From: Pseudoalteromonas sp. FUC4
Lineage (GTDB): Bacteria; Pseudomonadota; Gammaproteobacteria; Enterobacterales; Alteromonadaceae
Assembly: GCF_008370255.1 (NCBI RefSeq)
Contig: NZ_SEUI01000005.1
Location: forward strand, 118,006-182,005
Reading direction: 5' to 3'
Length of the DNA stretch: 64,000 bases
Numbering within the stretch: the first letter of the stretch is position 1; every line of letters starts with the position of its first letter. This document shows positions 1 to 64,000 of the stretch, in pieces. The position numbers and the translations under genes are program-made. The notes under the pieces are model-generated. The model was not told the origin of the DNA, searched no databases, and saw only the letters and a program-made list of their open reading frames with translations.

Positions 1-1
1 A

Positions 2-1144
2 GTAAACAGAGAGTTAAATAAATTATTACCTGATCAGCAAACACTTGATGCAGGCGTAAGAGTATTTACTTATTTTGACTTGCAAAAGCAAACAGCAATG
101 GAAGAGTCGATTGAAAAGAGCTTACCGTATTTGGAAAACCGCCCTAGAACCGAAAAACTAGAAGCGGCCATGATCTCTGTTAACGTAGAAAAGGGCGGTG
201 TATCTGCACTTGTTGCAGGGCGCGATGTTCGTTACTCAGGGTTTAACCGTGTTTTAGATACAAAGCGTAATATCGGCTCGCTGGTAAAGCCTGCCGTGTA
301 TTTAACTGCACTGCAATTACCGCATTATAATTTAGCTACACTGCTTGATGACTCACCAGTACAGGTTACAAACGAGCAAGGTAAAGTGTGGCAACCAGAG
401 AACTTTGATCATCAATACCGTGGTGCAATTCCTTTGTATAAAGCATTTAGTAACAGTATTAATATTCCAGCAGTGAATTTAGGCCTCGATGTAGGTGTTG
501 ATAAGGTAGTTAACACACTAAAAGGTTTAGGTGCCACAGGGGCGATAGATGAATACCCATCGTTGCTTTTAGGGGCTGTTGAAATGTCGAGTTTTGAAGT
601 TGCTCAGCTTTATACAACAATTGCTGCAGATGGCGAATATAAAAAGCTTACTGCAATTTCGGCCTTAACCGACTCAGTTGGTAAAGTACTTTATAAGCAT
701 GAAGTAAATGCAGAGCCTCGTTTTGACAAGTCAGCAATGTATATGACTAAATATGCAATGAAGCGCGTAACGAAAGACGGCACTGCTAAACGCTTAAATT
801 TACACTTCCCATCAATCCAACTAGCAGGTAAAACAGGCACTAGTAATGATTCACGTGATAGCTGGTTTGCAGGTTTTGATCAAAATACAGTGACTGTTGC
901 GTGGCTTGGCCGAGATGACAACAAAAGCACGGGCTTAACAGGCAGTGTAGGCGCATTAGAAGCGTATATTCGTTACTTAAAGCCACTCAACCCACAAGCA
1001 ATAGCTGATACTCGTCCACCATCAATACGCTGGGCATTTGTAAATGAGCAAACGGGTAAGCAGGCACCACCAGGATGTGGCAAGGTGATTCAGCTACCAC
1101 TTAGAGCGAGTGAGTTTGAGCCAAGACCACAGTGTATACGTTAA
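2..1144 (+). CDS. mrcB: Penicillin-binding protein 1B, C-terminal part (5' truncated by window)
   Basis: This is the transpeptidase half of a bifunctional class A penicillin-binding protein, which polymerises and cross-links peptidoglycan at the outer face of the inner membrane. The frame is open from base 2 without a start, so the glycosyltransferase domain and membrane anchor lie upstream of the window. The three transpeptidase motifs are present in order: SxxK as SLVK with the catalytic serine codon near 278, SNS near 449, and KTG (AGKTGT) near 829. Similarity around the linker (GVRVFTYFD) and the short tail after the KTG motif fit PBP1B rather than PBP1A. A strong hairpin terminator follows the stop. 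Confidence 0.9.
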   Translation, partial: VNRELNKLLPDQQTLDAGVRVFTYFDLQKQTAMEESIEKSLPYLENRPRTEKLEAAMISVNVEKGGVSALVAGRDVRYSGFNRVLDTKRNIGSLVKPAVYLTALQLPHYNLATLLDDSPVQVTNEQGKVWQPENFDHQYRGAIPLYKAFSNSINIPAVNLGLDVGVDKVVNTLKGLGATGAIDEYPSLLLGAVEMSSFEVAQLYTTIAADGEYKKLTAISALTDSVGKVLYKHEVNAEPRFDKSAMYMTKYAMKRVTKDGTAKRLNLHFPSIQLAGKTGTSNDSRDSWFAGFDQNTVTVAWLGRDDNKSTGLTGSVGALEAYIRYLKPLNPQAIADTRPPSIRWAFVNEQTGKQAPPGCGKVIQLPLRASEFEPRPQCIR

Positions 1145-1160
1145 TTTAAGATTACTTTAA

Positions 1161-1194
1161 ACAACAAAGCCGCTTATTTAGCGGCTTTGTTGTG
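1161..1194. terminator. Bidirectional intrinsic terminator between mrcB and the chemoreceptor
   Basis: A perfect 14-bp stem (1161-1174 with 1180-1193) with a 5-nt loop sits between two convergent genes. A-rich and T-rich flanks on the two sides allow it to serve both strands. Confidence 0.85.
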
Positions 1195-1209
1195 AGTTGT
1201 AGTTAACGC

Positions 1210-3051
1210 TTAAGATTTAAAAAACTGCATTGATTTGGTTAAATCATTAGATAAGCGACTTAGCTGCTGTGCATCTTGCAGCGTTGATTGAGCTGATGTT
1301 AGCGTCTGATCTGCTAAATTACTTACCTCTTGTGAATCATTCAATGCTTGTGTTGTGGCATTAGATTGCTGTTTAACACGCTCTGCAATAACTTCACCCT
1401 GATGTTTAATATCACCCATGCTTTGTTCTGCACTTTGCAATACATCATTAGTTTGATTGGCTGCTTTTACTGATTGCTCCATTTTTTCAACACTTGAGCG
1501 CATTTTTTGCTGAGTGTCGTCAGATGCCTGTTGTAAGGAACTAATAATTTGGTGAATTTCTTGGGTTTGCGTTTGTGTACGCTGAGCAAGTGTTCTTACC
1601 TCATCGGCTACAACGGCAAATCCACGACCATGCTCGCCGGCTCGTGCGGCTTCAATAGCGGCATTAAGTGCAAGCAAGTTTGTTTGATCTGCTATCTCAC
1701 TGATCCCTTTGCTAACTTTGCTAATTTCTTGGCTATCTTGTGCTAGCTTATCGAGCGCTTGTTGGCTTTCTGCAAATTCAATTTGTAGATTTTGCATATA
1801 TTTAGCAAGCTCCATTGTATTGTCTGAACCTTGTTTTACATGCATTGCAGCATCTTGCGCGGTAAGTGTTGCTTGGTGCGCTGATTCTTCAACTGCAAGT
1901 GCGTTTTGAGCCATTTCACTTAAAGCATTATAAATAGCGTTTACTCGGATTTGCTGTTTTGAAACGTCATTGCTTGTTTGGCTACTCGCATGTGATAGCG
2001 ATTTAGTTGCGCCGCATAGCTCTTCTGTACTGGTTTTAACATCAAATAATAAGTGTGAAAATGCGTTAAGTAATGCGTTGTAACGCGATGCAATAATTCC
2101 CATTTCATCATTAGTGCTTGAATCGATAGTTGCATTTAAGTCGCCATTCGCGGCTCTATTCGCGGCATCAGCAAAGCGATTAATGGTATCAACAACCGCA
2201 AAATAAAAGCCTATCATTAAATAAAATGCAAATAATAAACTAATCAATGAAGCAGCTAAAACAAGATTTCGTGTCCACTGTTGAGTCTGTAGTTTTGCTT
2301 CAATAAGGCTCTCAAGTGTTGGAATGCTCTTACTAACAAGTTGATTAATACTGCTGTGAACGTTGTTTGTTAGCTTAGTGAACTCTGCTTGAGTTAATAA
2401 AATGTCATCTGGCTCAAGTAGTTTTTCATCTATCGCTTTTTTGAATGCACCCACAGCACTGTGTAAGTTAGTTAAAGGAGGCATGAGCGCTTTGTTTACT
2501 GATTTATCTGCATTGGTGGCTACATTGAGTATTTTATCGAGTTGTTTTTCGTATAAAGGAAGTGACTTACTAAAATTTGAAAGTGCTATAAACGTATCGG
2601 GCGTAAAACGATTACTAGCTAAAACAGTATTAGCGCTTTGCGCTGTTGAGTTTATTTGCATTATAAGTGCAGGAACTGGCGTGACTAAAGAGCGGTTTAC
2701 ATAAGCGCTTGCTAATTGATTGTCTAAGGCTAGATTTGATTGAATAGAAACAAGTTCAAGTACTTCATTTGCTTGAGTGTTTTTTATATCAAAGCCGAGT
2801 GAACGGGCTATTTTTATATTTTGATTTATATCACCTTGCATCAAGTTTGAAAGTATAGGTCTGTAGCCTTTTAGGCCTTGCTGCTGCATTTTTGAAACAG
2901 TAATACTGTCACTTAATAATGAGACTAAAAAAAACAAACTAAGAGCAAGAGGAACGAGTAAAATTCCAAACATTAAGCTGATTTTAGTTTTGTATTTTAA
3001 ATTTGCCATTAGCTGGATAGCGGGAAAAGAAAATTGACGTAATCCTGACAT
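1210..3051 (-). CDS. Methyl-accepting chemotaxis protein (transmembrane chemoreceptor)
   Basis: A 613-residue inner-membrane chemoreceptor that senses an unknown ligand and controls the CheA kinase. It has a first membrane helix at about residues 25-47, a periplasmic helical sensor domain of about 215 residues, a second membrane helix at about 262-287, a HAMP segment, and a C-terminal signalling domain. The conserved hairpin tip is clear: the stretch from [12 protein letters not shown] through [19 protein letters not shown] is the near-invariant MCP core. No pentapeptide CheR tether is visible at the C-terminus (it ends MQFFKS). It is monocistronic, convergent with mrcB, and followed by the shared terminator. 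The ligand cannot be inferred. Confidence 0.92.
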
Positions 3052-3138
3052 AAGGCTCTCTTGTATTTTTGTAATTAGGGTAAAGGTGAATAGACCTTGT
3101 TATGCTTAATTATCATTCATTTATAATACTTTACAAAT

Positions 3139-3163
3139 AAAAAAAGCCCTTTCGGGCTTTTTT
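3139..3163 (-). terminator. Intrinsic terminator of hemL
   Basis: Short GC stem (AGCCC/GGGCT) with TTTC/GAAA loop and T-runs on both strands, about 65 bp past the hemL stop. The region between it and 3051 must hold the promoter of the chemoreceptor. Confidence 0.75.
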
Positions 3164-3229
3164 CAATCTTTAGTCTTAATTACACACTTTAAAAACAAGC
3201 GCTTATAAAATATAAAAAGTAATTTTAAC

Positions 3230-4510
3230 TTAAAGTTTAGCAAACGAGCGTTCTGCCGCCGCTATTGTGTCTTTTACTTCTTGCTCAGTATGCGCAGCAC
3301 ATACAAAACCAGCTTCAAATGCTGATGGAGCAAGGTAGACACCTTCTTCAAGCATAAGGTGGAAAAAACGTTTGAAGCGCTCTAGGTCACACTCAGTAGC
3401 TTGTTTGTAGGTCGTTACTTTTTCAGCATCAGTAAAAAAGAATCCATACATGCCGCCAGCATAGTTAGTTGTTAGCGCAATACCGGCTTTTTTAGCACCA
3501 GCTTCAAAGCCTTCACAAATTGCTTTTGAAATAGCTTCTAACTTATCGTGTAGACCTGGCTCACTTAATAGCTCAAGAGATTTTAAACCTGCAGCCATTG
3601 CAATAGGGTTACCAGAAAGAGTACCCGCTTGGTAAACAGGTCCTACAGGCGCAATGTAATCCATTATTTCTGTTTTACCACCAAATGCGCCAACAGGCAT
3701 GCCGCCGCCAATTACTTTACCTAAACAGGTAAGGTCTGGTTTAATGTTGTAATAAGCTTGTGCGCCGCCAAGTGCAACACGAAAGCCCGTCATTACTTCA
3801 TCAAAAATAAGCACAGACTTGTATTCATCACATATTGCGCGTAAACCTTCTAAAAAGCCTTCAACAGGTGGAATGCAGTTCATGTTACCAGCTACCGGCT
3901 CTACAATAATACAGGCAATTTCGTCTGCGTATTTTGCAAAAATAGCTTTTACTTCATCTAAGTTATTAAACGAAACTGTAAGTGTATGCTTAGCAAAGTC
4001 TTCAGGAATACCTGGAGAATTAGGCACACCCATTGTTAGTGCACCAGAGCCCGCCTTAACTAATAACGAGTCAGCGTGACCGTGGTAACAACCTTCAAAT
4101 TTTAATATTTTATCGCGACCGGTAAAGCCACGTGCTAAGCGAATTGCACTCATTGTCGCTTCAGTGCCTGAGCTAACCATGCGTACTTTTTCGATTGATG
4201 GAACTAGCTCTTTTACTTTTTCAGCCATTAGTATTTCGGCTTCAGTTGGTGCGCCATAGCTAAGGCCATTTTCTACAGCTTCGTGTACGGCTTGTTTAAT
4301 TGCAGGGTGGTTATGGCCCATGATCATAGGCCCCCAAGAGCCAACATAATCAATGTAACGATTACCGTCGGCATCAAATGTAAACGCGCCTTCTGCTTTT
4401 GTAATGAATAGTGGAGTACCGCCTACACCATTAAAAGCACGAACTGGTGAGTTTACGCCACCAGGAATAGAAGCTTGGGCGCGTTCAAATAAGTCTTGGC
4501 TAATTGTCAT
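3230..4510 (-). CDS. hemL: Glutamate-1-semialdehyde 2,1-aminomutase
   Basis: This PLP enzyme converts glutamate-1-semialdehyde to 5-aminolevulinate, the second step of the C5 pathway to haem. At 426 residues it has the normal family length. The PLP lysine is K265 in the signature [17 protein letters not shown], preceded by the PLP-binding aspartate in FDEVMTGFR and the N-terminal [11 protein letters not shown] signature. It starts ATG 33 bp downstream of pyrB on the same strand, so the two may be cotranscribed although their pathways differ. hemJ, a later step of haem synthesis, is the next gene but one upstream. An intrinsic terminator follows. Confidence 0.97.
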
Positions 4511-4543
4511 GAAAAATCCTATAAATTGTCACTTAAAAGGGGG

Positions 4544-5560
4544 TTAGCTGTCGCGTTTGCGGCTAAACCAAGGTACGTCTACTTCATACTTATCGACTTT
4601 GTTTTCTACGCCGAGTGTTAAAGCAAACAGTGCCATACGAATTAATACGCCATTTTGTACCTGGCGAAATATTGCTAAATTGTCGTTACTGTTTAAGTCG
4701 TTATCAAGCTCGTTGGCTTCTAAGCGACTGTCACGTGGAAGAGGATGCATTAATACTGAGTTAGGCTTACAGTGAGCGCTGTAAATAGACTGGCTAATCC
4801 TAAAGCCACCACGGTATTTATTTGCTTCTTCCTGCGAAGGAAAACGCTCTTCTTGAATACGAGTTTGGTAAACAATATCGGCTGCTAAATTACCTTCCAT
4901 CTTATTTACTAGCTCAATTTTATGCCCAGCATTTTCTACTGCATCTAAAATGCTTGTTGGCATTTGTAAGCCATCAGGCGCGACCATCGAAAACTTTACG
5001 TTTTTATAATGGCACAATAGTTTAGATAAAGAGTGCACTGTGCGGCCATATTTTAAATCGCCAACCAGGGCTATATGCATGCCATCAATATTTTGACCAA
5101 AACGATGTAATTCGCGCTCAATGGTTAGTAGGTCGAGCAATGCTTGAGTAGGGTGCTCATTTGGGCCGTCACCACCATTAATAACTGGTACAGTACAACC
5201 ATCAGCAAATTCGCTTACAGAGCCTGCATCAGGATGGCGCATAGCTACGGCATCAGCGTAAGCTGAAATAACTCGAGCAGTATCGTAAAGAGACTCACCC
5301 TTAGCAAGGGCTGAACTTTGCATACCTGTAGTTTCACGTACGCCACCGCCAAGTAAGTTAAAGGCGGTGCCAAAGCTAACTCGTGTACGAGTGCTTGGTT
5401 CAAAAAACAAATTAGCTAAAATAGCGCCTTCTAGAACCGTAGTTTGCTTTTGCTTTTTAGCATAAGGCTCCATTTTTTTTGCTACTGCAAAAATACGTTC
5501 AATGCAGTCTCTGTCTAGCTGATTTACAGACAGTATATGCTCACCTTGGAAACTTAACAT
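4544..5560 (-). CDS. pyrB: Aspartate carbamoyltransferase, catalytic chain
   Basis: It condenses carbamoyl phosphate with aspartate in the first committed step of pyrimidine synthesis. The carbamoyl-phosphate motif STRTR is at residues 56-60, followed by HPTQALLD and the aspartate-side motif HPLPRDSR. I place the start at the ATG at 5560, which has AGGA eight bases upstream, giving 338 residues; an upstream in-frame TTG at 5578 lacks such a site. The chain is longer than the approximately 310-residue E. coli PyrB, with extra sequence in the C-terminal half, and no pyrI regulatory-chain gene follows. That suggests an unregulated or differently regulated trimer; this is inference. hemL follows after 33 bp. 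Confidence 0.93.
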   Translation of the reverse strand: MLSFQGEHILSVNQLDRDCIERIFAVAKKMEPYAKKQKQTTVLEGAILANLFFEPSTRTRVSFGTAFNLLGGGVRETTGMQSSALAKGESLYDTARVISAYADAVAMRHPDAGSVSEFADGCTVPVINGGDGPNEHPTQALLDLLTIERELHRFGQNIDGMHIALVGDLKYGRTVHSLSKLLCHYKNVKFSMVAPDGLQMPTSILDAVENAGHKIELVNKMEGNLAADIVYQTRIQEERFPSQEEANKYRGGFRISQSIYSAHCKPNSVLMHPLPRDSRLEANELDNDLNSNDNLAIFRQVQNGVLIRMALFALTLGVENKVDKYEVDVPWFSRKRDS

Positions 5561-5586
5561 GGGGTTATTCCTAATCAATCAAATGG

Positions 5587-5621
5587 GCGCGATAATCCAT
5601 AAATGGGGCACGCAATCGCGC
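5587..5621 (-). promoter_or_regulatory. Hairpin in the pyrB leader
   Basis: The halves GCGCGAT (5587-5593) and ATCGCGC (5615-5621) form a perfect 7-bp inverted repeat with a 21-nt loop just upstream of the pyrB ribosome-binding site. It could be a leader hairpin or an operator. There is no T-run, so it is not an evident attenuator. Confidence 0.3.
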
Positions 5622-5674
5622 GTGTTATAACAAGTATTGTAAATTGCAGCGCAGTTTAACATGCACCGAAATGC

Positions 5675-6109
5675 TTATAAATTAGGTTTTATTACCGCAA
5701 GAGCCACTATGATGAGTAGCGCAATAACTGGGAGCTCATTAAAAATACGGTAAAAGCGGTCTGTTTTAGTGTTGCGGTCATGTTTAAAGTCACTCAATAA
5801 CTTAAAACAGTAGCCGTGGTATATATATAATATGATCACCAGCACTAGTTTATAGTGCAGCCACATACTGTATCTAAACCAATCACGACCATATTCAACA
5901 ATGGTTAATACACCAAATACAGCGGTTAATACAGCAAATGGGGTAACGAAATAAAGTAGTCTGCGCTCCATAACTTTTAGCATAGAGTTACATGATCTTT
6001 CTTCACTCATCGCGTGATATACAAATAAGCGAGGCAAATAAAAAATACCGGCAAACCATGCAATCATAAAAAATATGTGGAGTGTTTTATAAATCAATAA
6101 TGCGCTCAT
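5675..6109 (-). CDS. hemJ: Protoporphyrinogen oxidase HemJ-type membrane protein
   Basis: A 144-residue protein with four predicted membrane helices and the HemJ (UPF0093) pattern: the conserved histidine in the first helix (KTLHIFFMIAWFAG), the following FYLPRLFVYH segment, and a conserved lysine at the start of helix three (HYKLVLVI). HemJ oxidises protoporphyrinogen IX to protoporphyrin IX in bacteria lacking HemG/HemY. It lies 14 bp downstream of the chloride-channel gene, so it is probably in the same transcript, and shares the neighbourhood with hemL. The CopD superfamily is the broader relative. Confidence 0.85.
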   Translation of the reverse strand: MSALLIYKTLHIFFMIAWFAGIFYLPRLFVYHAMSEERSCNSMLKVMERRLLYFVTPFAVLTAVFGVLTIVEYGRDWFRYSMWLHYKLVLVIILYIYHGYCFKLLSDFKHDRNTKTDRFYRIFNELPVIALLIIVALAVIKPNL

Positions 6110-6123
6110 AATAGTCCTATTGT

Positions 6124-7806
6124 TTAAAGTAAGCTGTTACGTATGGTTAAAATATGGTGAATTTGATCCCAGCGTAATAGCCCCATAATTTGTTGATTAT
6201 CTAAAAGGTTATAAACGTAAAGCGCGCCACTTCTTTTATCTTTCAGTATATCGAATGCATCGGCTAGAGTGGCTTGGCTGCTGATGCCCTGCAAGCTAAT
6301 GTAGTTTATATTTATTGTTTCATTAGACATTAGCGTTAAATCGTATTCAGCGAGGCGGTAACCATTTTCTTCGTCAAAAACAATTAACGGGGTTTGGCTA
6401 TCCATCGCATCTAGCGTGTTTTTTATTTGTTCTTTGTCATCTGAGTAAAGCAATTTAAAGTCTTCATCCATATCATCCATTATCCCCACTTTTTGTAATG
6501 CTTCAGTCGCGGGAGATACATGGTACGGTAATCCCTGAAAGTCTAACTGCTGCAAAAATATGGAGCGATTTCCAAAAAATTGCAATGCAGTTACATATGC
6601 AGTGGTTATAACTATCATCGCAGGAACGATTATTTCAGGTGATGATGTAAGCTCCATGACTGTTGTTAAAGCAGCAAGTGGTGCATGCAGTGTTGCCGCT
6701 AATAATCCAGCCATACCTAACACCCCATACGTACCCGCAATATCAGTACCCGGGCTAATATATTGAGCAAAAAAGGCCATTAAAGTCCCAATTAATACGC
6801 CAAGTCCAATTACCGGACCAATTAAACCACCAGGTATACCCAAGCCGATAGCAAACAATGTGGCAAGTAGTTTAGCGATTAAAATGGTAGTAAGCAGCTT
6901 TACGTTATCAGGCGATTCAACCGCGATAGTAATCGCACTCATACCAGAACCCATAGCATGAGGCACTGCGTAAGCTATCAAGCTGGCAATACAGCCTGCG
7001 ATTAGTAAACGAGGAAACATACTTAAAGGTTTAAATGTTTTAATAATTAACATTAAATTTTGATTAAAGCTAAATGCTATAGCGCCAAGCGCCATACCGC
7101 ATAATATTAAATACGGGTAATGCCAACCACTTAATGGCGCTATTGTAATGAGTGCAAGTTCAGAGCCTTCACCAAAAACAAACTGTGTTGCCAGTGCGCC
7201 AGTAACAGCGGCAAGCATGATAGGTACAAATATATGTACTTTATATTCACGAAGTACCACTTCCATAACAAAAATAACGGCTGCAAGTGGAGTATTAAAC
7301 GACGCGGCTATACCTGCCGCTACTCCACAACCACTTAGAGTACGCATGGCATTATGCGGTAAATGCAGCTTATCCGCCAAAATACTCGCCCCTGTTGCGC
7401 CCATATGCACGGAAGGCCCTTCTCGGCCAACTGAAAAACCGCTAATGAGAGCAAGAGCGCCACCAACAAATTGATTAACCGTATTGTATAAAGGCATTTG
7501 CCCATAGTGACGTTTAATTCTGTGTATAACAAAGGGGATACCCAAACGGTAATGTTTAAACCCAGTAAATGCAGCAAACGTAGCTATTAGTAATGCAGCA
7601 ACTAAAGGCATTAGTACACGTTCAAGTGTTGGTAGGGTAGTAAAGTTGTCAGGTGTTTCTAAAAATAAGCTTTGGAAAAAAAGAATGGTTAAGCGAAATA
7701 AAATAATAAAAAATGCAGCAATTAATCCGGCAACTACGCCTAATAAGCATAATTGTACAGATGTTTTAGGTTTTGCCAGCCGACGCCTGAGTTGCTCAAG
7801 CCACAT
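6124..7806 (-). CDS. CLC-family chloride channel or H+/Cl- antiporter with C-terminal CBS domains
   Basis: A 560-residue inner-membrane protein of the CLC family. The selectivity-filter motifs are present: GREGPSVHMGA with the gating glutamate, the GSGMSAITI segment corresponding to GSGIP, and GIPGGLIGPVIGLG. About 400 residues of membrane helices are followed by a cytoplasmic tail of about 130 residues with two CBS-like units (one near the motif VIFDEENGYRLAEY, one at the end near LADAFDIL). The tail is absent from E. coli ClcA, so nucleotide or ionic control is likely. The start ATG at 7806 has GAGGA eight bases upstream. Whether it is a channel or an antiporter is not decided by sequence alone. 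Confidence 0.9.
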   Translation of the reverse strand: MWLEQLRRRLAKPKTSVQLCLLGVVAGLIAAFFIILFRLTILFFQSLFLETPDNFTTLPTLERVLMPLVAALLIATFAAFTGFKHYRLGIPFVIHRIKRHYGQMPLYNTVNQFVGGALALISGFSVGREGPSVHMGATGASILADKLHLPHNAMRTLSGCGVAAGIAASFNTPLAAVIFVMEVVLREYKVHIFVPIMLAAVTGALATQFVFGEGSELALITIAPLSGWHYPYLILCGMALGAIAFSFNQNLMLIIKTFKPLSMFPRLLIAGCIASLIAYAVPHAMGSGMSAITIAVESPDNVKLLTTILIAKLLATLFAIGLGIPGGLIGPVIGLGVLIGTLMAFFAQYISPGTDIAGTYGVLGMAGLLAATLHAPLAALTTVMELTSSPEIIVPAMIVITTAYVTALQFFGNRSIFLQQLDFQGLPYHVSPATEALQKVGIMDDMDEDFKLLYSDDKEQIKNTLDAMDSQTPLIVFDEENGYRLAEYDLTLMSNETININYISLQGISSQATLADAFDILKDKRSGALYVYNLLDNQQIMGLLRWDQIHHILTIRNSLL

Positions 7807-8066
7807 GCATAATTCCTCGCTGTATTTTTCAGCAGCATTTTAGCAAAAGAGTTTAGCTAAGTCCTTGTGATTTTGAAATTTTCGTAACTTATATTAACAA
7901 TTTGCAATGAAGATTAAGACCTATTGACTATAACTAAAATATTTAATGGGTTTATAGCGTATAAAGGTCGCTTTTAGTTTGCTATAAGTATTATTTTAGC
8001 TAGTTAATGTTTGCCCACTTTTTTACTAATTTATAGGTATAACTTAGAGTAAAGAGTTGTTTTACT
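7807..8066. other. Divergent intergenic region between the CLC gene and erpA
   Basis: About 320 bp of very AT-rich DNA lies between two divergent starts. The erpA-proximal end holds the promoter and IscR site described separately. The CLC-proximal part must hold that gene's promoter, but I see no clear operator there. Confidence 0.6.
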
Positions 8067-8099
8067 ATACTTGATTAAAACACTCGGGTATTAGATAAT
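8067..8099 (+). promoter_or_regulatory. erpA promoter with overlapping IscR type 1 operator
   Basis: Bases 8067-8091 fit the 25-bp IscR type 1 consensus (ATASYYGACTRWWWYAGTCRRSTAT, from memory) at 23 positions; the two departures are T at position 9 and C at position 17. The site lies over a sigma70 promoter with -35 TTGATT (8071-8076), a 17-bp spacer and -10 GATAAT (8094-8099). In E. coli the erpA promoter is likewise under IscR type 1 control, so repression by [2Fe-2S]-IscR is the expected logic. Confidence 0.75.
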
Positions 8100-8128
8100 C
8101 ACGCCATTGCGATATTGAGGGTTTTAAA

Positions 8129-8467
8129 ATGTCTGAAGAATTACCAATTAAGTTCAGCGATGCAGCTGCTGTTCGTGTTAAACAGTTAATCGACGAAGAA
8201 GAAAACCCAGACTTAAAACTGCGTGTTTATGTAACAGGCGGTGGTTGTTCTGGTTTTCAATATGGTTTTACTTTTGATGAAAAAGCGAATCCTGGCGATT
8301 TAGAAATTGTAAAAAATGGTGTAACACTCGTTATCGATCCAATGAGCATTCAGTATTTGGTTGATGGTGAAGTTGATTACACCGAAGGATTAGAAGGCGC
8401 ACGCTTTTTTGTATCTAATCCAAATGCAACAACAACCTGTGGTTGTGGTGCAAGCTTTAGCGTTTAA
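8129..8467 (+). CDS. erpA: A-type iron-sulfur cluster insertion protein ErpA
   Basis: A 112-residue cytoplasmic A-type carrier that delivers Fe-S clusters to apoproteins, including those needed for isoprenoid synthesis and respiration. The three cluster-ligand cysteines are C40 ([11 protein letters not shown]), C104 and C106 ([10 protein letters not shown]), at the spacing of E. coli ErpA. The sequence near the N-terminus ([17 protein letters not shown]) fits ErpA better than IscA. It is a single-gene unit with its own IscR-type promoter and a terminator 20 bp past the stop. Confidence 0.95.
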
Positions 8468-8487
8468 CAGCCAAACGCTAAATAGAA

Positions 8488-8511
8488 TAAAGCCGCTTTT
8501 GCGGCTTTTTT
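8488..8511. terminator. Intrinsic terminator between erpA and the convergent small gene
   Basis: Stem AAAGCCGC/GCGGCTTT with a TTTT loop and a T-run on the plus strand. On the minus strand the same stem is preceded by the A-run needed for a T-run, so it can serve both genes. Confidence 0.85.
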
Positions 8512-8516
8512 AATGC

Positions 8517-8705
8517 CTACAAATCAGTTGGTGCGTATTCGGTAATTTGCATTATCAATACAAAAAAACCAAGCACAAAAGCTGAAAACGCTAAAATATA
8601 TATAAAGCCTTTTTTACCTTGTTTAATTGGTACGCCGTTGTGGCGCAAAAAAAAGTACCAACCTAAACACAATACAATAGGTAATAAAAAAAGAAGTCTG
8701 AACAT
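8517..8705 (-). CDS. Small two-helix membrane protein, function unknown
   Basis: A 62-residue protein with two hydrophobic segments (residues about 2-19 and 34-54) separated by a short basic loop (VPIKQGKKG). I start it at the ATG at 8705, with AAGG nine bases upstream; an in-frame TTG at 8768 would add 21 residues with no better ribosome site. It is convergent with erpA and uses the same terminator. I do not recognise a family. Its hydrophobic pattern and good ribosome site support a real gene. Confidence 0.65.
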   Translation of the reverse strand: MFRLLFLLPIVLCLGWYFFLRHNGVPIKQGKKGFIYILAFSAFVLGFFVLIMQITEYAPTDL

Positions 8706-9149
8706 TATTTGGCCTTTTTGCTGCAAATTATTGCTTAATAATAAACGTGTAACATTAAAAAGGAACAAATATGTTATAAATATTTTTAAGCTATTTTATG
8801 AAGGTAATATTATTTTTTTAATATTTTCTGATGACTTAGGGTAAATATTCAGTGTTTATAAAGGTTTGTTCAGGTTGATTTTGTACCGAGTATGTAATTA
8901 ATTATTTAACCAAAGTGTTAATAGTATATAATGTATCCAAGAATGAGACGGGCAAAATTTCATTCTCAATAAAAAAATCTTTACCATATTATTAGCGTAG
9001 TTTTTAGCTATGTTGGTGGAGTGAGTAGCAACACATGCTTTATTAAGCAATAGCTTGCTATTGAAAGTATGACTGCTTACCTGCCTACGGCTATTGATAG
9101 AAACTACTGCTTTAATGGGTACGTCAAATCATCTAGTAGGAGATGTAAA
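8706..9149. other. AT-rich intergenic region upstream of the XRE regulator
   Basis: About 440 bp without a convincing gene. It holds a perfect 7-bp inverted repeat with a 2-bp centre (CAATAGC at 9048-9054, GCTATTG at 9057-9063), about 90 bp before the regulator start. That is a possible autoregulatory operator. An in-frame ATG at 9069 would extend the regulator but has no ribosome site. Confidence 0.45.
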
Positions 9150-9389
9150 ATGATGGGCAAAACAGTTTCTTCTGAAGAAAATGCAAAGCTAACAAAGTGG
9201 CTTAAAACTAAGCGCCATGAAAAGGGTCATACAATGCGAAGCCTAGCACAAGTGCTTGGAACGCCTCATTCATTTATCGGCAAGATTGAAAATCAAGAAC
9301 GCCGTTTAGATGTCATTGAGTTTGTTCGCTATTGTACAGCTCTAGAAGTTGATCCACATGAAGCACTTAGCTTGCTAAAAGTAGATTAA
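9150..9389 (+). CDS. Small XRE-family helix-turn-helix regulator
   Basis: A 79-residue DNA-binding protein that is essentially one HTH_XRE domain: RSLAQVLGTPHSFIGKIENQER is the helix-turn-helix with the typical SFIGKIENQ recognition helix, at about residues 29-50. I choose the ATG at 9150, with GGAG eight bases upstream, over the upstream in-frame ATG at 9069, whose extra 27 residues look unlike a domain. The short C-terminal part (EALSLLKVD) leaves no room for a ligand domain. The target is unknown; the inverted repeat at 9048-9063 is a candidate for self-control. Confidence 0.85.
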   Translation: MMGKTVSSEENAKLTKWLKTKRHEKGHTMRSLAQVLGTPHSFIGKIENQERRLDVIEFVRYCTALEVDPHEALSLLKVD

Positions 9390-9396
9390 CTCAATA

Positions 9397-9440
9397 ATTG
9401 CTTAGTACACTTTAAGGGGCACTTGATAGTGCTAAGCAAT
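9397..9440. other. Long inverted repeat after the XRE gene
   Basis: ATTGCTTAGTAC (9397-9408) pairs with GTGCTAAGCAAT (9429-9440) in 11 of 12 positions plus one wobble, with a 20-nt loop. There is no T-run, so it is at best a weak terminator. It lies between convergent genes. Confidence 0.45.
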
Positions 9441-9459
9441 ATGTTAATGCAGGGATGCA

Positions 9460-10839
9460 TTAAATATTTTTATGGTAATTCTTCTCAAGCTCATACAACT
9501 TATGCCTAATCAGATATAAAAATATCAACGAAGGTAAAACCATTAAGGCTGTTAAAATAAAGAACAGCGACCAATTTCCCATTAACCAATCATCAATTAC
9601 TACACCACTGTAGCTTGAAAGCAATGTTCGTCCTAAATTCCCTAATGACGCCAGTAATGCATAGTGCGTTGCACTAAATGCTCTATCGCATAACATCGAT
9701 ATAAAGGCCACCATAGCGACCAGCGACCATGCTTGCGTAAACCCATCAATAACAATAGCAAAGGCATACAGTCTTAAATCAGGGCCAACTAAAGCAATCC
9801 ACGAAAAGGCTAAGTTTGAGGCAGCCATCGCAATACCACTTACAAATAAACCCTTAACAATGCCATATTTTTGATTAAATAAACTGCCAACAAATGTAAA
9901 TATGATTGTAAGTACCGCTGTACCTACCTTCGAAAATGTAGCTATATCGCTATTACTAAAACCAATTTCTTTATAAAACACAATCGACATGCGCCCTAAA
10001 AACGCTTCGCCTATTTTAAATAAGAAAATAAACGCAAGTAATGCCAGTGCCGTTTTAACGCCATTTTTAGTAAAAAAAGCTCTAAAGGGATCAATAACGG
10101 TTACCGCAAGCCATGCAACAGTTTTTGTTAAAGGAGTTTGTTTTATAGAGGACAGCTTTTCAAGGTACACACGCTCAAGTTCAGCATGTACTGCTTCGCG
10201 GTTAGTTTCGGGCTCTTTTGCAAACAGCGCTCCACTCATTAACAGCAGCATTACAGCAGCTAAAAAGTAATAAATTTGTGGCCAGTCGAGCGAGGGAATA
10301 TCGGCCATGTAAAACGGAATAGCACCTAAAAGCGCATAACCTGTCCACCAACCCGAAGTTGCCATAGCGGCTGCAGCGGTTGCTTTGTGTGATTCGCTTT
10401 CGCTTAGGGTGTCTATTCTAAAGGCATCAATAGCAATGTCTTGAGTAGCTGAGGCAATGGCGATTAACAAACAAACCGCAGCAACAATTGCCAAATTAGC
10501 TTTTAAATCAAGCCCTGCTAATAGCAAGGTGCCAATGAAAATAAAACTTTGGCAAAATAGTATCCAACTGCGACGTTGGCCTAGCCATTTATATAAAATA
10601 GGAAGTTTTGTACGGTCAATGAGTGGCGACCACAAAAAGTTTATGCTGTAAGCGCCAAATACAATGCCAAAAAGGCCTATCATACTGCGACTTAGCCCTT
10701 CATCTTTTAGCCAAGCAGACATAACAGAGCCAATTAAAACCCACGGAAAACCGCTACTCATACCAAATATGAAAATGTGGATTAAGCGTTTGTCTTTAAA
10801 GTAAGAAAAATATTCGCTAATAGAGAGAGATTTGCTCAT
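9460..10839 (-). CDS. ampG: AmpG-family muropeptide permease
   Basis: A 459-residue major-facilitator protein of the inner membrane with about 12 helices. The N-terminus (FGMSSGFPWVLIGSVMSAWL) and the conserved RRSWILFCQ and ATQDIAIDAFRID segments are those of AmpG, which imports GlcNAc-anhydromuropeptides for cell-wall recycling. The start ATG at 10839 has GAAGG upstream. It is the distal gene of a minus-strand run rlmG-yajG-cyclophilin-ampG. In E. coli the order is bolA-yajG-ampG, so the context supports the call. Confidence 0.9.
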   Translation of the reverse strand: MSKSLSISEYFSYFKDKRLIHIFIFGMSSGFPWVLIGSVMSAWLKDEGLSRSMIGLFGIVFGAYSINFLWSPLIDRTKLPILYKWLGQRRSWILFCQSFIFIGTLLLAGLDLKANLAIVAAVCLLIAIASATQDIAIDAFRIDTLSESESHKATAAAAMATSGWWTGYALLGAIPFYMADIPSLDWPQIYYFLAAVMLLLMSGALFAKEPETNREAVHAELERVYLEKLSSIKQTPLTKTVAWLAVTVIDPFRAFFTKNGVKTALALLAFIFLFKIGEAFLGRMSIVFYKEIGFSNSDIATFSKVGTAVLTIIFTFVGSLFNQKYGIVKGLFVSGIAMAASNLAFSWIALVGPDLRLYAFAIVIDGFTQAWSLVAMVAFISMLCDRAFSATHYALLASLGNLGRTLLSSYSGVVIDDWLMGNWSLFFILTALMVLPSLIFLYLIRHKLYELEKNYHKNI

Positions 10840-10888
10840 AGGGCCTTCATTGGCTTTGATGCAGAGCAGCTAAGCTGCTCTTAAAAAA

Positions 10889-11509
10889 TTATAGTGGGAC
10901 TTGTTCAAGCACTTTAATATTTAGGATGATAACAGGTTTTTTAGGTACGAAATCGTAGCCAATTTTTTCATTAAAACCGGTTTCAACAGTCATAATTTTA
11001 TCAAGCGTGTCGTAACCATCCATTACGCTACCAAATACAGCAAAGCCCCAATCTTTCCCTGGATTTAAGTGATCGTTATTATCCATGTTAAAAAAGAATT
11101 GGCGAGTTCCTGAGTGCGGTTGTCTATCTTGATAGGCCATAGCAATGCTATACATATCGTTTTTTAAACCGTTACCGCTTTCATTAAAAATAGGGTCATT
11201 TTCATGTAGACCATCATAGTCTTTATCGTAACCACCACCTTGAATAACAAAGTCGCGATCATTTTCTACATCACGCTCAATACGGTGAAAAACGCTGCCT
11301 TGATAACTTTTATCTGACACGTAAGTTAAAAAATTATTGACTGTGATGGGCGCTTTAGAACGATCCAGCTCAACCACGATGCTACCCATTGACGTTACAA
11401 TTTCTACGCGTGGAAAAATGTTGTCCTTTTGCACAAAGCGGCCTTCTTGGGCTGCTAAGCTACTTACACTAAAGAATAGGCCTAAGCAGATTAAAAAAAG
11501 TCGTTTCAT
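10889..11509 (-). CDS. Periplasmic cyclophilin-type peptidyl-prolyl isomerase
   Basis: A 206-residue protein with a signal peptide (residues 1 to about 19, cleaved near SLAAQEG) followed by a cyclophilin domain. Conserved segments visible are GSIVVELDRSKAP, VFHRIERD, FVIQGGGYDKD, and the active-site region TRQFFFNM and GFAVFGSVMDG. It catalyses cis-trans isomerisation at proline bonds, here in exported proteins. It starts 2 bp after the yajG stop, hence translationally coupled, and ampG follows about 50 bp on. It resembles PpiA but the symbol is not certain. Confidence 0.88.
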   Translation of the reverse strand: MKRLFLICLGLFFSVSSLAAQEGRFVQKDNIFPRVEIVTSMGSIVVELDRSKAPITVNNFLTYVSDKSYQGSVFHRIERDVENDRDFVIQGGGYDKDYDGLHENDPIFNESGNGLKNDMYSIAMAYQDRQPHSGTRQFFFNMDNNDHLNPGKDWGFAVFGSVMDGYDTLDKIMTVETGFNEKIGYDFVPKKPVIILNIKVLEQVPL

Positions 11510-11511
11510 AG

Positions 11512-12072
11512 TTAACCTTCTAAAAATTCTATTAATTCAGGGTCAGATACAATGCGGGTAATAACTTGCTCAGTCAACTTATTGAGCTGACCTTCTATTT
11601 TTGCTTGCTCATGACTAAATGGGCCTTCTAAATTAGCACTACCTCTATACACTTTACTAAAGTTACTTGAGGCGCGAATAACACGCACGCCAAGTTCTAT
11701 GTGGGCTTCGCTGGTATGGCTCACTAACTTTTCGGTTACAACAGCTTGCAATGCATGAATATCTACTTCAAAGCGAACCGTTGCTAAGTTAGAAATACTG
11801 GCTCCATTGCGGCTAAGGGCGCTGTCTAACACACTTTTAATAGAGCTGGTAATACCTTGGCTTGCAAAGGTTTTAGTTTTATCTGACTCAATAAGTTTAA
11901 GTGTTGATGTATCGCCACGTAAATCGATTACACTAGTACTTAAGCTACTATTTATAGTGCTTATTTGACCATTTTTATAAACAGGGTTAAGTATTACTTG
12001 GCTAGGCTGATTCGCGCAGCCACCAAGTATCAGTAAGACACAACACCCAATTATAATGTTTGTTATTTTCAT
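11512..12072 (-). CDS. yajG: YajG-family lipoprotein
   Basis: A 186-residue lipoprotein: residues 1-18 are a lipoprotein signal with lipobox LGGC, and the lipidated cysteine precedes ANQPSQ. The body fits the YajG family (RGDTSTLKL near residue 53 and a long amphipathic region ending ITRIVSDPELIEFL). The role is not established. Its ATG directly abuts the rlmG stop and the cyclophilin start follows 2 bp after its own stop, so the three are one operon. The ampG neighbour matches the E. coli arrangement. Confidence 0.85.
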   Translation of the reverse strand: MKITNIIIGCCVLLILGGCANQPSQVILNPVYKNGQISTINSSLSTSVIDLRGDTSTLKLIESDKTKTFASQGITSSIKSVLDSALSRNGASISNLATVRFEVDIHALQAVVTEKLVSHTSEAHIELGVRVIRASSNFSKVYRGSANLEGPFSHEQAKIEGQLNKLTEQVITRIVSDPELIEFLEG

Positions 12073-13215
12073 TTATAGCATTCCACTATTTTTTGTTGCA
12101 CTTAAAACGACAAACTTTTTGTTTGAACCTAACAACTTACAGTTGCCGAACATACGGTTTAATTTATCATGATAATCTAAATGACGATTACCAATAATAC
12201 GCAGCTCACCGCCTTCTTTTAAAGTATCTTTTGCTTGTTTAAACATTTGCCAAGCAATATGGTCGGTAACGGCCTGAGCTTGGTGAAATGGAGGGTTACA
12301 AAGCACCATATCCACACTGTCTCTTTCAAAGCCTGTTAAACAGTCGTTTTCGATGAACTCGCAGTTATCAAACTTATCGCCAAGGTTAATTTCTACATTT
12401 AATCGAGCTGACTCTACTGCCATGTAAGATTCATCAACAAAGGTAACAGATGCATTAGGACAACGAGCAAGCGTCATTAATCCAACAACCCCGTTACCAC
12501 AGCCTAAATCAATAATGCTTTTAGCTTTTGGTGTTTCTGGTAAGTAGTTAAAAAAGAAGCGTGCACCAATATCTAACGAATCACGCGAAAACACATTTGC
12601 ATGGTTTGTTATATTAAACTCAGTACCTTCAAGCTCCCACGTTACAGGGAAATCTGCTGCTTTATATCCGCCTTTAGCTGTACTTAATATAAGACGGGAT
12701 TTTTTAACTGCTAGGCTAGTTTTTGTTTCACCAATAAATTGCTCAAATGATTTTATTGTTGAGTTATGAATTTCTTTTGTTTTACCTGCGGCAATTACTG
12801 GCGTACCAGGTGCAAGGACTTCACTAAGCTCACTTAACTGAAACTGTAAAAAACCTACATTACGAGGGATCTTAATAAGTACTAAATCAACATCCTGCGG
12901 TAATGCAGACAAACTATCTAATTGTGTAAAATCTGCTGTAGACAGTTTGTTTTCTTGTAAGTTATAAGCCGCAGCTTGGTGGCTAATATAAGAATCGTTA
13001 ACTGAACAAACTGTTAACTTATTAAAATAACAAGCAAGTGCACCAAAGCTATCGTTTAAAATAAGCAATGAGCGACAATCAGGGTGATGTTCGTTAACAT
13101 AATTGATAAGGTACTCATCTGCCGAATCCCACGCTTGTAAGCTGCGGTTTTTTTGATCCAAAGGAAAGCGTTCAAGAGTAAAGGTTTTATCGCCTAGCTG
13201 GGCTTGCGTCGTCAT
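12073..13215 (-). CDS. rlmG: 23S rRNA (guanine-N2)-methyltransferase RlmG
   Basis: A 380-residue two-domain SAM methyltransferase, as in E. coli RlmG, which modifies G1835 of 23S rRNA. The N-terminal domain opens with LERFPLDQKNRSLQAWDSADEYL; the catalytic C-terminal domain has the SAM motif IIDLGCGNGVVGL at about residue 235 and the base-flipping NPPF tetrad in VLCNPPFHQ at about residue 305. It is the first gene of the minus-strand run and diverges from alkB across only 42 bp, so promoters for both must overlap. Confidence 0.92.
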   Translation of the reverse strand: MTTQAQLGDKTFTLERFPLDQKNRSLQAWDSADEYLINYVNEHHPDCRSLLILNDSFGALACYFNKLTVCSVNDSYISHQAAAYNLQENKLSTADFTQLDSLSALPQDVDLVLIKIPRNVGFLQFQLSELSEVLAPGTPVIAAGKTKEIHNSTIKSFEQFIGETKTSLAVKKSRLILSTAKGGYKAADFPVTWELEGTEFNITNHANVFSRDSLDIGARFFFNYLPETPKAKSIIDLGCGNGVVGLMTLARCPNASVTFVDESYMAVESARLNVEINLGDKFDNCEFIENDCLTGFERDSVDMVLCNPPFHQAQAVTDHIAWQMFKQAKDTLKEGGELRIIGNRHLDYHDKLNRMFGNCKLLGSNKKFVVLSATKNSGML

Positions 13216-13257
13216 AATGGTTCGTTGATCAGTAATCTAATGTAGGTAAATTCTAAC

Positions 13258-13869
13258 ATGCAACGGCAAAACGCCAACCCCCAACAGTTACCAAATGGCT
13301 TTTCTTATCAAAGTAGGGCGCTTAGTGCACAAAAAAGCCTCGATCTATTTTATTATTTGCAAAAAAACCTACGTTGGCAGCAACCCGATGTAACTGTTTA
13401 TGGTAAAACGGGGCCTATTCCACGGCTACAATGCTTCATGAGCGATTTAAATATTGAATACGGCTATTCAAGTAGTAAGCAAATAGTGGAGCCATGGGAT
13501 GAATTTTTACTTAATATGAGAAGGCGTTTAGAGGCGCACTTAAATCAGCCTCTAAACTCATTGCTCGTTAATTATTACCGAGATGGTAATGATACGATGG
13601 GCTGGCACAGTGATGATGAAATAGAGCTTGGTGATAAACCCACAATTGTGTGTGTCTCTCTAGGAGCTGAACGGGTTTTAAAGTTAAAGCACAAGGCGAG
13701 CAATAAAGTGACTGATTTAAAGTTACAAAGCGGTAGTTGCCTAATAATGAATGGAGATAGTCAAAGAGATTATCAACATGCAATACCCAAGCAAACAACG
13801 CTTGCACATCCTCGAATAAGTTTAACTTACCGATTTATTAAGCACATTAAACAAAAGCAATTTAGTTAG
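13258..13869 (+). CDS. alkB: AlkB-like 2-oxoglutarate/Fe(II)-dependent dioxygenase
   Basis: A 203-residue oxidative demethylase that repairs 1-methyladenine and 3-methylcytosine in nucleic acid. The iron ligands are H117-x-D119 (GWHSDDE) and H174 (YQHAIPK); the 2-oxoglutarate arginines are in PRISLTYRF (R186, R192). The layout, with LLVNYYRDGNDTMGWHSD, is closer to the ALKBH2/3 type than to E. coli AlkB. It begins at ATG 13258, with only a weak ribosome site, and diverges from rlmG. Whether it acts on DNA, RNA or both is not settled by the sequence. Confidence 0.88.
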   Translation: MQRQNANPQQLPNGFSYQSRALSAQKSLDLFYYLQKNLRWQQPDVTVYGKTGPIPRLQCFMSDLNIEYGYSSSKQIVEPWDEFLLNMRRRLEAHLNQPLNSLLVNYYRDGNDTMGWHSDDEIELGDKPTIVCVSLGAERVLKLKHKASNKVTDLKLQSGSCLIMNGDSQRDYQHAIPKQTTLAHPRISLTYRFIKHIKQKQFS

Positions 13870-13923
13870 TTAATTTAACTTGTTATAGTAAGCCTATAAA
13901 TTAGCTAATTAAAATGGTCTTTT

Positions 13924-14235
13924 ATGTCAATGCAGCAACAGATCCAAGAAAAAATAAGCAGCGCCATTGCGTGTAAACATTTAAACGTAATCAATGAAAG
14001 TCACATGCACAGTGCCGGTACTGAGTCACATTTTAAAGTTATAGTGGTTAGCGAAGAGTTCGCGGGTAAGCGCTTATTACAACGCCATCGTGAAATTAAC
14101 GAAATTTTAAAAGATGAATTAGCAAATCATATTCATGCACTTGCTATCCATACATATACACCCGATGAGTATACAGAGCAGGGCGGCGAGGCTCCTGATT
14201 CACCTAATTGTATGGGTGGCTCTAAATTAGCTTAA
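13924..14235 (+). CDS. bolA: BolA-family protein
   Basis: A 103-residue protein with the BolA fold: the conserved loop and helix around NESHMHSAGTESHFKVIVVSEEFAGK, then LLQRHREINEILKDEL and the helix-turn IHALAIHTYTPDEY. BolA partners monothiol glutaredoxins in Fe-S handling and affects cell shape and stress response. The histidine pair near residues 28-36 fits the cluster-ligand region. It lies in the same neighbourhood as yajG and ampG, but on the opposite strand from them. Confidence 0.93.
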   Translation: MSMQQQIQEKISSAIACKHLNVINESHMHSAGTESHFKVIVVSEEFAGKRLLQRHREINEILKDELANHIHALAIHTYTPDEYTEQGGEAPDSPNCMGGSKLA

Positions 14236-14272
14236 ATAATTAATAGCGATTTGATTGTTTACACTCGTGGTT

Positions 14273-14289
14273 AACTGATCAGATCAGTG
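14273..14289 (+). promoter_or_regulatory. Candidate FadR-type operator upstream of fabV
   Basis: ACTGATC and GATCAGT form a perfect 7-bp inverted repeat around a single A (14274-14288). The sequence AACTGATCAGATCAGTG resembles FadR sites, whose core is CTGGTC-N-GACCAG; the E. coli fabA site also begins AACTGATC (from memory). A plausible -10 TAGTAT at 14294-14299 puts it near the -35 region. It suggests fatty-acid-responsive control of fabV. Confidence 0.5.
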
Positions 14290-14349
14290 TTTTTAGTATT
14301 AGCCTTTAAACTAGCGCTAATTTTTATTGTAAAAGATATAGGATGATCA

Positions 14350-15543
14350 ATGGTCATTAAGCCTAAAATTCGTGGATTTATCTGCACAAATGCACACCCA
14401 GCTGGTTGTGCAGAGCATGTTCAAGAACAAATTAACTATGTAAAACAACAGGGTGCATTAAAAAGCGCACCAAAAAATGTATTAGTTATTGGCGCATCAA
14501 CAGGCTACGGCTTGGCATCGCGCATTACTGCTGCGTTTGGTGGTGGTGCTAAAACATTAGGTATTTTCTTTGAAAAAGAAGGTACAGAGCGTAAAACAGG
14601 TTCTGCTGGTTGGTACAATACAGCTGCTTTTCAAGATGCAGCAGGCGAAGCGGGCCTCTGGTCTAAAAATATTAATGGCGATGCGTTTTCTAACGAAATC
14701 AAGCAAAAAGCAATCGACACTATTAAAGCTGATTTGGGCAAAGTAGATTGTATTATTTACAGCTTAGCGTCTCCTCGTCGTACTGATCCAAACTCTGGTG
14801 AAGTGTTTTCTTCTACACTTAAACCAATTGGTAATGCTGTAACAACAAAAAATTTAAATACATCAAAGCGTGAAATTGATGAAATTACGGTTGAAGCTGC
14901 AAACCAAGACGATATCGACAACACCATTAAAGTAATGGGCGGTGAAGATTGGGAAATGTGGATTGACGCATTAAAAGAAGCAGATGTATTAGCCGATAAC
15001 TTTAAAACGACTGCGTACACTTATATTGGTAAAGAGTTAACATGGCCAATATACGGACACGCTACTATTGGTAAGGCTAAAGAAGACTTAGACCGTGCAA
15101 CTGCTGCTATTAAAGAATCTACGAAAGATTTAAATGGTGAGGCATATGTTTCATCACTTAATGCAGTGGTAACGCAAGCAAGTTCTGCTATTCCTATTAT
15201 GCCGTTATATATCTCTGCTTTATTTAAAGTTATGAAAGCAGATGGCACATACGAAGGCACTATTGAGCAAATTCACGCATTATTTAGTGAAAACTTGTAT
15301 GGTGAATCACCTCGCTTTGACGACGGTGGGCATTTATTCCAAAACTATAAAGAGCTAGAAGACGACGTACAAGCTCGCGTGCAGGCTGTTTGGGATAAAG
15401 TAGATACTAGCAGCATTGATGAACTAACAGATTATGTTGGTTACCATAATGAATTTTTACGCTTATTTGGTTTTGGTATAGATAGTGTTGACTACGATCA
15501 AGACGTAGATTCAGTTAAGCCAATTGCCAACATGATTGACTAA
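14350..15543 (+). CDS. fabV: Trans-2-enoyl-ACP/CoA reductase FabV (NADH)
   Basis: A 397-residue enoyl reductase for the last step of each fatty-acid elongation cycle, of the triclosan-insensitive FabV class. Evidence is the N-terminal MVIKPKIRGFICTNAHPAGC, the Rossmann motif VIGASTGYGLASR (residues 46-58), and the catalytic pair Y235-x8-K244 in WPIYGHATIGKAK, at exactly the positions reported for FabV. The start ATG at 14350 is preceded by AGGA. It is monocistronic; its terminator is separated from the stop codon by an inserted 268-bp repeat element. Confidence 0.96.
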   Translation: MVIKPKIRGFICTNAHPAGCAEHVQEQINYVKQQGALKSAPKNVLVIGASTGYGLASRITAAFGGGAKTLGIFFEKEGTERKTGSAGWYNTAAFQDAAGEAGLWSKNINGDAFSNEIKQKAIDTIKADLGKVDCIIYSLASPRRTDPNSGEVFSSTLKPIGNAVTTKNLNTSKREIDEITVEAANQDDIDNTIKVMGGEDWEMWIDALKEADVLADNFKTTAYTYIGKELTWPIYGHATIGKAKEDLDRATAAIKESTKDLNGEAYVSSLNAVVTQASSAIPIMPLYISALFKVMKADGTYEGTIEQIHALFSENLYGESPRFDDGGHLFQNYKELEDDVQARVQAVWDKVDTSSIDELTDYVGYHNEFLRLFGFGIDSVDYDQDVDSVKPIANMID

Positions 15544-15550
15544 CAGAATT

Positions 15551-15818
15551 TAGGGCCTGTTTATCTTTCGAGGTTAAATTTGCAGCAGTCTGTTTGGTAT
15601 TTAGGCAAGGCAGAGCCTATGTAGTGTGGTTATTCCCCATAAATGGGCGATAACGTGGAATAAATGCCAAACATGCGCTGCCCAAAGGGTTCTGCCTAGG
15701 GGCTATTTACTCTTTGTTGCTCGGTTTTTACTTAGCCCACTAGGTTACAAACCTCACGCCGCGATTAAATAGCCCCTAGATTGAACGAATTTTAATCCTG
15801 AAAGGTCAACAGGCCCTA
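15551..15818. mobile_element. 268-bp MITE-like element, copy 1
   Basis: The element starts TAGGGCCTGT and ends ACAGGCCCTA; the first 18 bases after the T match the inverted end at 16 positions, and similarity continues to about base 30. It carries internal arms: TGTTTGGTATTTA pairs with a later TAAATGCCAAACA at all but one wobble position, and a CTAGGGGCTATTTA arm pairs perfectly with TAAATAGCCCCTAG further on. It has no coding capacity. A second copy of identical length lies at 54315-54582 (16 differences by eye, about 94 percent identity) and a third begins at 63933. The ends suggest insertion at TA. It sits 7 bp after the fabV stop. Confidence 0.8.
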
Positions 15819-15823
15819 GTTAT

Positions 15824-15849
15824 AAAAAGCCGCAATCGCGGCTTTTTTT
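15824..15849 (+). terminator. Intrinsic terminator of fabV, displaced by the repeat element
   Basis: Stem AAAGCCGC/GCGGCTTT with an AATC loop and seven Ts. It is the only terminator after fabV and lies 6 bp beyond the repeat element, so fabV mRNA probably carries the element in its 3' UTR. Confidence 0.85.
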
Positions 15850-17516
<1,667 letters not shown>

Positions 17517-17520
17517 AGAG

Positions 17521-18723
17521 ATGGGTTTAAAAAAATATCTAGAAGATATCGAGCCGAATTTTGAAGCCGGTGGTAAATATGAAAAGTTTTATGCACTGTA
17601 TGAAGCAGCTGCAACTATTTTTTATACACCAGGCTACGTAAATAAAGGCGCGACACACGTACGCGATAACATCGACCTAAAACGTATGATGATTTTAGTG
17701 TGGATGGCGACGTTCCCAGCTATGTTTTTCGGTATGTTCAATATTGGTCATCAGGCCGCCGGTGCTTTAGCACAAGGTTTTGAACTATCAAACACGTGGC
17801 AAGTTGGTTTGTTCCAGTTATTCGGTGGCGAGTTAACCGCTGATGCAGGCTGGGGCGCTAAGATGTTCTATGGAGCATGTTTCTTCTTACCTATCTACGC
17901 TGTAACATTTGCAGTAGGTGGTTTCTGGGAAGTTATATTTGCTTCAGTGCGTAAGCATGAAATTAACGAAGGTTTCTTTGTTACTTCTGTATTATTTGCA
18001 CTTATTTTGCCTGCAACTATTCCTTTATGGCAAGTTGCATTAGGTATTACGTTTGGTGTAGTAATCGCTAAAGAAATCTTTGGTGGTACCGGCCGTAACT
18101 TCTTAAACCCTGCTTTAGCCGGCCGTGCATTTTTATTCTTTGCATACCCAGCTCAAATCTCAGGTGACACAGTATGGACAGCAGTAGATTCTTTCTCTGG
18201 TGCAACCATGCTAGGCCAAGCATTTGCTGGCACACTTGACTTTGCAAACATGGAATTATGGTGGAATGCGTTTTATGGTTTCATTCAAGGTTCTGTAGGT
18301 GAAACATCTACACTTGCATTATTAGTAGGTGGTTTGTTCTTAATTTACGTTCGTATCGCTTCTTGGCGCATCGTACTAGGTGTATTCCTAGGTATGGTAG
18401 CAACTGCATTTTTATTAAATGCTGTTGGCTCAGAAACTAACCCTGTATTTGCAATGCCTTGGTATTGGCATTTCGTACTTGGTGGCTTTGCGTTTGGTAT
18501 GTTCTTTATGGCTACTGACCCTGTATCAGCTGCATTTACTAACAAAGGTAAATTAGCATATGGTCTATTAATTGGCTTTATGGTGGTTATGATACGTGTT
18601 GTGAATCCTGCTTTCCCAGAAGGCATGATGCTAGCAATCTTATTTGCTAACTTGTTCGCTCCACTGTTCGATCACTTTGTAGTGCAGGCTAATATTAAGC
18701 GGAGGTTGGCACGTAATGTCTAG
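17521..18723 (+). CDS. nqrB: Na+-NQR subunit B (membrane, covalent FMN)
   Basis: A 400-residue membrane subunit with about nine to ten helices that forms part of the Na+ channel and binds riboflavin and a covalently attached FMN. The flavinylation motif Dxx(S/T)GAT is DSFSGAT with acceptor threonine T229; ApbE, encoded downstream, performs this attachment. The sequence [21 protein letters not shown] is characteristic of the NqrB/RnfD family. It has a good ribosome site in the 4-bp gap after nqrA and overlaps nqrC by 8 bp, indicating coupled translation. Confidence 0.97.
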
Positions 18724-19468
18724 TAATAACGAATCAATCGGCAAAACGTTATCGGTTGTTGTAGCACTATGTTTAGTGTGTGCAATCATTGTATCGTTTG
18801 CTTCTGTACAGCTTCGTCCTTTACAGCAAGCTAATAAAAACAAAGATATTCAAAGCAATATCTTAGCTGCTGCGGGCATTGATAAAGTTGAAAATGTTCT
18901 TGAAACATTTGATGCAAAAATCGAAGCGCGCGTTGTAAACATGACTACAGGTGAGTTTGTAGATACAGACCCAACAATCTTTGACTTTGAAAAAAGCAAA
19001 TATGATGCAGCGCTAAGTGTTTCTCTTCAAGAGAAAGGCGTTAAAGATATTGCTGGTATTCAACGTGTGACTAAAGAGTCACCGGTGTATATCTCTAAAA
19101 AAGAAGATGGCTCAGTTGATGCAATCATTCTTCCTATCCAAGGCTACGGCTTATGGGGCTTAATGTACGGTTTTATCTCGCTTGAAAGCGATGGTGAAAC
19201 AGTTAAGGGTATTATCTTTTACAAGCATAATGAAACCCCAGGTCTTGGTGGCGAAATCCAAAATCCACAGTGGACTGCTACATGGGAAGGTAAAGAACTT
19301 CCAATTCAAATTGTTAAAGGTACTGCGGGCAATGATGAGCATAAGATCGATGGTCTTTCAGGTGCTACATTAACGTCTAACGGTGTTGATCATGCAGTTG
19401 ACTTTTGGACTGGCGAAAATGGCTTTGGCCCTTTCCTTGCGAAAGTACGTAAAGGAGCATTGAAATAA
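18716..19468 (+). CDS. nqrC: Na+-NQR subunit C (covalent FMN)
   Basis: A 250-residue subunit anchored by one N-terminal helix (residues about 11-32) with a large periplasmic domain. The FMN-binding domain carries the flavinylation motif DGLSGAT with acceptor threonine T218 (Vibrio numbering T225). [10 protein letters not shown] is the conserved segment lining the flavin. Its start lies within the end of nqrB, and its stop overlaps the nqrD start as TAATG, so the three are tightly coupled. It passes electrons between NqrB and the other redox centres. Confidence 0.97.
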
Positions 19469-20100
19469 TGGCTGATACTAAAGAAATGAAGGCGGTCCTA
19501 TTTGGTCCGGTTTTAGCTAACAACCCAATCGCATTACAAGTACTAGGTATTTGTTCTGCGCTAGCGGTAACGTCTAGCTTAAAAAATGCGTTAATCATGT
19601 CAATTGCATTGACACTTGTAACTGCGTTTTCGAGCTTCTTTATCTCGCTTATTCGTAACCAGATCCCATCATCTGTACGTATCATCGTACAAATGACTAT
19701 TATCGCATCATTGGTAATCGTTGTTGACCAAGTATTACAGGCATTTTCTTATGCTACTGCAAAAGAGCTTTCTGTATTCGTTGGTCTAATCATTACTAAC
19801 TGTATCGTAATGGGTCGTGCTGAAGCATACGCGATGAAGTCGCCACCACTTATGTCATTCCTTGACGGTATTGGTAACGGCTTAGGTTACTCTGTAGTAC
19901 TACTTACTGTTGGTTTCATTCGTGAGCTATTTGGTAAGGGTTCACTATTCGGTGTTGATATTATCCCATTAGTACAAGATGGCGGTTGGTATCAGCCTAT
20001 GGGTCTATTGATCTTACCACCGAGTGCATTCTTCATCATTGGTTTATTCATATGGGTACTGCGTACCTATAAGAAAGACCAAGTAGAAGCTAAAGCGTAA
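19468..20100 (+). CDS. nqrD: Na+-NQR subunit D
   Basis: A 210-residue integral membrane subunit with six helices, paralogous to NqrE and RnfE. With NqrE it holds an iron centre in the middle of the membrane; the cysteines in helices near [11 protein letters not shown] and [17 protein letters not shown] are the conserved ligands. The family signature [16 protein letters not shown] is present. It overlaps nqrC by one base and nqrE follows after 10 bp. Confidence 0.96.
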
Positions 20101-20110
20101 GGGGCAAATA

Positions 20111-20719
20111 GTGGAACATTATATTAGTTTATTTGTAAAAGCCGTTTTTATTGAGAACTTAGCGTTGTCATTCTTCTTAGGCATGTGTACTTTTTTAGCG
20201 GTATCTAAAAAAGTAACTACATCAATTGGTCTAGGTATAGCGGTTATAGTTGTATTGGGTATTTCTGTACCTGTAAACAACTTGGTTTATCATGCGGTAC
20301 TTGCACCTGGTTCACTAACTTGGTTAGGTTATCCAGATGCAGATCTTAGCTTTTTACGTTTCTTAACTTTCATTGGTGTTATTGCAGCACTTGTGCAAAT
20401 TCTTGAAATGGCATTAGATAAGTTTTTCCCTGCACTATACAACGCGTTAGGTATCTTCTTACCACTTATCACAGTTAACTGTGCAATATTTGGTGCGGTA
20501 TCATTCATGGTTGAGCGTAACTATAACTTCGGCGAGTCTGTTGTTTATGGTATTGGCGCTGGTGTTGGTTGGGCACTTGCAATTACATTACTTGCAGGTA
20601 TCCGTGAGAAACTGAAATACTCAGACGTACCTGATGGCTTACGTGGTTTAGGTATTACCTTCATCACTGTTGGTTTAATGGGACTTGGCTTTATGTCATT
20701 CTCTGGTATTTCACTGTAA
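20111..20719 (+). CDS. nqrE: Na+-NQR subunit E
   Basis: A 202-residue, six-helix membrane subunit homologous in inverted topology to NqrD; together they ligate the intramembrane iron through paired cysteines ([11 protein letters not shown] and [12 protein letters not shown]). It starts with GTG at 20111, immediately giving [10 protein letters not shown] as in Vibrio NqrE, with GGGG 7 bases upstream. It is followed after 18 bp by nqrF. Confidence 0.96.
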
Positions 20720-20737
20720 AGGTAGCGAGGATAAATC

Positions 20738-21967
20738 ATGGATTATCAGATTTTCTTAGGCGTTGGTGTTTTTATCGCTATCGTTGTACTACTGGTTTTA
20801 GTCATCATTGGTGCTAAATCTCAGTTAGTTGCAAGTGGCGATATTCTTATCGGCATTAATGGCGACCCAGATAAAGCCATTAAAACATCAGCAGGTAGTA
20901 AGCTTTTAGGTGCACTATCTGAGTCAGGTATATTTGTATCATCTGCTTGTGGTGGCGGTGGCTCTTGTGGTCAGTGTCGTGTACACATTAAAGAAGGTGG
21001 TGGTGATATTCTGCCAACTGAGCTTGATCACATATCTAAAGGTGAAGCCCGTGAAGGCTGTCGTTTAGCGTGTCAGGTAAATGTTAAAAATGACATGGAA
21101 ATTGAACTTGAAGAGTCAATTTTCGGTGTTAAGAAGTGGGATTGTGAAGTTATCTCTAATGATAACAAAGCAACGTTCATCAAAGAGCTTAAGCTACAAA
21201 TTCCAGATGGCGAGTCAGTGCCGTTTCGTGCGGGTGGTTACATCCAAATCGAAGCTCCACCTCACCATGTTAAATATGCAGATTTCGATGTTCCTGAAGA
21301 GTATCGTGGCGACTGGAACCATTTTGGTTTCTTCGATCTGGAGTCAAAAGTAGACGAAGAAACAATTCGTGCTTACTCGATGGCTAACTACCCAGAAGAA
21401 GAAGGCATCATTATGCTTAACGTGCGTATTGCTGCTCCACCTCCAAGAAACCTTAGCTTGCCATGTGGTAAAATGTCTTCGTACATTTGGTCGCTTAAAG
21501 AAGGCGATAAGGTAACTATTTCGGGTCCATTTGGTGAGTTCTTTGCTAAAGACACTGATGCAGAAATGGTATTTGTTGGTGGTGGTGCTGGTATGGCGCC
21601 AATGCGTTCTCATATCTTTGACCAACTTAAACGTTTGAACTCAAAACGTAAGATGAGCTTTTGGTATGGTGCACGTTCTGAGCGTGAAATGTTCTACGTA
21701 GAAGATTTTGACGGCCTAGCCGCTGAAAATCCTAACTTCGTATGGCATACAGCACTTTCAGATCCACAGCCTGAAGATAACTGGGAAGGCTATACTGGCT
21801 TTATCCATAACGTGTTATTTGAGAACTATCTTAAAGATCACGAAGCGCCTGAAGATTGTGAGTACTACATGTGTGGTCCTCCAATGATGAATGCGGCAGT
21901 TATTACTATGCTTAAAGATTTAGGTGTTGAAGACGAGAATATCTTACTAGATGACTTCGGTGGCTAA
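20738..21967 (+). CDS. nqrF: Na+-NQR subunit F (NADH dehydrogenase, FAD and 2Fe-2S)
   Basis: The 409-residue electron-input subunit, which oxidises NADH. One N-terminal membrane helix (residues 3-25) is followed by a ferredoxin domain with cluster cysteines C71, C77, C80 and C112, matching Vibrio C70/76/79/111. A ferredoxin-reductase domain comes next, with FAD motif RAYSMANYP and the NADH-binding motif [12 protein letters not shown]. The C-terminus DDFGG is typical. It is the last structural gene of the operon, and a strong terminator follows. Confidence 0.97.
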
Positions 21968-22006
21968 CACTAATACCAAAACAGTTTAGTTTTGGTTAAA
22001 ATACCA

Positions 22007-22039
22007 GCCTCGTAGCACTTGTGTTACGAGGCTTTTTTT
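22007..22039 (+). terminator. Intrinsic terminator after nqrF
   Basis: Stem AGCCTCGTA... with TACGAGGCT, 12 of 13 positions paired with one wobble, followed by seven Ts. A weaker hairpin (CCAAAAC/GTTTTGG, 21977-21996) precedes it. It separates nqrA-F from apbE. Confidence 0.85.
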
Positions 22040-22076
22040 ATTCTTTAATTTTATCAATCTATTAAGTAGAGCTGTT

Positions 22077-23108
22077 ATGAATCGAGTAAGTACTTCACAG
22101 GGCATAATGGCCTTTTTACTAATTACACTGACTTTATTATTGTCAGGGTGTGGTGAAAAGCCAGAGTTAAAAGAAACCTTTTTAGAAGGTAAGACTATGG
22201 GCACCACTTATCATATTAAATATTATGATGAGCAAGCTCAGCTATCGGCTTCACAACTACAGCTGCAAATAGACGCTGTTTTAAAAGATGTGAACCAATC
22301 TATGTCTACTTACATAGAAGACTCTGAAATAAATACATTTAACAGATTACCTGCAAATCAAGTTATGCCAATTAGCGAAGATTTTAGGGCTGTTATAAGC
22401 GAGTCTATTCGCTTGGGTGAATCGACTAAAACACTCGACGTAACAATGGGGCCTTTAATTGATTTATGGGGCTTTGGGCCTGATAAAAAACCAACTAATC
22501 GCCCAAGTGATGAGGCACTTGCTGCAATGATTGAAAAAATTGGTGTAGATAAACTTAATCTTACAGAGCAGGGGCTAGCTAAAACTGTTGATGGATTGGA
22601 GCTTTCTTTTTCGGCAACAGCTAAGGGCTATGGTATTGATAAAGTTGCCCAGTTATTAGAAAGCCACGATATTACTAATTACATGGTTGAGATTGGTGGT
22701 GAGCTGCGTATAGCGGGTGAAAAGCCAAATAATCAGGATTGGAAAATTGCGATTGAGCAACCTGATGCACAACCTGGAGAGCGTAAGGTACACCGTGTTT
22801 TATCACCAGGTACAAGTGGTATAGCTACATCGGGTGATTACCGTATTTTTTATAAAATGGATGGCGAAATCTATACTCATTTAATTGATCCAGCAACAGG
22901 TATGCCTATTAAGCACGACTTAGTGTCGGTAACTGTGCTTCACCCAAGCGCTATGACAGCAGATGGTTTAGCGACGGCACTTACTGTAATGGGGATGCAA
23001 AAAGCGCAAGCTTATGCTGAACAACATGATTTACCGGTTTATTTAATAGGTAAATCAAAAGAGGGTTTAGTTACCTACTCAAGCCCAGCATTTAAGCCTT
23101 ATTTATAG
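22077..23108 (+). CDS. apbE: FAD:protein FMN transferase (ApbE)
   Basis: A 343-residue lipoprotein with signal and lipobox LSGC at about residues 22-25, facing the periplasm. ApbE uses FAD and Mg2+ to link FMN to threonines in the Dxx(S/T)GAT motif, here of NqrB and NqrC. Family features are TMGTTYHIKY, MSTYIEDSEIN, LDVTMGPLIDLWGFGP, the GG motif in MVEIGGELRIAG and the metal-binding AMTADGLATAL. Its place directly after nqrF fits the role. The ribosome site is modest and expression may come from its own promoter or read-through. Confidence 0.94.
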   Translation: MNRVSTSQGIMAFLLITLTLLLSGCGEKPELKETFLEGKTMGTTYHIKYYDEQAQLSASQLQLQIDAVLKDVNQSMSTYIEDSEINTFNRLPANQVMPISEDFRAVISESIRLGESTKTLDVTMGPLIDLWGFGPDKKPTNRPSDEALAAMIEKIGVDKLNLTEQGLAKTVDGLELSFSATAKGYGIDKVAQLLESHDITNYMVEIGGELRIAGEKPNNQDWKIAIEQPDAQPGERKVHRVLSPGTSGIATSGDYRIFYKMDGEIYTHLIDPATGMPIKHDLVSVTVLHPSAMTADGLATALTVMGMQKAQAYAEQHDLPVYLIGKSKEGLVTYSSPAFKPYL

Positions 23109-23209
23109 TATGGTGCTGACTTGTTTATTTCCGTGTTATTTGGGTATATAATAGCAGTCGCTCAAAAATATTTGAGTTTAATTTATTGCTGATCAATAGG
23201 GGCTAAGCA

Positions 23210-23422
23210 ATGTCACTTTTTCTTCTTACTTTTGGCTTACTAATTTTGATAGTTTCGGCTATGGCCGTTGGTATGATCGTGCAAAAAAAATCTATGGCAA
23301 GCAGCTGTGGTGGTTTAGGTTCGGTTGGTATTGATAAAGCCTGTGATTGCGATGATCCATGTGATAAACGCAAAAACCGTTTAGCAAAAGAGCAAGCCTG
23401 GAAAGAAAACCAAATTATTTAA
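23210..23422 (+). CDS. nqrM: Na+-NQR maturation protein NqrM
   Basis: A 70-residue protein (formerly DUF539) with one N-terminal membrane helix (residues 2-25) and four conserved cysteines in SSCGGLG, KACDCDDPC. NqrM is needed to insert the iron centre between NqrD and NqrE. The order nqrA-F, apbE, nqrM is the same as in Vibrio. A terminator follows 17 bp after the stop. Confidence 0.95.
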   Translation: MSLFLLTFGLLILIVSAMAVGMIVQKKSMASSCGGLGSVGIDKACDCDDPCDKRKNRLAKEQAWKENQII

Positions 23423-23438
23423 GCCTGTCTTAAATATT

Positions 23439-23465
23439 AAAAAGCGCTTTATAGCGCTTTTTTTG
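23439..23465 (+). terminator. Intrinsic terminator of nqrM
   Basis: Stem AAAAAGCGCT with AGCGCTTTTT, loop of 4, then T-run ending at 23464. It closes the nqr-apbE-nqrM block before a 1.1-kb non-coding stretch. Confidence 0.85.
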
Positions 23466-23668
23466 TACCTGTAAAACGCCTCCGCATCATCGCTTCCAAA
23501 GTAATCCAATCTAAATGTATTAGACAAAGGTATATAGTTTAGTTTTTTTCACCTATTAGGTTTATTTTTCTCGTTTGTCAAATTGGAGCTAACACTCTAA
23601 AGTTTAACCATAGACAAAGAGCAAGGATCTCGTCATAAGCTTGAGGCATAAGTTAGCCTCGCTTAAAA

Positions 23669-24209
23669 GAATCTTTATATTGTGTGTGAAGATGTTGTCA
23701 GTGTGAAAGGCAACTCAAATTCGGTGGTGACTGCATTTGAGTTGTTTTTATTTCCCTACAATTGCCACGTAATGTATACCAAGAATCTTTATATTGTGTG
23801 TGAAGATGTTGTCAGTGTGAAAGGCAACTCAAATTCGGTGGTGACTGCATTTGAGTTGTTTTTATTTCCCTACAATTGCCACGTAGTGTAAACCAAGAAT
23901 CTTTATATTGTGTGTGAAGATGTTGTCAGTGTGAAAGGCAACTCAAGTTCGGTGGTGACTGCATTTGAGTTGTTTTTATTTCCCTACAATTGCCACGTAA
24001 TGTAAACCAAAAATCTTTATATTGTGTGTGAAGATGTTGTCAGTGTGAAAGGCAACTCAAGTTCGGTGGTGACTGCATTTGAGTTGTTTTTATTTCCCTA
24101 CAATTGCCACGTAATGTAAACCAAAAATCTTTATATTGTGTGTGAAGATGTTGTCAGTGTGAAAGGCGGCTCAAGTTCGGTGGTGACTGAATTTGGGCTG
24201 TTTTTATTT
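23669..24209 (+). repeat. Five tandem 114-bp repeats, each with a conserved stem-loop and T-run
   Basis: Units begin at 23669, 23783, 23897, 24011 and 24125, exactly 114 bp apart; units 1-4 are nearly identical and unit 5 diverges after its hairpin. Each contains a 10-bp inverted repeat (unit 1: 23711-23720 with 23735-23744), a 14-nt loop and then TTTTTATTT. Units 3 and 4 turn pair 9 into G-T. Unit 5 changes five arm bases but keeps all ten pairs (one A-T to G-C swap and three G-T wobbles). This is what an RNA stem under selection looks like. A TATATT -10-like box opens each unit. Because 114 is divisible by three, short open frames run through, but these look incidental. Confidence 0.9.
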
Positions 24210-24583
24210 GTGCCACACAATTATTACTCCCTCCTAAAAACCTATAATCCTATTAAATATTTCTCTTTAAATCGTTTTTATTTAAACTAACCGAATGTTT
24301 TTTATCGTGTTATTTTTTATTAACAAAATAGCTTCGAAAGCTTAACTCAAATTAATTGATTTTTAGTTGAACAGAAAATTCTCTTTGTTATACTCAAGTT
24401 CGAACTTTCAGTAAGTTTTGAAAGTTTGGTTGATACGGATCAATTTTCGCTAGGTAAATATGTGCTAGCTGGATTTGATTGTATTTAGCACCTGGTTTTA
24501 GGGCTTACAACAGCAATGTTTTTTAAATTTTTCCATTGCGAACTGTATTACTCTAATTTTGTTATAGTCATTTTAGTAGGTTA
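24210..24583 (+). other. Intergenic region with regulatory palindromes upstream of the small membrane gene
   Basis: AT-rich non-coding DNA. It holds a 12-bp perfect palindrome AAGTTCGAACTT (24396-24407), overlapping a 7-bp inverted repeat AACTTTC/GAAAGTT (24403-24409, 24420-24426), followed by the FNR-type box described separately. No gene is evident. Confidence 0.5.
24430..24443 (+). promoter_or_regulatory. Perfect FNR/Anr-type box
   Basis: TTGAT-ACGG-ATCAA matches the FNR consensus TTGATN4ATCAA at all ten fixed positions. It overlaps a possible -35 (TTGATA) with a -10-like TAAATA about 19 bp on, so FNR would be expected to repress. It lies 141 bp before the ATG at 24584 and about 0.9 kb before cyoA. 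In E. coli FNR represses cyo without oxygen. Confidence 0.65.
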
Positions 24584-25009
24584 ATGTCTTTGAACACACT
24601 TTCTTTGCATCATACAACTACGGAACTTGCCTCTGGCGAGCCGCAGACGTGTGAGCGCTTGAATAAAGCAGGCAAGGGCGTGTGTGTAGCTATAACTTTA
24701 TTAGTTTTTAATACTGTAATGTTGCTAAGCGGTGCATTAGAGGATGCCTTCAAGCTTGAAGCGCTATTAAGTGATGGGTTTATTGTAGAGCCACTGTTAC
24801 TTAATCTTGCGCAATTTTTAGCTCATCCGATCATATCAAGTCAGTTACTTATTGGCCTTTGTTGGTTATTGTTCCATATTTGTCCAGCGCGTCGTGCTGG
24901 CATAATCCTCCGTAAAGCAGCCTTTGCTTTTAGCGAGGCTAAAGTTCTTCAGCCTGTGATCTCTTCACACGGTTGTCGTGCTCCACCTAGCTTTACAGGT
25001 TGCCTGTAA
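24584..25009 (+). CDS. Small membrane protein upstream of the cyo operon, function unknown
   Basis: A 141-residue protein with two hydrophobic stretches (about residues 32-50 and 84-98) and a cysteine-containing C-terminal tail (SHGCRAPPSFTGCL). It starts at ATG 24584 with AGG five bases upstream. I do not recognise the family; the RAPP near the C-terminus faintly recalls small copper-linked proteins of the DUF2946 type, but this is a weak impression. An FNR-type box upstream and the oxidase operon downstream suggest, without proving, a link to aerobic respiration or oxidase assembly. Confidence 0.6.
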   Translation: MSLNTLSLHHTTTELASGEPQTCERLNKAGKGVCVAITLLVFNTVMLLSGALEDAFKLEALLSDGFIVEPLLLNLAQFLAHPIISSQLLIGLCWLLFHICPARRAGIILRKAAFAFSEAKVLQPVISSHGCRAPPSFTGCL

Positions 25010-25327
25010 CGCTGCATCTTGTTGCTGGTTTTAATTATTTGTTCTTGCTGTAAATAATTAAGGTTAGCTAAAACAAAGTAGCTCCGTGTTTTTTAAACAC
25101 ATTTCAGCCAACCACCACTCACCCAAGTTAACTTTTATTACGTTATATAAATGCGTTTAGAAAGCTGGGTTTGTTGCTAGGTCATTAATGGCATGAGCTT
25201 TAGGTTTTGAATAGCCCCCTTATTTTTATAATTTAATTCTAGTTAACTTGGGTTTTTATTGAAAAATCGTTGCTTTGGTTTTTATTTTAAGCAGCAAATT
25301 GAAACTCTAGGTTTGTAGGATACTCCC
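25010..25327 (+). other. cyo upstream region with two inverted repeats
   Basis: Non-coding. Right after the small gene lies TTAATTATTT (25031-25040) facing AAATAATTAA (25052-25061), a perfect 10-bp AT stem. Further on, a 13-bp sequence ACCCAAGTTAACT (25121-25133) recurs as its exact inverted complement at 25241-25253, followed by TTTTTATT. The cyo promoter or leader must be here. Confidence 0.6.
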
Positions 25328-26287
25328 TTGTTAATTCGTAACCTTTGTAATATTGCTTTAGCTAGTACAGTGCTGGCGTTGTCAGGCTGTAAAGGCGGGA
25401 TACTCGATCCAAAAGGGCAGATAGGCATTGATGAGAAAAATTTAATCATCATCGCAACCGTGCTTATGTTGCTTGTAGTCGTTCCCGTTATTGTGATGAC
25501 TTTGTATTTCGCTTGGAAATATAGAGACACTCAAAACCAAGAAATTTATGCTCCAAAATGGGCTCATTCAAATAAAATTGAAGCCGTTGTTTGGGCTGTT
25601 CCTATTGTTATTGTAATCATTTTAGGTGTTATTACCTGGCAGTCTACCCAAGAGCTAGACCCTTATAAACCAATTGAAGGTAAAGGTAAGCATCTTACTG
25701 TTGAAGTGGTTTCATTAAACTGGAAGTGGCTGTTTATATACCCTGAGCAAGGTATTGCTACGGTTAATGAATTAGTGTTCCCAGCAAATGTACCTGTTGA
25801 ATATAAAATCACTTCAGAGAGCACAATGAATTCATTTTTTATTCCGCAATTGGGTAGTCAAATATACTCAATGGCTGGGATGGAAACCAAGCTTCACTTA
25901 ATTGCAAATGAGCCAGGTACGTTTAAAGGCTTTTCTGCAAATTACAGCGGCGCAGGTTTCACTGGCATGAAATTTAATGCCATTGCTACACCTACTCAAG
26001 CTGGTTTTGATAAGTGGGTGAGTGATGTGAAAGCGAATTCAAGCGCTAATAACCTGACTCATGCAAACTATGTTGAGCTTGCAAAAGCAAGTGAAAATAA
26101 CCCTGTAGCCTATTACGGAAAAGTTGATGACGGCTTATTTCATACCATTGTTATGAAGTATATGCAGGCGCATGGCGATATGAACAAAAAACACCATGCA
26201 ATGGGCGAACATGGGCAAATGAGTAAAAAGCATCATGAAATGAGTGAGCACTCAATGCCTTCATCTCACAGCCAAGGCGAGGAATAA
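25328..26287 (+). CDS. cyoA: Cytochrome bo-type ubiquinol oxidase subunit II
   Basis: A 319-residue lipoprotein subunit of the quinol oxidase. The start is TTG at 25328 with AGGA about eight bases upstream; it is needed to include the signal peptide and lipobox LSGC (residues 18-21), and no ATG precedes the first membrane helix. Two helices (about 40-62 and 88-108) precede the periplasmic cupredoxin domain, which lacks CuA ligands as expected for a quinol oxidase; [18 protein letters not shown] matches CyoA. The C-terminal tail of about 45 residues is rich in His and Met ([20 protein letters not shown]), which is unusual and could bind metal. cyoB follows after 2 bp. Confidence 0.93.
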
Positions 26288-26289
26288 TA

Positions 26290-28278
26290 ATGTCGTTATT
26301 AGGTAATCTTTCACTCGACGCAATTCCGTTTCATGAGCCAATTCTTGTGTTCACGATGTCGGTTATTGCGATAGCTGGGCTTATTATTGCCGGGCTTATT
26401 ACAAAGTATAAAAAATGGGGCGTGCTTTGGCGCGACTGGATCACGTCTGTTGATCACAAACGCTTAGGCGTAATGTATATTCTTTTAGCACTAATAATGC
26501 TGTTTCGTGGTTTTTCTGATGCAATAATGATGCGTGCGCAGTTGGCACTTGCTACCAGTGGTGCGCCAGGTTATTTACCACCAGAACACTACGACCAAAT
26601 ATTTACTGCCCACGGCGTAATCATGATCATATTTATGGCAATGCCATTTATGATTGGTCTAATGAACATTGTATTACCACTTCAAATAGGTGCTCGCGAT
26701 GTTGCTTTCCCATTTTTAAATAATTTAAGTTTTTGGTTTACAGCCAGTGGTGCAATTTTAATTAACTTATCACTTGTGTTTGGTGAGTTTGCAAAAACAG
26801 GTTGGGTGGCATATCCGCCGCTTTCGGAGCTGACCTTTAGCCCTGGGGTGGGGGTTGATTATTATATTTGGGCCTTGCAAATATCCGGGCTCGGTACACT
26901 TCTAACAGCCGTAAACTTTTTAGCTACCGTGTTTAAAATGCGTGCACCAGGTATGACCCTAATGAAAATGCCAATTTTCACATGGGCATGTACATGGGCA
27001 AACATATTAATTGCAGCATCATTCCCAATTTTAACTGCTGTACTTGCAATGCTAACGCTTGACCGTTATCTCGACTTCCACTTCTTTACCAATGAATTGG
27101 GCGGTAACGCCATGATGTACATCAACCTGTTTTGGGCATGGGGTCATCCTGAGGTATACATATTAGTATTACCAGCGTTTGGTATTTTTTCTGAAATTAT
27201 TTCGACCTTTGCCGGTAAACGTTTATTTGGTTATAAGTCGATGGTTTACGCCAGCGGTGCAATCTCAATTTTAGGTTTTATTGTTTGGCTACATCACTTC
27301 TTTACGATGGGCTCGAGTGCTAACGTTAATGCGTTTTTTGGGGTAATGACCATGGTCATTGCCGTACCAACTGGGGTTAAGTTATTTAACTGGTTATTTA
27401 CCATTTACCGAGGTCGTTTACGTATTAGCGTACCGGTACTTTGGACACTTGGCTTTATGGTTACCTTTACCGTAGGCGGTATGACCGGTGTATTACTTGC
27501 TATTCCTGGCGCCGATTATGTACTGCATAACAGCTTATTCTTAATTGCACATTTTCATAACACAATTATTGGTGGTGCTGTGTTTGGTTACCTGGCCGGT
27601 TTTGTATTTTGGTTCCCTAAAGCAATGGGCTTTAAACTTAATGAAAAATGGGGCAAAGCATCATTTTGGTGTTGGATTATTGGTTTCTTTGTAGCATTTA
27701 TGCCGCTGTACGTACTTGGTTTCTTAGGTATGACACGTCGCTTAAACCACACTAACAACCCAGATTGGAACATATGGTTATACATTGCCGCAGGCGGTGC
27801 TGTAATTATTATGTTTGGTATTATCAGCCAGGTAATTCAATTATATGTGAGCTTTAGAGACCGTGAAGCGCTTGACGATACAACAGGCGATCCGTGGAAC
27901 GGCCACACACTTGAGTGGGCTACAAGTTCACCTCCGCAAATTTATAACTTTGCAACAATTCCACATATTGATGATATTGATGCATGGACCGACATGAAAG
28001 AAAAAGGTCAAGCATATCAAGATAAGGCAAACTACAGCCCTATTCATATGCCTAAAAACACATCAGCTGGCGTGTTAATGGCAGCAAGCTTAACAGTATT
28101 TTGTTTTGCAATGATTTGGCATATTTGGTGGTTAGCTGTTGTTGGGCTAGTAGGCGGAATTGCCATATTTATCAAACGTTGTTACACCAGCGATGTAGAT
28201 TACTATATACAACCTGATGAAATTGCACGCACTGAAGCTGCATATAATTCAAGTGGCATTAAGGAGCTAAAAGCGTGA
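26290..28278 (+). CDS. cyoB: Cytochrome bo-type ubiquinol oxidase subunit I
   Basis: A 662-residue catalytic subunit with about 15 helices that holds haem b and the haem o/CuB centre and pumps protons while reducing O2. The haem-copper core is visible: [15 protein letters not shown] with the cross-linked His-Tyr pair and CuB histidine, LHHFFTMG with two CuB histidines, and the haem-ligand region [22 protein letters not shown] is near the N-terminus. It overlaps cyoC by 4 bp (GTGA). Confidence 0.97.
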
Positions 28279-28916
28279 GTACACTTTCTGCAAATTTAGA
28301 ATCAGCAAATTTAGACTCTGTATCACACGATGATCATGCCCACGCGCATGATCACCACGATACTTCGGGTGACACGATATTTGGCTTTTGGTTATACCTA
28401 ATGACCGATTGCCTATTATTTGCCTCGTTTTTTGCCACCTACGCAGTGCTTTTTATGAACACTGCCGGTGGTGTATCGGGTAAAGATATTTTTGAGCTCG
28501 ACTTTGTAGCAGTAGAAACTGCTGCACTACTTATTAGTAGTATTACCTTTGGTTTTGCCATGATTGCCGCTCAAGGGCAAAAAAAGGCACTAACACTGAC
28601 TTGGTTATTTGTTACGTTTTGTTTAGGTGCTGTGTTTATTGGTATGGAAGTATACGAATTTCATCACCTAATTGTGCATGGCCATGGCCCACAACAAAGT
28701 GCTTTTTTAACATCATTTTTCTCATTAGTTGGCCTACATGGTTTACATGTAACTGCGGGTCTAATTTGGATGACCATAATGATGATTGAAGTTGCTAAAC
28801 GTGGCTTAGGTAAAGCAACCGTAACGCGTTTGAGCTGCTTAAGCCTATTTTGGCACTTCTTAGACATTGTCTGGATTTGTGTATTTACCGTTGTTTATTT
28901 AATGGGAGCAATGTAA
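28275..28916 (+). CDS. cyoC: Cytochrome bo-type ubiquinol oxidase subunit III
   Basis: A 213-residue, five-helix subunit of the oxidase. It starts with GTG at 28275 overlapping the cyoB stop. The N-terminal 33 residues are rich in His and Asp ([11 protein letters not shown]), more than in enteric CyoC, and echo the His-rich CyoA tail. Conserved parts are [40 protein letters not shown] and the [13 protein letters not shown] histidine segment. It overlaps cyoD by one base. Confidence 0.95.
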
Positions 28917-29254
28917 TGAGCCACAGCGAAACACATGCTGAGCACCATGATGAATCTCATGGCAGTGTTAAAACTTACTTAATTGGCTTTGTGCTATCGG
29001 TAATTTTAACTGCTATACCGTTTTACATGGTAATGGAAGGTGACTTCTCAAAAGTAACAACGCTTTGGAGCATTGTTACTTTAGCAATCGTACAAGTTTG
29101 GGTGCATTTAAAATACTTTTTACACCTTAATTTTACGACCGAAGATGGCCGAGCAAGTACTTTCTCATTCCTATTCAGTGCTCTGATCATCGTAATGGTT
29201 GTTGGGTTATCTGTTTGGATCATTTATGAATCTAACGCAATGATGATGTACTAG
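28916..29254 (+). CDS. cyoD: Cytochrome bo-type ubiquinol oxidase subunit IV
   Basis: A 112-residue, three-helix subunit. I start at ATG 28916, overlapping the cyoC stop as TAATG; this gives [16 protein letters not shown] and a normal family length. LSVILTAIPFYMVM and VQVWVHLKYFLHLNF are conserved CyoD segments. It stabilises CuB-site assembly in E. coli. Confidence 0.93.
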   Translation: MSHSETHAEHHDESHGSVKTYLIGFVLSVILTAIPFYMVMEGDFSKVTTLWSIVTLAIVQVWVHLKYFLHLNFTTEDGRASTFSFLFSALIIVMVVGLSVWIIYESNAMMMY

Positions 29255-29263
29255 GAGTTGAAG

Positions 29264-30148
29264 ATGTTTCGTCGTTATTTATCAGTGACAAAGCCGGGTA
29301 TTATTATGGGCAATTTGATCAGCGTAGCGGGCGGGTTTTTACTTGCCTCGCGCGGTGATATAGACCCATGGTTAATGATTGCTACATTAATTGGTTTGTC
29401 GCTAGTAGTTGCATCGGGTTGTGCTATCAACAATGTTATAGATAGAGACATAGATGTGGCCATGGCGCGTACTCGTACGCGAGTAACAGTAACAGGCGAA
29501 ATGTCGGCCTTTGCTGCACTTAGTCACGGTATTTTATTGGGTGTTGTGGGCTTTGGTTTACTTATAGCCTACACCACTCAAGCCGCGGTATTTTTTGCAG
29601 CCTTTGGCTACGTAATTTATGTAGGGGTTTATAGCCTCTACATGAAACGCAACTCAGTATATGGCACTTTTGTAGGTAGCCTTTCTGGCGCTGTCCCGCC
29701 AGTAGTTGGTTACTGCGCCGTGACAGGGCAGTTCGATATGGGCGCATTAATACTGCTAGTCATGTTTAGCTTGTGGCAAATGCCGCACTCTTACGCTATC
29801 GCTATTTTTCGCTTTAAAGATTATCAAGCTGCAGGTATTCCTGTATTACCAGTAGCGCAAGGTATTGATAAAGCAAAGCGCCATATCGTACTTTATATTG
29901 CTGTATACGCATTAGTGGTGATGTTACTGCCAATTACTGGCTACACAGGGGCTGCTTTTATGGCTGTGGCGTGTATTACCAGCTTTTGGTGGTTGCTAAT
30001 GGCATTGCGTGGTTATCGTCGTAATATTGATATGAGCAGCTGGGCACGTAAAGTGTTCGCATTTTCAATTATTAATATTACAGCGTTAAGCATTGCTATG
30101 GCTGTTGACTACCATAGCGTTGCTCCACAGCTATTAACGCTTACCTAA
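29264..30148 (+). CDS. cyoE: Protohaem IX farnesyltransferase (haem O synthase)
   Basis: A 294-residue UbiA-type prenyltransferase with about nine helices that farnesylates haem B to haem O for the CyoB active site. The two aspartate-rich motifs are [18 protein letters not shown] (near residue 66) and the later [11 protein letters not shown] region. ATG 29264 has AGGAG six bases upstream, preferable to the in-frame TTG at 29258. It is the last cyo gene and a terminator follows. Confidence 0.95.
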
Positions 30149-30181
30149 TTTAAAAATTTTTAACTATTCCAAAGTTAATCC

Positions 30182-30205
30182 AAAGGCTCGAAAGAGCCTT
30201 TTTTT
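30182..30205 (+). terminator. Intrinsic terminator of the cyo operon
   Basis: Stem AAGGCTC/GAGCCTT with GAAA loop and seven Ts. Confidence 0.88.
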
Positions 30206-30249
30206 ATGCCTAAATATTAAGATAATTGAACATTCGTATACTCACTCTT

Positions 30250-30915
30250 TTACTTTTTAAAATTATCAGCGTTGTAATAAAGTGGCTTAAGCGTACCGCA
30301 GTTAATAAATTTATAGGTAAGCTCATTTTCAGCTGGGACACGTTTTGAGGTACGAAGCTTTTGCATACACGCATTAACTAAATCAACAAAAATAAGATGA
30401 TTATAACTTGGAGCCTGTTGAATTTTATGGATATAAATTCGTTTAGTTCCCTTTAAAGTAATTAGGTCGTAGTTTTGCCACTGTGATGATTTAGTTAAAT
30501 TTGTTAACTCTCTTGAGTAGAGTTTTTTACTCATAACAATTTCTCTGTTTGAGTAAATTAAGCTCCCACCTTGCTTATAATCACCATCAAAAACATCGGC
30601 GGTAATGGTAATTTCTGCGCCGCGCATTAAATGCTGAATATTAAAAGCTTGTGGCTTTAAAGTAATAAGGTCTGCGTTACGAACTAGCTCTAGAAAAGCG
30701 ACATCAGGGTTTTCTATTTTATAGACTACTTGCACATCGTGTGGTGCTTTATACGTTGGTAAATTAATAGCAAAAATACTAGAACCCTGATTTAGCAAAG
30801 CCATTGGGTGTTCAGCATGGTAAGCGGGGTCTACCGGTGGAAGTTCTGCTTTTTCTTCTTCTGCTACAGCAAAGCCACTTAAAGTAACTAGTAATAAAGT
30901 AAGTAGTAGGCGCAT
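30250..30915 (-). CDS. Secreted protein of unknown function
   Basis: A 221-residue protein with a clear signal peptide (residues 1-18, cleavage after SGFAVA) and a soluble, probably beta-rich periplasmic body. Two cysteines late in the sequence (VNACMQKL and FINCGTL) could pair. I do not recognise the family. It is followed on the same strand, upstream, by the periplasmic thioredoxin gene, 85 bp away, and could be its cotranscribed partner. It has a good start (ATG 30915) and normal codon use. Confidence 0.75.
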   Translation of the reverse strand: MRLLLTLLLVTLSGFAVAEEEKAELPPVDPAYHAEHPMALLNQGSSIFAINLPTYKAPHDVQVVYKIENPDVAFLELVRNADLITLKPQAFNIQHLMRGAEITITADVFDGDYKQGGSLIYSNREIVMSKKLYSRELTNLTKSSQWQNYDLITLKGTKRIYIHKIQQAPSYNHLIFVDLVNACMQKLRTSKRVPAENELTYKFINCGTLKPLYYNADNFKK

Positions 30916-31000
30916 TATAATCTCAATTAATTTATGAGCTTAAATTGTAGTATAAAGTTTATGTTACTTATATTTTTAAACTAAATTTAGATCTATATTA

Positions 31001-31495
31001 TTATTCAGGTATTGAGTGCAACAATGTTCGTGCCTTTAAATGTAGGTTTGCGTCCTCTGGATTTGACGTATTAGTCAGCCAAATTACATTACCTTCTTTA
31101 TTAACAAACAATGTAGTAGGTGTGCCTCGTATACCTAATTGCTGTGCAATTGCATCGGCTTTTACAGCTGTTTTAAAAGTATAACCTCTTTCGCTAAGTG
31201 CTTTAGCGGGAGTTGCATCGTCATCTTCTTTAAAGCTCACGGCAATAACTTTTAAGCCCATATCATCAATTTTTTGAAGTGCTGGCTGCAGCTTTTTACA
31301 GTACGGACACCATGTTGCCCAAAAGTGTAAAACGTAAGGCTGACCTAATAAATCTTGAGTGTTGAGAGCAGGCCCATCAGCCATTTGTAAATTTAATGTA
31401 GGTAGCTTAGGGTATGTTGCTTCTGAGCTTGTATCTTGTGCGTAAGCTGTAAAGCTTAATAAAATTAGCGTGATGGTAATAAATAGCTGTTTCAT
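31001..31495 (-). CDS. Periplasmic TlpA-like thioredoxin
   Basis: A 164-residue exported thioredoxin-fold protein: signal peptide 1-19 (cleavage after AYAQ), active site C63-P-Y-C66 in HFWATWCPYCKKL, and cis-proline in GTPTTLFVNKEG. The CPYC pair and TlpA/ResA-like layout suggest thiol-disulfide reduction or exchange in the periplasm, possibly in cytochrome or oxidase assembly given the cyo operon nearby, but that link is inference. It is 62 bp downstream of the deacetylase gene. Confidence 0.87.
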   Translation of the reverse strand: MKQLFITITLILLSFTAYAQDTSSEATYPKLPTLNLQMADGPALNTQDLLGQPYVLHFWATWCPYCKKLQPALQKIDDMGLKVIAVSFKEDDDATPAKALSERGYTFKTAVKADAIAQQLGIRGTPTTLFVNKEGNVIWLTNTSNPEDANLHLKARTLLHSIPE

Positions 31496-31557
31496 AATAT
31501 GCTCGTTTTTATTTTACATATTAAATAGGAACGGGAATTTAACATTTTTCTTTCAAA

Positions 31558-32466
31558 CTAAAAGCTAGCCGCTTGTTCAACAACAATAGCGTGGCGCTTA
31601 GCTAGGCGAAGGTGATCTCTATCGTAACCTCCACCTATCACTGTAGCTACAGGTGTATTGTGTTCAAGGCAGCGTTTTAGCACTAAATGATCACGTTTAG
31701 CTATGCCATCCCAGCTAATATCTAACTTACCCAAGCCATCACCTTGCCAAATATCAACGCCAGCATCGTAAAGTACTAAGCTTGGGTTTAGCTCTTTAAG
31801 TAAATAACTTAGTGTTTCGTCAACTATGGCAAGGTATTCGTCGTCCTTCATATTATTTGCCAGGCCAATGTCTAAATCGCTAGCTGACTTTCTAAAGGGG
31901 AAGTTTTTTTCACAATGGATAGAGCAAGTATACGCATAGGGTTGATGCTGTAACATTGCAGCTGTGCCATCACCTTGGTGCACGTCTAAATCAAAAATAA
32001 GTACGTTAGTTACCTCACCCGATTGAATTAAAGTTTGCGTGGTAAAGGCCAAATCGTTAACCATACAAAAACCTGAACCAAAGTCATTATGTGCGTGATG
32101 TGTACCACCAGCAAGATGACACGCTATACCGTGTTTAAGTGCTAAGCGGGCTGTTTGTAAAGTACCTTGAGGGGCTGTAAATGTACGTGCCATAAGCTCT
32201 TTTGACCAAGGTAGACCAATGCGACGCATTGCTTTTTCATCTAAGCGGTTGTGCCATAAATCGTGGATATAATTATCGCAATGCACAAGTTCAAGCGGCT
32301 CTGGCGTGCCTAATATTGGCTCAACTAGGTTACTGCCGATTAAACCAAGCTCTGCAACATGTTGATATAAATGTGCAAATTTACTCATTACAAAGCGATG
32401 CTTAGGATCAAAGCTAAACGAGTAGTTAGGATGGTATACCAAAGGCAAATGAGGATTTAAGCGCAT
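31558..32466 (-). CDS. Histone-deacetylase-family zinc hydrolase
   Basis: A 302-residue arginase/deacetylase-fold enzyme. The catalytic pair of histidines is in THHAHNDFGSGFC (about residue 120), the zinc ligands are in FDLDVHQGDGT (D and H, about 170) and YDAGVDIWQGD (D, about 231), and VIGGGYDRD supplies the glycine-rich loop. Bacterial members act on acetylated small molecules or lysines; the substrate is not predictable here. It begins ATG at 32466 and could be cotranscribed with the thioredoxin gene. Confidence 0.9.
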   Translation of the reverse strand: MRLNPHLPLVYHPNYSFSFDPKHRFVMSKFAHLYQHVAELGLIGSNLVEPILGTPEPLELVHCDNYIHDLWHNRLDEKAMRRIGLPWSKELMARTFTAPQGTLQTARLALKHGIACHLAGGTHHAHNDFGSGFCMVNDLAFTTQTLIQSGEVTNVLIFDLDVHQGDGTAAMLQHQPYAYTCSIHCEKNFPFRKSASDLDIGLANNMKDDEYLAIVDETLSYLLKELNPSLVLYDAGVDIWQGDGLGKLDISWDGIAKRDHLVLKRCLEHNTPVATVIGGGYDRDHLRLAKRHAIVVEQAASF

Positions 32467-32519
32467 ATTTACAAGCTTTATAAAGTTTACGCTATGGTAA
32501 TCAACTTAAGAGAATGAGT

Positions 32520-32885
32520 CTATTGTGAGTCATTAATAAGTGACGCTAATTCGCGATGCAGTAGCTCATCATCGGCTAAGTTTAGCTCTATTAAACGCTT
32601 TAAATAAGTAATACTGTCTATATCAATGTGATGGCATTTTAAACCAATATGATCGGCTTCAATATGGCAAATCACTACTTCCATTTTTATTTCTATATCG
32701 CTTTGAGGCAATGTAAAACGCAGTATTGCTTGCGTATTGTGGCTGCCAATAAATGCATCACAATTAGTGATTAACGCGCCATGTAACGATAGGTCGAGTA
32801 ATTTACACGGATACTGTTGGCTATCAAAACATAACAGAGCGTTAGTTGAAAATAGCACACGAGAAAACTGACGACGATTTTGCAT
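32520..32885 (-). CDS. PilZ-domain protein (c-di-GMP binding)
   Basis: A 121-residue protein that is one PilZ domain. The c-di-GMP motifs are NRRQFSR (RxxxR, residues 3-9) and DLSLHGALI ((D/N)xSxxG, residues 31-39). It is a stand-alone effector for motility or biofilm control; its partner is unknown. Two other candidate c-di-GMP genes in the window are the EAL protein at 62887-63663 and the BdlA-like receptor. It begins with ATG at 32885 and lies 54 bp upstream of the deacetylase gene. Confidence 0.88.
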   Translation of the reverse strand: MQNRRQFSRVLFSTNALLCFDSQQYPCKLLDLSLHGALITNCDAFIGSHNTQAILRFTLPQSDIEIKMEVVICHIEADHIGLKCHHIDIDSITYLKRLIELNLADDELLHRELASLINDSQ

Positions 32886-32980
32886 AACCTAATTTAGCCT
32901 TACTGTTTTTATAATAAATTAAGCATAGCGGGTAATTCTCTACATGCTAGCAGGATATGTTCCTGTAATGCTGGTGGTAT

Positions 32981-33008
32981 AAAAAAGCCCCGCATAAATG
33001 CAGGGCTT
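32981..33008 (-). terminator. Intrinsic terminator of ettA
   Basis: On the minus strand, stem AGCCCTGCAT/ATGCGGGGCT with one internal wobble, followed by six Ts, about 33 bp after the ettA stop. Confidence 0.8.
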
Positions 33009-33041
33009 AGTATTACTGTAATAAATTAATTACGGTAAATA

Positions 33042-34715
33042 TTAACCAATTTTTTTGTACTTAATACGTTTAGGTTCAGTTGCTGCTGCACCAAGTGTCT
33101 TTTTAAGCCACTCTTCGTATTCAGTGTAGTTACCATCAAAGAAGTTAATTTGACCTTCGTCGCGGTAATCTAAAATGTGCGTAGCAATACGGTCAAGGAA
33201 CCAACGGTCATGCGAGATACACATTACACAACCAGGGAACTCTAAAATAGCGTTCTCCAGTGCGCGTAGTGTTTCAACGTCCAAGTCATTGGTTGGCTCA
33301 TCGAGTAGTAACACATTGCCGCCAGCTTTTAATAACTTAGCAAGGTGTAAGCGGTTACGCTCACCACCAGATAGGTCTTTAACAAACTTTTGTTGATCGT
33401 TACCTTTAAAGTTAAAGCGACTTACATATGCTCGACTTGGGAACTCAAAATTACCAATTTTCAGTACGTCTTGTCCGTCTGATATTTCTTGGAAAACAGT
33501 TTTGCTTTCGTCCATACCGTCGCGGAACTGATCAACTGTCGCAAGGTGTACTGTTTCGCCAACGCTGATGTTACCGCTGTCTTGCGTTTGCTCACCGCTT
33601 ATCATTTTAAACAGCGTTGATTTACCCGCGCCATTCGCGCCAATAATGCCCACAATGGCACCTTTTGGCATGCTAAAGTTTAAGTCATCAATTAATACGC
33701 GATCGCCAAAACTCTTACGAAGATTAGTTACTTCAAGCACTTGGTCACCTAAACGTGGGCCAGGTGGGATAAACATCTCGTTAGTTTCGTTACGTTTTTG
33801 GTAATCAGACTGCTGCATTTCAGTAAACTGAGCCATACGTGCTTTTGACTTAGCTTGACGACCTTTAGGGTTTGAACGAACCCATTCAAGTTCTTGTGCA
33901 ATTGATTTTTGACGTGCTTTTTCAGATTTTTGTTCTTGCTGTAAGCGCGCATCTTTTTGTTCAAGCCAAGAAGAGTAGTTACCTTCCCATGGAATACCTT
34001 CACCACGGTCAAGCTCTAATATCCAGCCAGCTACATTATCAAGGAAGTAACGGTCATGCGTTACTGCCACAACAGTGCCTTCGTAATCGTGTAAGAAGCG
34101 CTCTAACCATGCAACCGACTCAGCATCCAAGTGGTTAGTAGGTTCATCAAGAATAAGCATGTCTGGTTTTTCAAGTAATAATCGACATATAGCAACACGA
34201 CGACGCTCACCACCTGAAAGGTGCTCAATTTTAGCATCCCATTCTGGCAGGCGAAGTGCATCAGCAGCGCGTTCCAAAACGTTGTCGATGTTATGACCAT
34301 CGTGCGCCTGAATAACAGCTTCAAGCTCGCCTTGCTCTTTTGCAAGTGCGTCAAAGTCAGCATCTTCCATGGCGTATTCGTTATACACTTCGTCAAGACG
34401 TTTAAGTGCGTGTTTAACTTCGCCAACAGCTTCTTCAACAGTTTCACGCACTGTTTTGCTTTCGTCTAAAACAGGTTCTTGCGGTAAATAACCAATTTTA
34501 GTACCAGGCTGAGGATGCGCATCACCTTCAAAATCTTGGTCAACACCGGCCATAATACGTAGTAACGTAGATTTACCAGAACCGTTTAAACCAAGCACAC
34601 CAATTTTAGCGCCAGGAAAAAAGTGTAACGAAATATCTTTTAAGATAGTGCGCTTAGGTGGCACAACCTTAGATACTCGACTCATCGAGAATATAAATTT
34701 ATCAGGTAAAACCAT
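33042..34715 (-). CDS. ettA: Energy-dependent translational throttle protein EttA (ABC-F)
   Basis: A 557-residue cytoplasmic ABC-F ATPase that binds the ribosomal E site and gates the first elongation steps according to ADP/ATP ratio. Two ATP-binding cassettes are complete: GLNGSGKST, LSGGERRR, DEPTNHLD in the first and GANGAGKST, LSGGERNR, DEPTNDLD in the second, joined by the basic P-site-tRNA linker near QAKSKARMAQF. The start MVLPDKFIFSMSRVSKVVPP and end RIKYKKIG fit EttA rather than Uup or YheS. It is monocistronic. Confidence 0.96.
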   Translation of the reverse strand: MVLPDKFIFSMSRVSKVVPPKRTILKDISLHFFPGAKIGVLGLNGSGKSTLLRIMAGVDQDFEGDAHPQPGTKIGYLPQEPVLDESKTVRETVEEAVGEVKHALKRLDEVYNEYAMEDADFDALAKEQGELEAVIQAHDGHNIDNVLERAADALRLPEWDAKIEHLSGGERRRVAICRLLLEKPDMLILDEPTNHLDAESVAWLERFLHDYEGTVVAVTHDRYFLDNVAGWILELDRGEGIPWEGNYSSWLEQKDARLQQEQKSEKARQKSIAQELEWVRSNPKGRQAKSKARMAQFTEMQQSDYQKRNETNEMFIPPGPRLGDQVLEVTNLRKSFGDRVLIDDLNFSMPKGAIVGIIGANGAGKSTLFKMISGEQTQDSGNISVGETVHLATVDQFRDGMDESKTVFQEISDGQDVLKIGNFEFPSRAYVSRFNFKGNDQQKFVKDLSGGERNRLHLAKLLKAGGNVLLLDEPTNDLDVETLRALENAILEFPGCVMCISHDRWFLDRIATHILDYRDEGQINFFDGNYTEYEEWLKKTLGAAATEPKRIKYKKIG

Positions 34716-35042
34716 GGAGGAAAGCCTTCAAATAATAATAAAAATTTCAATGTTGTATTGTAGTGGCTGACGGGTGAAACAGTCAACGAATGCTGTATAG
34801 AACAATACGCTTACCTAAGCGGTACTTTGTGTTGATTGCTCGTTTAAAACACTACTATTACAGGATTTCTATTGTGTAAAATTCTGTAATCTATTGTTTT
34901 ATATTGTTCAAATACATTTCATTTTTAACAAAATTGGTACAGTATATTTACAAGCCGTAAAGTATAAGCAAGTTATATAGGCAGGCTACACTTAGTTTGT
35001 TGTTAAACATCACATTATTAAATATTACAAAGGTTTAAAGGA
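34716..35042. other. Divergent intergenic region between ettA and the outer-membrane protein gene
   Basis: About 330 bp of AT-rich DNA holding promoters of both genes. An inverted repeat ACAGGATTT/AAATTCTGT (34860-34868, 34879-34887; one wobble) is the only clear structure. No gene is evident. Confidence 0.5.
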
Positions 35043-35702
35043 ATGAACATGAAAACAGTTACTAAGTTAGGGGCATTACTTTTAGGTTTATACTCATTTT
35101 CGAGCCAAGCAGACACACTCCACGTAAATGGTTATTACCAAGGAATAGGGATAGGGTCTACGCAAATTGATGTATACGAGAGCGATAGCATACAGTTTAC
35201 AACGCTATACGGGCGGTTTGGATATCAGTTTTCGCGTTACTTTGCATTAGAAGGGCGTATAGGTTTTGGGTTAAATGACGAATCAACACCACTAAACGGG
35301 CTCGTTTACACTCAGAACCCACAGGACGGTTCGCTTAGTTCAGAGCCTATTAAGAGCGAGATTGACTCAAGTCTTGATTTGCAAACAAGCATATTTGTAA
35401 AAGCTAATTACCCCATTTCATCTCGCGCTGATGTATTTTTATTTGGTGGCTATGGCAGAAATAAATTAAGTTACAATGAAGGCGATTTAAGAAATCTTGC
35501 AGAATCAATAATTGATATAGATTCACAGGTAAATACTTCATTAATCACTGAGCAAAACTATGATGAGGGCGGTGTAACGTACGGCACTGGTATTGACTAT
35601 AGGTTATCTCAACGCTGGCAAATAAGCGCTGAATACCAATATTTTGATACAGATGAAGGCGATATTTACGCACTTAATTTATCTGTAAATTATCGTTTTT
35701 AA
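35043..35702 (+). CDS. Outer-membrane beta-barrel protein, porin-like
   Basis: A 219-residue protein with signal peptide (1-23, cleavage after SSQA) and alternating beta strands typical of an eight-stranded OmpA/OmpW-like barrel (GYYQGIGIGSTQIDV, RFGYQFSRYFALEGRIGFG). It ends in an outer-membrane insertion signal with terminal phenylalanine (LNLSVNYRF). No peptidoglycan-binding domain follows. The function, adhesion or small pore, is not determined. A ribosome site AAAGG precedes the ATG, and a hairpin terminator follows. Confidence 0.83.
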   Translation: MNMKTVTKLGALLLGLYSFSSQADTLHVNGYYQGIGIGSTQIDVYESDSIQFTTLYGRFGYQFSRYFALEGRIGFGLNDESTPLNGLVYTQNPQDGSLSSEPIKSEIDSSLDLQTSIFVKANYPISSRADVFLFGGYGRNKLSYNEGDLRNLAESIIDIDSQVNTSLITEQNYDEGGVTYGTGIDYRLSQRWQISAEYQYFDTDEGDIYALNLSVNYRF

Positions 35703-35707
35703 TTATA

Positions 35708-35737
35708 ATAGCGCTACTGATTTTAGTAGCGCTATTT
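35708..35737 (+). terminator. Hairpin terminator after the barrel-protein gene
   Basis: Stem ATAGCGCTACT with AGTAGCGCTAT, 6-nt loop, short T-run. It isolates the barrel gene from the met promoter. Confidence 0.7.
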
Positions 35738-35813
35738 CAATTCACTAAAACAAAGTACTTCAATATAAATGCATTCCCCTCATCTATAACTTTTAGTAAA
35801 TCTTAAAAAATCA

Positions 35814-35878
35814 TGAATAAATTTCATTTGGACATCTATACATCTAGAGGTTGATATTTTTTACTTTCAGTTCATAAT
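35814..35878 (+). promoter_or_regulatory. metA-metH promoter with MetR and MetJ sites
   Basis: TGAA-TAAAT-TTCA (35814-35826, extended by one more pair on each side) is a perfect MetR consensus (TGAAN5TTCA). Immediately after lie tandem met boxes: GGACATCT (35830-35837) and ATACATCT (35838-35845), each 6 of 8 to AGACGTCT, with a weaker third repeat to 35853. A promoter -35 TTGATA (35851-35856), 16-bp spacer, -10 CATAAT (35873-35878) follows. Activation by homocysteine-MetR and repression by SAM-MetJ are expected, as for E. coli met genes. Confidence 0.75.
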
Positions 35879-35910
35879 TAAGCTTCGGTTTTTATGAGCA
35901 GGAGTAAAGT

Positions 35911-36858
35911 ATGCCAATTACAGTAAAAGACGAGTTGCCGGCAATTGCACGTTTACGCCAAGAAAACGTATTTGTAATGCCAAAAACACGTGCAAAAACG
36001 CAAGAAATACGCCCAATGCGTTTAGCTATTTTAAACTTAATGCCTAATAAAGTAGAAACCGAAGTTCAGTTTATTCGCTTACTTGCCAATTCGCCTTTGC
36101 AAGTAAACGTAGAACTACTGCGCCTAGATACTCACCGCAGTAGTAGCAATTCAGAAGAGCACCTTGATACCTTCTACCGTTATTTTTCTGAGGTTAAAGA
36201 CAACAATTACGATGCATTAATAGTAACCGGCGCACCACTTGCGCATTTAGAGTACGACGATGTAGCGTATTGGGATGAGCTAAAGGTTATTATTGATTGG
36301 GCTGAGCAACACGTTACCTCTACGTTATTTTCGTGTTGGGCAGCGCATGCAGCGTTATATCACCGTTACAAATTAAAGCGCGATTTAAAAGACGATAAAC
36401 TATGTGGCGTGTTTACCCACCAGTGTTACTTTGATCACGGTGCATTAACTCGTGGCTTCGACGATACCTTTTTAGTACCGCACTCACGCTACGGCCATAT
36501 TGATATAAATAAAATAAATGCCTGTGAAGAACTCGTTGTACTGGCTGGTTCTGAGAGAGTAGGTGCTTACTTGCTTAAAAATAAATCAGGTAGCCAAGTG
36601 TTTATAACCGGCCACCCAGAGTACGACGCCGATAGCTTAAAAGCAGAGTACGAGCGCGATTGTAAAAAAAGCCCTAATGCACCAAAGCCCGAAAATTACT
36701 TTCCGGATGACGATGCAACTAAACAACCTTCAAAAACGTGGCAAAGCCATGCTTTTTTACTTTTTTCGAACTGGTTAAATTACTACGTGTACCAAACCAC
36801 ACCGTATGATATTAATTTAGTTAGCCAAGATGTGAGGACTAACAACTATGCCGAATAA
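35911..36858 (+). CDS. metA: Homoserine O-acyltransferase MetA (succinyltransferase type)
   Basis: A 315-residue enzyme that activates homoserine for methionine synthesis. The catalytic triad residues sit at the E. coli positions: C142 ([11 protein letters not shown]), H235 and E237 (ITGHPEYDA). Overall similarity is to enteric MetA; whether succinyl- or acetyl-CoA is the donor cannot be settled by inspection. The start ATG 35911 has AGGAG upstream. Its last codons overlap the next gene's ATG by 11 bp, so metA and both methionine-synthase genes form one operon under MetR/MetJ-like sites. Confidence 0.95.
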
Positions 36859-37921
36859 CGCGCCTACAAATAACAAGCAAGCCGAAATAAGTGCCGCATT
36901 AAAAGAACGCATTTTAATTTTAGATGGCGCTATGGGCACTATGATCCAAGATTATAAGCTAGAAGAAGAAGACTATCGCGGAGAGCGTTTTAAAGACTGG
37001 CATGTATTAATTAAAGGCAATAACGATTTATTAAGCCTAACCAAGCCCTACTTAATCACTGATATTCATCGTGGTTTTTTATCAGCGGGCGCCGATATTA
37101 TTGAAACCAACACGTTTAACTCGACCACTATTTCGATGGAAGATTACGACATGGCAAACCTAAGCCGTGAAATAAACGTAGAGTCGGCTAAATTAGCACG
37201 CGCAATTTGCGATGAATTTACAGCTAAAACGCCAGAAAAACCACGCTATGTAGCGGGTGTTTTAGGGCCGACATCAAAAACCTGTTCTATCTCGCCAGAT
37301 GTAAACGACCCAGGCTATCGTAATGTAACGTTTGATAAGCTGGTTACTGCGTATGTAGAGTCTACCCTTGCATTAATGGAAGGTGGCGCTGATTTAATAC
37401 TTATTGAAACCATATTCGACACCCTCAATGCAAAAGCCGCTTCATTCGCAGTAGAAGAAGCGTTTGAGCAAGCAGGGCGAACATTACCAGTTATGATCTC
37501 GGGCACTATTACCGATGCTTCAGGCCGCACGCTTTCGGGGCAAACAACCGAAGCATTTTATAACTCTATTCGCCATATCAAACCTATTTCAATTGGCCTT
37601 AACTGCGCCCTTGGGCCTGATTTACTTCGCCAATACGTAGAAGAGCTGTCGCGCGTATGCGAAACATTTACATCGGTACACCCTAATGCGGGCTTGCCTA
37701 ATGAATTTGGTGAATACGACTTAGAAGCGCCTGAAATGGCAGCCGAAATTATCGATTGGGGTAAATCGGGCTTTATTAATATTGTAGGCGGATGCTGTGG
37801 CACCACGCCTGCGCATATTCGGGCTTTTGCAAAAGGTCTAGCGGGCGTTAAACCACGCCAACTGCCAGAGCTTGAAGTACGCATGCGTTTATCGGGTCTT
37901 GAAGCCTGTAACTTAAATTAA
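36848..37921 (+). CDS. metH: Methionine synthase, N-terminal homocysteine-binding half (split MetH)
   Basis: A 357-residue stand-alone homocysteine-binding domain of cobalamin-dependent methionine synthase. The zinc cysteines C253 (LNCALGPD) and C316-C317 (GGCCGTTP) have the same spacing as E. coli C247, C310, C311. It ends right after the domain, at [10 protein letters not shown], corresponding to the linker of single-chain MetH. The stop TAA is part of TAAGGAG, the ribosome site for the next gene, which is in the same frame nine bases on. Nothing in it looks decayed, so it should work with the second half in trans. Confidence 0.93.
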
Positions 37922-37930
37922 GGAGCCAAC

Positions 37931-40564
37931 ATGACCCAACAAATAGCAGTATTTACTAATGTCGGCGAGCGTACCAATGTAACCGGTTCTGCCATGTTTA
38001 AACGCCTAATCATGGAAGAAGACTTTGAAGCCGCGCTAACAGTGGCCCGCGAACAAGTAGAAAATGGCGCACAGATTATTGATATAAACATGGACGAAGC
38101 CATGTTGGACTCAAAAGCCGCGATGGTTAAGTTTTTAAACTTAATAGCCTCAGAGCCTGATATTTCACGCGTACCCATTATGGTCGACTCCTCTAAATGG
38201 GAAGTAATAGAAGCCGGCCTAAAGTGTATTCAAGGTAAGGCTATTGTTAACTCAATATCGCTTAAAGAGGGTGAAGAGCCGTTTAAACGCCAAGCTAAAA
38301 TAATAAAACGTTTTGGTGCAGCTGCCGTTGTCATGGCGTTTGATACTGACGGGCAAGCTGATACAGCAGACCGTAAATATGAAATATGTGCACGTAGCTA
38401 CAAAATATTAGTAGAAGACATTGGCTTCCCGCCGGAAGATATTATATTCGATCCTAATATATTTGCCGTAGCCACCGGTATAGAAGAGCACGATAACTAC
38501 GCAGTAGAATTTATTGAAGGCACACGCCGCATTAAGCAAAACTTACCGCATTGTAAAGTGTCGGGCGGGGTGTCAAATGTATCGTTTTCATTTAGAGGTA
38601 ATAACCCAGTACGTGAAGCTATTCACTCGGTATTTTTATATCACGCCATAAAAGCGGGTATGGATATGGGGATCGTAAATGCAGGGCAACTCGCCGTTTA
38701 CGACGATATACCAGAAGAGCTTCGTAAAGCCGTTGAAGACGTAATACTTAACACAGACCCAGGTGCCGGCGAGCGTTTAGTAGAGCTTGCACCAAAATAC
38801 TCTGGTATGGCACAAGCCGAGCGAGTAGAAGATTTAGAATGGCGCACATGGCCTGTAGAAAAACGCCTTGAGCACGCGCTTGTGAAAGGCATTACCACCT
38901 TTATAGATGAAGATACCGAAGAGTGCCGCGCTGCTGCCGATAAACCTATTCACGTAATTGAAGGGCCGTTAATGGATGGCATGAACGTGGTAGGTGATTT
39001 ATTTGGCGCAGGTAAAATGTTTTTACCACAAGTGGTTAAATCGGCGCGCGTAATGAAACGAGCCGTAGCCTACCTAGACCCATTTATTGAAGCCGAAAAA
39101 GAAGAAGGTTCAACCAATGGTAAAATAGTGATGGCGACCGTAAAAGGCGACGTACACGACATAGGTAAAAACATTGTAGGCGTGGTACTGCAGTGTAATA
39201 ACTACGAAGTTATTGATTTAGGTGTAATGGTACCGGCTGATAAAATACTGCAAACCGCCATCGACGAAAAAGCCGACATAATCGGCCTTTCGGGTTTAAT
39301 TACCCCATCGCTTGACGAAATGGTGCACGTAGCAAAAGAAATGAAACGCCGTGGTTTTGAACTGCCGCTACTAATTGGTGGTGCAACTACTTCTAAAGCG
39401 CACACAGCAGTAAAAATTGAGCCGCAATATGACAAAGGCGTTGTGTATGTAAATAACGCCAGCCGTGCGGTGGGTGTGGTTTCAAACTTATTATCAAAAG
39501 AGTTTAAACCCGATTTTTTAGCTAAAACACAAGCTGAATATGTAAAAGTACGCGAGCAACAAGCGCGTAAAAAACCACGCTCTAAGCCTGTTACAATACA
39601 GCGCGCACGCGATAACGCAGCAAAGCTTGATTGGGATAACTACACGCCACCAGTGCCTAAAAAGCTGGGCGTGACTGAGTTTAAAAATGTATCAATCGCG
39701 ACTTTGCGTAAATACATAGATTGGACGCCATACTTTATGACGTGGTCAATTGCCGGTAAATATCCGCGCATAATGAACGACGAAGTAGTAGGCGAGCAAG
39801 CACAAAGCTTATTTAAAGACGCTAATGATATGCTCGACGACCTTGAAAAAGCAGGCAGTTTGCAACCACTGGGTGTAATTGGTTTATTCCCGGCTAACCG
39901 CGTGGGTGATGACATAGAAATATACACCGACGAAACCCGCAAAGAAGTATTAACTACTTCGTGCCATTTACGCCAGCAAACCGAAAAAACCGACTTTGCT
40001 AACTACTGCCTAGCCGACTACATAGCACCCAAAGGCACACCAGACTATTTTGGTGCGTTTGCAGTAACGGGCGGCTTAGAAGAAGACGACTTAGCGAATG
40101 CGTTTGACGCACAGCAAGACGACTACAACAAAATAATGGTTAAAGCGGTTGCTGACAGGCTCGCCGAAGCGTTTGCAGAATACCTACACGAAAAAGTACG
40201 TAAAGAGTATTGGGGTTTTGCTCCAGACGAAAACCTTGGTAACGATGAGCTAATACGCGAAAACTACCAAGGTATTCGCCCAGCGCCAGGTTACCCAGCG
40301 TGCCCTGAGCATACTGAGAAAAAGAAAATTTGGCAGTTGCTCGATACCGAAAAACGCATTGGTATGCAGCTCACCAGCTCATACGCCATGTGGCCAGGTG
40401 CTGCTGTTTCGGGCTGGTATTTCTCACACCCTGAAGCTAAATATTACGCAGTAGCCGCAGTACAAAAGGATCAGGTAGAAGACTACGCTAAGCGAACTAA
40501 TATGACGCTTGAAGAGGCTGAAAGATGGCTATCGCCTAACTTGGGGTATGATCCGGAATCATAG
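37931..40564 (+). CDS. metH: Methionine synthase, C-terminal pterin/cobalamin/activation half (split MetH)
   Basis: An 877-residue protein with the remaining MetH modules: methyltetrahydrofolate domain ([13 protein letters not shown], residues 8-20 onward), cobalamin cap and binding domain with the lower-ligand histidine H409 in GDVHDIGKN, and the reactivation domain that binds SAM ([19 protein letters not shown] near residue 778). It transfers the methyl group of methyltetrahydrofolate to cob(I)alamin and on to homocysteine held by the preceding gene's product. ATG 37931 has a near-perfect ribosome site six bases upstream. A terminator follows 57 bp after the stop. Confidence 0.94.
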
Positions 40565-40620
40565 CGAAGTAGTCAAAGGTTGAAGCGGTCAGTTTTTAGC
40601 TGTCAGCTATCAGTAAAACA

Positions 40621-40649
40621 AAAACGAGCCTAATTAGGCTCGTTTTTTA
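40621..40649 (+). terminator. Intrinsic terminator of the metA-metH operon
   Basis: Perfect stem AAAACGAGCCTA with TAGGCTCGTTTT followed by further Ts. Confidence 0.88.
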
Positions 40650-40808
40650 TTACAAAGCACTATCTAATATCTTTTTTTAATTTAGTTAATTACTTGTTTA
40701 CAATAAGTTTATTAAATGAAATTATTGAGTGAAGAAATGGAAATCATTTTGAGGCCTCCCTCAAATGGTATTTGATAAGCTTTTTATACTTTATCAATAA
40801 GGAATATT

Positions 40809-41177
40809 ATGACTGCAGAAATTAATCAATCAAACAAAATTAAACATGAATTTAGCTTTTCGACTCTGGGTTTTTTCGTAAAGCTTTATCTGGTCGGGCT
40901 ATGTCTTTTTTCACTTGTTGCTGCTGGTGGGATGGTTTTTATTGTTCTCAAAAAGGGAAGTGTACATCCCTTAGCGCTAGCTTTGGCAGTGCTTGGCCTT
41001 TGTAGTTATGCTTTGTGGCATTTATGGGCTGTATCCAAGAGAAAAGTTAATCAAATAACTATTTTAGCAATACTCAGCTTATTAATAGGTGGAAATATTG
41101 CAAGCTGCGTAATAATGTTCTTTATTCGCCAAGCCGCAGTCAAAGAAAGAGCTTTAATAAACAAAGAGAAGCTCTAA
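40809..41177 (+). CDS. Hypothetical three-helix membrane protein
   Basis: A 122-residue protein with a polar N-terminus and three hydrophobic segments (about residues 22-47, 52-69 and 81-106), then a charged C-terminus (KERALINKEKL). The family is not recognised. AAGGA precedes the ATG at 40809 by 6 bases, supporting expression. It opens a small group of three same-strand genes (with 41258 and 41499) of unknown role. Confidence 0.65.
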   Translation: MTAEINQSNKIKHEFSFSTLGFFVKLYLVGLCLFSLVAAGGMVFIVLKKGSVHPLALALAVLGLCSYALWHLWAVSKRKVNQITILAILSLLIGGNIASCVIMFFIRQAAVKERALINKEKL

Positions 41178-41257
41178 ATACTGGTTCTTTATCTCAACCA
41201 CAATTAGCGTAATTTGGTTAATAACTAAATGAAGTTTAAACAACTTAAAGGAATAAA

Positions 41258-41498
41258 ATGAAATTTATTCTTTGCTTTATTATATGGGTTACAAGTACAT
41301 CATTGGCATACGCTCAGCCTATCGAAACAGTTACTGCACAAAGTGTGAGCAAAGTGAAAAAATTATGCTATCAACTAGAAGGGTTAACGAGTTAGAAAAT
41401 GAGTTGTCGAGCTTGTCTTACGACGCAGAAAAGTATGTTCTAAGATTTTAGGTCAAAGTATTAGAAATATAATAAAAGCCCAAATTGAAGGACTATAA
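41258..41498 (+). pseudogene. Small exported protein gene broken by two frameshifts
   Basis: From ATG 41258 (ribosome site AAAGGA) a signal peptide (MKFILCFIIWVTSTSLAYAQ) leads into a frame that stops at 41395. The reading continues sensibly in the next frame (NELENELSSLSYDAEKY, stop at 41451) and then in the third (ILGQSIRNIIKAQIEGL, stop 41496-41498), which ends exactly before the ATG of the next gene. Each switch is explained by loss of one base from an A-run (near 41357-41362 and 41442-41443). The repaired product would be about 80 residues. Homopolymer sequencing error is an equally simple explanation; otherwise only a 45-residue peptide is made. Confidence 0.55.
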
Positions 41499-42254
41499 AT
41501 GAAATATCTAAGCCAGATCCTACTGTGCCTATCTCTACTTTTCACATCTAGCACATTTGCTCTTGAGCAAAAATATCACGAGTTCGTTTTACCTGTTATT
41601 ACTGCCTTTGCAGCTCACGATAAATCTACAATTGCTGCACTTATTAGCTACCCATTAAAACGACAGTACCCCATACCTGACATTAAAAATGAAGCTGAAT
41701 TTATTAACCGCTTTGATGAAGTATTTGATGATGAGCTAGTGGCAGTTATTGCCAGTTCAAACATTGATACCGATTGGGAAGGCGGTGGTTGGCGCGGCAC
41801 TATGCTAAATAACGGCGTGATGTGGATTGATGCTGACGGTAAAATTATCGGTATAAATCACCAAACAGCAAAAGAGCAAGTATTTGCCAAACGCTTAATT
41901 GAACAAGATAAGCAATCCCTGCATTCAAGTGTTAATAACTTTGAAAAACCAGTACTCGATTGGAAAACGGCTAACTACCACATTCGTGTTGATGATTTAG
42001 GGGATCATAATTACCGTTATGCAGTGTGGGGTATTAATAAAAAGCCAAGTGATAAGCCAGATATGGTTTTAATTAATGGCGATATTACATTTGAGGGTAG
42101 CGGCGGGAATCATCACTATACGTTTAAAAATGGACGTTATAGTTACATATTACACGTTATTATTATTGGCTGCGATACATCACCACCAGGTTGGCTTGAA
42201 GTTTATAAAGACGATGAGCGATTACTATTTGAAGATGTTATAAGCACTCTTTAA
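41499..42254 (+). CDS. Secreted protein of unknown function
   Basis: A 251-residue protein with signal peptide (1-21, cleavage after STFA). The first half resembles a small alpha+beta fold (FVLPVITAFAAHDKSTIAALI ... LISYPL), the second half looks beta-rich with many aromatic residues. A single cysteine lies near the end (IIGCDTSPPGW). I do not recognise a family. GAAGGA overlaps the preceding stop, and ATG 41499 directly follows it, so it was translationally coupled to the broken gene before it. Confidence 0.7.
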   Translation: MKYLSQILLCLSLLFTSSTFALEQKYHEFVLPVITAFAAHDKSTIAALISYPLKRQYPIPDIKNEAEFINRFDEVFDDELVAVIASSNIDTDWEGGGWRGTMLNNGVMWIDADGKIIGINHQTAKEQVFAKRLIEQDKQSLHSSVNNFEKPVLDWKTANYHIRVDDLGDHNYRYAVWGINKKPSDKPDMVLINGDITFEGSGGNHHYTFKNGRYSYILHVIIIGCDTSPPGWLEVYKDDERLLFEDVISTL

Positions 42255-42441
42255 TGTATGTTTTAGTATGCTTGATAATGTAGATCTGTTTTTAATAGTT
42301 AAACGTTCTAATAATTAGTATTTTTATAAAATAGATCTAAGTGGTAGGCTAAAAGTAGTAAGTATAAAATAGTAAGTAATTAAAAATAGTTCTCGCGCAA
42401 CAAGGAACCCTCCTGTAAAGCGCTTTGCCAAGGAGTTTAGT

Positions 42442-42939
42442 ATGATCACGCTTACCATTAATGGTAATAAACATGAGTTTTCTGGCGACCCGTCAACGCC
42501 AGTATTATGGTATCTCCGAGACGAATTAAATTTAACTGGGCCTAAATTTGGCTGTGGTATGGCACAGTGCGGTGCGTGTACTGTGCATATTGATGGGGTA
42601 GCTCAGCGCTCATGTGTATTACCGGTATCGGCTGTAGTAGGGCGCAATATTACTTCTATTGAAGGGCTAAGCGAGCAGGGCGATCATCCAGTGCAAAAAG
42701 CGTGGGTTGAGCATAAAGTGCCGCAATGTGGATTTTGTCAGTGCGGGCAAATTATGCAAGCGGCAAGCTTGTTAGCAGCGAACCCCAACCCAACTGATGA
42801 AGAAATAGTAAGTAATATGTCGGGCAATATTTGTCGTTGTGGTACCTACCCGCGAATTCATAAAGCAATTAAGTCGGCGGCTAAAACAATGGCGAGTGTT
42901 CAATATTTTGACCCAAATGAACAAGGGGAAGAAGTATGA
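42442..42939 (+). CDS. 2Fe-2S subunit of a molybdenum hydroxylase (IorA-like)
   Basis: A 165-residue electron-transfer subunit with two [2Fe-2S] clusters of the xanthine-oxidase family. The plant-type cluster cysteines are in [12 protein letters not shown] and the following RSC; the second cluster's are in CGFCQCGQ and CRCGTYPR. In IorAB-type enzymes it passes electrons from the molybdenum subunit to a membrane acceptor. AAGGAG precedes ATG 42442. It overlaps the large-subunit gene by 4 bp. Confidence 0.92.
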
Positions 42940-45197
42940 GCCAAGATAACAAATACTTTGATTTAAACCGCCGTCAATTTTTAAAAACCAGTGCAATAGG
43001 TGCATTGGTACTCGGTACTTATTTTGTTGGCAGTGCGCCAAGAGCATTTGCGGGTGTGTTAGAGCAGCCATCTGAGCAAGCAAAGCGCGCAAACTTATTT
43101 ATTGCACTGCGCCCAGACGGCATGGTTGAAATAACCTGTCATCGCTCTGAAATGGGTCAGCAAATTCGCACCGCGATTGCACAAATAGTTGCCGATGAAA
43201 TGGAAGCCGCGTGGGATAAGGTTATTGTTATTCAGGGCAAGGGCGACCCTAAATACGGCGATCAAAATACCGATGGCTCGCGCAGTATTCGCTACAACAT
43301 GCAGCGCCTGCGTGAAATGGGCGCAAGTGTACGTTACATGATGCAGCATGCGGCCGCTAAATATTGGAAAGTTGACCCACAAACCTGTACTGCTAATCAG
43401 CACGTGGTTACACACAGCTCAGGAAAAACGCTTACTTATAAAGATTTAATCGACTTAGCGCTTACAATAACGCCTCCAGAAGTTGATAAGCTAACACTTA
43501 AAACACGCAAAGAATGGCGTTATATTAATACTGGCATGGCGCACATAGATTTAGCCGATTTAGTAACCGGTAAAGCAATATTTGCAGCCGATGTACGCGA
43601 ACCACAAGCGCTGGTGGCTATAATTGAACGCCCGCCGGTAGTAGGCGGTGTTGTTAAGTCATTTGATGCCAGTGCTACAAAAGCGATAAACGGCGTTATA
43701 GATGTTATTGAAATTCCTGCACCAAAAGGCGCGCCGCAGTTTCAGCCAAAAGGTGGCATTGCGATTATAGCTAAAAACACATGGGCTGCATGGCAAGGAC
43801 GTAAAGCATTAAAAGTCGTGTGGGATGATGACAAAAATGGCGATTACAATTCAGAAGAATTTAAAAAGTCATTATTACAAACAGTACAAACTCCACAGGC
43901 AAACATACGTGATAAAGGCGATGCCATGGGCGTGTTGGCTAAATCGAGCAATAAACTCGTAGCTGATTATTACGCGCCGCATCTTGCTCAAGCACCAATG
44001 GAACCGCCTTGTGCAACAGCTATGTACAACAAAGACAGCGTTGATATATGGGCTGCTACGCAAAATCCACAAGCCGATATGAAAACAGTGGCGGCAATGC
44101 TTGGCATGGATGAGAGCAAAATTAATGTTCACGTTACCATGTTAGGAGGCGGCTTTGGGCGTAAGTCAAAACCTGACTTTTCAGCAGAAGCAGCTTACCT
44201 TTCAATGAAAGTAGGCAAGCCTATTCGTGTGCAATGGACGCGTGAAGACGACATACAACATGGTTTTTACCATGCGGTTTCGGCTCAGCACATTGAAGCA
44301 TCGCTAGATAAAAATGGCGTAATAGAATCGTATTTACACCGCACCGCGTTTTCACCAATTACCTCTACCTTTTCAGAAGGGGCGACTACGCCAGGAAGCT
44401 TTGAACTGCGCTTAGGATTTACCGATAACCCTATTAACACACCTAATATGAAGTTAGAAAACGGTGATGCGCAAGCCAAAGCACGAATTGGTTGGATGCG
44501 CTCTGTATCAAATATTTTTCATGCTTTTGCTATTCAGTCATTTATTGGCGAAGCGGCGCACAAAGCTGGCCGCGACCAAAAAGACTATTTACTAGACACT
44601 ATAGGTCCGAGTCGTATTGTTGATGTAACTGAGCAAAATGCTACATACGATAATTACGGTGGCGATAAAGCGGTTTATCCGTTAGATATTGGCAGACTGC
44701 GCCATGTTATTGAAAAAGTAGCTGACATGAGTAAATGGGGGCGAGAGCTTCCTAAAGGTCGAGGTTTAGGCATAGCAGCACACAGAAGCTTTTTAACTTA
44801 CGTAGCTACGGTAGTTGAAGTAGAAGTGTCGGATACTGGCGATTTAAACGTAATTAAATCGTGGGTTGCCATTGACGCGGGTACGGTTGTAAACACCGAC
44901 ACCGTTAAAAACCAAACTCAAGGTGGTTCTATTTATGGGATTACAACTGCAATCAGCGATGGTATTACCTTTGACAAAGGGCGCGTGCAGCAAAGTAACT
45001 TTCATGATTATCGCGTACCGCGTATGAGCGATTCACCACTTGAAGTTGAAGTTGAAATTGTACAAAGTGATGCACCACCAGCAGGGGTAGGCGAGCCGTC
45101 TACACCAGTTTATGCGCCAGCATTATGTAATGCTATTTTTGCAGCGTGCGGAAAGCGTATTAGGCAGTTACCAATAGGTGGCCAGCTAAAAGCGTAA
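42936..45197 (+). CDS. Molybdopterin subunit of a molybdenum hydroxylase (IorB-like, Tat-exported)
   Basis: A 753-residue catalytic subunit starting with a Tat signal ([17 protein letters not shown]), so the folded complex is probably periplasmic. It is of the isoquinoline 1-oxidoreductase beta / aldehyde dehydrogenase type, with [28 protein letters not shown] and the late glutamate motif [11 protein letters not shown] at the active site. The substrate, an aldehyde or N-heterocycle, is not determined. No FAD subunit and no XdhC-type maturation gene is adjacent. A terminator follows. Confidence 0.88.
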
Positions 45198-45220
45198 CTA
45201 AATAAGCTACAGCTTAAACA

Positions 45221-45250
45221 AAAAAACCGCCAAAATGGCGGTTTTTTTAG
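45221..45250. terminator. Bidirectional intrinsic terminator between the hydroxylase genes and csbD
   Basis: AAAAAACCGCCA pairs with TGGCGGTTTTTT around an AAA loop; T-runs occur in both directions, and the flanking genes converge. Confidence 0.88.
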
Positions 45251-45260
45251 AAGTTAGCGA

Positions 45261-45458
45261 TTAGTGAGTTTTTTCAAACTCATCAACTTCACGCTCTGCT
45301 TCTTCTTTAGATTTACCATACTGCTGCTGAATTTTACCAACTAGCTCTGTACGGCTACCTTCAATTTTGTCTAAATCGTCGTCAGTAAGATCGCCCCATT
45401 TCTGTTGAGCCTTACCTTTAAGTTCGTCCCAATTACCTTTCATACGATCGCTGTTCAT
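45261..45458 (-). CDS. CsbD-family stress protein
   Basis: A 65-residue, highly charged protein with the CsbD/YjbJ pattern: MNSDRMKGNWDELKGKAQQK followed by WGDLTDDDLDKIEGSRTEL and an amphipathic helix. Members are small, abundant general-stress proteins of unknown mechanism. GGAGAAA precedes its ATG. It diverges from the truncated-haemoglobin gene. Confidence 0.93.
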   Translation of the reverse strand: MNSDRMKGNWDELKGKAQQKWGDLTDDDLDKIEGSRTELVGKIQQQYGKSKEEAEREVDEFEKTH

Positions 45459-45612
45459 AAGTTTCTCCTTACTTAGATTTAATTAACGTTCAGTATAAAA
45501 GGAGCAAGGCGTGTACCAACAAGTTAAATTTTTATTTTTCATTTATAATCATGGTGTTATGTTTTTATTGAAGCAGTAATAATCAATGCTATCGGCACAT
45601 CCTTAAAAAATG

Positions 45613-45628
45613 TACAGAGCGCTCTGTA
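45613..45628. promoter_or_regulatory. 16-bp perfect palindrome, candidate operator
   Basis: TACAGAGCGCTCTGTA is self-complementary over all 16 bases. It lies in the 274-bp divergent region between csbD (155 bp from its start) and the globin gene (105 bp from its start). The form TACN4CGN4GTA is typical of TetR-family operators, although no TetR gene is in this window. Confidence 0.5.
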
Positions 45629-45732
45629 ATTATTGCTGACATAAGTTACGCAGCTTTGATGTAACTCACTCTTAAATTTTTGTTTTAAGCTAATATGCAG
45701 GTATTAAACAAAGTAGTTAACCTGAGTGAGTT

Positions 45733-46146
45733 ATGAATACAAAAACGTGTGAATACGGAGTAGGTGACTGCTCATACAAAATGGCAGGTGAGTTAGTAGG
45801 TATTACACAATTGGTGAATGCGTTTTACGATAATATGGACGCTTTAAAAGAGGCTGAATATATAAGGAGTATGCATTCAAAAGACTTATCGGTGTCGCGT
45901 AAAAAGCTCGCTTATTTTTTGTCAGGCTGGCTAGGTGGTCCAAAATTATATGCTGAACATTTTGGCAGTATTAACATTCCTCAAGCACATAAACATTTAC
46001 ATGTAGGAATTGAGCAAAGTGACGCATGGCTTTTGTGCATGCAAAAAGCGGTTGATGAGCAACCTTACGAAGCATCGTTCAAAATTTACTTAATGGATCA
46101 ATTACGCGTACCTGCTGATCGAATTAGAATGGTATCGGGTAATTAA
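45733..46146 (+). CDS. Group II truncated haemoglobin
   Basis: A 137-residue 2-on-2 globin. Key residues by alignment in mind with group II globins: tyrosine B10 at Y32 (NAFYDNMD), proximal histidine F8 at H86, tryptophan G8 at W99 (SDAWLLCM), with the usual 13-residue distance between the last two. The flanking SGWLGGPKLYAEHFG is typical. These proteins handle O2, NO or peroxide. It starts at ATG 45733 and diverges from csbD across a region with a 16-bp palindrome. Confidence 0.88.
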   Translation: MNTKTCEYGVGDCSYKMAGELVGITQLVNAFYDNMDALKEAEYIRSMHSKDLSVSRKKLAYFLSGWLGGPKLYAEHFGSINIPQAHKHLHVGIEQSDAWLLCMQKAVDEQPYEASFKIYLMDQLRVPADRIRMVSGN

Positions 46147-46229
46147 TAGCCGTTATTATTAAACATCAACCGCAGCTAGGCTTTGGTTTTTTGTTACAAT
46201 GGCTGCAAAGCAATTTAGGGTAAATAGCT

Positions 46230-48656
46230 GTGCTGCCTGTTCAAGACATATATCAACAACTCGTTACTACATTACAAAGTAATCCTATTACGTTATTACA
46301 AGCACCGCCTGGTGCGGGTAAATCTACGTGGTTACCGCTAGAGCTTATGCGCGACGGGCATTTTAAACGTATTGTAATGCTAGAGCCCCGCCGTTTAGCT
46401 GCACGTAATATTGCCAGTTACCTAGCAAAGTGCCAAAACGAAAGTGTTGGGCAAAGTGTGGGTTTGCGGATTAGAGGCGAGAGTAAAGTAAGCGCTAATA
46501 CGCATCTCGAAATAGTTACCGAAGGTATGCTAACCCGCATGCTGCAAAACGACCCTGAATTAAGCGATATAGATTTACTGATATTTGATGAATTTCATGA
46601 GCGTTCAATTGCAGCCGATACCTCACTTGCCTTTGCACTCGAGACCCAAAGTGCGCTGCGCGACGATTTAACTATTATGCTTATGTCGGCAACGCTTGAT
46701 ACAGAGCGTTACACTGCGTTTTTTGACTGCCCTGTAATTCAATCAAGCGGTCGCAGCTACCCAATAGACGAAGTATACATACCCATAAAAGATGAAAGCC
46801 GCTGGCTTGATGCAATCCCTAGCATAATAAAACAAGCACTTAATGAGCAAACAGGCAGCGCATTGGTATTTTTACCAGGGCAGTTTGAGATACTACGCGT
46901 GCAACAAGCACTAAGCGATTTACCAAGTAACTGCCAAGTTGCAACGCTATTTGGCGAGCAAGATAAAGCTAATCAGCAAACGGCTATTGCTCCTGCACCA
47001 AACGGCATGCGCAAAGTAGTGCTTACCACTAATGTAGCCGAAACCAGTTTAACTATTGAAGGCATACGCATTGTAATTGACAGCGGCAAGCGCCGTGCAG
47101 CGACCTTTAATTTAAAAACAGGGGTTACAGAGCTCACAACACAAAGTATATCGTGCTCGTCTGCTGTGCAACGTGCAGGGCGTGCAGGACGAATAGAGCC
47201 AGGCATTGTTTATCGAATTGGCTCAAAGCAAACCTTTGAGAGACGTAATAGCCACGACAATCCCGAAATACTCACATCAGACATAAGCCAACTTATGCTT
47301 GAGGCAAAGCAATGGGGAGCCAATATTGATGAGCTAACCTTGCTCGATAAGCCCACTGAGCAGCAATGCGAGCAAGCAAGTAACCTGCTTAACATGCTAG
47401 AAGCTATTAATAGCAAGGGTAAGCTCACACCGCTTGGCAGTAAAATGTTAGGTTTTGGTGCTGATATTCGTTTGGCGCATATGCTATTAAAAGCACAAAT
47501 ACTTGATGACCAACTCCCTGGTATTTTTAGGCTCGCTATTTATTTAGTGGCATTACTTGAGAGCCGAGTAAACAGTGCAAACGAGTTGAGTTTAGCGCTG
47601 CATAGCCAACAGCAACGTCCGCATCCGGTATTTAAACAACAGTTAAAGTATTGGCAAAGCCGCTTAAAAGTAAAAGACGAAAACAGCGAATTAAATACGC
47701 ATTATATAAGTTTGCTGGTGGCATTGGCATACCCCGATCGCATAGCTAAAAAACGTGGGAATGGTTATTTACTCGCCAATGGTGCAGGGGCTGAGTTGAA
47801 TGCCGATTACTGGCACAACGACGATTACTTAGCCATAGCAACCATGGGCGGGCACAAAGGCGGGCGTATATTTGCAGCCACCGCGCTTAACCCATTTGAG
47901 TTACAAGAATTTTTACCGCATTTATTTAGTGAACTTACTCGTTGTGAGTTTGATGAAAAGTCAGCGCGCTTTATTCATCAAGATGAAGTAAAGCTCGGGG
48001 CTATAACGCTCAGCAGCCAGCCTAGTAAACAAAAACTAGATAAGAGCGAGCGTGCTAAAGCGTGGCTTAGCTTATTTGCTAAACACGGTTTTGCATTATT
48101 TAACGAGCAACCTGATGCGCAGCAATTGCTGATACGTATGAGCCTAGCAAGTAATTTAATGCCTGATAAATTCCCGCAAATAAACGAGCAACAACTTATT
48201 CAAGATGCAGCGCAGTGGCTAGGTGTGTTTTTAGAAGATATTAAAACGCTCACGCAGCTTAAAAAGTTTAACTACTTTGAAGCATTACAAAACTGTTTTG
48301 ATTGGCAACAACAAACCGCTTTAAAAGCACTGTTACCACTGCGATTAACGGTGCCAAGTGGCTCAAATATAAAAATAGAATACCAACTTGATGGCCCCGC
48401 AAAGCTAAGCGTGCGTATGCAAGAAGTTTACGGCTTAACAAGTACGCCTATGCTTGCCAACGGTAAACTGCCACTGCTTATGGAGTTGTTATCGCCAGGT
48501 AAACGCTCACTGCAACTTACTCAAGATTTAGCTCACTTTTGGGCTAGCAGTTACCGCGATGTGCAAAAGGAAATGAAAGGCCGCTACCCTAAACATTTTT
48601 GGCCTGACGATCCGGCCAATAGCGTTGCAACCAATAGAGTGAAAAGCAAAATGTAG
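46230..48656 (+). CDS. hrpB: ATP-dependent helicase HrpB
   Basis: An 808-residue DEAH-box helicase. Motifs in order: APPGAGKST (Walker A, about residue 25), FDEFHERS (DExH, about 118), LMSATLD (motif III), TNVAETSLTI (motif V) and QRAGRAGR (motif VI), then HA2 and HrpB C-terminal domains. The biological role of HrpB in bacteria is poorly defined. The start is GTG 46230 (MLPVQDIYQQ) with AGGG about 12 bases upstream. It converges with the next gene with only three bases between stops and no hairpin. Confidence 0.93.
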   Translation: MLPVQDIYQQLVTTLQSNPITLLQAPPGAGKSTWLPLELMRDGHFKRIVMLEPRRLAARNIASYLAKCQNESVGQSVGLRIRGESKVSANTHLEIVTEGMLTRMLQNDPELSDIDLLIFDEFHERSIAADTSLAFALETQSALRDDLTIMLMSATLDTERYTAFFDCPVIQSSGRSYPIDEVYIPIKDESRWLDAIPSIIKQALNEQTGSALVFLPGQFEILRVQQALSDLPSNCQVATLFGEQDKANQQTAIAPAPNGMRKVVLTTNVAETSLTIEGIRIVIDSGKRRAATFNLKTGVTELTTQSISCSSAVQRAGRAGRIEPGIVYRIGSKQTFERRNSHDNPEILTSDISQLMLEAKQWGANIDELTLLDKPTEQQCEQASNLLNMLEAINSKGKLTPLGSKMLGFGADIRLAHMLLKAQILDDQLPGIFRLAIYLVALLESRVNSANELSLALHSQQQRPHPVFKQQLKYWQSRLKVKDENSELNTHYISLLVALAYPDRIAKKRGNGYLLANGAGAELNADYWHNDDYLAIATMGGHKGGRIFAATALNPFELQEFLPHLFSELTRCEFDEKSARFIHQDEVKLGAITLSSQPSKQKLDKSERAKAWLSLFAKHGFALFNEQPDAQQLLIRMSLASNLMPDKFPQINEQQLIQDAAQWLGVFLEDIKTLTQLKKFNYFEALQNCFDWQQQTALKALLPLRLTVPSGSNIKIEYQLDGPAKLSVRMQEVYGLTSTPMLANGKLPLLMELLSPGKRSLQLTQDLAHFWASSYRDVQKEMKGRYPKHFWPDDPANSVATNRVKSKM

Positions 48657-48659
48657 TTA

Positions 48660-48875
48660 TTAAACTTCTTTCCCGCCATGGCTCTGTGCTAGGTCATCAA
48701 GTTCGGCGCAAGTGTAATCAAAACCACTTTCGTCATATTCATATGTCACTTTTACACTATCGCCGCCGTTAAAAAGTCGTGTTTTTACATCGTTAACCGG
48801 CCAGTCTTTGAGCTCGTGTAAAAATCGGTTAGCAACTTGTGATGATTCAAAACAATAGCGAATTTCAGTTTTCAT
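48660..48875 (-). CDS. Conserved small cytoplasmic protein, unknown function
   Basis: A 71-residue soluble protein without signal or membrane segment (MKTEIRYCFESSQVANRFLHEL at the start, then a beta-rich middle VKVTYEYDESGFDYTCAELD). The pattern suggests a compact alpha/beta fold. The family is not recognised. It is tail-to-tail with hrpB. Confidence 0.65.
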   Translation of the reverse strand: MKTEIRYCFESSQVANRFLHELKDWPVNDVKTRLFNGGDSVKVTYEYDESGFDYTCAELDDLAQSHGGKEV

Positions 48876-49045
48876 AAATAATAAAGCTCTGGCTGTTTAC
48901 CCCTGCGGCTAGTGCACTATTAATGGGGCGTTCATGATTCGGTTACAAAAAATAAAGAGTTAAATTGTAAATTTTGTGTTTCAATAAATGCATCAAACTC
49001 GGTACACACTAACGTACTTTAATTAACAAATGATGACGACTTTAC

Positions 49046-50953
49046 ATGCATTATAAATTTGCTCTGATCGCAAGCTCGGTTTTTATACTAGGCGCTTGCG
49101 GTGGTTCAGGCTCCGATGATACGCCAACCGTTAACGGAAATAAAATCCCCATTTTGTCAGTCGCTGATATTCCTAGTGAATTAAGTAAAGGCCAAACAAT
49201 TGAGCTAACAGCAACAGCCAGTGATAAAGATGGCACTATTACATCTGTTGTATGGCAACAAACGCAAGGGCCAGAACTAATTAGTGGAGCTTTAGAGGCA
49301 ACAACTACCTCAGTAACACTACTAAATGCGCAAAGTTATAAGCCTGTGGATTATGCTTTTTCGGTAACAGCAACCGACAACGAAGGGGCAAGCAGTGTAA
49401 AAACGCTAAGCTTTACTGCACGTAATAATATGGACGAGATTAGCGCCGCACGGTTACTACACCAAGCAACAATGGGACCTAAGCTTAGTGAAATACAAAA
49501 CGCACAAGGGTTAAGCGAGCAACAATGGCTTGATAAACAAATAGCGCTATCTATTAATTATCACCGTGATTATTTAGTAAAGTTAAATGACGATGACGAC
49601 TTTAAATATATAAGCCGCATAGATGCATGGTGGAAAGCTGTAATGCAAAGTGACGATCAACTTCGTCAGCGTGTTGCGTTTGCGTTAAGTGAAATATTAG
49701 TGGTGTCGGATGAAAACAGTGCTTTAAGAGGCCAACCTGAAGGCATGATCACTTATTACGATTTATTACTAAAGCATGCCTTTGGTAATTATCGTGACTT
49801 ACTCGAAGATGTAACACTTTCGCCAATAATGGGGACTTATTTAAGTCACTTAGGGAATGAAAAAGCAGACGATGCACTCAATATTCGCCCCGATGAAAAT
49901 TACGCACGTGAAGTAATGCAGTTATTTACTATTGGCCTTGAAGAGTTAAACCTAGATGGCAGCGCCAAGCTTGATGCACAAGGTAATACCATTGCCACTT
50001 ACGGACAGGTAGAAATAGAGGGTTTTGCACGCGTATTTACAGGTTGGACGTTTGCCGATAGTGAAACATTTAAGCGTAAAAGTCGTGATTATATTAAGCC
50101 AATGGAAGCGTTTGACGAGTACCACTCTAGTAAACAAAAAACCTTATTAAATGGCGAAGTTATACCAAAAGGTTATGCAGCAGAAGAGTCATTGCAAATA
50201 GCGCTCGATAACTTATTTAACCATCAAAATGTTGCGCCATTTATTAGCAAACAACTTATTCAGCGATTAATTACCTCCAACCCAACCCCCCAATATGTTG
50301 AGCGAGTAGCTAATGTATTTATTGATAATGGCACCGGTGTACGCGGCGATTTAGCGGCGGTAGTAAAAGCTATTTATTTAGATGATGAAGCGCGGCATTT
50401 TGGTTCAGTGCTTAACTACCAAGGGAAAATTAAAGAGCCTATTTTAAAAACTGTACAGTTTTGGCGAAATCTCGATGCTAAATCTTTGGCTGGTTATTAT
50501 AAAACGTGGAATTTAATAAATAGCTATGGGCAAGGGTCAATGCAGTCGGCTTCGGTATTTAACTTTTTTAGGCCTGATTATCAAACCGCAGCTTTGCGAA
50601 ATGAAGGTATTGTTGCACCAGAATTACAAATAGCAAACGATGCAACACTGATTGGCACCATGAACGCGCTTTACGCAAGTTTAGTGTGGAGTACCGCAGA
50701 AGCGCACAGTGATTTAAATTCAAATGGTATTTATGTTTATATTCAAGACGACATGAATGTTTTAGAGAAAAACGGTGTTAGCGCGCTACTAACTCAGTAC
50801 AACACGTTATATTTTGCAGGTGCAATGAGCAGTGACACACGCCAAGCATTACTTGATTTAGATGCCTACTTTAATGAAGATCAATACCGTGAACGGGTTT
50901 CGTATTTATTATATATGATTGCTATTTTACCTGAATTTAACGTGCAGTATTAG
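49046..50953 (+). CDS. DUF1800-family lipoprotein
   Basis: A 635-residue exported protein. A lipoprotein signal (LGACGGSGSDD; lipobox ending at about residue 19) is followed by a PKD-like domain of about 85 residues (TATASDKDGTITSVVWQQ) and then the DUF1800 body, beginning at AARLLHQATMGP and including MQLFTIGLEELN, FARVFTGWTF and QSASVFNFFRPDY. DUF1800 proteins are nearly always encoded next to a DUF1501 protein, as here, 9 bp downstream. The role of the pair is not established. Confidence 0.9.
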   Translation: MHYKFALIASSVFILGACGGSGSDDTPTVNGNKIPILSVADIPSELSKGQTIELTATASDKDGTITSVVWQQTQGPELISGALEATTTSVTLLNAQSYKPVDYAFSVTATDNEGASSVKTLSFTARNNMDEISAARLLHQATMGPKLSEIQNAQGLSEQQWLDKQIALSINYHRDYLVKLNDDDDFKYISRIDAWWKAVMQSDDQLRQRVAFALSEILVVSDENSALRGQPEGMITYYDLLLKHAFGNYRDLLEDVTLSPIMGTYLSHLGNEKADDALNIRPDENYAREVMQLFTIGLEELNLDGSAKLDAQGNTIATYGQVEIEGFARVFTGWTFADSETFKRKSRDYIKPMEAFDEYHSSKQKTLLNGEVIPKGYAAEESLQIALDNLFNHQNVAPFISKQLIQRLITSNPTPQYVERVANVFIDNGTGVRGDLAAVVKAIYLDDEARHFGSVLNYQGKIKEPILKTVQFWRNLDAKSLAGYYKTWNLINSYGQGSMQSASVFNFFRPDYQTAALRNEGIVAPELQIANDATLIGTMNALYASLVWSTAEAHSDLNSNGIYVYIQDDMNVLEKNGVSALLTQYNTLYFAGAMSSDTRQALLDLDAYFNEDQYRERVSYLLYMIAILPEFNVQY

Positions 50954-50962
50954 GAGCGCATA

Positions 50963-52303
50963 ATGAGCATTAATAGAAGAGAGTTTTTGTCGTTATGTGT
51001 AAAAGGCAGCGTATCAGCTGCCGCGTTAACGAGTCTTCAATTACAAGCATTAACTGGAGCGACCAATGCTGTCGAGTTAGGTGATTACAAAGCATTAGTG
51101 TGTGTGTATTTATATGGCGGGAATGATTCGTTAAATATGCTCGTTCCGCTTGAAGGCGAGCAACGGAGTTTGTACGAGCAAAGCAGGCAAAACCTAGCGG
51201 TACAGAGCCCTATTGAGCTAAGCATTAAAAGCCAGTTTGCCGGTGGAGTTGGGATTCACCCTTCACTTGAGCCTATACAAAATGTATTTGAATCTCAAAA
51301 TTTAGCATTTATAGGTGGGGTAGGTACTTTACTCGCTCCCACAACATTGAGTGACTATAAAAATAAAATAATAGGTTTGCCTAAGCATTTGTTTTCGCAT
51401 AACGATCAGCAAGCTGCATGGATGTATGGCCGAGAGAAACAATCGCTTAACAGTGGCTGGGGTGCACGACTTTTAGAACGCTTAGAATTACAGGATGAAT
51501 TTGCGGCTAACATATCACTCGACGGTACTAATTTATGGCAAACGGGAAGTGCTACTAATGCATTTGCGCTTAACAAAAGCGGCATTAGTAATATTAACGC
51601 GTTTGGCGGGTACCAACCTCGTAGCGAGCACGTAACTTCTATTATGAACCGCTTACTAGGCAATACGAATCATCCGTTAAGTACAGCTTATGCCAATGGC
51701 TTAACAAGTGCGATAAATAACACTCAAGCAATGAACAGCGCGTTAGAAAGCGCGCCTGCACTTATTACCCCATTTAGCGATAATAGCCTTAGTGAGCAAT
51801 TTGCAGCAGTCGCTAAAACAATTAGCGTACAGGCAAAATTGAGTACTCAGCGCCAAGTGTTTTTTGTTTCTATGGGTGGGTTTGATACGCACGACAACCA
51901 ATTAACAACGCACCCTGCTTTATTAAATACGTTAGCTCAAGGGTTAAGTGAATTTGATAGTGCGATGAAAGAGCTTGATATGGCTGATAAAGTGACGACG
52001 TTTACTATGTCTGATTTTGGTCGTACGCTTACCTCAAATGGCGATGGCACTGATCATGGTTGGGCAGGGAACCAAATAGTAATGGGCGGCGCAGTAAAAG
52101 GCGGCAATATATATGGCGAGCTACTAACTCAACATTTGGATGGCCCACAAGATACCGGTGGCGGGCGTTTAATTCCAAGTGTTGCTAATGAGCAGTACTT
52201 TGCCACACTGGCTCAGTGGTTTGGTGTGCCAAGCTCTGAGCTTGTTGATATTTTTCCAAACTTGAGTAACTTTGATCACACAACATTGGACTTTTTTGTG
52301 TAA
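50963..52303 (+). CDS. DUF1501-family protein with Tat signal
   Basis: A 446-residue alkaline-phosphatase-superfamily-like protein. NRREFLSLCVKGSVSAAAL is a Tat signal, so it is exported folded. DUF1501 motifs are CVYLYGGNDSLNMLVP near the N-terminus, FVSMGGFDTHDNQ, FTMSDFGRTLTSNGDGTDHGW (metal-site type residues) and the GGRLIPS region. It follows the DUF1800 gene by 9 bp with AGGAG as ribosome site, and the two products likely act together outside the inner membrane. Confidence 0.9.
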   Translation: MSINRREFLSLCVKGSVSAAALTSLQLQALTGATNAVELGDYKALVCVYLYGGNDSLNMLVPLEGEQRSLYEQSRQNLAVQSPIELSIKSQFAGGVGIHPSLEPIQNVFESQNLAFIGGVGTLLAPTTLSDYKNKIIGLPKHLFSHNDQQAAWMYGREKQSLNSGWGARLLERLELQDEFAANISLDGTNLWQTGSATNAFALNKSGISNINAFGGYQPRSEHVTSIMNRLLGNTNHPLSTAYANGLTSAINNTQAMNSALESAPALITPFSDNSLSEQFAAVAKTISVQAKLSTQRQVFFVSMGGFDTHDNQLTTHPALLNTLAQGLSEFDSAMKELDMADKVTTFTMSDFGRTLTSNGDGTDHGWAGNQIVMGGAVKGGNIYGELLTQHLDGPQDTGGGRLIPSVANEQYFATLAQWFGVPSSELVDIFPNLSNFDHTTLDFFV

Positions 52304-52409
52304 TTAGTCGCTAATAGTAATCTAAAAGCACTTGTTAGTAGTATAAGCTATCGGTTGATAGTGCTTATCTGTTTTAATAATAAAAATCACACAATATAGG
52401 AATCATAAA

Positions 52410-53123
52410 ATGAAAGTTTTAGTGAGCTTAGTTAGTTTAATCGCTTTTTTACTCGTCATACTGCCGGGGCCTTTGTATAAATTTGGTATTGTAGAACTGA
52501 AGGTTGCGTTTACGGGATTTAGATTTGGCGTTTACGCTGGTGGCGCTGCATTGGTGCTACTTATAATACAAGCGCTATTTATGCGTAAAACATTAACGCT
52601 AAGCAGTGGTGTTATTGCACTTGTGTTTTCTGTTGTGGCCATTGCTATGCCACTTAACATGATGAACAAAGCTAAAGGCGTACCGGCAATTCATGACATT
52701 TCAACAGATTTAGTTAACCCACCAAAATTTGTAGCAATTGCGCCACTACGTGCAAACGCATCTAACCCAGTAGAATACGCGGGCGAAGAAACGGCAGTAC
52801 AGCAACGCAAAGCATACCCTGAACTGGTGACATTAAGCTTTGCACAATCTAAAGCCGATTTGATGACAGCAAGCGAACAAGCAGTTAAAAATCTTGGTTT
52901 TGCAGTAGTAAGTGCAAACACGGCTACAGGTATTGTAGAGGCTACTGATACAACCACATGGTTTGGTTTTAAAGACGATGTGGTCATTCGTATTAAAGAT
53001 GAAGGCAGCCAACGTTTTGTTGATATTCGTAGTAAATCGCGAGTAGGGCGCAGTGATTTAGGTAAAAATGCAGAGCGCATTCATTCAATTATTAATGAAT
53101 TAAACAGCTTACTTGAAAAATAA
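52410..53123 (+). CDS. DUF1499-family membrane-anchored protein
   Basis: A 237-residue protein with three N-terminal hydrophobic segments (about 1-19, 36-56, 62-82) and a soluble DUF1499 domain. The domain's features are HDISTDLVNPPKF, AYPELVTLSF, and the terminal VVIRIKDEGSQRFVDIRSKSRVGRSDLGKNAERI. Function is unknown. It has TAGGAA before the ATG and a terminator just past the gene. Confidence 0.88.
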   Translation: MKVLVSLVSLIAFLLVILPGPLYKFGIVELKVAFTGFRFGVYAGGAALVLLIIQALFMRKTLTLSSGVIALVFSVVAIAMPLNMMNKAKGVPAIHDISTDLVNPPKFVAIAPLRANASNPVEYAGEETAVQQRKAYPELVTLSFAQSKADLMTASEQAVKNLGFAVVSANTATGIVEATDTTTWFGFKDDVVIRIKDEGSQRFVDIRSKSRVGRSDLGKNAERIHSIINELNSLLEK

Positions 53124-53157
53124 AACGACTTAGCCTGTATTCGGTTATTAGCGTATT

Positions 53158-53184
53158 AAAGCCCAACATTGTTGGGCTTTTTTG
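53158..53184 (+). terminator. Intrinsic terminator of the DUF1499 gene
   Basis: AAAGCCCAACA pairs with TGTTGGGCTTT around a short loop, followed by Ts. Confidence 0.85.
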
Positions 53185-53262
53185 TTTTTAGTGTCAGTTT
53201 GTATTCACGACAACTGCGTTAGGGTTATTAAAATTTAAATTTTTAACCACTATGGAGTTATT

Positions 53263-54309
53263 ATGAAAACAGTAGGATATGCAGCAAAAAACCAAGGTTC
53301 TGAATTAACAGAATTTTCTTTTGAGCGCCGCGATTTACGAAATAACGATGTAGAAATTGAAATTTTATACTGTGGTGTGTGCCATTCAGATCTACACGCC
53401 GTACGAAATGATTGGGGTGGCAGTGACTACCCGTTAGTACCTGGGCATGAAATTGTTGGTAAAGTTATGTCGGTAGGTAGCGACGTTAAAAAATATAAGC
53501 AAGGCGACACAGTTGCTGTGGGTTGTATGGTTGATTCGTGCAAAAGTTGCGATCAGTGCGACAACGACGAAGAACAATTTTGCCGCGAAGGCATGGTTGG
53601 TACTTACGCAGGCAAAGACCGCATTAGTGGTGAAATGACCCAAGGTGGGTATTCTAAAGATGTTGTTGTACGCGAAGAGTTTGTACTTTCTGTACCAGAA
53701 AATTTAGACCTTTCTCGCGTTGCACCACTACTTTGTGCAGGTATTACTACTTACTCGCCACTTCATAAATGGGGCGTAAAAAAAGGTAGCCGTGTTGGTG
53801 TTATTGGTCTAGGTGGGCTTGGTCATATGGCCGTTAAAAATGCAGTTGCAATGGGCGCAAGCGTTACGGTAATTGGCCGTAGTGAGTCTAAAAAAGATGA
53901 TGCGGTTAAATTAGGTGCTCAGCACTACTTAGTGTCATCTAATGATGACGAAATGAAAGACTCGCAGTCGGCTTTTGATGTAATTATTGATACAGTGCCT
54001 GTTAAGCATGACCTTTCAATCTACACGCCTTTATTAGACATAGACGGCGCACTAATCATCGTTGGCCAAGTTGGCCCTGTAGAAGAGCTAAACACGGTGC
54101 CGCTGTTAATGGGTCGTCGCCAAGTAGCAGGCTCACTTATTGGTGGTATTGCAGAAACGCAGCAAATGCTTGATTTTTGCGGTGAGAATAACGTGCTGCC
54201 AGAGTGCGAAATGATCAACATTGACGAAATTAACACAGCATACGAGCGCATGGAAAAATCTGACGTACGATACCGTTTTGTTATCGATATGGCGTCGTTA
54301 AGCGCTTAA
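53263..54309 (+). CDS. Zinc-dependent NAD(P) alcohol dehydrogenase (YahK/cinnamyl type)
   Basis: A 348-residue medium-chain dehydrogenase that interconverts alcohols and aldehydes. Catalytic zinc ligands are C40 (YCGVCHSDLH), H62 and E63 (PGHEIVG); the structural zinc is held by C93, C96, C99 and C107. The cofactor motif GLGGLGHMAVK is at about residue 177, and the following IGRSESKK suggests NADPH. It resembles E. coli YahK, a broad aldehyde reductase. It is monocistronic; a MITE-like repeat lies between its stop and its terminator. Confidence 0.92.
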   Translation: MKTVGYAAKNQGSELTEFSFERRDLRNNDVEIEILYCGVCHSDLHAVRNDWGGSDYPLVPGHEIVGKVMSVGSDVKKYKQGDTVAVGCMVDSCKSCDQCDNDEEQFCREGMVGTYAGKDRISGEMTQGGYSKDVVVREEFVLSVPENLDLSRVAPLLCAGITTYSPLHKWGVKKGSRVGVIGLGGLGHMAVKNAVAMGASVTVIGRSESKKDDAVKLGAQHYLVSSNDDEMKDSQSAFDVIIDTVPVKHDLSIYTPLLDIDGALIIVGQVGPVEELNTVPLLMGRRQVAGSLIGGIAETQQMLDFCGENNVLPECEMINIDEINTAYERMEKSDVRYRFVIDMASLSA

Positions 54310-54314
54310 TTTAC

Positions 54315-54582
54315 TAGGGCCTGTTTATCTTTCGAGGTTGAATTTGCAGCAGGCTGTTTGGTATTTAGGCAAGGCAGAGCCTATGTAGTGTGGTTATTCC
54401 CCATAAGTAGGCGATAACGCAGCATAAATGCCAAACATGCGCTGCCCTTTGGGTTCTTTCTAGGGGCAATTTACTCTTTGTTGCTCGGTTTTTACTTAGC
54501 CCACTAGGTTACAAACCTCAGGCCGCGATTAAATCGCCCCTAGATTGAACAAATTTTAATCCTGAAAGGTCAACAGGCCCTA
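54315..54582. mobile_element. 268-bp MITE-like element, copy 2
   Basis: Same length and ends as copy 1 (TAGGGCCTGT ... ACAGGCCCTA), differing at 16 positions by eye. The internal TGTTTGGTATTTA/TAAATGCCAAACA arms are unchanged, a CCC-AAA-GGG hairpin of copy 1 appears as CCC-TTT-GGG, and the CTAGGGGC arm keeps all but one pair. Flanking bases TAATTTAC and GTAAATTA are inverted, so the original target was probably itself a palindrome around TA. It starts 5 bp after the alcohol-dehydrogenase stop. Confidence 0.8.
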
Positions 54583-54598
54583 GGTAAATTAAAAATAA

Positions 54599-54627
54599 GA
54601 GAGCCGCTAATTAGCGGCTCTTTTTGT
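54599..54627 (+). terminator. Intrinsic terminator beyond repeat copy 2
   Basis: GAGAGCCGCTA pairs with TAGCGGCTCT, then TTTTTGT. It ends the dehydrogenase transcript after reading through the repeat; it may also serve the convergent MFS gene. Confidence 0.85.
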
Positions 54628-54648
54628 ATTTACTATTTAAAGTATAGA

Positions 54649-55854
54649 TTAACCAGCGGTTTGCGCTGTTGGTTGCTGTTTGTTTAGTTGTAAGTAACTT
54701 AGTAGCCACATACCCAAACCACCTAAAAATAATGCAGCTGCTACGTAACCTGTTTGATTAGGCGCCGCACCTTGTGCTATTGCAATACCGCCAACCCAAG
54801 GGCCTATAGCATTGGCAGTATTAAATGCGCACTGTACTAATGCACCAATCATAGCGTGGCCTTCGGGCGCAACGTCCATTAAAAGCGTTTGAATCAGCGT
54901 AGCCAAGCCCACACTGCAACCAATAAAGAAGATCACCGCGTAAAGAGCCCAAATATTGTTGCTTGCTGTTACATAAGCAAAAGCAAATACAATGGTACAT
55001 ACAAGCGCAAGGCCAGTCGTTTTAATTGCTGATTTATCGGCCGCTTTACCCAGTACATAGTTACCGAGCGTACAACCGATACCAAACATCACCATTGCGA
55101 TAGAAATAGTATACGGGGCTGTTTTTGTTACCACTAATATGGTGTCGGCAATGTAAGTATAAATACAAAACACTCCGCCAAAGCCAATAATTACAATACC
55201 CAAAATAGACCAAACCAGTTTATTTTTGAGTACACCAAACTCGTTTAGTAAGTTAGAAGGTTTAGCGTTATCGATATTTGGCACTACTTTATAAACAAAA
55301 ATAAAAGCAATAAATGCAAGTACTGCAGCGCCGGCTAAACAATACCGCCAACTTAAATTTTGACCTACAAGTGTAACTACAGGCACACCAACAATAGTAG
55401 CCACAGTTAAACCCATAAACACCTTAGACATAAAGCTAGCACGCTTACCTTTTGGGGCAATATCTGATGCTAATAAAATAGCCGCGCCAAAATATGCACC
55501 ATGAGGTAAACCACTCAAAAATCTAAATATTACCAGCTGCTCAAGCGACGTTGCCATCGCACTTAATCCGTTTGAGATAAACATTAAGCTTATAAAAATG
55601 AGCAATGCTTTGCGCTTTCTCATATTAGCAGTTGTGAGCATTAAAATAGGGGCGCCAACTACAACACCAATGGCGTAAGCACTAATTGCATAGCCACTTT
55701 GTGAGGGCGTTGAGCCAAATGTTTCGCTAATCAGTGGCAGCATTGGCATCATCGAAAACTCAGATAATCCTAAAATAAATGTGCCAAGTGCTAATACGAG
55801 TAAAATAGCGGTTCTGTTAAGTTGACTAGATGCCGACGTTACATCTGATGTCAT
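54649..55854 (-). CDS. MFS drug/sugar efflux transporter (AraJ-like)
   Basis: A 401-residue 12-helix inner-membrane transporter of the DHA1/AraJ type. The N-terminal LALGTFILGLSEFSMMPMLP and the segment RFLSGLPHGAYFGAAILLASDIAPKGKR (motif A/B region) are typical of this group, which exports drugs or sugars in exchange for protons. Substrate is unknown. It starts ATG 55854 and diverges from the PAS-chemoreceptor gene; no regulator gene is adjacent. Confidence 0.88.
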   Translation of the reverse strand: MTSDVTSASSQLNRTAILLVLALGTFILGLSEFSMMPMLPLISETFGSTPSQSGYAISAYAIGVVVGAPILMLTTANMRKRKALLIFISLMFISNGLSAMATSLEQLVIFRFLSGLPHGAYFGAAILLASDIAPKGKRASFMSKVFMGLTVATIVGVPVVTLVGQNLSWRYCLAGAAVLAFIAFIFVYKVVPNIDNAKPSNLLNEFGVLKNKLVWSILGIVIIGFGGVFCIYTYIADTILVVTKTAPYTISIAMVMFGIGCTLGNYVLGKAADKSAIKTTGLALVCTIVFAFAYVTASNNIWALYAVIFFIGCSVGLATLIQTLLMDVAPEGHAMIGALVQCAFNTANAIGPWVGGIAIAQGAAPNQTGYVAAALFLGGLGMWLLSYLQLNKQQPTAQTAG

Positions 55855-56228
55855 AGATGATCCCTTAAAGTTTAATTTTAAAAGTGAAACAGCACAATAA
55901 ATTCTGAATAGAAAATATTATATGTATGCTTAAATATTGGTGTGAGAGGGTAGTCTGTGAGAGCGCTATTTTAAGTTAAAAAAAGTACAGAGTCATGCAT
56001 AAATTAGTGTTTTTGTTAGGTTTTTAAAATGTTAATTAGAAGAAAATACTACCTAAAATTCATAAAATAAAAAAACTATTTATAAAGCAGGCGCCTGTAA
56101 GGTATTAAATATTAGCTGAAAGGCTATTTAAAGCTTATATTTACAGTATAGTTACATGTAGATGTTACATTAATTTGCTAATTTTAGGTCAACAACCCTA
56201 GTGCTAATTTACTCCTTAAGGTTTTTAT
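55855..56228. other. Divergent intergenic region between the MFS and PAS-chemoreceptor genes
   Basis: About 370 bp, very AT-rich. A 10-bp perfect palindrome CAGGCGCCTG (56088-56097) stands out against the AT background and may be an operator. No gene is evident. Confidence 0.5.
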
Positions 56229-57527
56229 ATGTTTGGTATTTCTAAAAAAAACGCAAAAATTGAAGAAATGGAGCTTCAATTAATTCAAAAGCAGTCTGTT
56301 TTATCTGCAATTAATAAGCATGTGGCTTATATAGAGTTTACCCCTGAAGGAATAATATTAGACGCAAACCAGTTGTTTTTAAAAACTATTGGTTACAGTA
56401 AAGAGCAAATAATTGGTAAGCACCATCGTATGTTTTGCGAAAGTGAGTATGCAAGCTCAAACGAATACAGCAAGTTTTGGCAAGCATTAAAGGCAGGTGA
56501 CTCTAAAGCAGGATCGTTTTTAAGATATAAAGCGAATGGTGATAAGCTTTGGCTTGAAGCAACTTACTTCCCGGTTGAAGAGCACGGCGTAGTTACTAAG
56601 GTTATTAAAATAGCCTCTGATATTACGGCTAGTTACATACAACGAAAGGCACAAGAAGCCATTGCTAGTGCACTTGATAAAGCACTAGCTACGATAGAGT
56701 TTACTCCTGAAGGAAATATTTTAAGCGCAAACCAAAACTTTTTAACAACAATCGGGTATAGCTTAAAAGATATTGTAGGTAAGCATCATAAAATGTTTTG
56801 TACTGAAGTATTTTATGAGAAAAACCCACGCTTTTGGAGTGAATTAGCGCAGGGGCAGTTTAAGTCAGGAAAATTTAAACGTATTGCCGCCGATGGTTCA
56901 GAAATTTGGCTAGAAGCTACTTATAATCCAATATTAGATAGCAAAGGTAATGTAATTAAAATAATTAAGTTTGCATCAAATATTACCGATCGAATTAATA
57001 ATAACAGTGCAGTAACTGAAGCTGCTGCAATAGCTTATGAATCGGCGGTAGCTACTGCGCAAACAGCTAAAAAAGGCTCTGAAATACTACAAAGCTCTGT
57101 TGCAAACTCCGATGCCATTGTAAGCCAAGTACTTAAGTCGGTAGACTTAATTAAAAACCTTAATGAACAATCAGCTGTAATAGGTTCCATTGTTTCTACA
57201 ATCAGCAGTATTGCTGATCAAACTAATTTACTGGCACTTAATGCTGCAATTGAAGCTGCACGCGCTGGGGAGTACGGCCGTGGTTTTGCTGTAGTAGCTG
57301 ATGAAGTAAGACAACTTGCAGCCAGTACTAGTAGTTCAACTAATGAAATAGCGACCGTTGTTAAAAATAACCAAGAGCTCACTAATGATATATCAAGGCA
57401 AATAACGTCGGTTTCAGATTCTTCTGAGCAAGGCCGGGAGCTTATTGCGAATGTATCTGAGGTCATTAAAGAGATTGAACGCGGAGCAGATATTGTTTCT
57501 CAAACGGTCGCTAAGTTAAATGCTTAA
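56229..57527 (+). CDS. Soluble PAS-PAS methyl-accepting chemotaxis protein (BdlA/Aer type)
   Basis: A 432-residue receptor without membrane helices. Two similar PAS domains (about residues 28-135 and 150-257) share EFTPEGxIL.ANQ.FL.TIGY and the PAC ending KIIK.AS(N/D)IT, indicating an internal duplication. The MCP core follows ([36 protein letters not shown]), shortened at the C-terminus. The architecture is that of Pseudomonas BdlA, which links redox or energy sensing to c-di-GMP and biofilm dispersal. Whether PAS binds haem or FAD is not clear from sequence. Confidence 0.9.
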
Positions 57528-57604
57528 CGACTGTTTGCATCATTTTTACGTTTTAAGCTGCCAATCAAAGTACTTAAACATGCCTAACAACATTCTTAAT
57601 TGAT

Positions 57605-57630
57605 AAAGTGCGACAATATGTCGCGCTTTT
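57605..57630 (+). terminator. Intrinsic terminator after the PAS-chemoreceptor gene
   Basis: AAAGTGCGACA pairs with TGTCGCGCTTT with one wobble, loop ATA, then Ts. Confidence 0.75.
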
Positions 57631-57685
57631 GCTTTTGCAGTTCACACTATAATTACGCCAATTATTACAGTGGCATAAATTAACA

Positions 57686-59851
57686 ATGGTTTATAAAAGC
57701 AAAACTCAAAAAACTTACTTACTTTCCCCTGTCGCACTTTTTATTAGCGGTGTGCTATCTCCTTTTGCATTTGCCGACGATACGCCTTTAGAAGTAATTG
57801 AAGTACACGGACATGCTCAAAATAAGCATTTAGCACTTGGTTCGTCAGAATCGTTATTAAGTGATTTAGGTGTCGATTTTTCAGCCGCGGGCGGCGTATC
57901 TAACCTCCCTATTTTAAATGGTTTAATGGGCGACAGAGTTAAAGTGTTAATTGATGGCGCAGATTTTACCGCTGCATGCGCTAATCACATGAACCCGCCA
58001 CTTTCGTATATTTCGGCTAATCAAATTACGTCTTACAATGTGGTTGCAGGCGTGTCGGCTGTAAGCGCGGGCGGCGATAATATTGCCGGTGTTATAAGCG
58101 TAAACTCTATTTCACCACAGTATAGCGATAACAGTGAATTAGATTGGCACTCAGGTTATGTGTCAGCAAAATACAGTAGTGTTGATAACGGACGTAAACT
58201 TGGGGTAGGCGCTCGTTTAGCAAGCGACACGTTTAGCCTTAATTATCAGGGCTCGTTTAGCGATGCAGATAGTTATGAAGATGGTAACGGTGATGCAGTG
58301 CTTGATACGTTGTATCGCGCACAAAATCATAGCTTAACCGCAGCTATGCGCGATGATAAACAGCAATTAGTTATAAAACTAACGCATCAAAAAATCCCGT
58401 ATCAGGGGTTTGCAAATCAGTATATGGATATGACCGATAACACCAGTTTCGGTGCAATAGCTCAATACAAGCGCTCCTTTGAAAACAGCGAGCTTGAAGG
58501 GCAAGTTAACTGGCATAGCGTAAAGCACGAAATGGGTTTTTTCAGTGAAGAAAAAACAGGCATGATGCGAATGAAAACCGATGCACAAGATATAAGTACG
58601 CAGCTTAAGTGGCGTATTGCCCTTGATAAGAACAGCACTATTTTACTCGGTCAAGAATATTACAATTACAGCATTGATGATTGGTGGCCAGGTATTGAAG
58701 GCTCAACCATGATGGGACCAAACGATTACGTAAATATAAATAATGGCAAACGAGAGCGCATAGCGGCATTTGCTGAATACGAGAGCCAAATAAATACAAA
58801 ACTGTGGTTAAACGCAGGCGTACGTATTGAAAGTATTAATACCCACGTTGGAGAAGTTCAATCTTACAACGATGGTATGAGTATGATGGATATGGGCGAT
58901 ATGAGCGACATGGGTAGTATGCAAAGTATGTCCATGAGCGATACATCTACAGATAATACCATTGCTGCTGAGAATTTTAATGCTGGCGACAGAGATAAAA
59001 CCGACACTGTAGTTGACGCTAATTTATTAATTAACTACCAAATAACAAATAATGATGAGCTACAATTTGGCCTTACCCGTAAAAACCGCGCCCCTAATTT
59101 ATATGAGCGATACAGTTGGGGTGTAAGTACTATGGCAACCACCATGATTGGCTGGTACGGCGATGGTAACGGTTATATTGGTAACCCCGATTTAGATGTT
59201 GAAACAGCCCATACTATAAGTGCTACTTATATTAAATCGGCTAAAGATGATCGTTGGCGATTAAGTACTAATGTTTGGTATACCGATGTGAACGATTATA
59301 TTGATGCTGATAGTGTGAGAAGTTTTAATAGTTATGACTTGGACAATACAGCGCGTAACATTTTGCAGTTTACTAATGTAGATGCCATTTTATATGGTGC
59401 AAAAATAGATTTAACAGCCAATATTTATGAATCTAAAAATTTAGGCAATTGGCAGTTACACGCTAATGTTACCAATACCAGAGGCAAGCGCGACGATACT
59501 AACCAACCGCTTTACCAAATTAAACCACTGGAAACTCAGCTAGGTATTAGCCAGCAAATGGGTCGGTTTGAAAACGCATTATCTTGGCAGTGGGTCGATA
59601 CTAAAAGCCGTGTAGATAATAACCGTTTTGAAAACCAAACAGACAGCTACAGCTTGGTTAATTTAAGCTCTAAAGCCACATGGGATGCATTAACGCTAAG
59701 CGCAGAAGTGAGTAACGTGTTTGATGAGTACTACCAACTCCCGCTAGGGGGGGTAAGTATTGCAGCACTTAAACAAGATAGTAGCAACGGGTTTGAACAA
59801 CTTGCAGGACAGGGGCGCTCATTTAATATAAGTGCTAGCTATGCGTTTTAA
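57686..59851 (+). CDS. TonB-dependent copper receptor (OprC/NosA-like)
   Basis: A 721-residue outer-membrane receptor: signal peptide 1-30, plug domain (DRVKVLIDGADF onward), then a 22-strand barrel ending SFNISASYAF. The plug has C98-x3-M102 in TAACANHMNPP, matching the copper-binding CxxxM of OprC. A loop at about residues 393-420 carries about eleven methionines alternating with Asp/Ser (MSMMDMGDMSDM), strongly suggesting copper. It is followed by a TDT transporter gene 214 bp on, past a terminator. No copper-sensor gene is present. Confidence 0.88.
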   Translation: MVYKSKTQKTYLLSPVALFISGVLSPFAFADDTPLEVIEVHGHAQNKHLALGSSESLLSDLGVDFSAAGGVSNLPILNGLMGDRVKVLIDGADFTAACANHMNPPLSYISANQITSYNVVAGVSAVSAGGDNIAGVISVNSISPQYSDNSELDWHSGYVSAKYSSVDNGRKLGVGARLASDTFSLNYQGSFSDADSYEDGNGDAVLDTLYRAQNHSLTAAMRDDKQQLVIKLTHQKIPYQGFANQYMDMTDNTSFGAIAQYKRSFENSELEGQVNWHSVKHEMGFFSEEKTGMMRMKTDAQDISTQLKWRIALDKNSTILLGQEYYNYSIDDWWPGIEGSTMMGPNDYVNINNGKRERIAAFAEYESQINTKLWLNAGVRIESINTHVGEVQSYNDGMSMMDMGDMSDMGSMQSMSMSDTSTDNTIAAENFNAGDRDKTDTVVDANLLINYQITNNDELQFGLTRKNRAPNLYERYSWGVSTMATTMIGWYGDGNGYIGNPDLDVETAHTISATYIKSAKDDRWRLSTNVWYTDVNDYIDADSVRSFNSYDLDNTARNILQFTNVDAILYGAKIDLTANIYESKNLGNWQLHANVTNTRGKRDDTNQPLYQIKPLETQLGISQQMGRFENALSWQWVDTKSRVDNNRFENQTDSYSLVNLSSKATWDALTLSAEVSNVFDEYYQLPLGGVSIAALKQDSSNGFEQLAGQGRSFNISASYAF

Positions 59852-59881
59852 TTAACCTCATATTCAAATTTAAAATAAAGC

Positions 59882-59910
59882 AAAAGCCATAACCATGTTA
59901 TGGCTTTTTT
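59882..59910 (+). terminator. Intrinsic terminator of the copper receptor gene
   Basis: AAAAGCCATAAC pairs with GTTATGGCTTTT around CAT, followed by Ts. Confidence 0.87.
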
Positions 59911-60065
59911 GCACTTTAATAATTAAGCCGTAAGCTTATTTTTTATGAAATATTTGTACGCAAAAAGCGTTCTATTAAGCACGCTTGTACTAATTTATAG
60001 CGTTATTTTAAGGCAGTGCAGTAAAAAGCAGTAACTTGTTCATCACCCAATGATTAGGAAATACA

Positions 60066-61028
60066 GTGTTTAAGCAATTTAAAAATAAAGTGATGGGTGC
60101 GCCAACAGCTATGGCCGGTTTAGCTTTGGGTATTGCTAGTATGGGGTGGACATGGGAAAACGTTTTTAATTTAAACTCTCAAGGGCAATTTTTGGGATCG
60201 GTATTAGCTGGCGTATTAGTTTTACTTTTGGCTGCTAAGTTTTTACTATACCCTCATTTATTAAAAGCCGATTTAGCTCACCCAGTTGCAGGAAGTGTGA
60301 TCCCTACATTTGCAATGGCTAATCTTGTTATTTCAAACTCAGTTGGGCAATTTAACCCATTAGTTGGCGACATTATGTGGGTTTTAGCTTTTGTTCTGCA
60401 TCTCATATTTTTGGTGAGCTTTTTATACCAGCGAGCAAAAAAGTTTAATTTTGAAGATATGGCGCCCAGTTGGTTTGTGCCACCAGTGGGGATAATTATT
60501 GCAGACATTACTTTTTCGGGAAATCCAACATTAGCGTGGTTAGCTTACAGCGCACTGGTAATTGGTATATCAACGTACAGTATTATGCTGCCAATTATGT
60601 TTTATCGTTTTTTATTAGCATTAAAAAGTGACTACGAAATACAGCCAACACTTGCCATTTTAGCTGCGCCTGCCAGTTTAACATTAGCGGGGTATTTTCA
60701 TATTGTAGCTAATCCATCACTTGTTATAGTGGGGGCATTATTTATATTAGCTATAATAAAAACACTGATTGTTTATGTGTTATTTATAAAGTTATTACGC
60801 AGAACTTTTACGCCGAGCTACGCTGCTTTTACATTTCCAATGGTTATTGGGGCAACTGCATTATTTAAAATGAAAGATTGGATGCAAAGTATAAACCTCG
60901 CAATGCCATATGTAGATACAGTTAATTACTTAGCTACGTTTGAACTTATAGTTGCCACGGGAGTGGTATGTTATGTAAGTGGTCGGTACTTTTGCCACTT
61001 TAAATTATCAAAGCAACAGGTAACGTAA
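60066..61028 (+). CDS. TDT-family (TehA/SLAC1-like) membrane transporter
   Basis: A 320-residue protein with ten predicted helices of the tellurite-resistance/dicarboxylate-transporter and SLAC1 anion-channel fold. Characteristic segments are PTAMAGLALGIASMGWTW at the N-terminus and HPVAGSVIPTFAMA, plus FVPPVGIIIAD. Substrates in the family include anions, malate, sulfite and tellurite; none can be chosen here. It starts with GTG 60066, with AGGAA 6 bases upstream. It converges with a small minus-strand gene. Confidence 0.85.
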   Translation: MFKQFKNKVMGAPTAMAGLALGIASMGWTWENVFNLNSQGQFLGSVLAGVLVLLLAAKFLLYPHLLKADLAHPVAGSVIPTFAMANLVISNSVGQFNPLVGDIMWVLAFVLHLIFLVSFLYQRAKKFNFEDMAPSWFVPPVGIIIADITFSGNPTLAWLAYSALVIGISTYSIMLPIMFYRFLLALKSDYEIQPTLAILAAPASLTLAGYFHIVANPSLVIVGALFILAIIKTLIVYVLFIKLLRRTFTPSYAAFTFPMVIGATALFKMKDWMQSINLAMPYVDTVNYLATFELIVATGVVCYVSGRYFCHFKLSKQQVT

Positions 61029-61030
61029 AG

Positions 61031-61189
61031 TTACTCTTGGATTATTTGAGGCTCATTACTTTCTTGTTCAGCTAGTTTTTTGCGCTCAGCTTTTGATACA
61101 TAAGACGGTTTGTTGCTTTTATGCAATTTAGCGTTAGTGCGTTTATCTTTCTTTTGAAATTTAGTGACGATTTTTTTACGACGGTTCAC
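61031..61189 (-). CDS. Small basic protein, DUF2986-like
   Basis: A 52-residue lysine-rich protein (NRRKKIVTKFQKKDKRTNAK, then LHKSNKPSYVSKAERKKLAE). It resembles the DUF2986 family of marine gammaproteobacteria from memory. I place the start at GTG 61189, with AGGG about 10 bases upstream, so that it begins MNRRKKI; an ATG at 61222 would add 11 residues. Strong positive charge suggests nucleic-acid or ribosome contact, which is inference. Its stop lies 2 bp from the TDT gene's stop. Confidence 0.65.
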   Translation of the reverse strand: MNRRKKIVTKFQKKDKRTNAKLHKSNKPSYVSKAERKKLAEQESNEPQIIQE

Positions 61190-61347
61190 AATTAAATACC
61201 CTGTTAATTTTAAGTCGCGCATTATACAGTCATCCTCATAAAAGCTGCTATATAAATATTTACCTTAAGTAATCTGTGTGTTTAGCGTAAAGAGCTATAA
61301 GTAGGCGCTTCATAGCGTTATAATTACCGCTCTTAGTTATTAATTAA

Positions 61348-62847
61348 ATGGGAATTGTTTTGAAAAAGTTAGCTTTAGCCAGTATTGCTTTATTTGCATT
61401 TAGCGCTCATGCGCAGTTAAATAAAAATATTGATAGCGTTGCCGATTACGCAGTAGATACCTATCAAAATGCTCAAATACACACTCTTACCAATTTAGTT
61501 GCTTTTCCGACGGTTAATAAGAGCGACATTAGCACTCCTCAAAATCCCGATTTTATTGGCTTTAAAGCACTTTTAAAAATGAAAGCCGCAGAACTTGGTT
61601 TCGACTATCAAGATTTAGGCTACACCGTATTAATTGGTATGGGCGAGCAAAGCGAAAAAGTAACCGTAGTAACCCACGGCGACGTGCAACCTGCTAATGC
61701 TAGCAAATGGAAACAAAGCCCTTTTATTATTGATACATCTGAACCGGGTAAATTAGTTGGTCGTGGTACTGAGGACGATAAAGGTGCAATAGCAACAGCG
61801 CTTTATGCCATGAAGGCAATTAAAGATAAAGGTATAACCCTTAATAACCGTATTGAGCTTATGATTTACCTTGCTGAGGAGTCTGATTGGGGTCCGCTTA
61901 CTCAATTTATGAAAACGTATGAGCAACCAAAATATGCAGTAACGATTGATGCATCATACCCTGTAGTGGTTGCCGAGAAAGGTTGGAGCTTAATTGCACC
62001 TACTTTTAATGCAACATCACCACAGACGGGTTTATATGTGAGTGAAGTAACTGGCGGCGCGTTTAGAAGTCAAATTCCAGAAGATGCCAGCTTAGTACTT
62101 CACAATGCAGACGCTGCACTTATTAATACATTAAAAGCAAAAGCTAAAACATTAAATAAAGTTGAATTTAACTTTAGTGAAAAAAGCAATGGTTTAGCAA
62201 TAAGTGTTAAAGGTATGTCGGCGCATTCATCAGAGCCTGAGTCGGGTATAAACGCCATTGCTTATTTAGCTGAGTTATTTAAAGGCGTGGAGCTTGAAAA
62301 TAACAGTGACGGCGAGCTAATCGACTTTGTAAATCAGTTAATTGGTTTAGATATTCACGGTAAACAGTTTGGCGAAATAGCCTATAAGCACGACTTTATG
62401 GGCCCGATGACAGTGGCACCAACCGTTATTGAGCGCGATGGGAATGCACTAACTCTTGCCGTAAATGCACGTCGCCCAATGGGTAAAGACGAAGCTGTAT
62501 TACAAAAGCAAATTGATGATGCACTCGCTAATTGGCAAGCCACTAACAATGTAACGCTTGCTAACATAGAAACAATTATTGGCACACCGATGCTACTTGA
62601 TGGCGCGCCACATGCGCAAAAGCTGCTTGATATTTTCAAGCATTTTACGGGCGACGAAAAAGCTGACTTTGTATCAATAGGTGGTGGCACTAACGCAAAG
62701 CTGTTTGATAATGCGGTATCGTTTGGTCCTTCAATGCCAGGTAAGCGCTACACAGGTCATTCAGAGCATGAATTTATGACACTTGAGCAACTTGAACTGA
62801 ATTTACGTATGTACACAGCAATGATGATAGAGCTAGGTAATATGTAG
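61348..62847 (+). CDS. M20-family dipeptidase, exported
   Basis: A 499-residue zinc peptidase. The signal peptide ends at SAHAQ. Metal and catalytic residues are H110 and D112 (VVTHGDVQP), the bridging aspartate in GRGTEDDKG (about 143), the catalytic EE in YLAEESDWG, and a late H in GKRYTGHSEHEF; the dimerisation-domain histidine is in GMSAHSSEPESG. It is close to Xaa-His/beta-Ala dipeptidases of the PepV-like group. An alternative start is TTG 61360 (giving MKKLALAS, with GGGA upstream), which may be the true one; ATG 61348 lacks a ribosome site. Confidence 0.88.
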   Translation: MGIVLKKLALASIALFAFSAHAQLNKNIDSVADYAVDTYQNAQIHTLTNLVAFPTVNKSDISTPQNPDFIGFKALLKMKAAELGFDYQDLGYTVLIGMGEQSEKVTVVTHGDVQPANASKWKQSPFIIDTSEPGKLVGRGTEDDKGAIATALYAMKAIKDKGITLNNRIELMIYLAEESDWGPLTQFMKTYEQPKYAVTIDASYPVVVAEKGWSLIAPTFNATSPQTGLYVSEVTGGAFRSQIPEDASLVLHNADAALINTLKAKAKTLNKVEFNFSEKSNGLAISVKGMSAHSSEPESGINAIAYLAELFKGVELENNSDGELIDFVNQLIGLDIHGKQFGEIAYKHDFMGPMTVAPTVIERDGNALTLAVNARRPMGKDEAVLQKQIDDALANWQATNNVTLANIETIIGTPMLLDGAPHAQKLLDIFKHFTGDEKADFVSIGGGTNAKLFDNAVSFGPSMPGKRYTGHSEHEFMTLEQLELNLRMYTAMMIELGNM

Positions 62848-62886
62848 TTTAAGCCTTACTTAAATTTTAATAATAGGTGTTGAGTA

Positions 62887-63663
62887 CTAATCAGCACCTA
62901 TGTCCTTAAAATTTACCTCAGGCAAGTTTTCAAAACTTGGTTTGGCAAATAAATACCCTTGCATAAGCTCAACACCTGCGTTTTTAAGCCACTTATATTC
63001 TTCTACTGTTTCAATCCCTTCAGCCAGTGCGGTAATATTTAAATCGCGAAACATATTTAAGCAATGAGTTACTATTAATTGGCGTTTTTTGTCGTTGCTT
63101 ATATCGCGTATGAGCGCCATATCAAGCTTGATAATATCTGTTTGAAAGTCAGCCAGTAGATTTAAACCAGAATAACCTGCACCAAAGTCATCAGTGGCGG
63201 TTTTAAATCCGAGAGACTGATAGTAATCAACAATGCGTTTAATGTGTGCGGTGTCTTCAATTTTTTCAACTTCAGTAAATTCAAACATAATATTTTGAAT
63301 TGGGAAGTTATACTTTTTTGCAGCTTCTAGTGTGGTGCGTATACATCGCTCTGGTTTATAAATAGCATTAGGTAAAAAGTTAATGCTTAGCATTGATGTT
63401 ATGCCCAGCTTTGCGGCTAGTTGAATAGCTTTAATACGACAAAGCTGATCAAATGCATAGCGGTTGTCTTCATTCACTTTTGAAATAATTGAATAAGCAG
63501 ACTCGCCATTTAAACCCCTAACCAATGCTTCATAGCCATAAATTAGGCGAGTTTTACAGTTTATAATCGGTTGAAAAGCCATAGAAAAATCAAATTCAAG
63601 ATCGTTGGCGTCAGCACAATTACTACATGTCACTTTTTCACAATCTTTTGATTTTTCGATCAC
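62887..63663 (-). CDS. EAL-domain c-di-GMP phosphodiesterase
   Basis: A 258-residue stand-alone EAL protein that should hydrolyse c-di-GMP. All catalytic elements are present: E in YEALVRG, N in SINFLPN, E in FEFTEVE, DD in TDDFGAGYSG, K in IIKLD, E in EGIET and the terminal QGYLFAKP. A short N-terminus with CxxC (VTCSNCADA) could bind a metal or sense redox. It starts with GTG 63663 with GAGGA about nine bases upstream. With the PilZ protein and the BdlA-type receptor it points to c-di-GMP control in this region. Confidence 0.92.
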   Translation of the reverse strand: MIEKSKDCEKVTCSNCADANDLEFDFSMAFQPIINCKTRLIYGYEALVRGLNGESAYSIISKVNEDNRYAFDQLCRIKAIQLAAKLGITSMLSINFLPNAIYKPERCIRTTLEAAKKYNFPIQNIMFEFTEVEKIEDTAHIKRIVDYYQSLGFKTATDDFGAGYSGLNLLADFQTDIIKLDMALIRDISNDKKRQLIVTHCLNMFRDLNITALAEGIETVEEYKWLKNAGVELMQGYLFAKPSFENLPEVNFKDIGAD

Positions 63664-63793
63664 TTAGTTCATCCTCTTATGTTTATTTTTAAAGTTAGTT
63701 GAGGGTAGATCCTAACACAAACAGATTAAAGTATTAGTTTATATTTTTTTTAACGTAATAAGTAATTGTTTATATGTGAGTGATATTATGACT

Positions 63794-63817
63794 AATGTCA
63801 TGCTATTTAATGACATT
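63794..63817. promoter_or_regulatory. Inverted repeat upstream of the last gene start
   Basis: AATGTCAT (63794-63801) and ATGACATT (63810-63817) are perfect inverted 8-mers separated by 8 bp, about 64 bp before the ATG at 63881. A candidate operator for the gene starting there, or for the divergent EAL gene. Confidence 0.4.
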
Positions 63818-63880
63818 TGGCAGGGGTTTACATTTCGTTTTTATATAAAAATAGATTTATACATTAACAGGAGGATAAAC

Positions 63881-64000
63881 ATGAATACATCAACAACAAT
63901 ATTTCAAAGTATTAAACAGTATGCAGTTGCTTTAGGGTCTGTTGATCTTTCAAGGTTAAATTTGCAGCAGTCTGTTTGGTATTTAGGCAAGACAGAGCCT
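63881..64000 (+). pseudogene. Start of a gene entered by repeat copy 3 (cut by window end)
   Basis: ATG 63881 has a near-perfect ribosome site (AGGAGG, 7 bases upstream) and opens MNTSTTIFQSIKQYAVAL. At codon 18 the frame enters the 268-bp element and continues in it without a stop to the window end; by comparison with copy 1 a TAG would follow two codons later. The gene is therefore either broken by the insertion or a very short peptide. The family is not recognisable from 17 residues. Confidence 0.45.
63933..64000. mobile_element. 268-bp MITE-like element, copy 3 (partial at window end)
   Basis: The first 68 bases match copies 1 and 2 with a few differences (TAGGGTCTGTTGATC, GACAG for GGCAG). 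It is the only copy in the window that lies inside a reading frame rather than after one. Confidence 0.8.

Follow-up and report, generated by a model that had tools for sequence, protein, structure and literature searches.

Multicopy small RNAs (sRNAs) are known in bacteria, the Qrr RNAs being one example; to our knowledge, most sRNA genes in nature exist as one copy or, when duplicated into sibling copies, have a promoter for each copy. CsrB, which titrates CsrA, sets a precedent for RNAs that act as sponges. By analogy, GcvB of enteric bacteria may be taken as the nearest functional model for the locus described below. The targets of the GU-rich R1 segment of GcvB are CA-rich repeats close to ribosome binding sites (PMC3879156), the consensus site of GcvA is given as T-N11-A containing CTAAT (PMC3658693), and P. 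fuliginea has CsrB-type sponges, Pf1-Pf3, which carry 9-25 GGA motifs and bind CsrA (PMC9927453, PMC11882849).

We have analysed a stretch of 64,000 nt from Pseudoalteromonas sp. FUC4 (contig NZ_SEUI01000005.1, hereafter the window) that contains a tandem array of sRNA-like units. The array appears to be genuine and to function at the RNA level; sequence comparison supports its structure and a shared promoter unusually strongly. We read it, with a probability of about 0.6, as a multi-copy sRNA gene in which one regulated promoter, together with leaky internal terminators or processing, would yield RNAs acting in trans.

Units of the array and their fold

Tandem Repeats Finder places a single array at positions 23667-24209 of the window (period 114, 4.8 copies, 97% matches). 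A preliminary description of this DNA had proposed five units 114 bp apart at 23669-24209, and both the repeat call and our reading of the DNA agree with it. Unit 1 (23669..23782, plus strand, as are all parts of the array given here) consists of a conserved hairpin P1 in its 5′ part (23671-23693), the motif GUUGUC (23694-23699), a terminator-like hairpin P2 with a U-run (23706-23749) and a spacer; ahead of it stands a leader hairpin, P0 (23636..23665; arms TAAGC..GAGGC / GCCTC..GCTTA). Units 2, 3 and 4 (23783..23896, 23897..24010 and 24011..24124) were delimited by the repeat call, the reading of the DNA and a covariance model, R1. The last, unit 5 (24125..24209), has a more stable terminator-like hairpin than units 1-4 (−20.6 vs −15.3 kcal/mol).

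Hairpin P1, whose sequence in the window is AUCUUUAUAUUGUGUGUGAAGAU, followed directly by GUUGUC, was overlooked in the preliminary description; some of the G/U-rich motif is engaged in its A-U and G-U pairs. The arms of P2 are CAACTCAAAT / ATTTGAGTTG in units 1-2 and CGGCTCAAGT / ATTTGGGCTG in unit 5, and units 3-4 have the arm CAACTCAAGT. The changes in the arms of unit 5 had been listed correctly (one A-T pair became G-C by a change on both sides and three pairs became G-T wobbles), and variation in the loop is indeed restricted to its last base. The dimensions given, a 10-bp stem and a 14-nt loop, have to be revised: pairing between the A/G-rich flank and the U-run extends the hairpin beyond 10 bp, and the supposed loop holds a 4-bp apical stem. 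A simple terminator scan of 23450-24300, whose rule demands a loop of 3-8, found no terminator in the array.

Folding against dinucleotide shuffles gave z-values of −2.98, −3.61, −3.96, −3.70 and −4.13 for units 1-5; the opposite strand of unit 1, the sole unit tested in that direction, gave +0.07. Because the five units of the window show one two-sided change only, the weight for covariation comes from the wider family. In alignment A2, which holds 74 hand-picked distinct units, 97.4% of the 1404 cells of the 19-pair P2 stem are paired (shuffled mean 91.2), both-sided changes occur at 11 of the 19 pairs (5.2 in shuffles) and in 112 cells (36.3 shuffled), and the covariation score is 0.400 (0.279 shuffled); none of 500 shuffles reached the observed values on any of five measures, though kinship among the sequences inflates the pair counts. 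Sliding the register lowered the pairing to 33-58%, a control that retains the relatedness but is biased toward the structure, since this was drawn from the same sequences. The preliminary description had named arms varying independently in relatives as evidence against its proposal, and these counts show no such thing. With P2 pairs kept through two-sided changes, the comparison shows selection acting on the predicted plus-strand RNA structure of the units.

The other hairpins vary in different ways. Over 144 readable units, P1 taken together with GUUGUC has eight sequence variants (seven for P1 alone); every P1 forms 8-10 pairs, G-U counted, two of the variants extend both arms together and the rest differ mainly in loop length. 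P0 stands before the unit and varies in sequence, with a mean z of −1.51 over 113 distinct upstream stretches (65% below −1) vs −0.26 over 123 control stretches (22% below −1). Comparison thus shows a unit plan, as predicted from sequence, of a small variable hairpin P0, a G/U-rich P1 with UUGUGUGU, GUUGUC, and the terminator-like P2 with its U-run. A divergent unit without GUGUG after GUUGUC marks a further clade, to which P. haloplanktis ATCC 14393, P. prydzensis, P. shioyasakiensis and others belong. As a separate observation, the terminator loop of some units is extended, with GGTGGATTCACTTCCATAAAG.. or a similar sequence set into the apical stem where other units have GGTGGTGA; such units were seen in L037 (at 3362 and 3489) and also in L045, L047 and L048.

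Loci and genomes carrying arrays

A search with two units revealed a second array in the same genome (G000:C1:955161-955524, three units, period 138). The genome therefore has eight units at two loci, several highly similar sRNA-like copies such as characterise multicopy sRNAs. The covariance-model search found no scattered single copies in this genome: two extra matches (E 0.002-0.004) sit on the terminator behind one protein gene, and all other weak matches fall on the antisense strand of the arrays.

Matches by DNA search (E ≤ 0.001) are present in 32 of 108 Pseudoalteromonas genomes, our own included, and the covariance-model check suggested in the preliminary description gave the same number for R1 (32/108 at E ≤ 0.01). 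Seven further genomes of the genus carry an array of a different unit design, which makes 39 array carriers in total. Laboratory strains with arrays include P. distincta ATCC 700518 and P. fuliginea KMM 216. At the level of the family, nine of 295 genomes match, seven from Pseudoalteromonas and two from another genus at E 0.002-0.005; the one of these two that was read resembles an ordinary terminator. A pattern of the core, run against one genome per species for 84,980 species, hit 31 stretches, all titled Pseudoalteromonas. In all, the 41 fetched loci and the window yielded 145 units, which make up 42 arrays or fragments of arrays with one to six units each. With these numbers and the pair counts given above, the proposal of a candidate tandem small-RNA cluster with covarying stems is well supported.

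Most arrays occupy two loci, A and B. Locus A, that of the window, lies behind nqr/apbE genes. Locus B (18 fetched loci) lies behind CoA-transferase-like genes and a LysR gene, the latter 121-513 bp ahead of the array at all 18. The LysR protein of our own locus B matches LysR domains, and the GcvA model matched it below the cut-off; the other LysR genes of locus B were judged by N-terminal sequence.

The second unit design was found in seven genomes (L272-L278), where the same promoter as in the main type leads into 5-7 units of period 77-83. Each unit has a hairpin GAGTYAC..GTRACTC, then AACCAAATTGTTGTC and a terminator hairpin with the loop YUUGUGUGUUCK, one of the 41 units departing in each motif; UUGUGUGU and GUUGUC are thus present in swapped order and at other structural places. 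In a set of 26 distinct units, pairing holds in 99.0% of cells, a two-sided change is seen in 20 cells (6.1 shuffled) and the covariation score is 0.176 (0.119 shuffled), with 0/500 shuffles reaching either of the last two values. The number of pairs with a two-sided change (three) and of further pair types (11) did not exceed shuffles, 288/500 and 500/500 of which were as high. Weak internal stems, of −2.8 to −5.0 kcal/mol, are followed by a stronger last one (−8.1 to −12.0) in 7/7 arrays of this design. A general rise of terminator strength toward the array end was rejected for the main type, in which the last hairpin is the more stable one in only 17 of the 35 arrays with a usable last unit.

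A predicted promoter region shared with genes of an exported protein

The preliminary description had a TATATT box start each unit, so that each could give an RNA of about 70 nt. The sequence does not support this, as the box sits inside the conserved hairpin P1, and a consensus scan finds no plus-strand promoter in units or spacers. The sole plus-strand promoter-like site in 23450-24300 lies ahead of unit 1 (TTGTCA-17-TAAAGT, 23575..23603), in an arrangement that recurs at the loci of relatives; transcription would start at about 23610. The same scan gave six matches in total vs 2.7 expected by shuffling, the other five being on the minus strand inside units. This minus-strand match (TTCACA-17-CACAAT) overlaps the invariant core and was rejected as a promoter; it cannot be kept in some units, because those lack GUGUG.

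A promoter precedes the first unit in 38 of the 42 loci, with a spacing of 16-17, and in the other four the available sequence starts inside the array or where a contig ends. Comparison therefore shows a single promoter-like site, ahead of the first unit. Its family form is TTGTNN (mostly TTGTCR), 16-17 bases, and TAAAGT or CTAAAT, and it is common to 34 distinct array-promoter sequences and three of protein genes. Directly upstream lies a conserved T-rich element (TAGTTTAGTTTTTTTCACCTATTAGGTTTATTTTTCTCGT, 23535..23574, plus strand), recognised in the promoter alignment and in R2, a sequence-only model of the promoter region; it encloses the palindrome ACCTATTAGGT (23551-23561) and is probably an activator site. 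Further upstream, a dyad (TAGACAAAGGTATA, 23521..23534) is a degenerate copy of TAGACTAAAGTCTA from alignment A3 of 34 promoters. The dyad is an optional part of the regulatory region: it is often present, and is missing or unrecognisable by eye in L049, L051, L053, L054, L056, L069, L071 and L072.

Model R2 was built from 34 members, three promoters of protein genes among them. In our own genome the promoter region occurs five times, ahead of the two arrays and of three paralogous genes for an exported TPR-like protein of ∼135 aa (L165:3259-3666, 6224-6637 and 17894-18301; C1 at ∼488-503 kb). The five sites have E ≤ 1.4e-19 and the sixth has 0.11; because all five strong sites were members of R2, the telling fact is the gap to the sixth. 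It was a pattern derived solely from array promoters that first led to these three protein genes. The TPR similarity of their products is weak, below Pfam cut-offs, and the two of the three that were tested against NCBIfam gave no match.

Across the genus, R2 matches at E ≤ 0.001 in 58 of 108 genomes. Among the 150 matches listed, 39 have an array unit within 200 bp, 94 have the protein gene and 17 have neither. Of the latter, seven enter arrays of the second design, three belong to arrays or their leaders that a contig end truncates, two reach the protein gene just past 200 bp, one is fused to a porin-like remnant and one is at a contig end. The last three lead to a 32-aa ORF; in these genomes (G048, G049 and G050; L279, L280 and L281) we observed the promoter and 5′ UTR ahead of MNKLKRFALKQLHFYKKAVSHNLEYMSLQHKK or close variants, which take the place of the exported protein. 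The exported protein itself (E ≤ 1e-5) is encoded in 46 of the 108 genomes, and all 39 array genomes (32 + 7) are among these, a co-occurrence that is an association and not proof, because shared ancestry contributes. The comparison nevertheless shows one putative promoter region common to the arrays and the genes of the exported TPR-like protein.

Among the R2 matches listed are also weak ones, the best with E from 1.2e-5 to 5.8e-4, in ten genomes that lack R1 arrays. In the four that were examined, L255-L258, the match lies near position 1501, between divergent genes judged by eye to be LysR-like and quinone-reductase-like, a setting that suggests that the upstream element could be a LysR-type operator.

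Proposed function and comparison with known systems

If the array is a multi-copy sRNA gene, a transcription factor, possibly a GcvA-like LysR regulator, would turn the promoter on, and RNA polymerase would read across the units, some of it stopping at each P2; alternatively, the transcript would be cut between units. The product would be 1 to N copies of an RNA of ∼80-110 nt with an Hfq-type U-tail, which would act in trans in a manner similar to GcvB, its G/U-rich motifs UUGUGUGU and GUUGUC pairing with target mRNAs where these are rich in C and A. The number of units (1-7) may set the dose.

In the whole genome, the 14-mer complementary to the core has 52 places with at most two mismatches. 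Seven are the arrays, and the other 45 show no enrichment for targets vs the 42 of a reversed control. Of these 45, 23 were examined, and three lie within −60..+40 of the ATG of an ORF of at least 90 aa. We observed core-complement sites (match at 1501) near the starts of a 511-aa ORF in L302 and a 485-aa ORF in L308; as targets they are possible but statistically unsupported. Pairing with the 5′ UTRs of the three exported-protein genes of our genome was weaker than in most shuffles (0.992, 0.996 and 0.754 of 500 shuffles were at least as strong).

The absence of target enrichment in the 14-mer search also fits an RNA sponge, in which a long transcript with many copies of UUGUGUGU and GUUGUC would titrate an RNA-binding protein or an RNA while the hairpins only trim it. 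Short near-invariant motifs in tandem, a variable number of units and two unit designs that have the motifs in common and little else point the same way. We still hold a sponge to be rather improbable: a separate U-run in every unit would be superfluous for a sponge, and no candidate protein is known. CsrA is hardly likely to be that protein, because the window units and spacers (23669-24238) have no GGA and the leader has a single one, at 23625.

Terminator-like hairpins in series could also belong to a cis-acting leader or attenuator that governs the downstream gene. At 10 of the 14 window-type loci with readable downstream DNA the array is followed by the same ∼141-aa ORF and cox genes. The genes downstream nevertheless vary between species, at locus B the next ORF of at least 80 aa is on the opposite strand (18 arrays), and separate strong terminators, identified by eye, close at least 13 of the 42 arrays; the array is therefore unlikely to be the leader of the next gene, and we give this explanation very little credence. 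In the window the 141-aa ORF lies at 24584-25009, between the array and the cytochrome oxidase genes; it has no match in Pfam or NCBIfam. We also considered a type III toxin-antitoxin system, in which short RNA repeats stand directly upstream of a conserved toxin gene. The downstream genes speak against it: the two loci have no conserved gene in common immediately behind the array, and the ORF that comes next varies or points in the opposite direction.

Equally improbable is a non-transcribed DNA repeat, such as a recombination hot spot or a protein-binding array spread by duplication. The copy number does vary, and in nine chosen locus-A arrays spacers resemble one another somewhat more within an array (0.919 over 38 pairs) than between arrays (0.863 over 340 pairs), but such a repeat would not account for two-sided conservation of pairs, strand-polar folding, U-runs, a promoter on one side only and a genome free of scattered single copies. 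Coding of a tiny or repeated peptide (MLSV from ATGTTGTCAGTGTGA, or a 69-aa GTG frame) is scarcely credible: the window units and many relatives do keep ATGTTGTCAGTGTGA intact, but MLSV is not conserved across unit types, being lost in the haloplanktis/prydzensis-type units without GUGUG and missing from the second design, and the 69-aa frame stops in unit 2.

A wider scheme built on the sRNA-gene reading seems to us possible but doubtful. One regulon, perhaps under a single LysR-type regulator, would comprise the exported TPR-like proteins and tandem batteries of riboregulators, in which the number of units, with leaky internal and stronger last terminators, would give a graded RNA dose; two unrelated unit folds would have arrived by convergence at the same two motifs, or have been rebuilt around them. 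If the sRNA-gene reading is true, a polycistronic sRNA gene with up to seven units, each with a terminator-like end, would be an unusual way of setting RNA dose, and would show regulatory-RNA arrays expanding, contracting and changing their fold yet keeping their motifs. The shared promoter provides a handle on the regulator and on the exported protein family, and the presence of the same switch before small exported proteins is a hint of a control circuit not described before. Since the hosts are marine bacteria that can be cultured, transcription, dose and targets are open to direct test.

As for described families, nowhere in the window does an Rfam model reach its gathering score, and a relaxed scan of 23500-24300 gave two chance-level matches only (E 1.7 and 3.8), none of them to GcvB; the earlier remark that no described family has this unit thus holds for Rfam, the library searched. 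A description of such arrays was not found in the literature searched, which included only a minority of subscription papers. The GcvB covariance model (RF00022), which as a control matches in E. coli, exceeds its cut-off in 0 of 107 genomes of the genus. It has sub-threshold hits in 22 of them, best 37.8 of 42 bits, and 0 of the 27 listed is on an array. On these searches the array family is not GcvB, with no evidence of descent from it. The 37.8-bit hit, in one Pseudoalteromonas genome (L288, match at 1501), may itself be a diverged GcvB.

The array unit resembles GcvB in having a conserved G/U-rich segment that would be able to pair with C/A-rich mRNA sites, and control by a GcvA-like LysR protein is possible, given the LysR gene ahead of 18/18 fetched locus-B arrays. 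There is some likeness to the GcvA site: the reverse strand of ACCTATTAGGT contains CTAAT, although not every variant of the promoter element does. The R1 of GcvB is unstructured; the array has a G/U-rich core that is partly paired in P1. The array unit, of ∼80 nt vs a model of 204 positions, differs in coming in tandem copies and in its fold. The arrays share with Pf1-Pf3 an intergenic position, repeated motifs and the genus; the window units differ from them, and from CsrB-type sponges, in having no GGA.

Multicopy sRNAs being known, it is the tandem architecture and the regulon that appear new. Like LhrC1-5, PrrF1/F2 and NgncR_162/163, some of which reportedly lie side by side, the arrays consist of near-identical sRNA-like copies. 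The Rfam scan showed no sequence relation between these sibling sRNAs and the arrays, and, unlike what is known of the siblings, one predicted promoter would serve up to seven array units.
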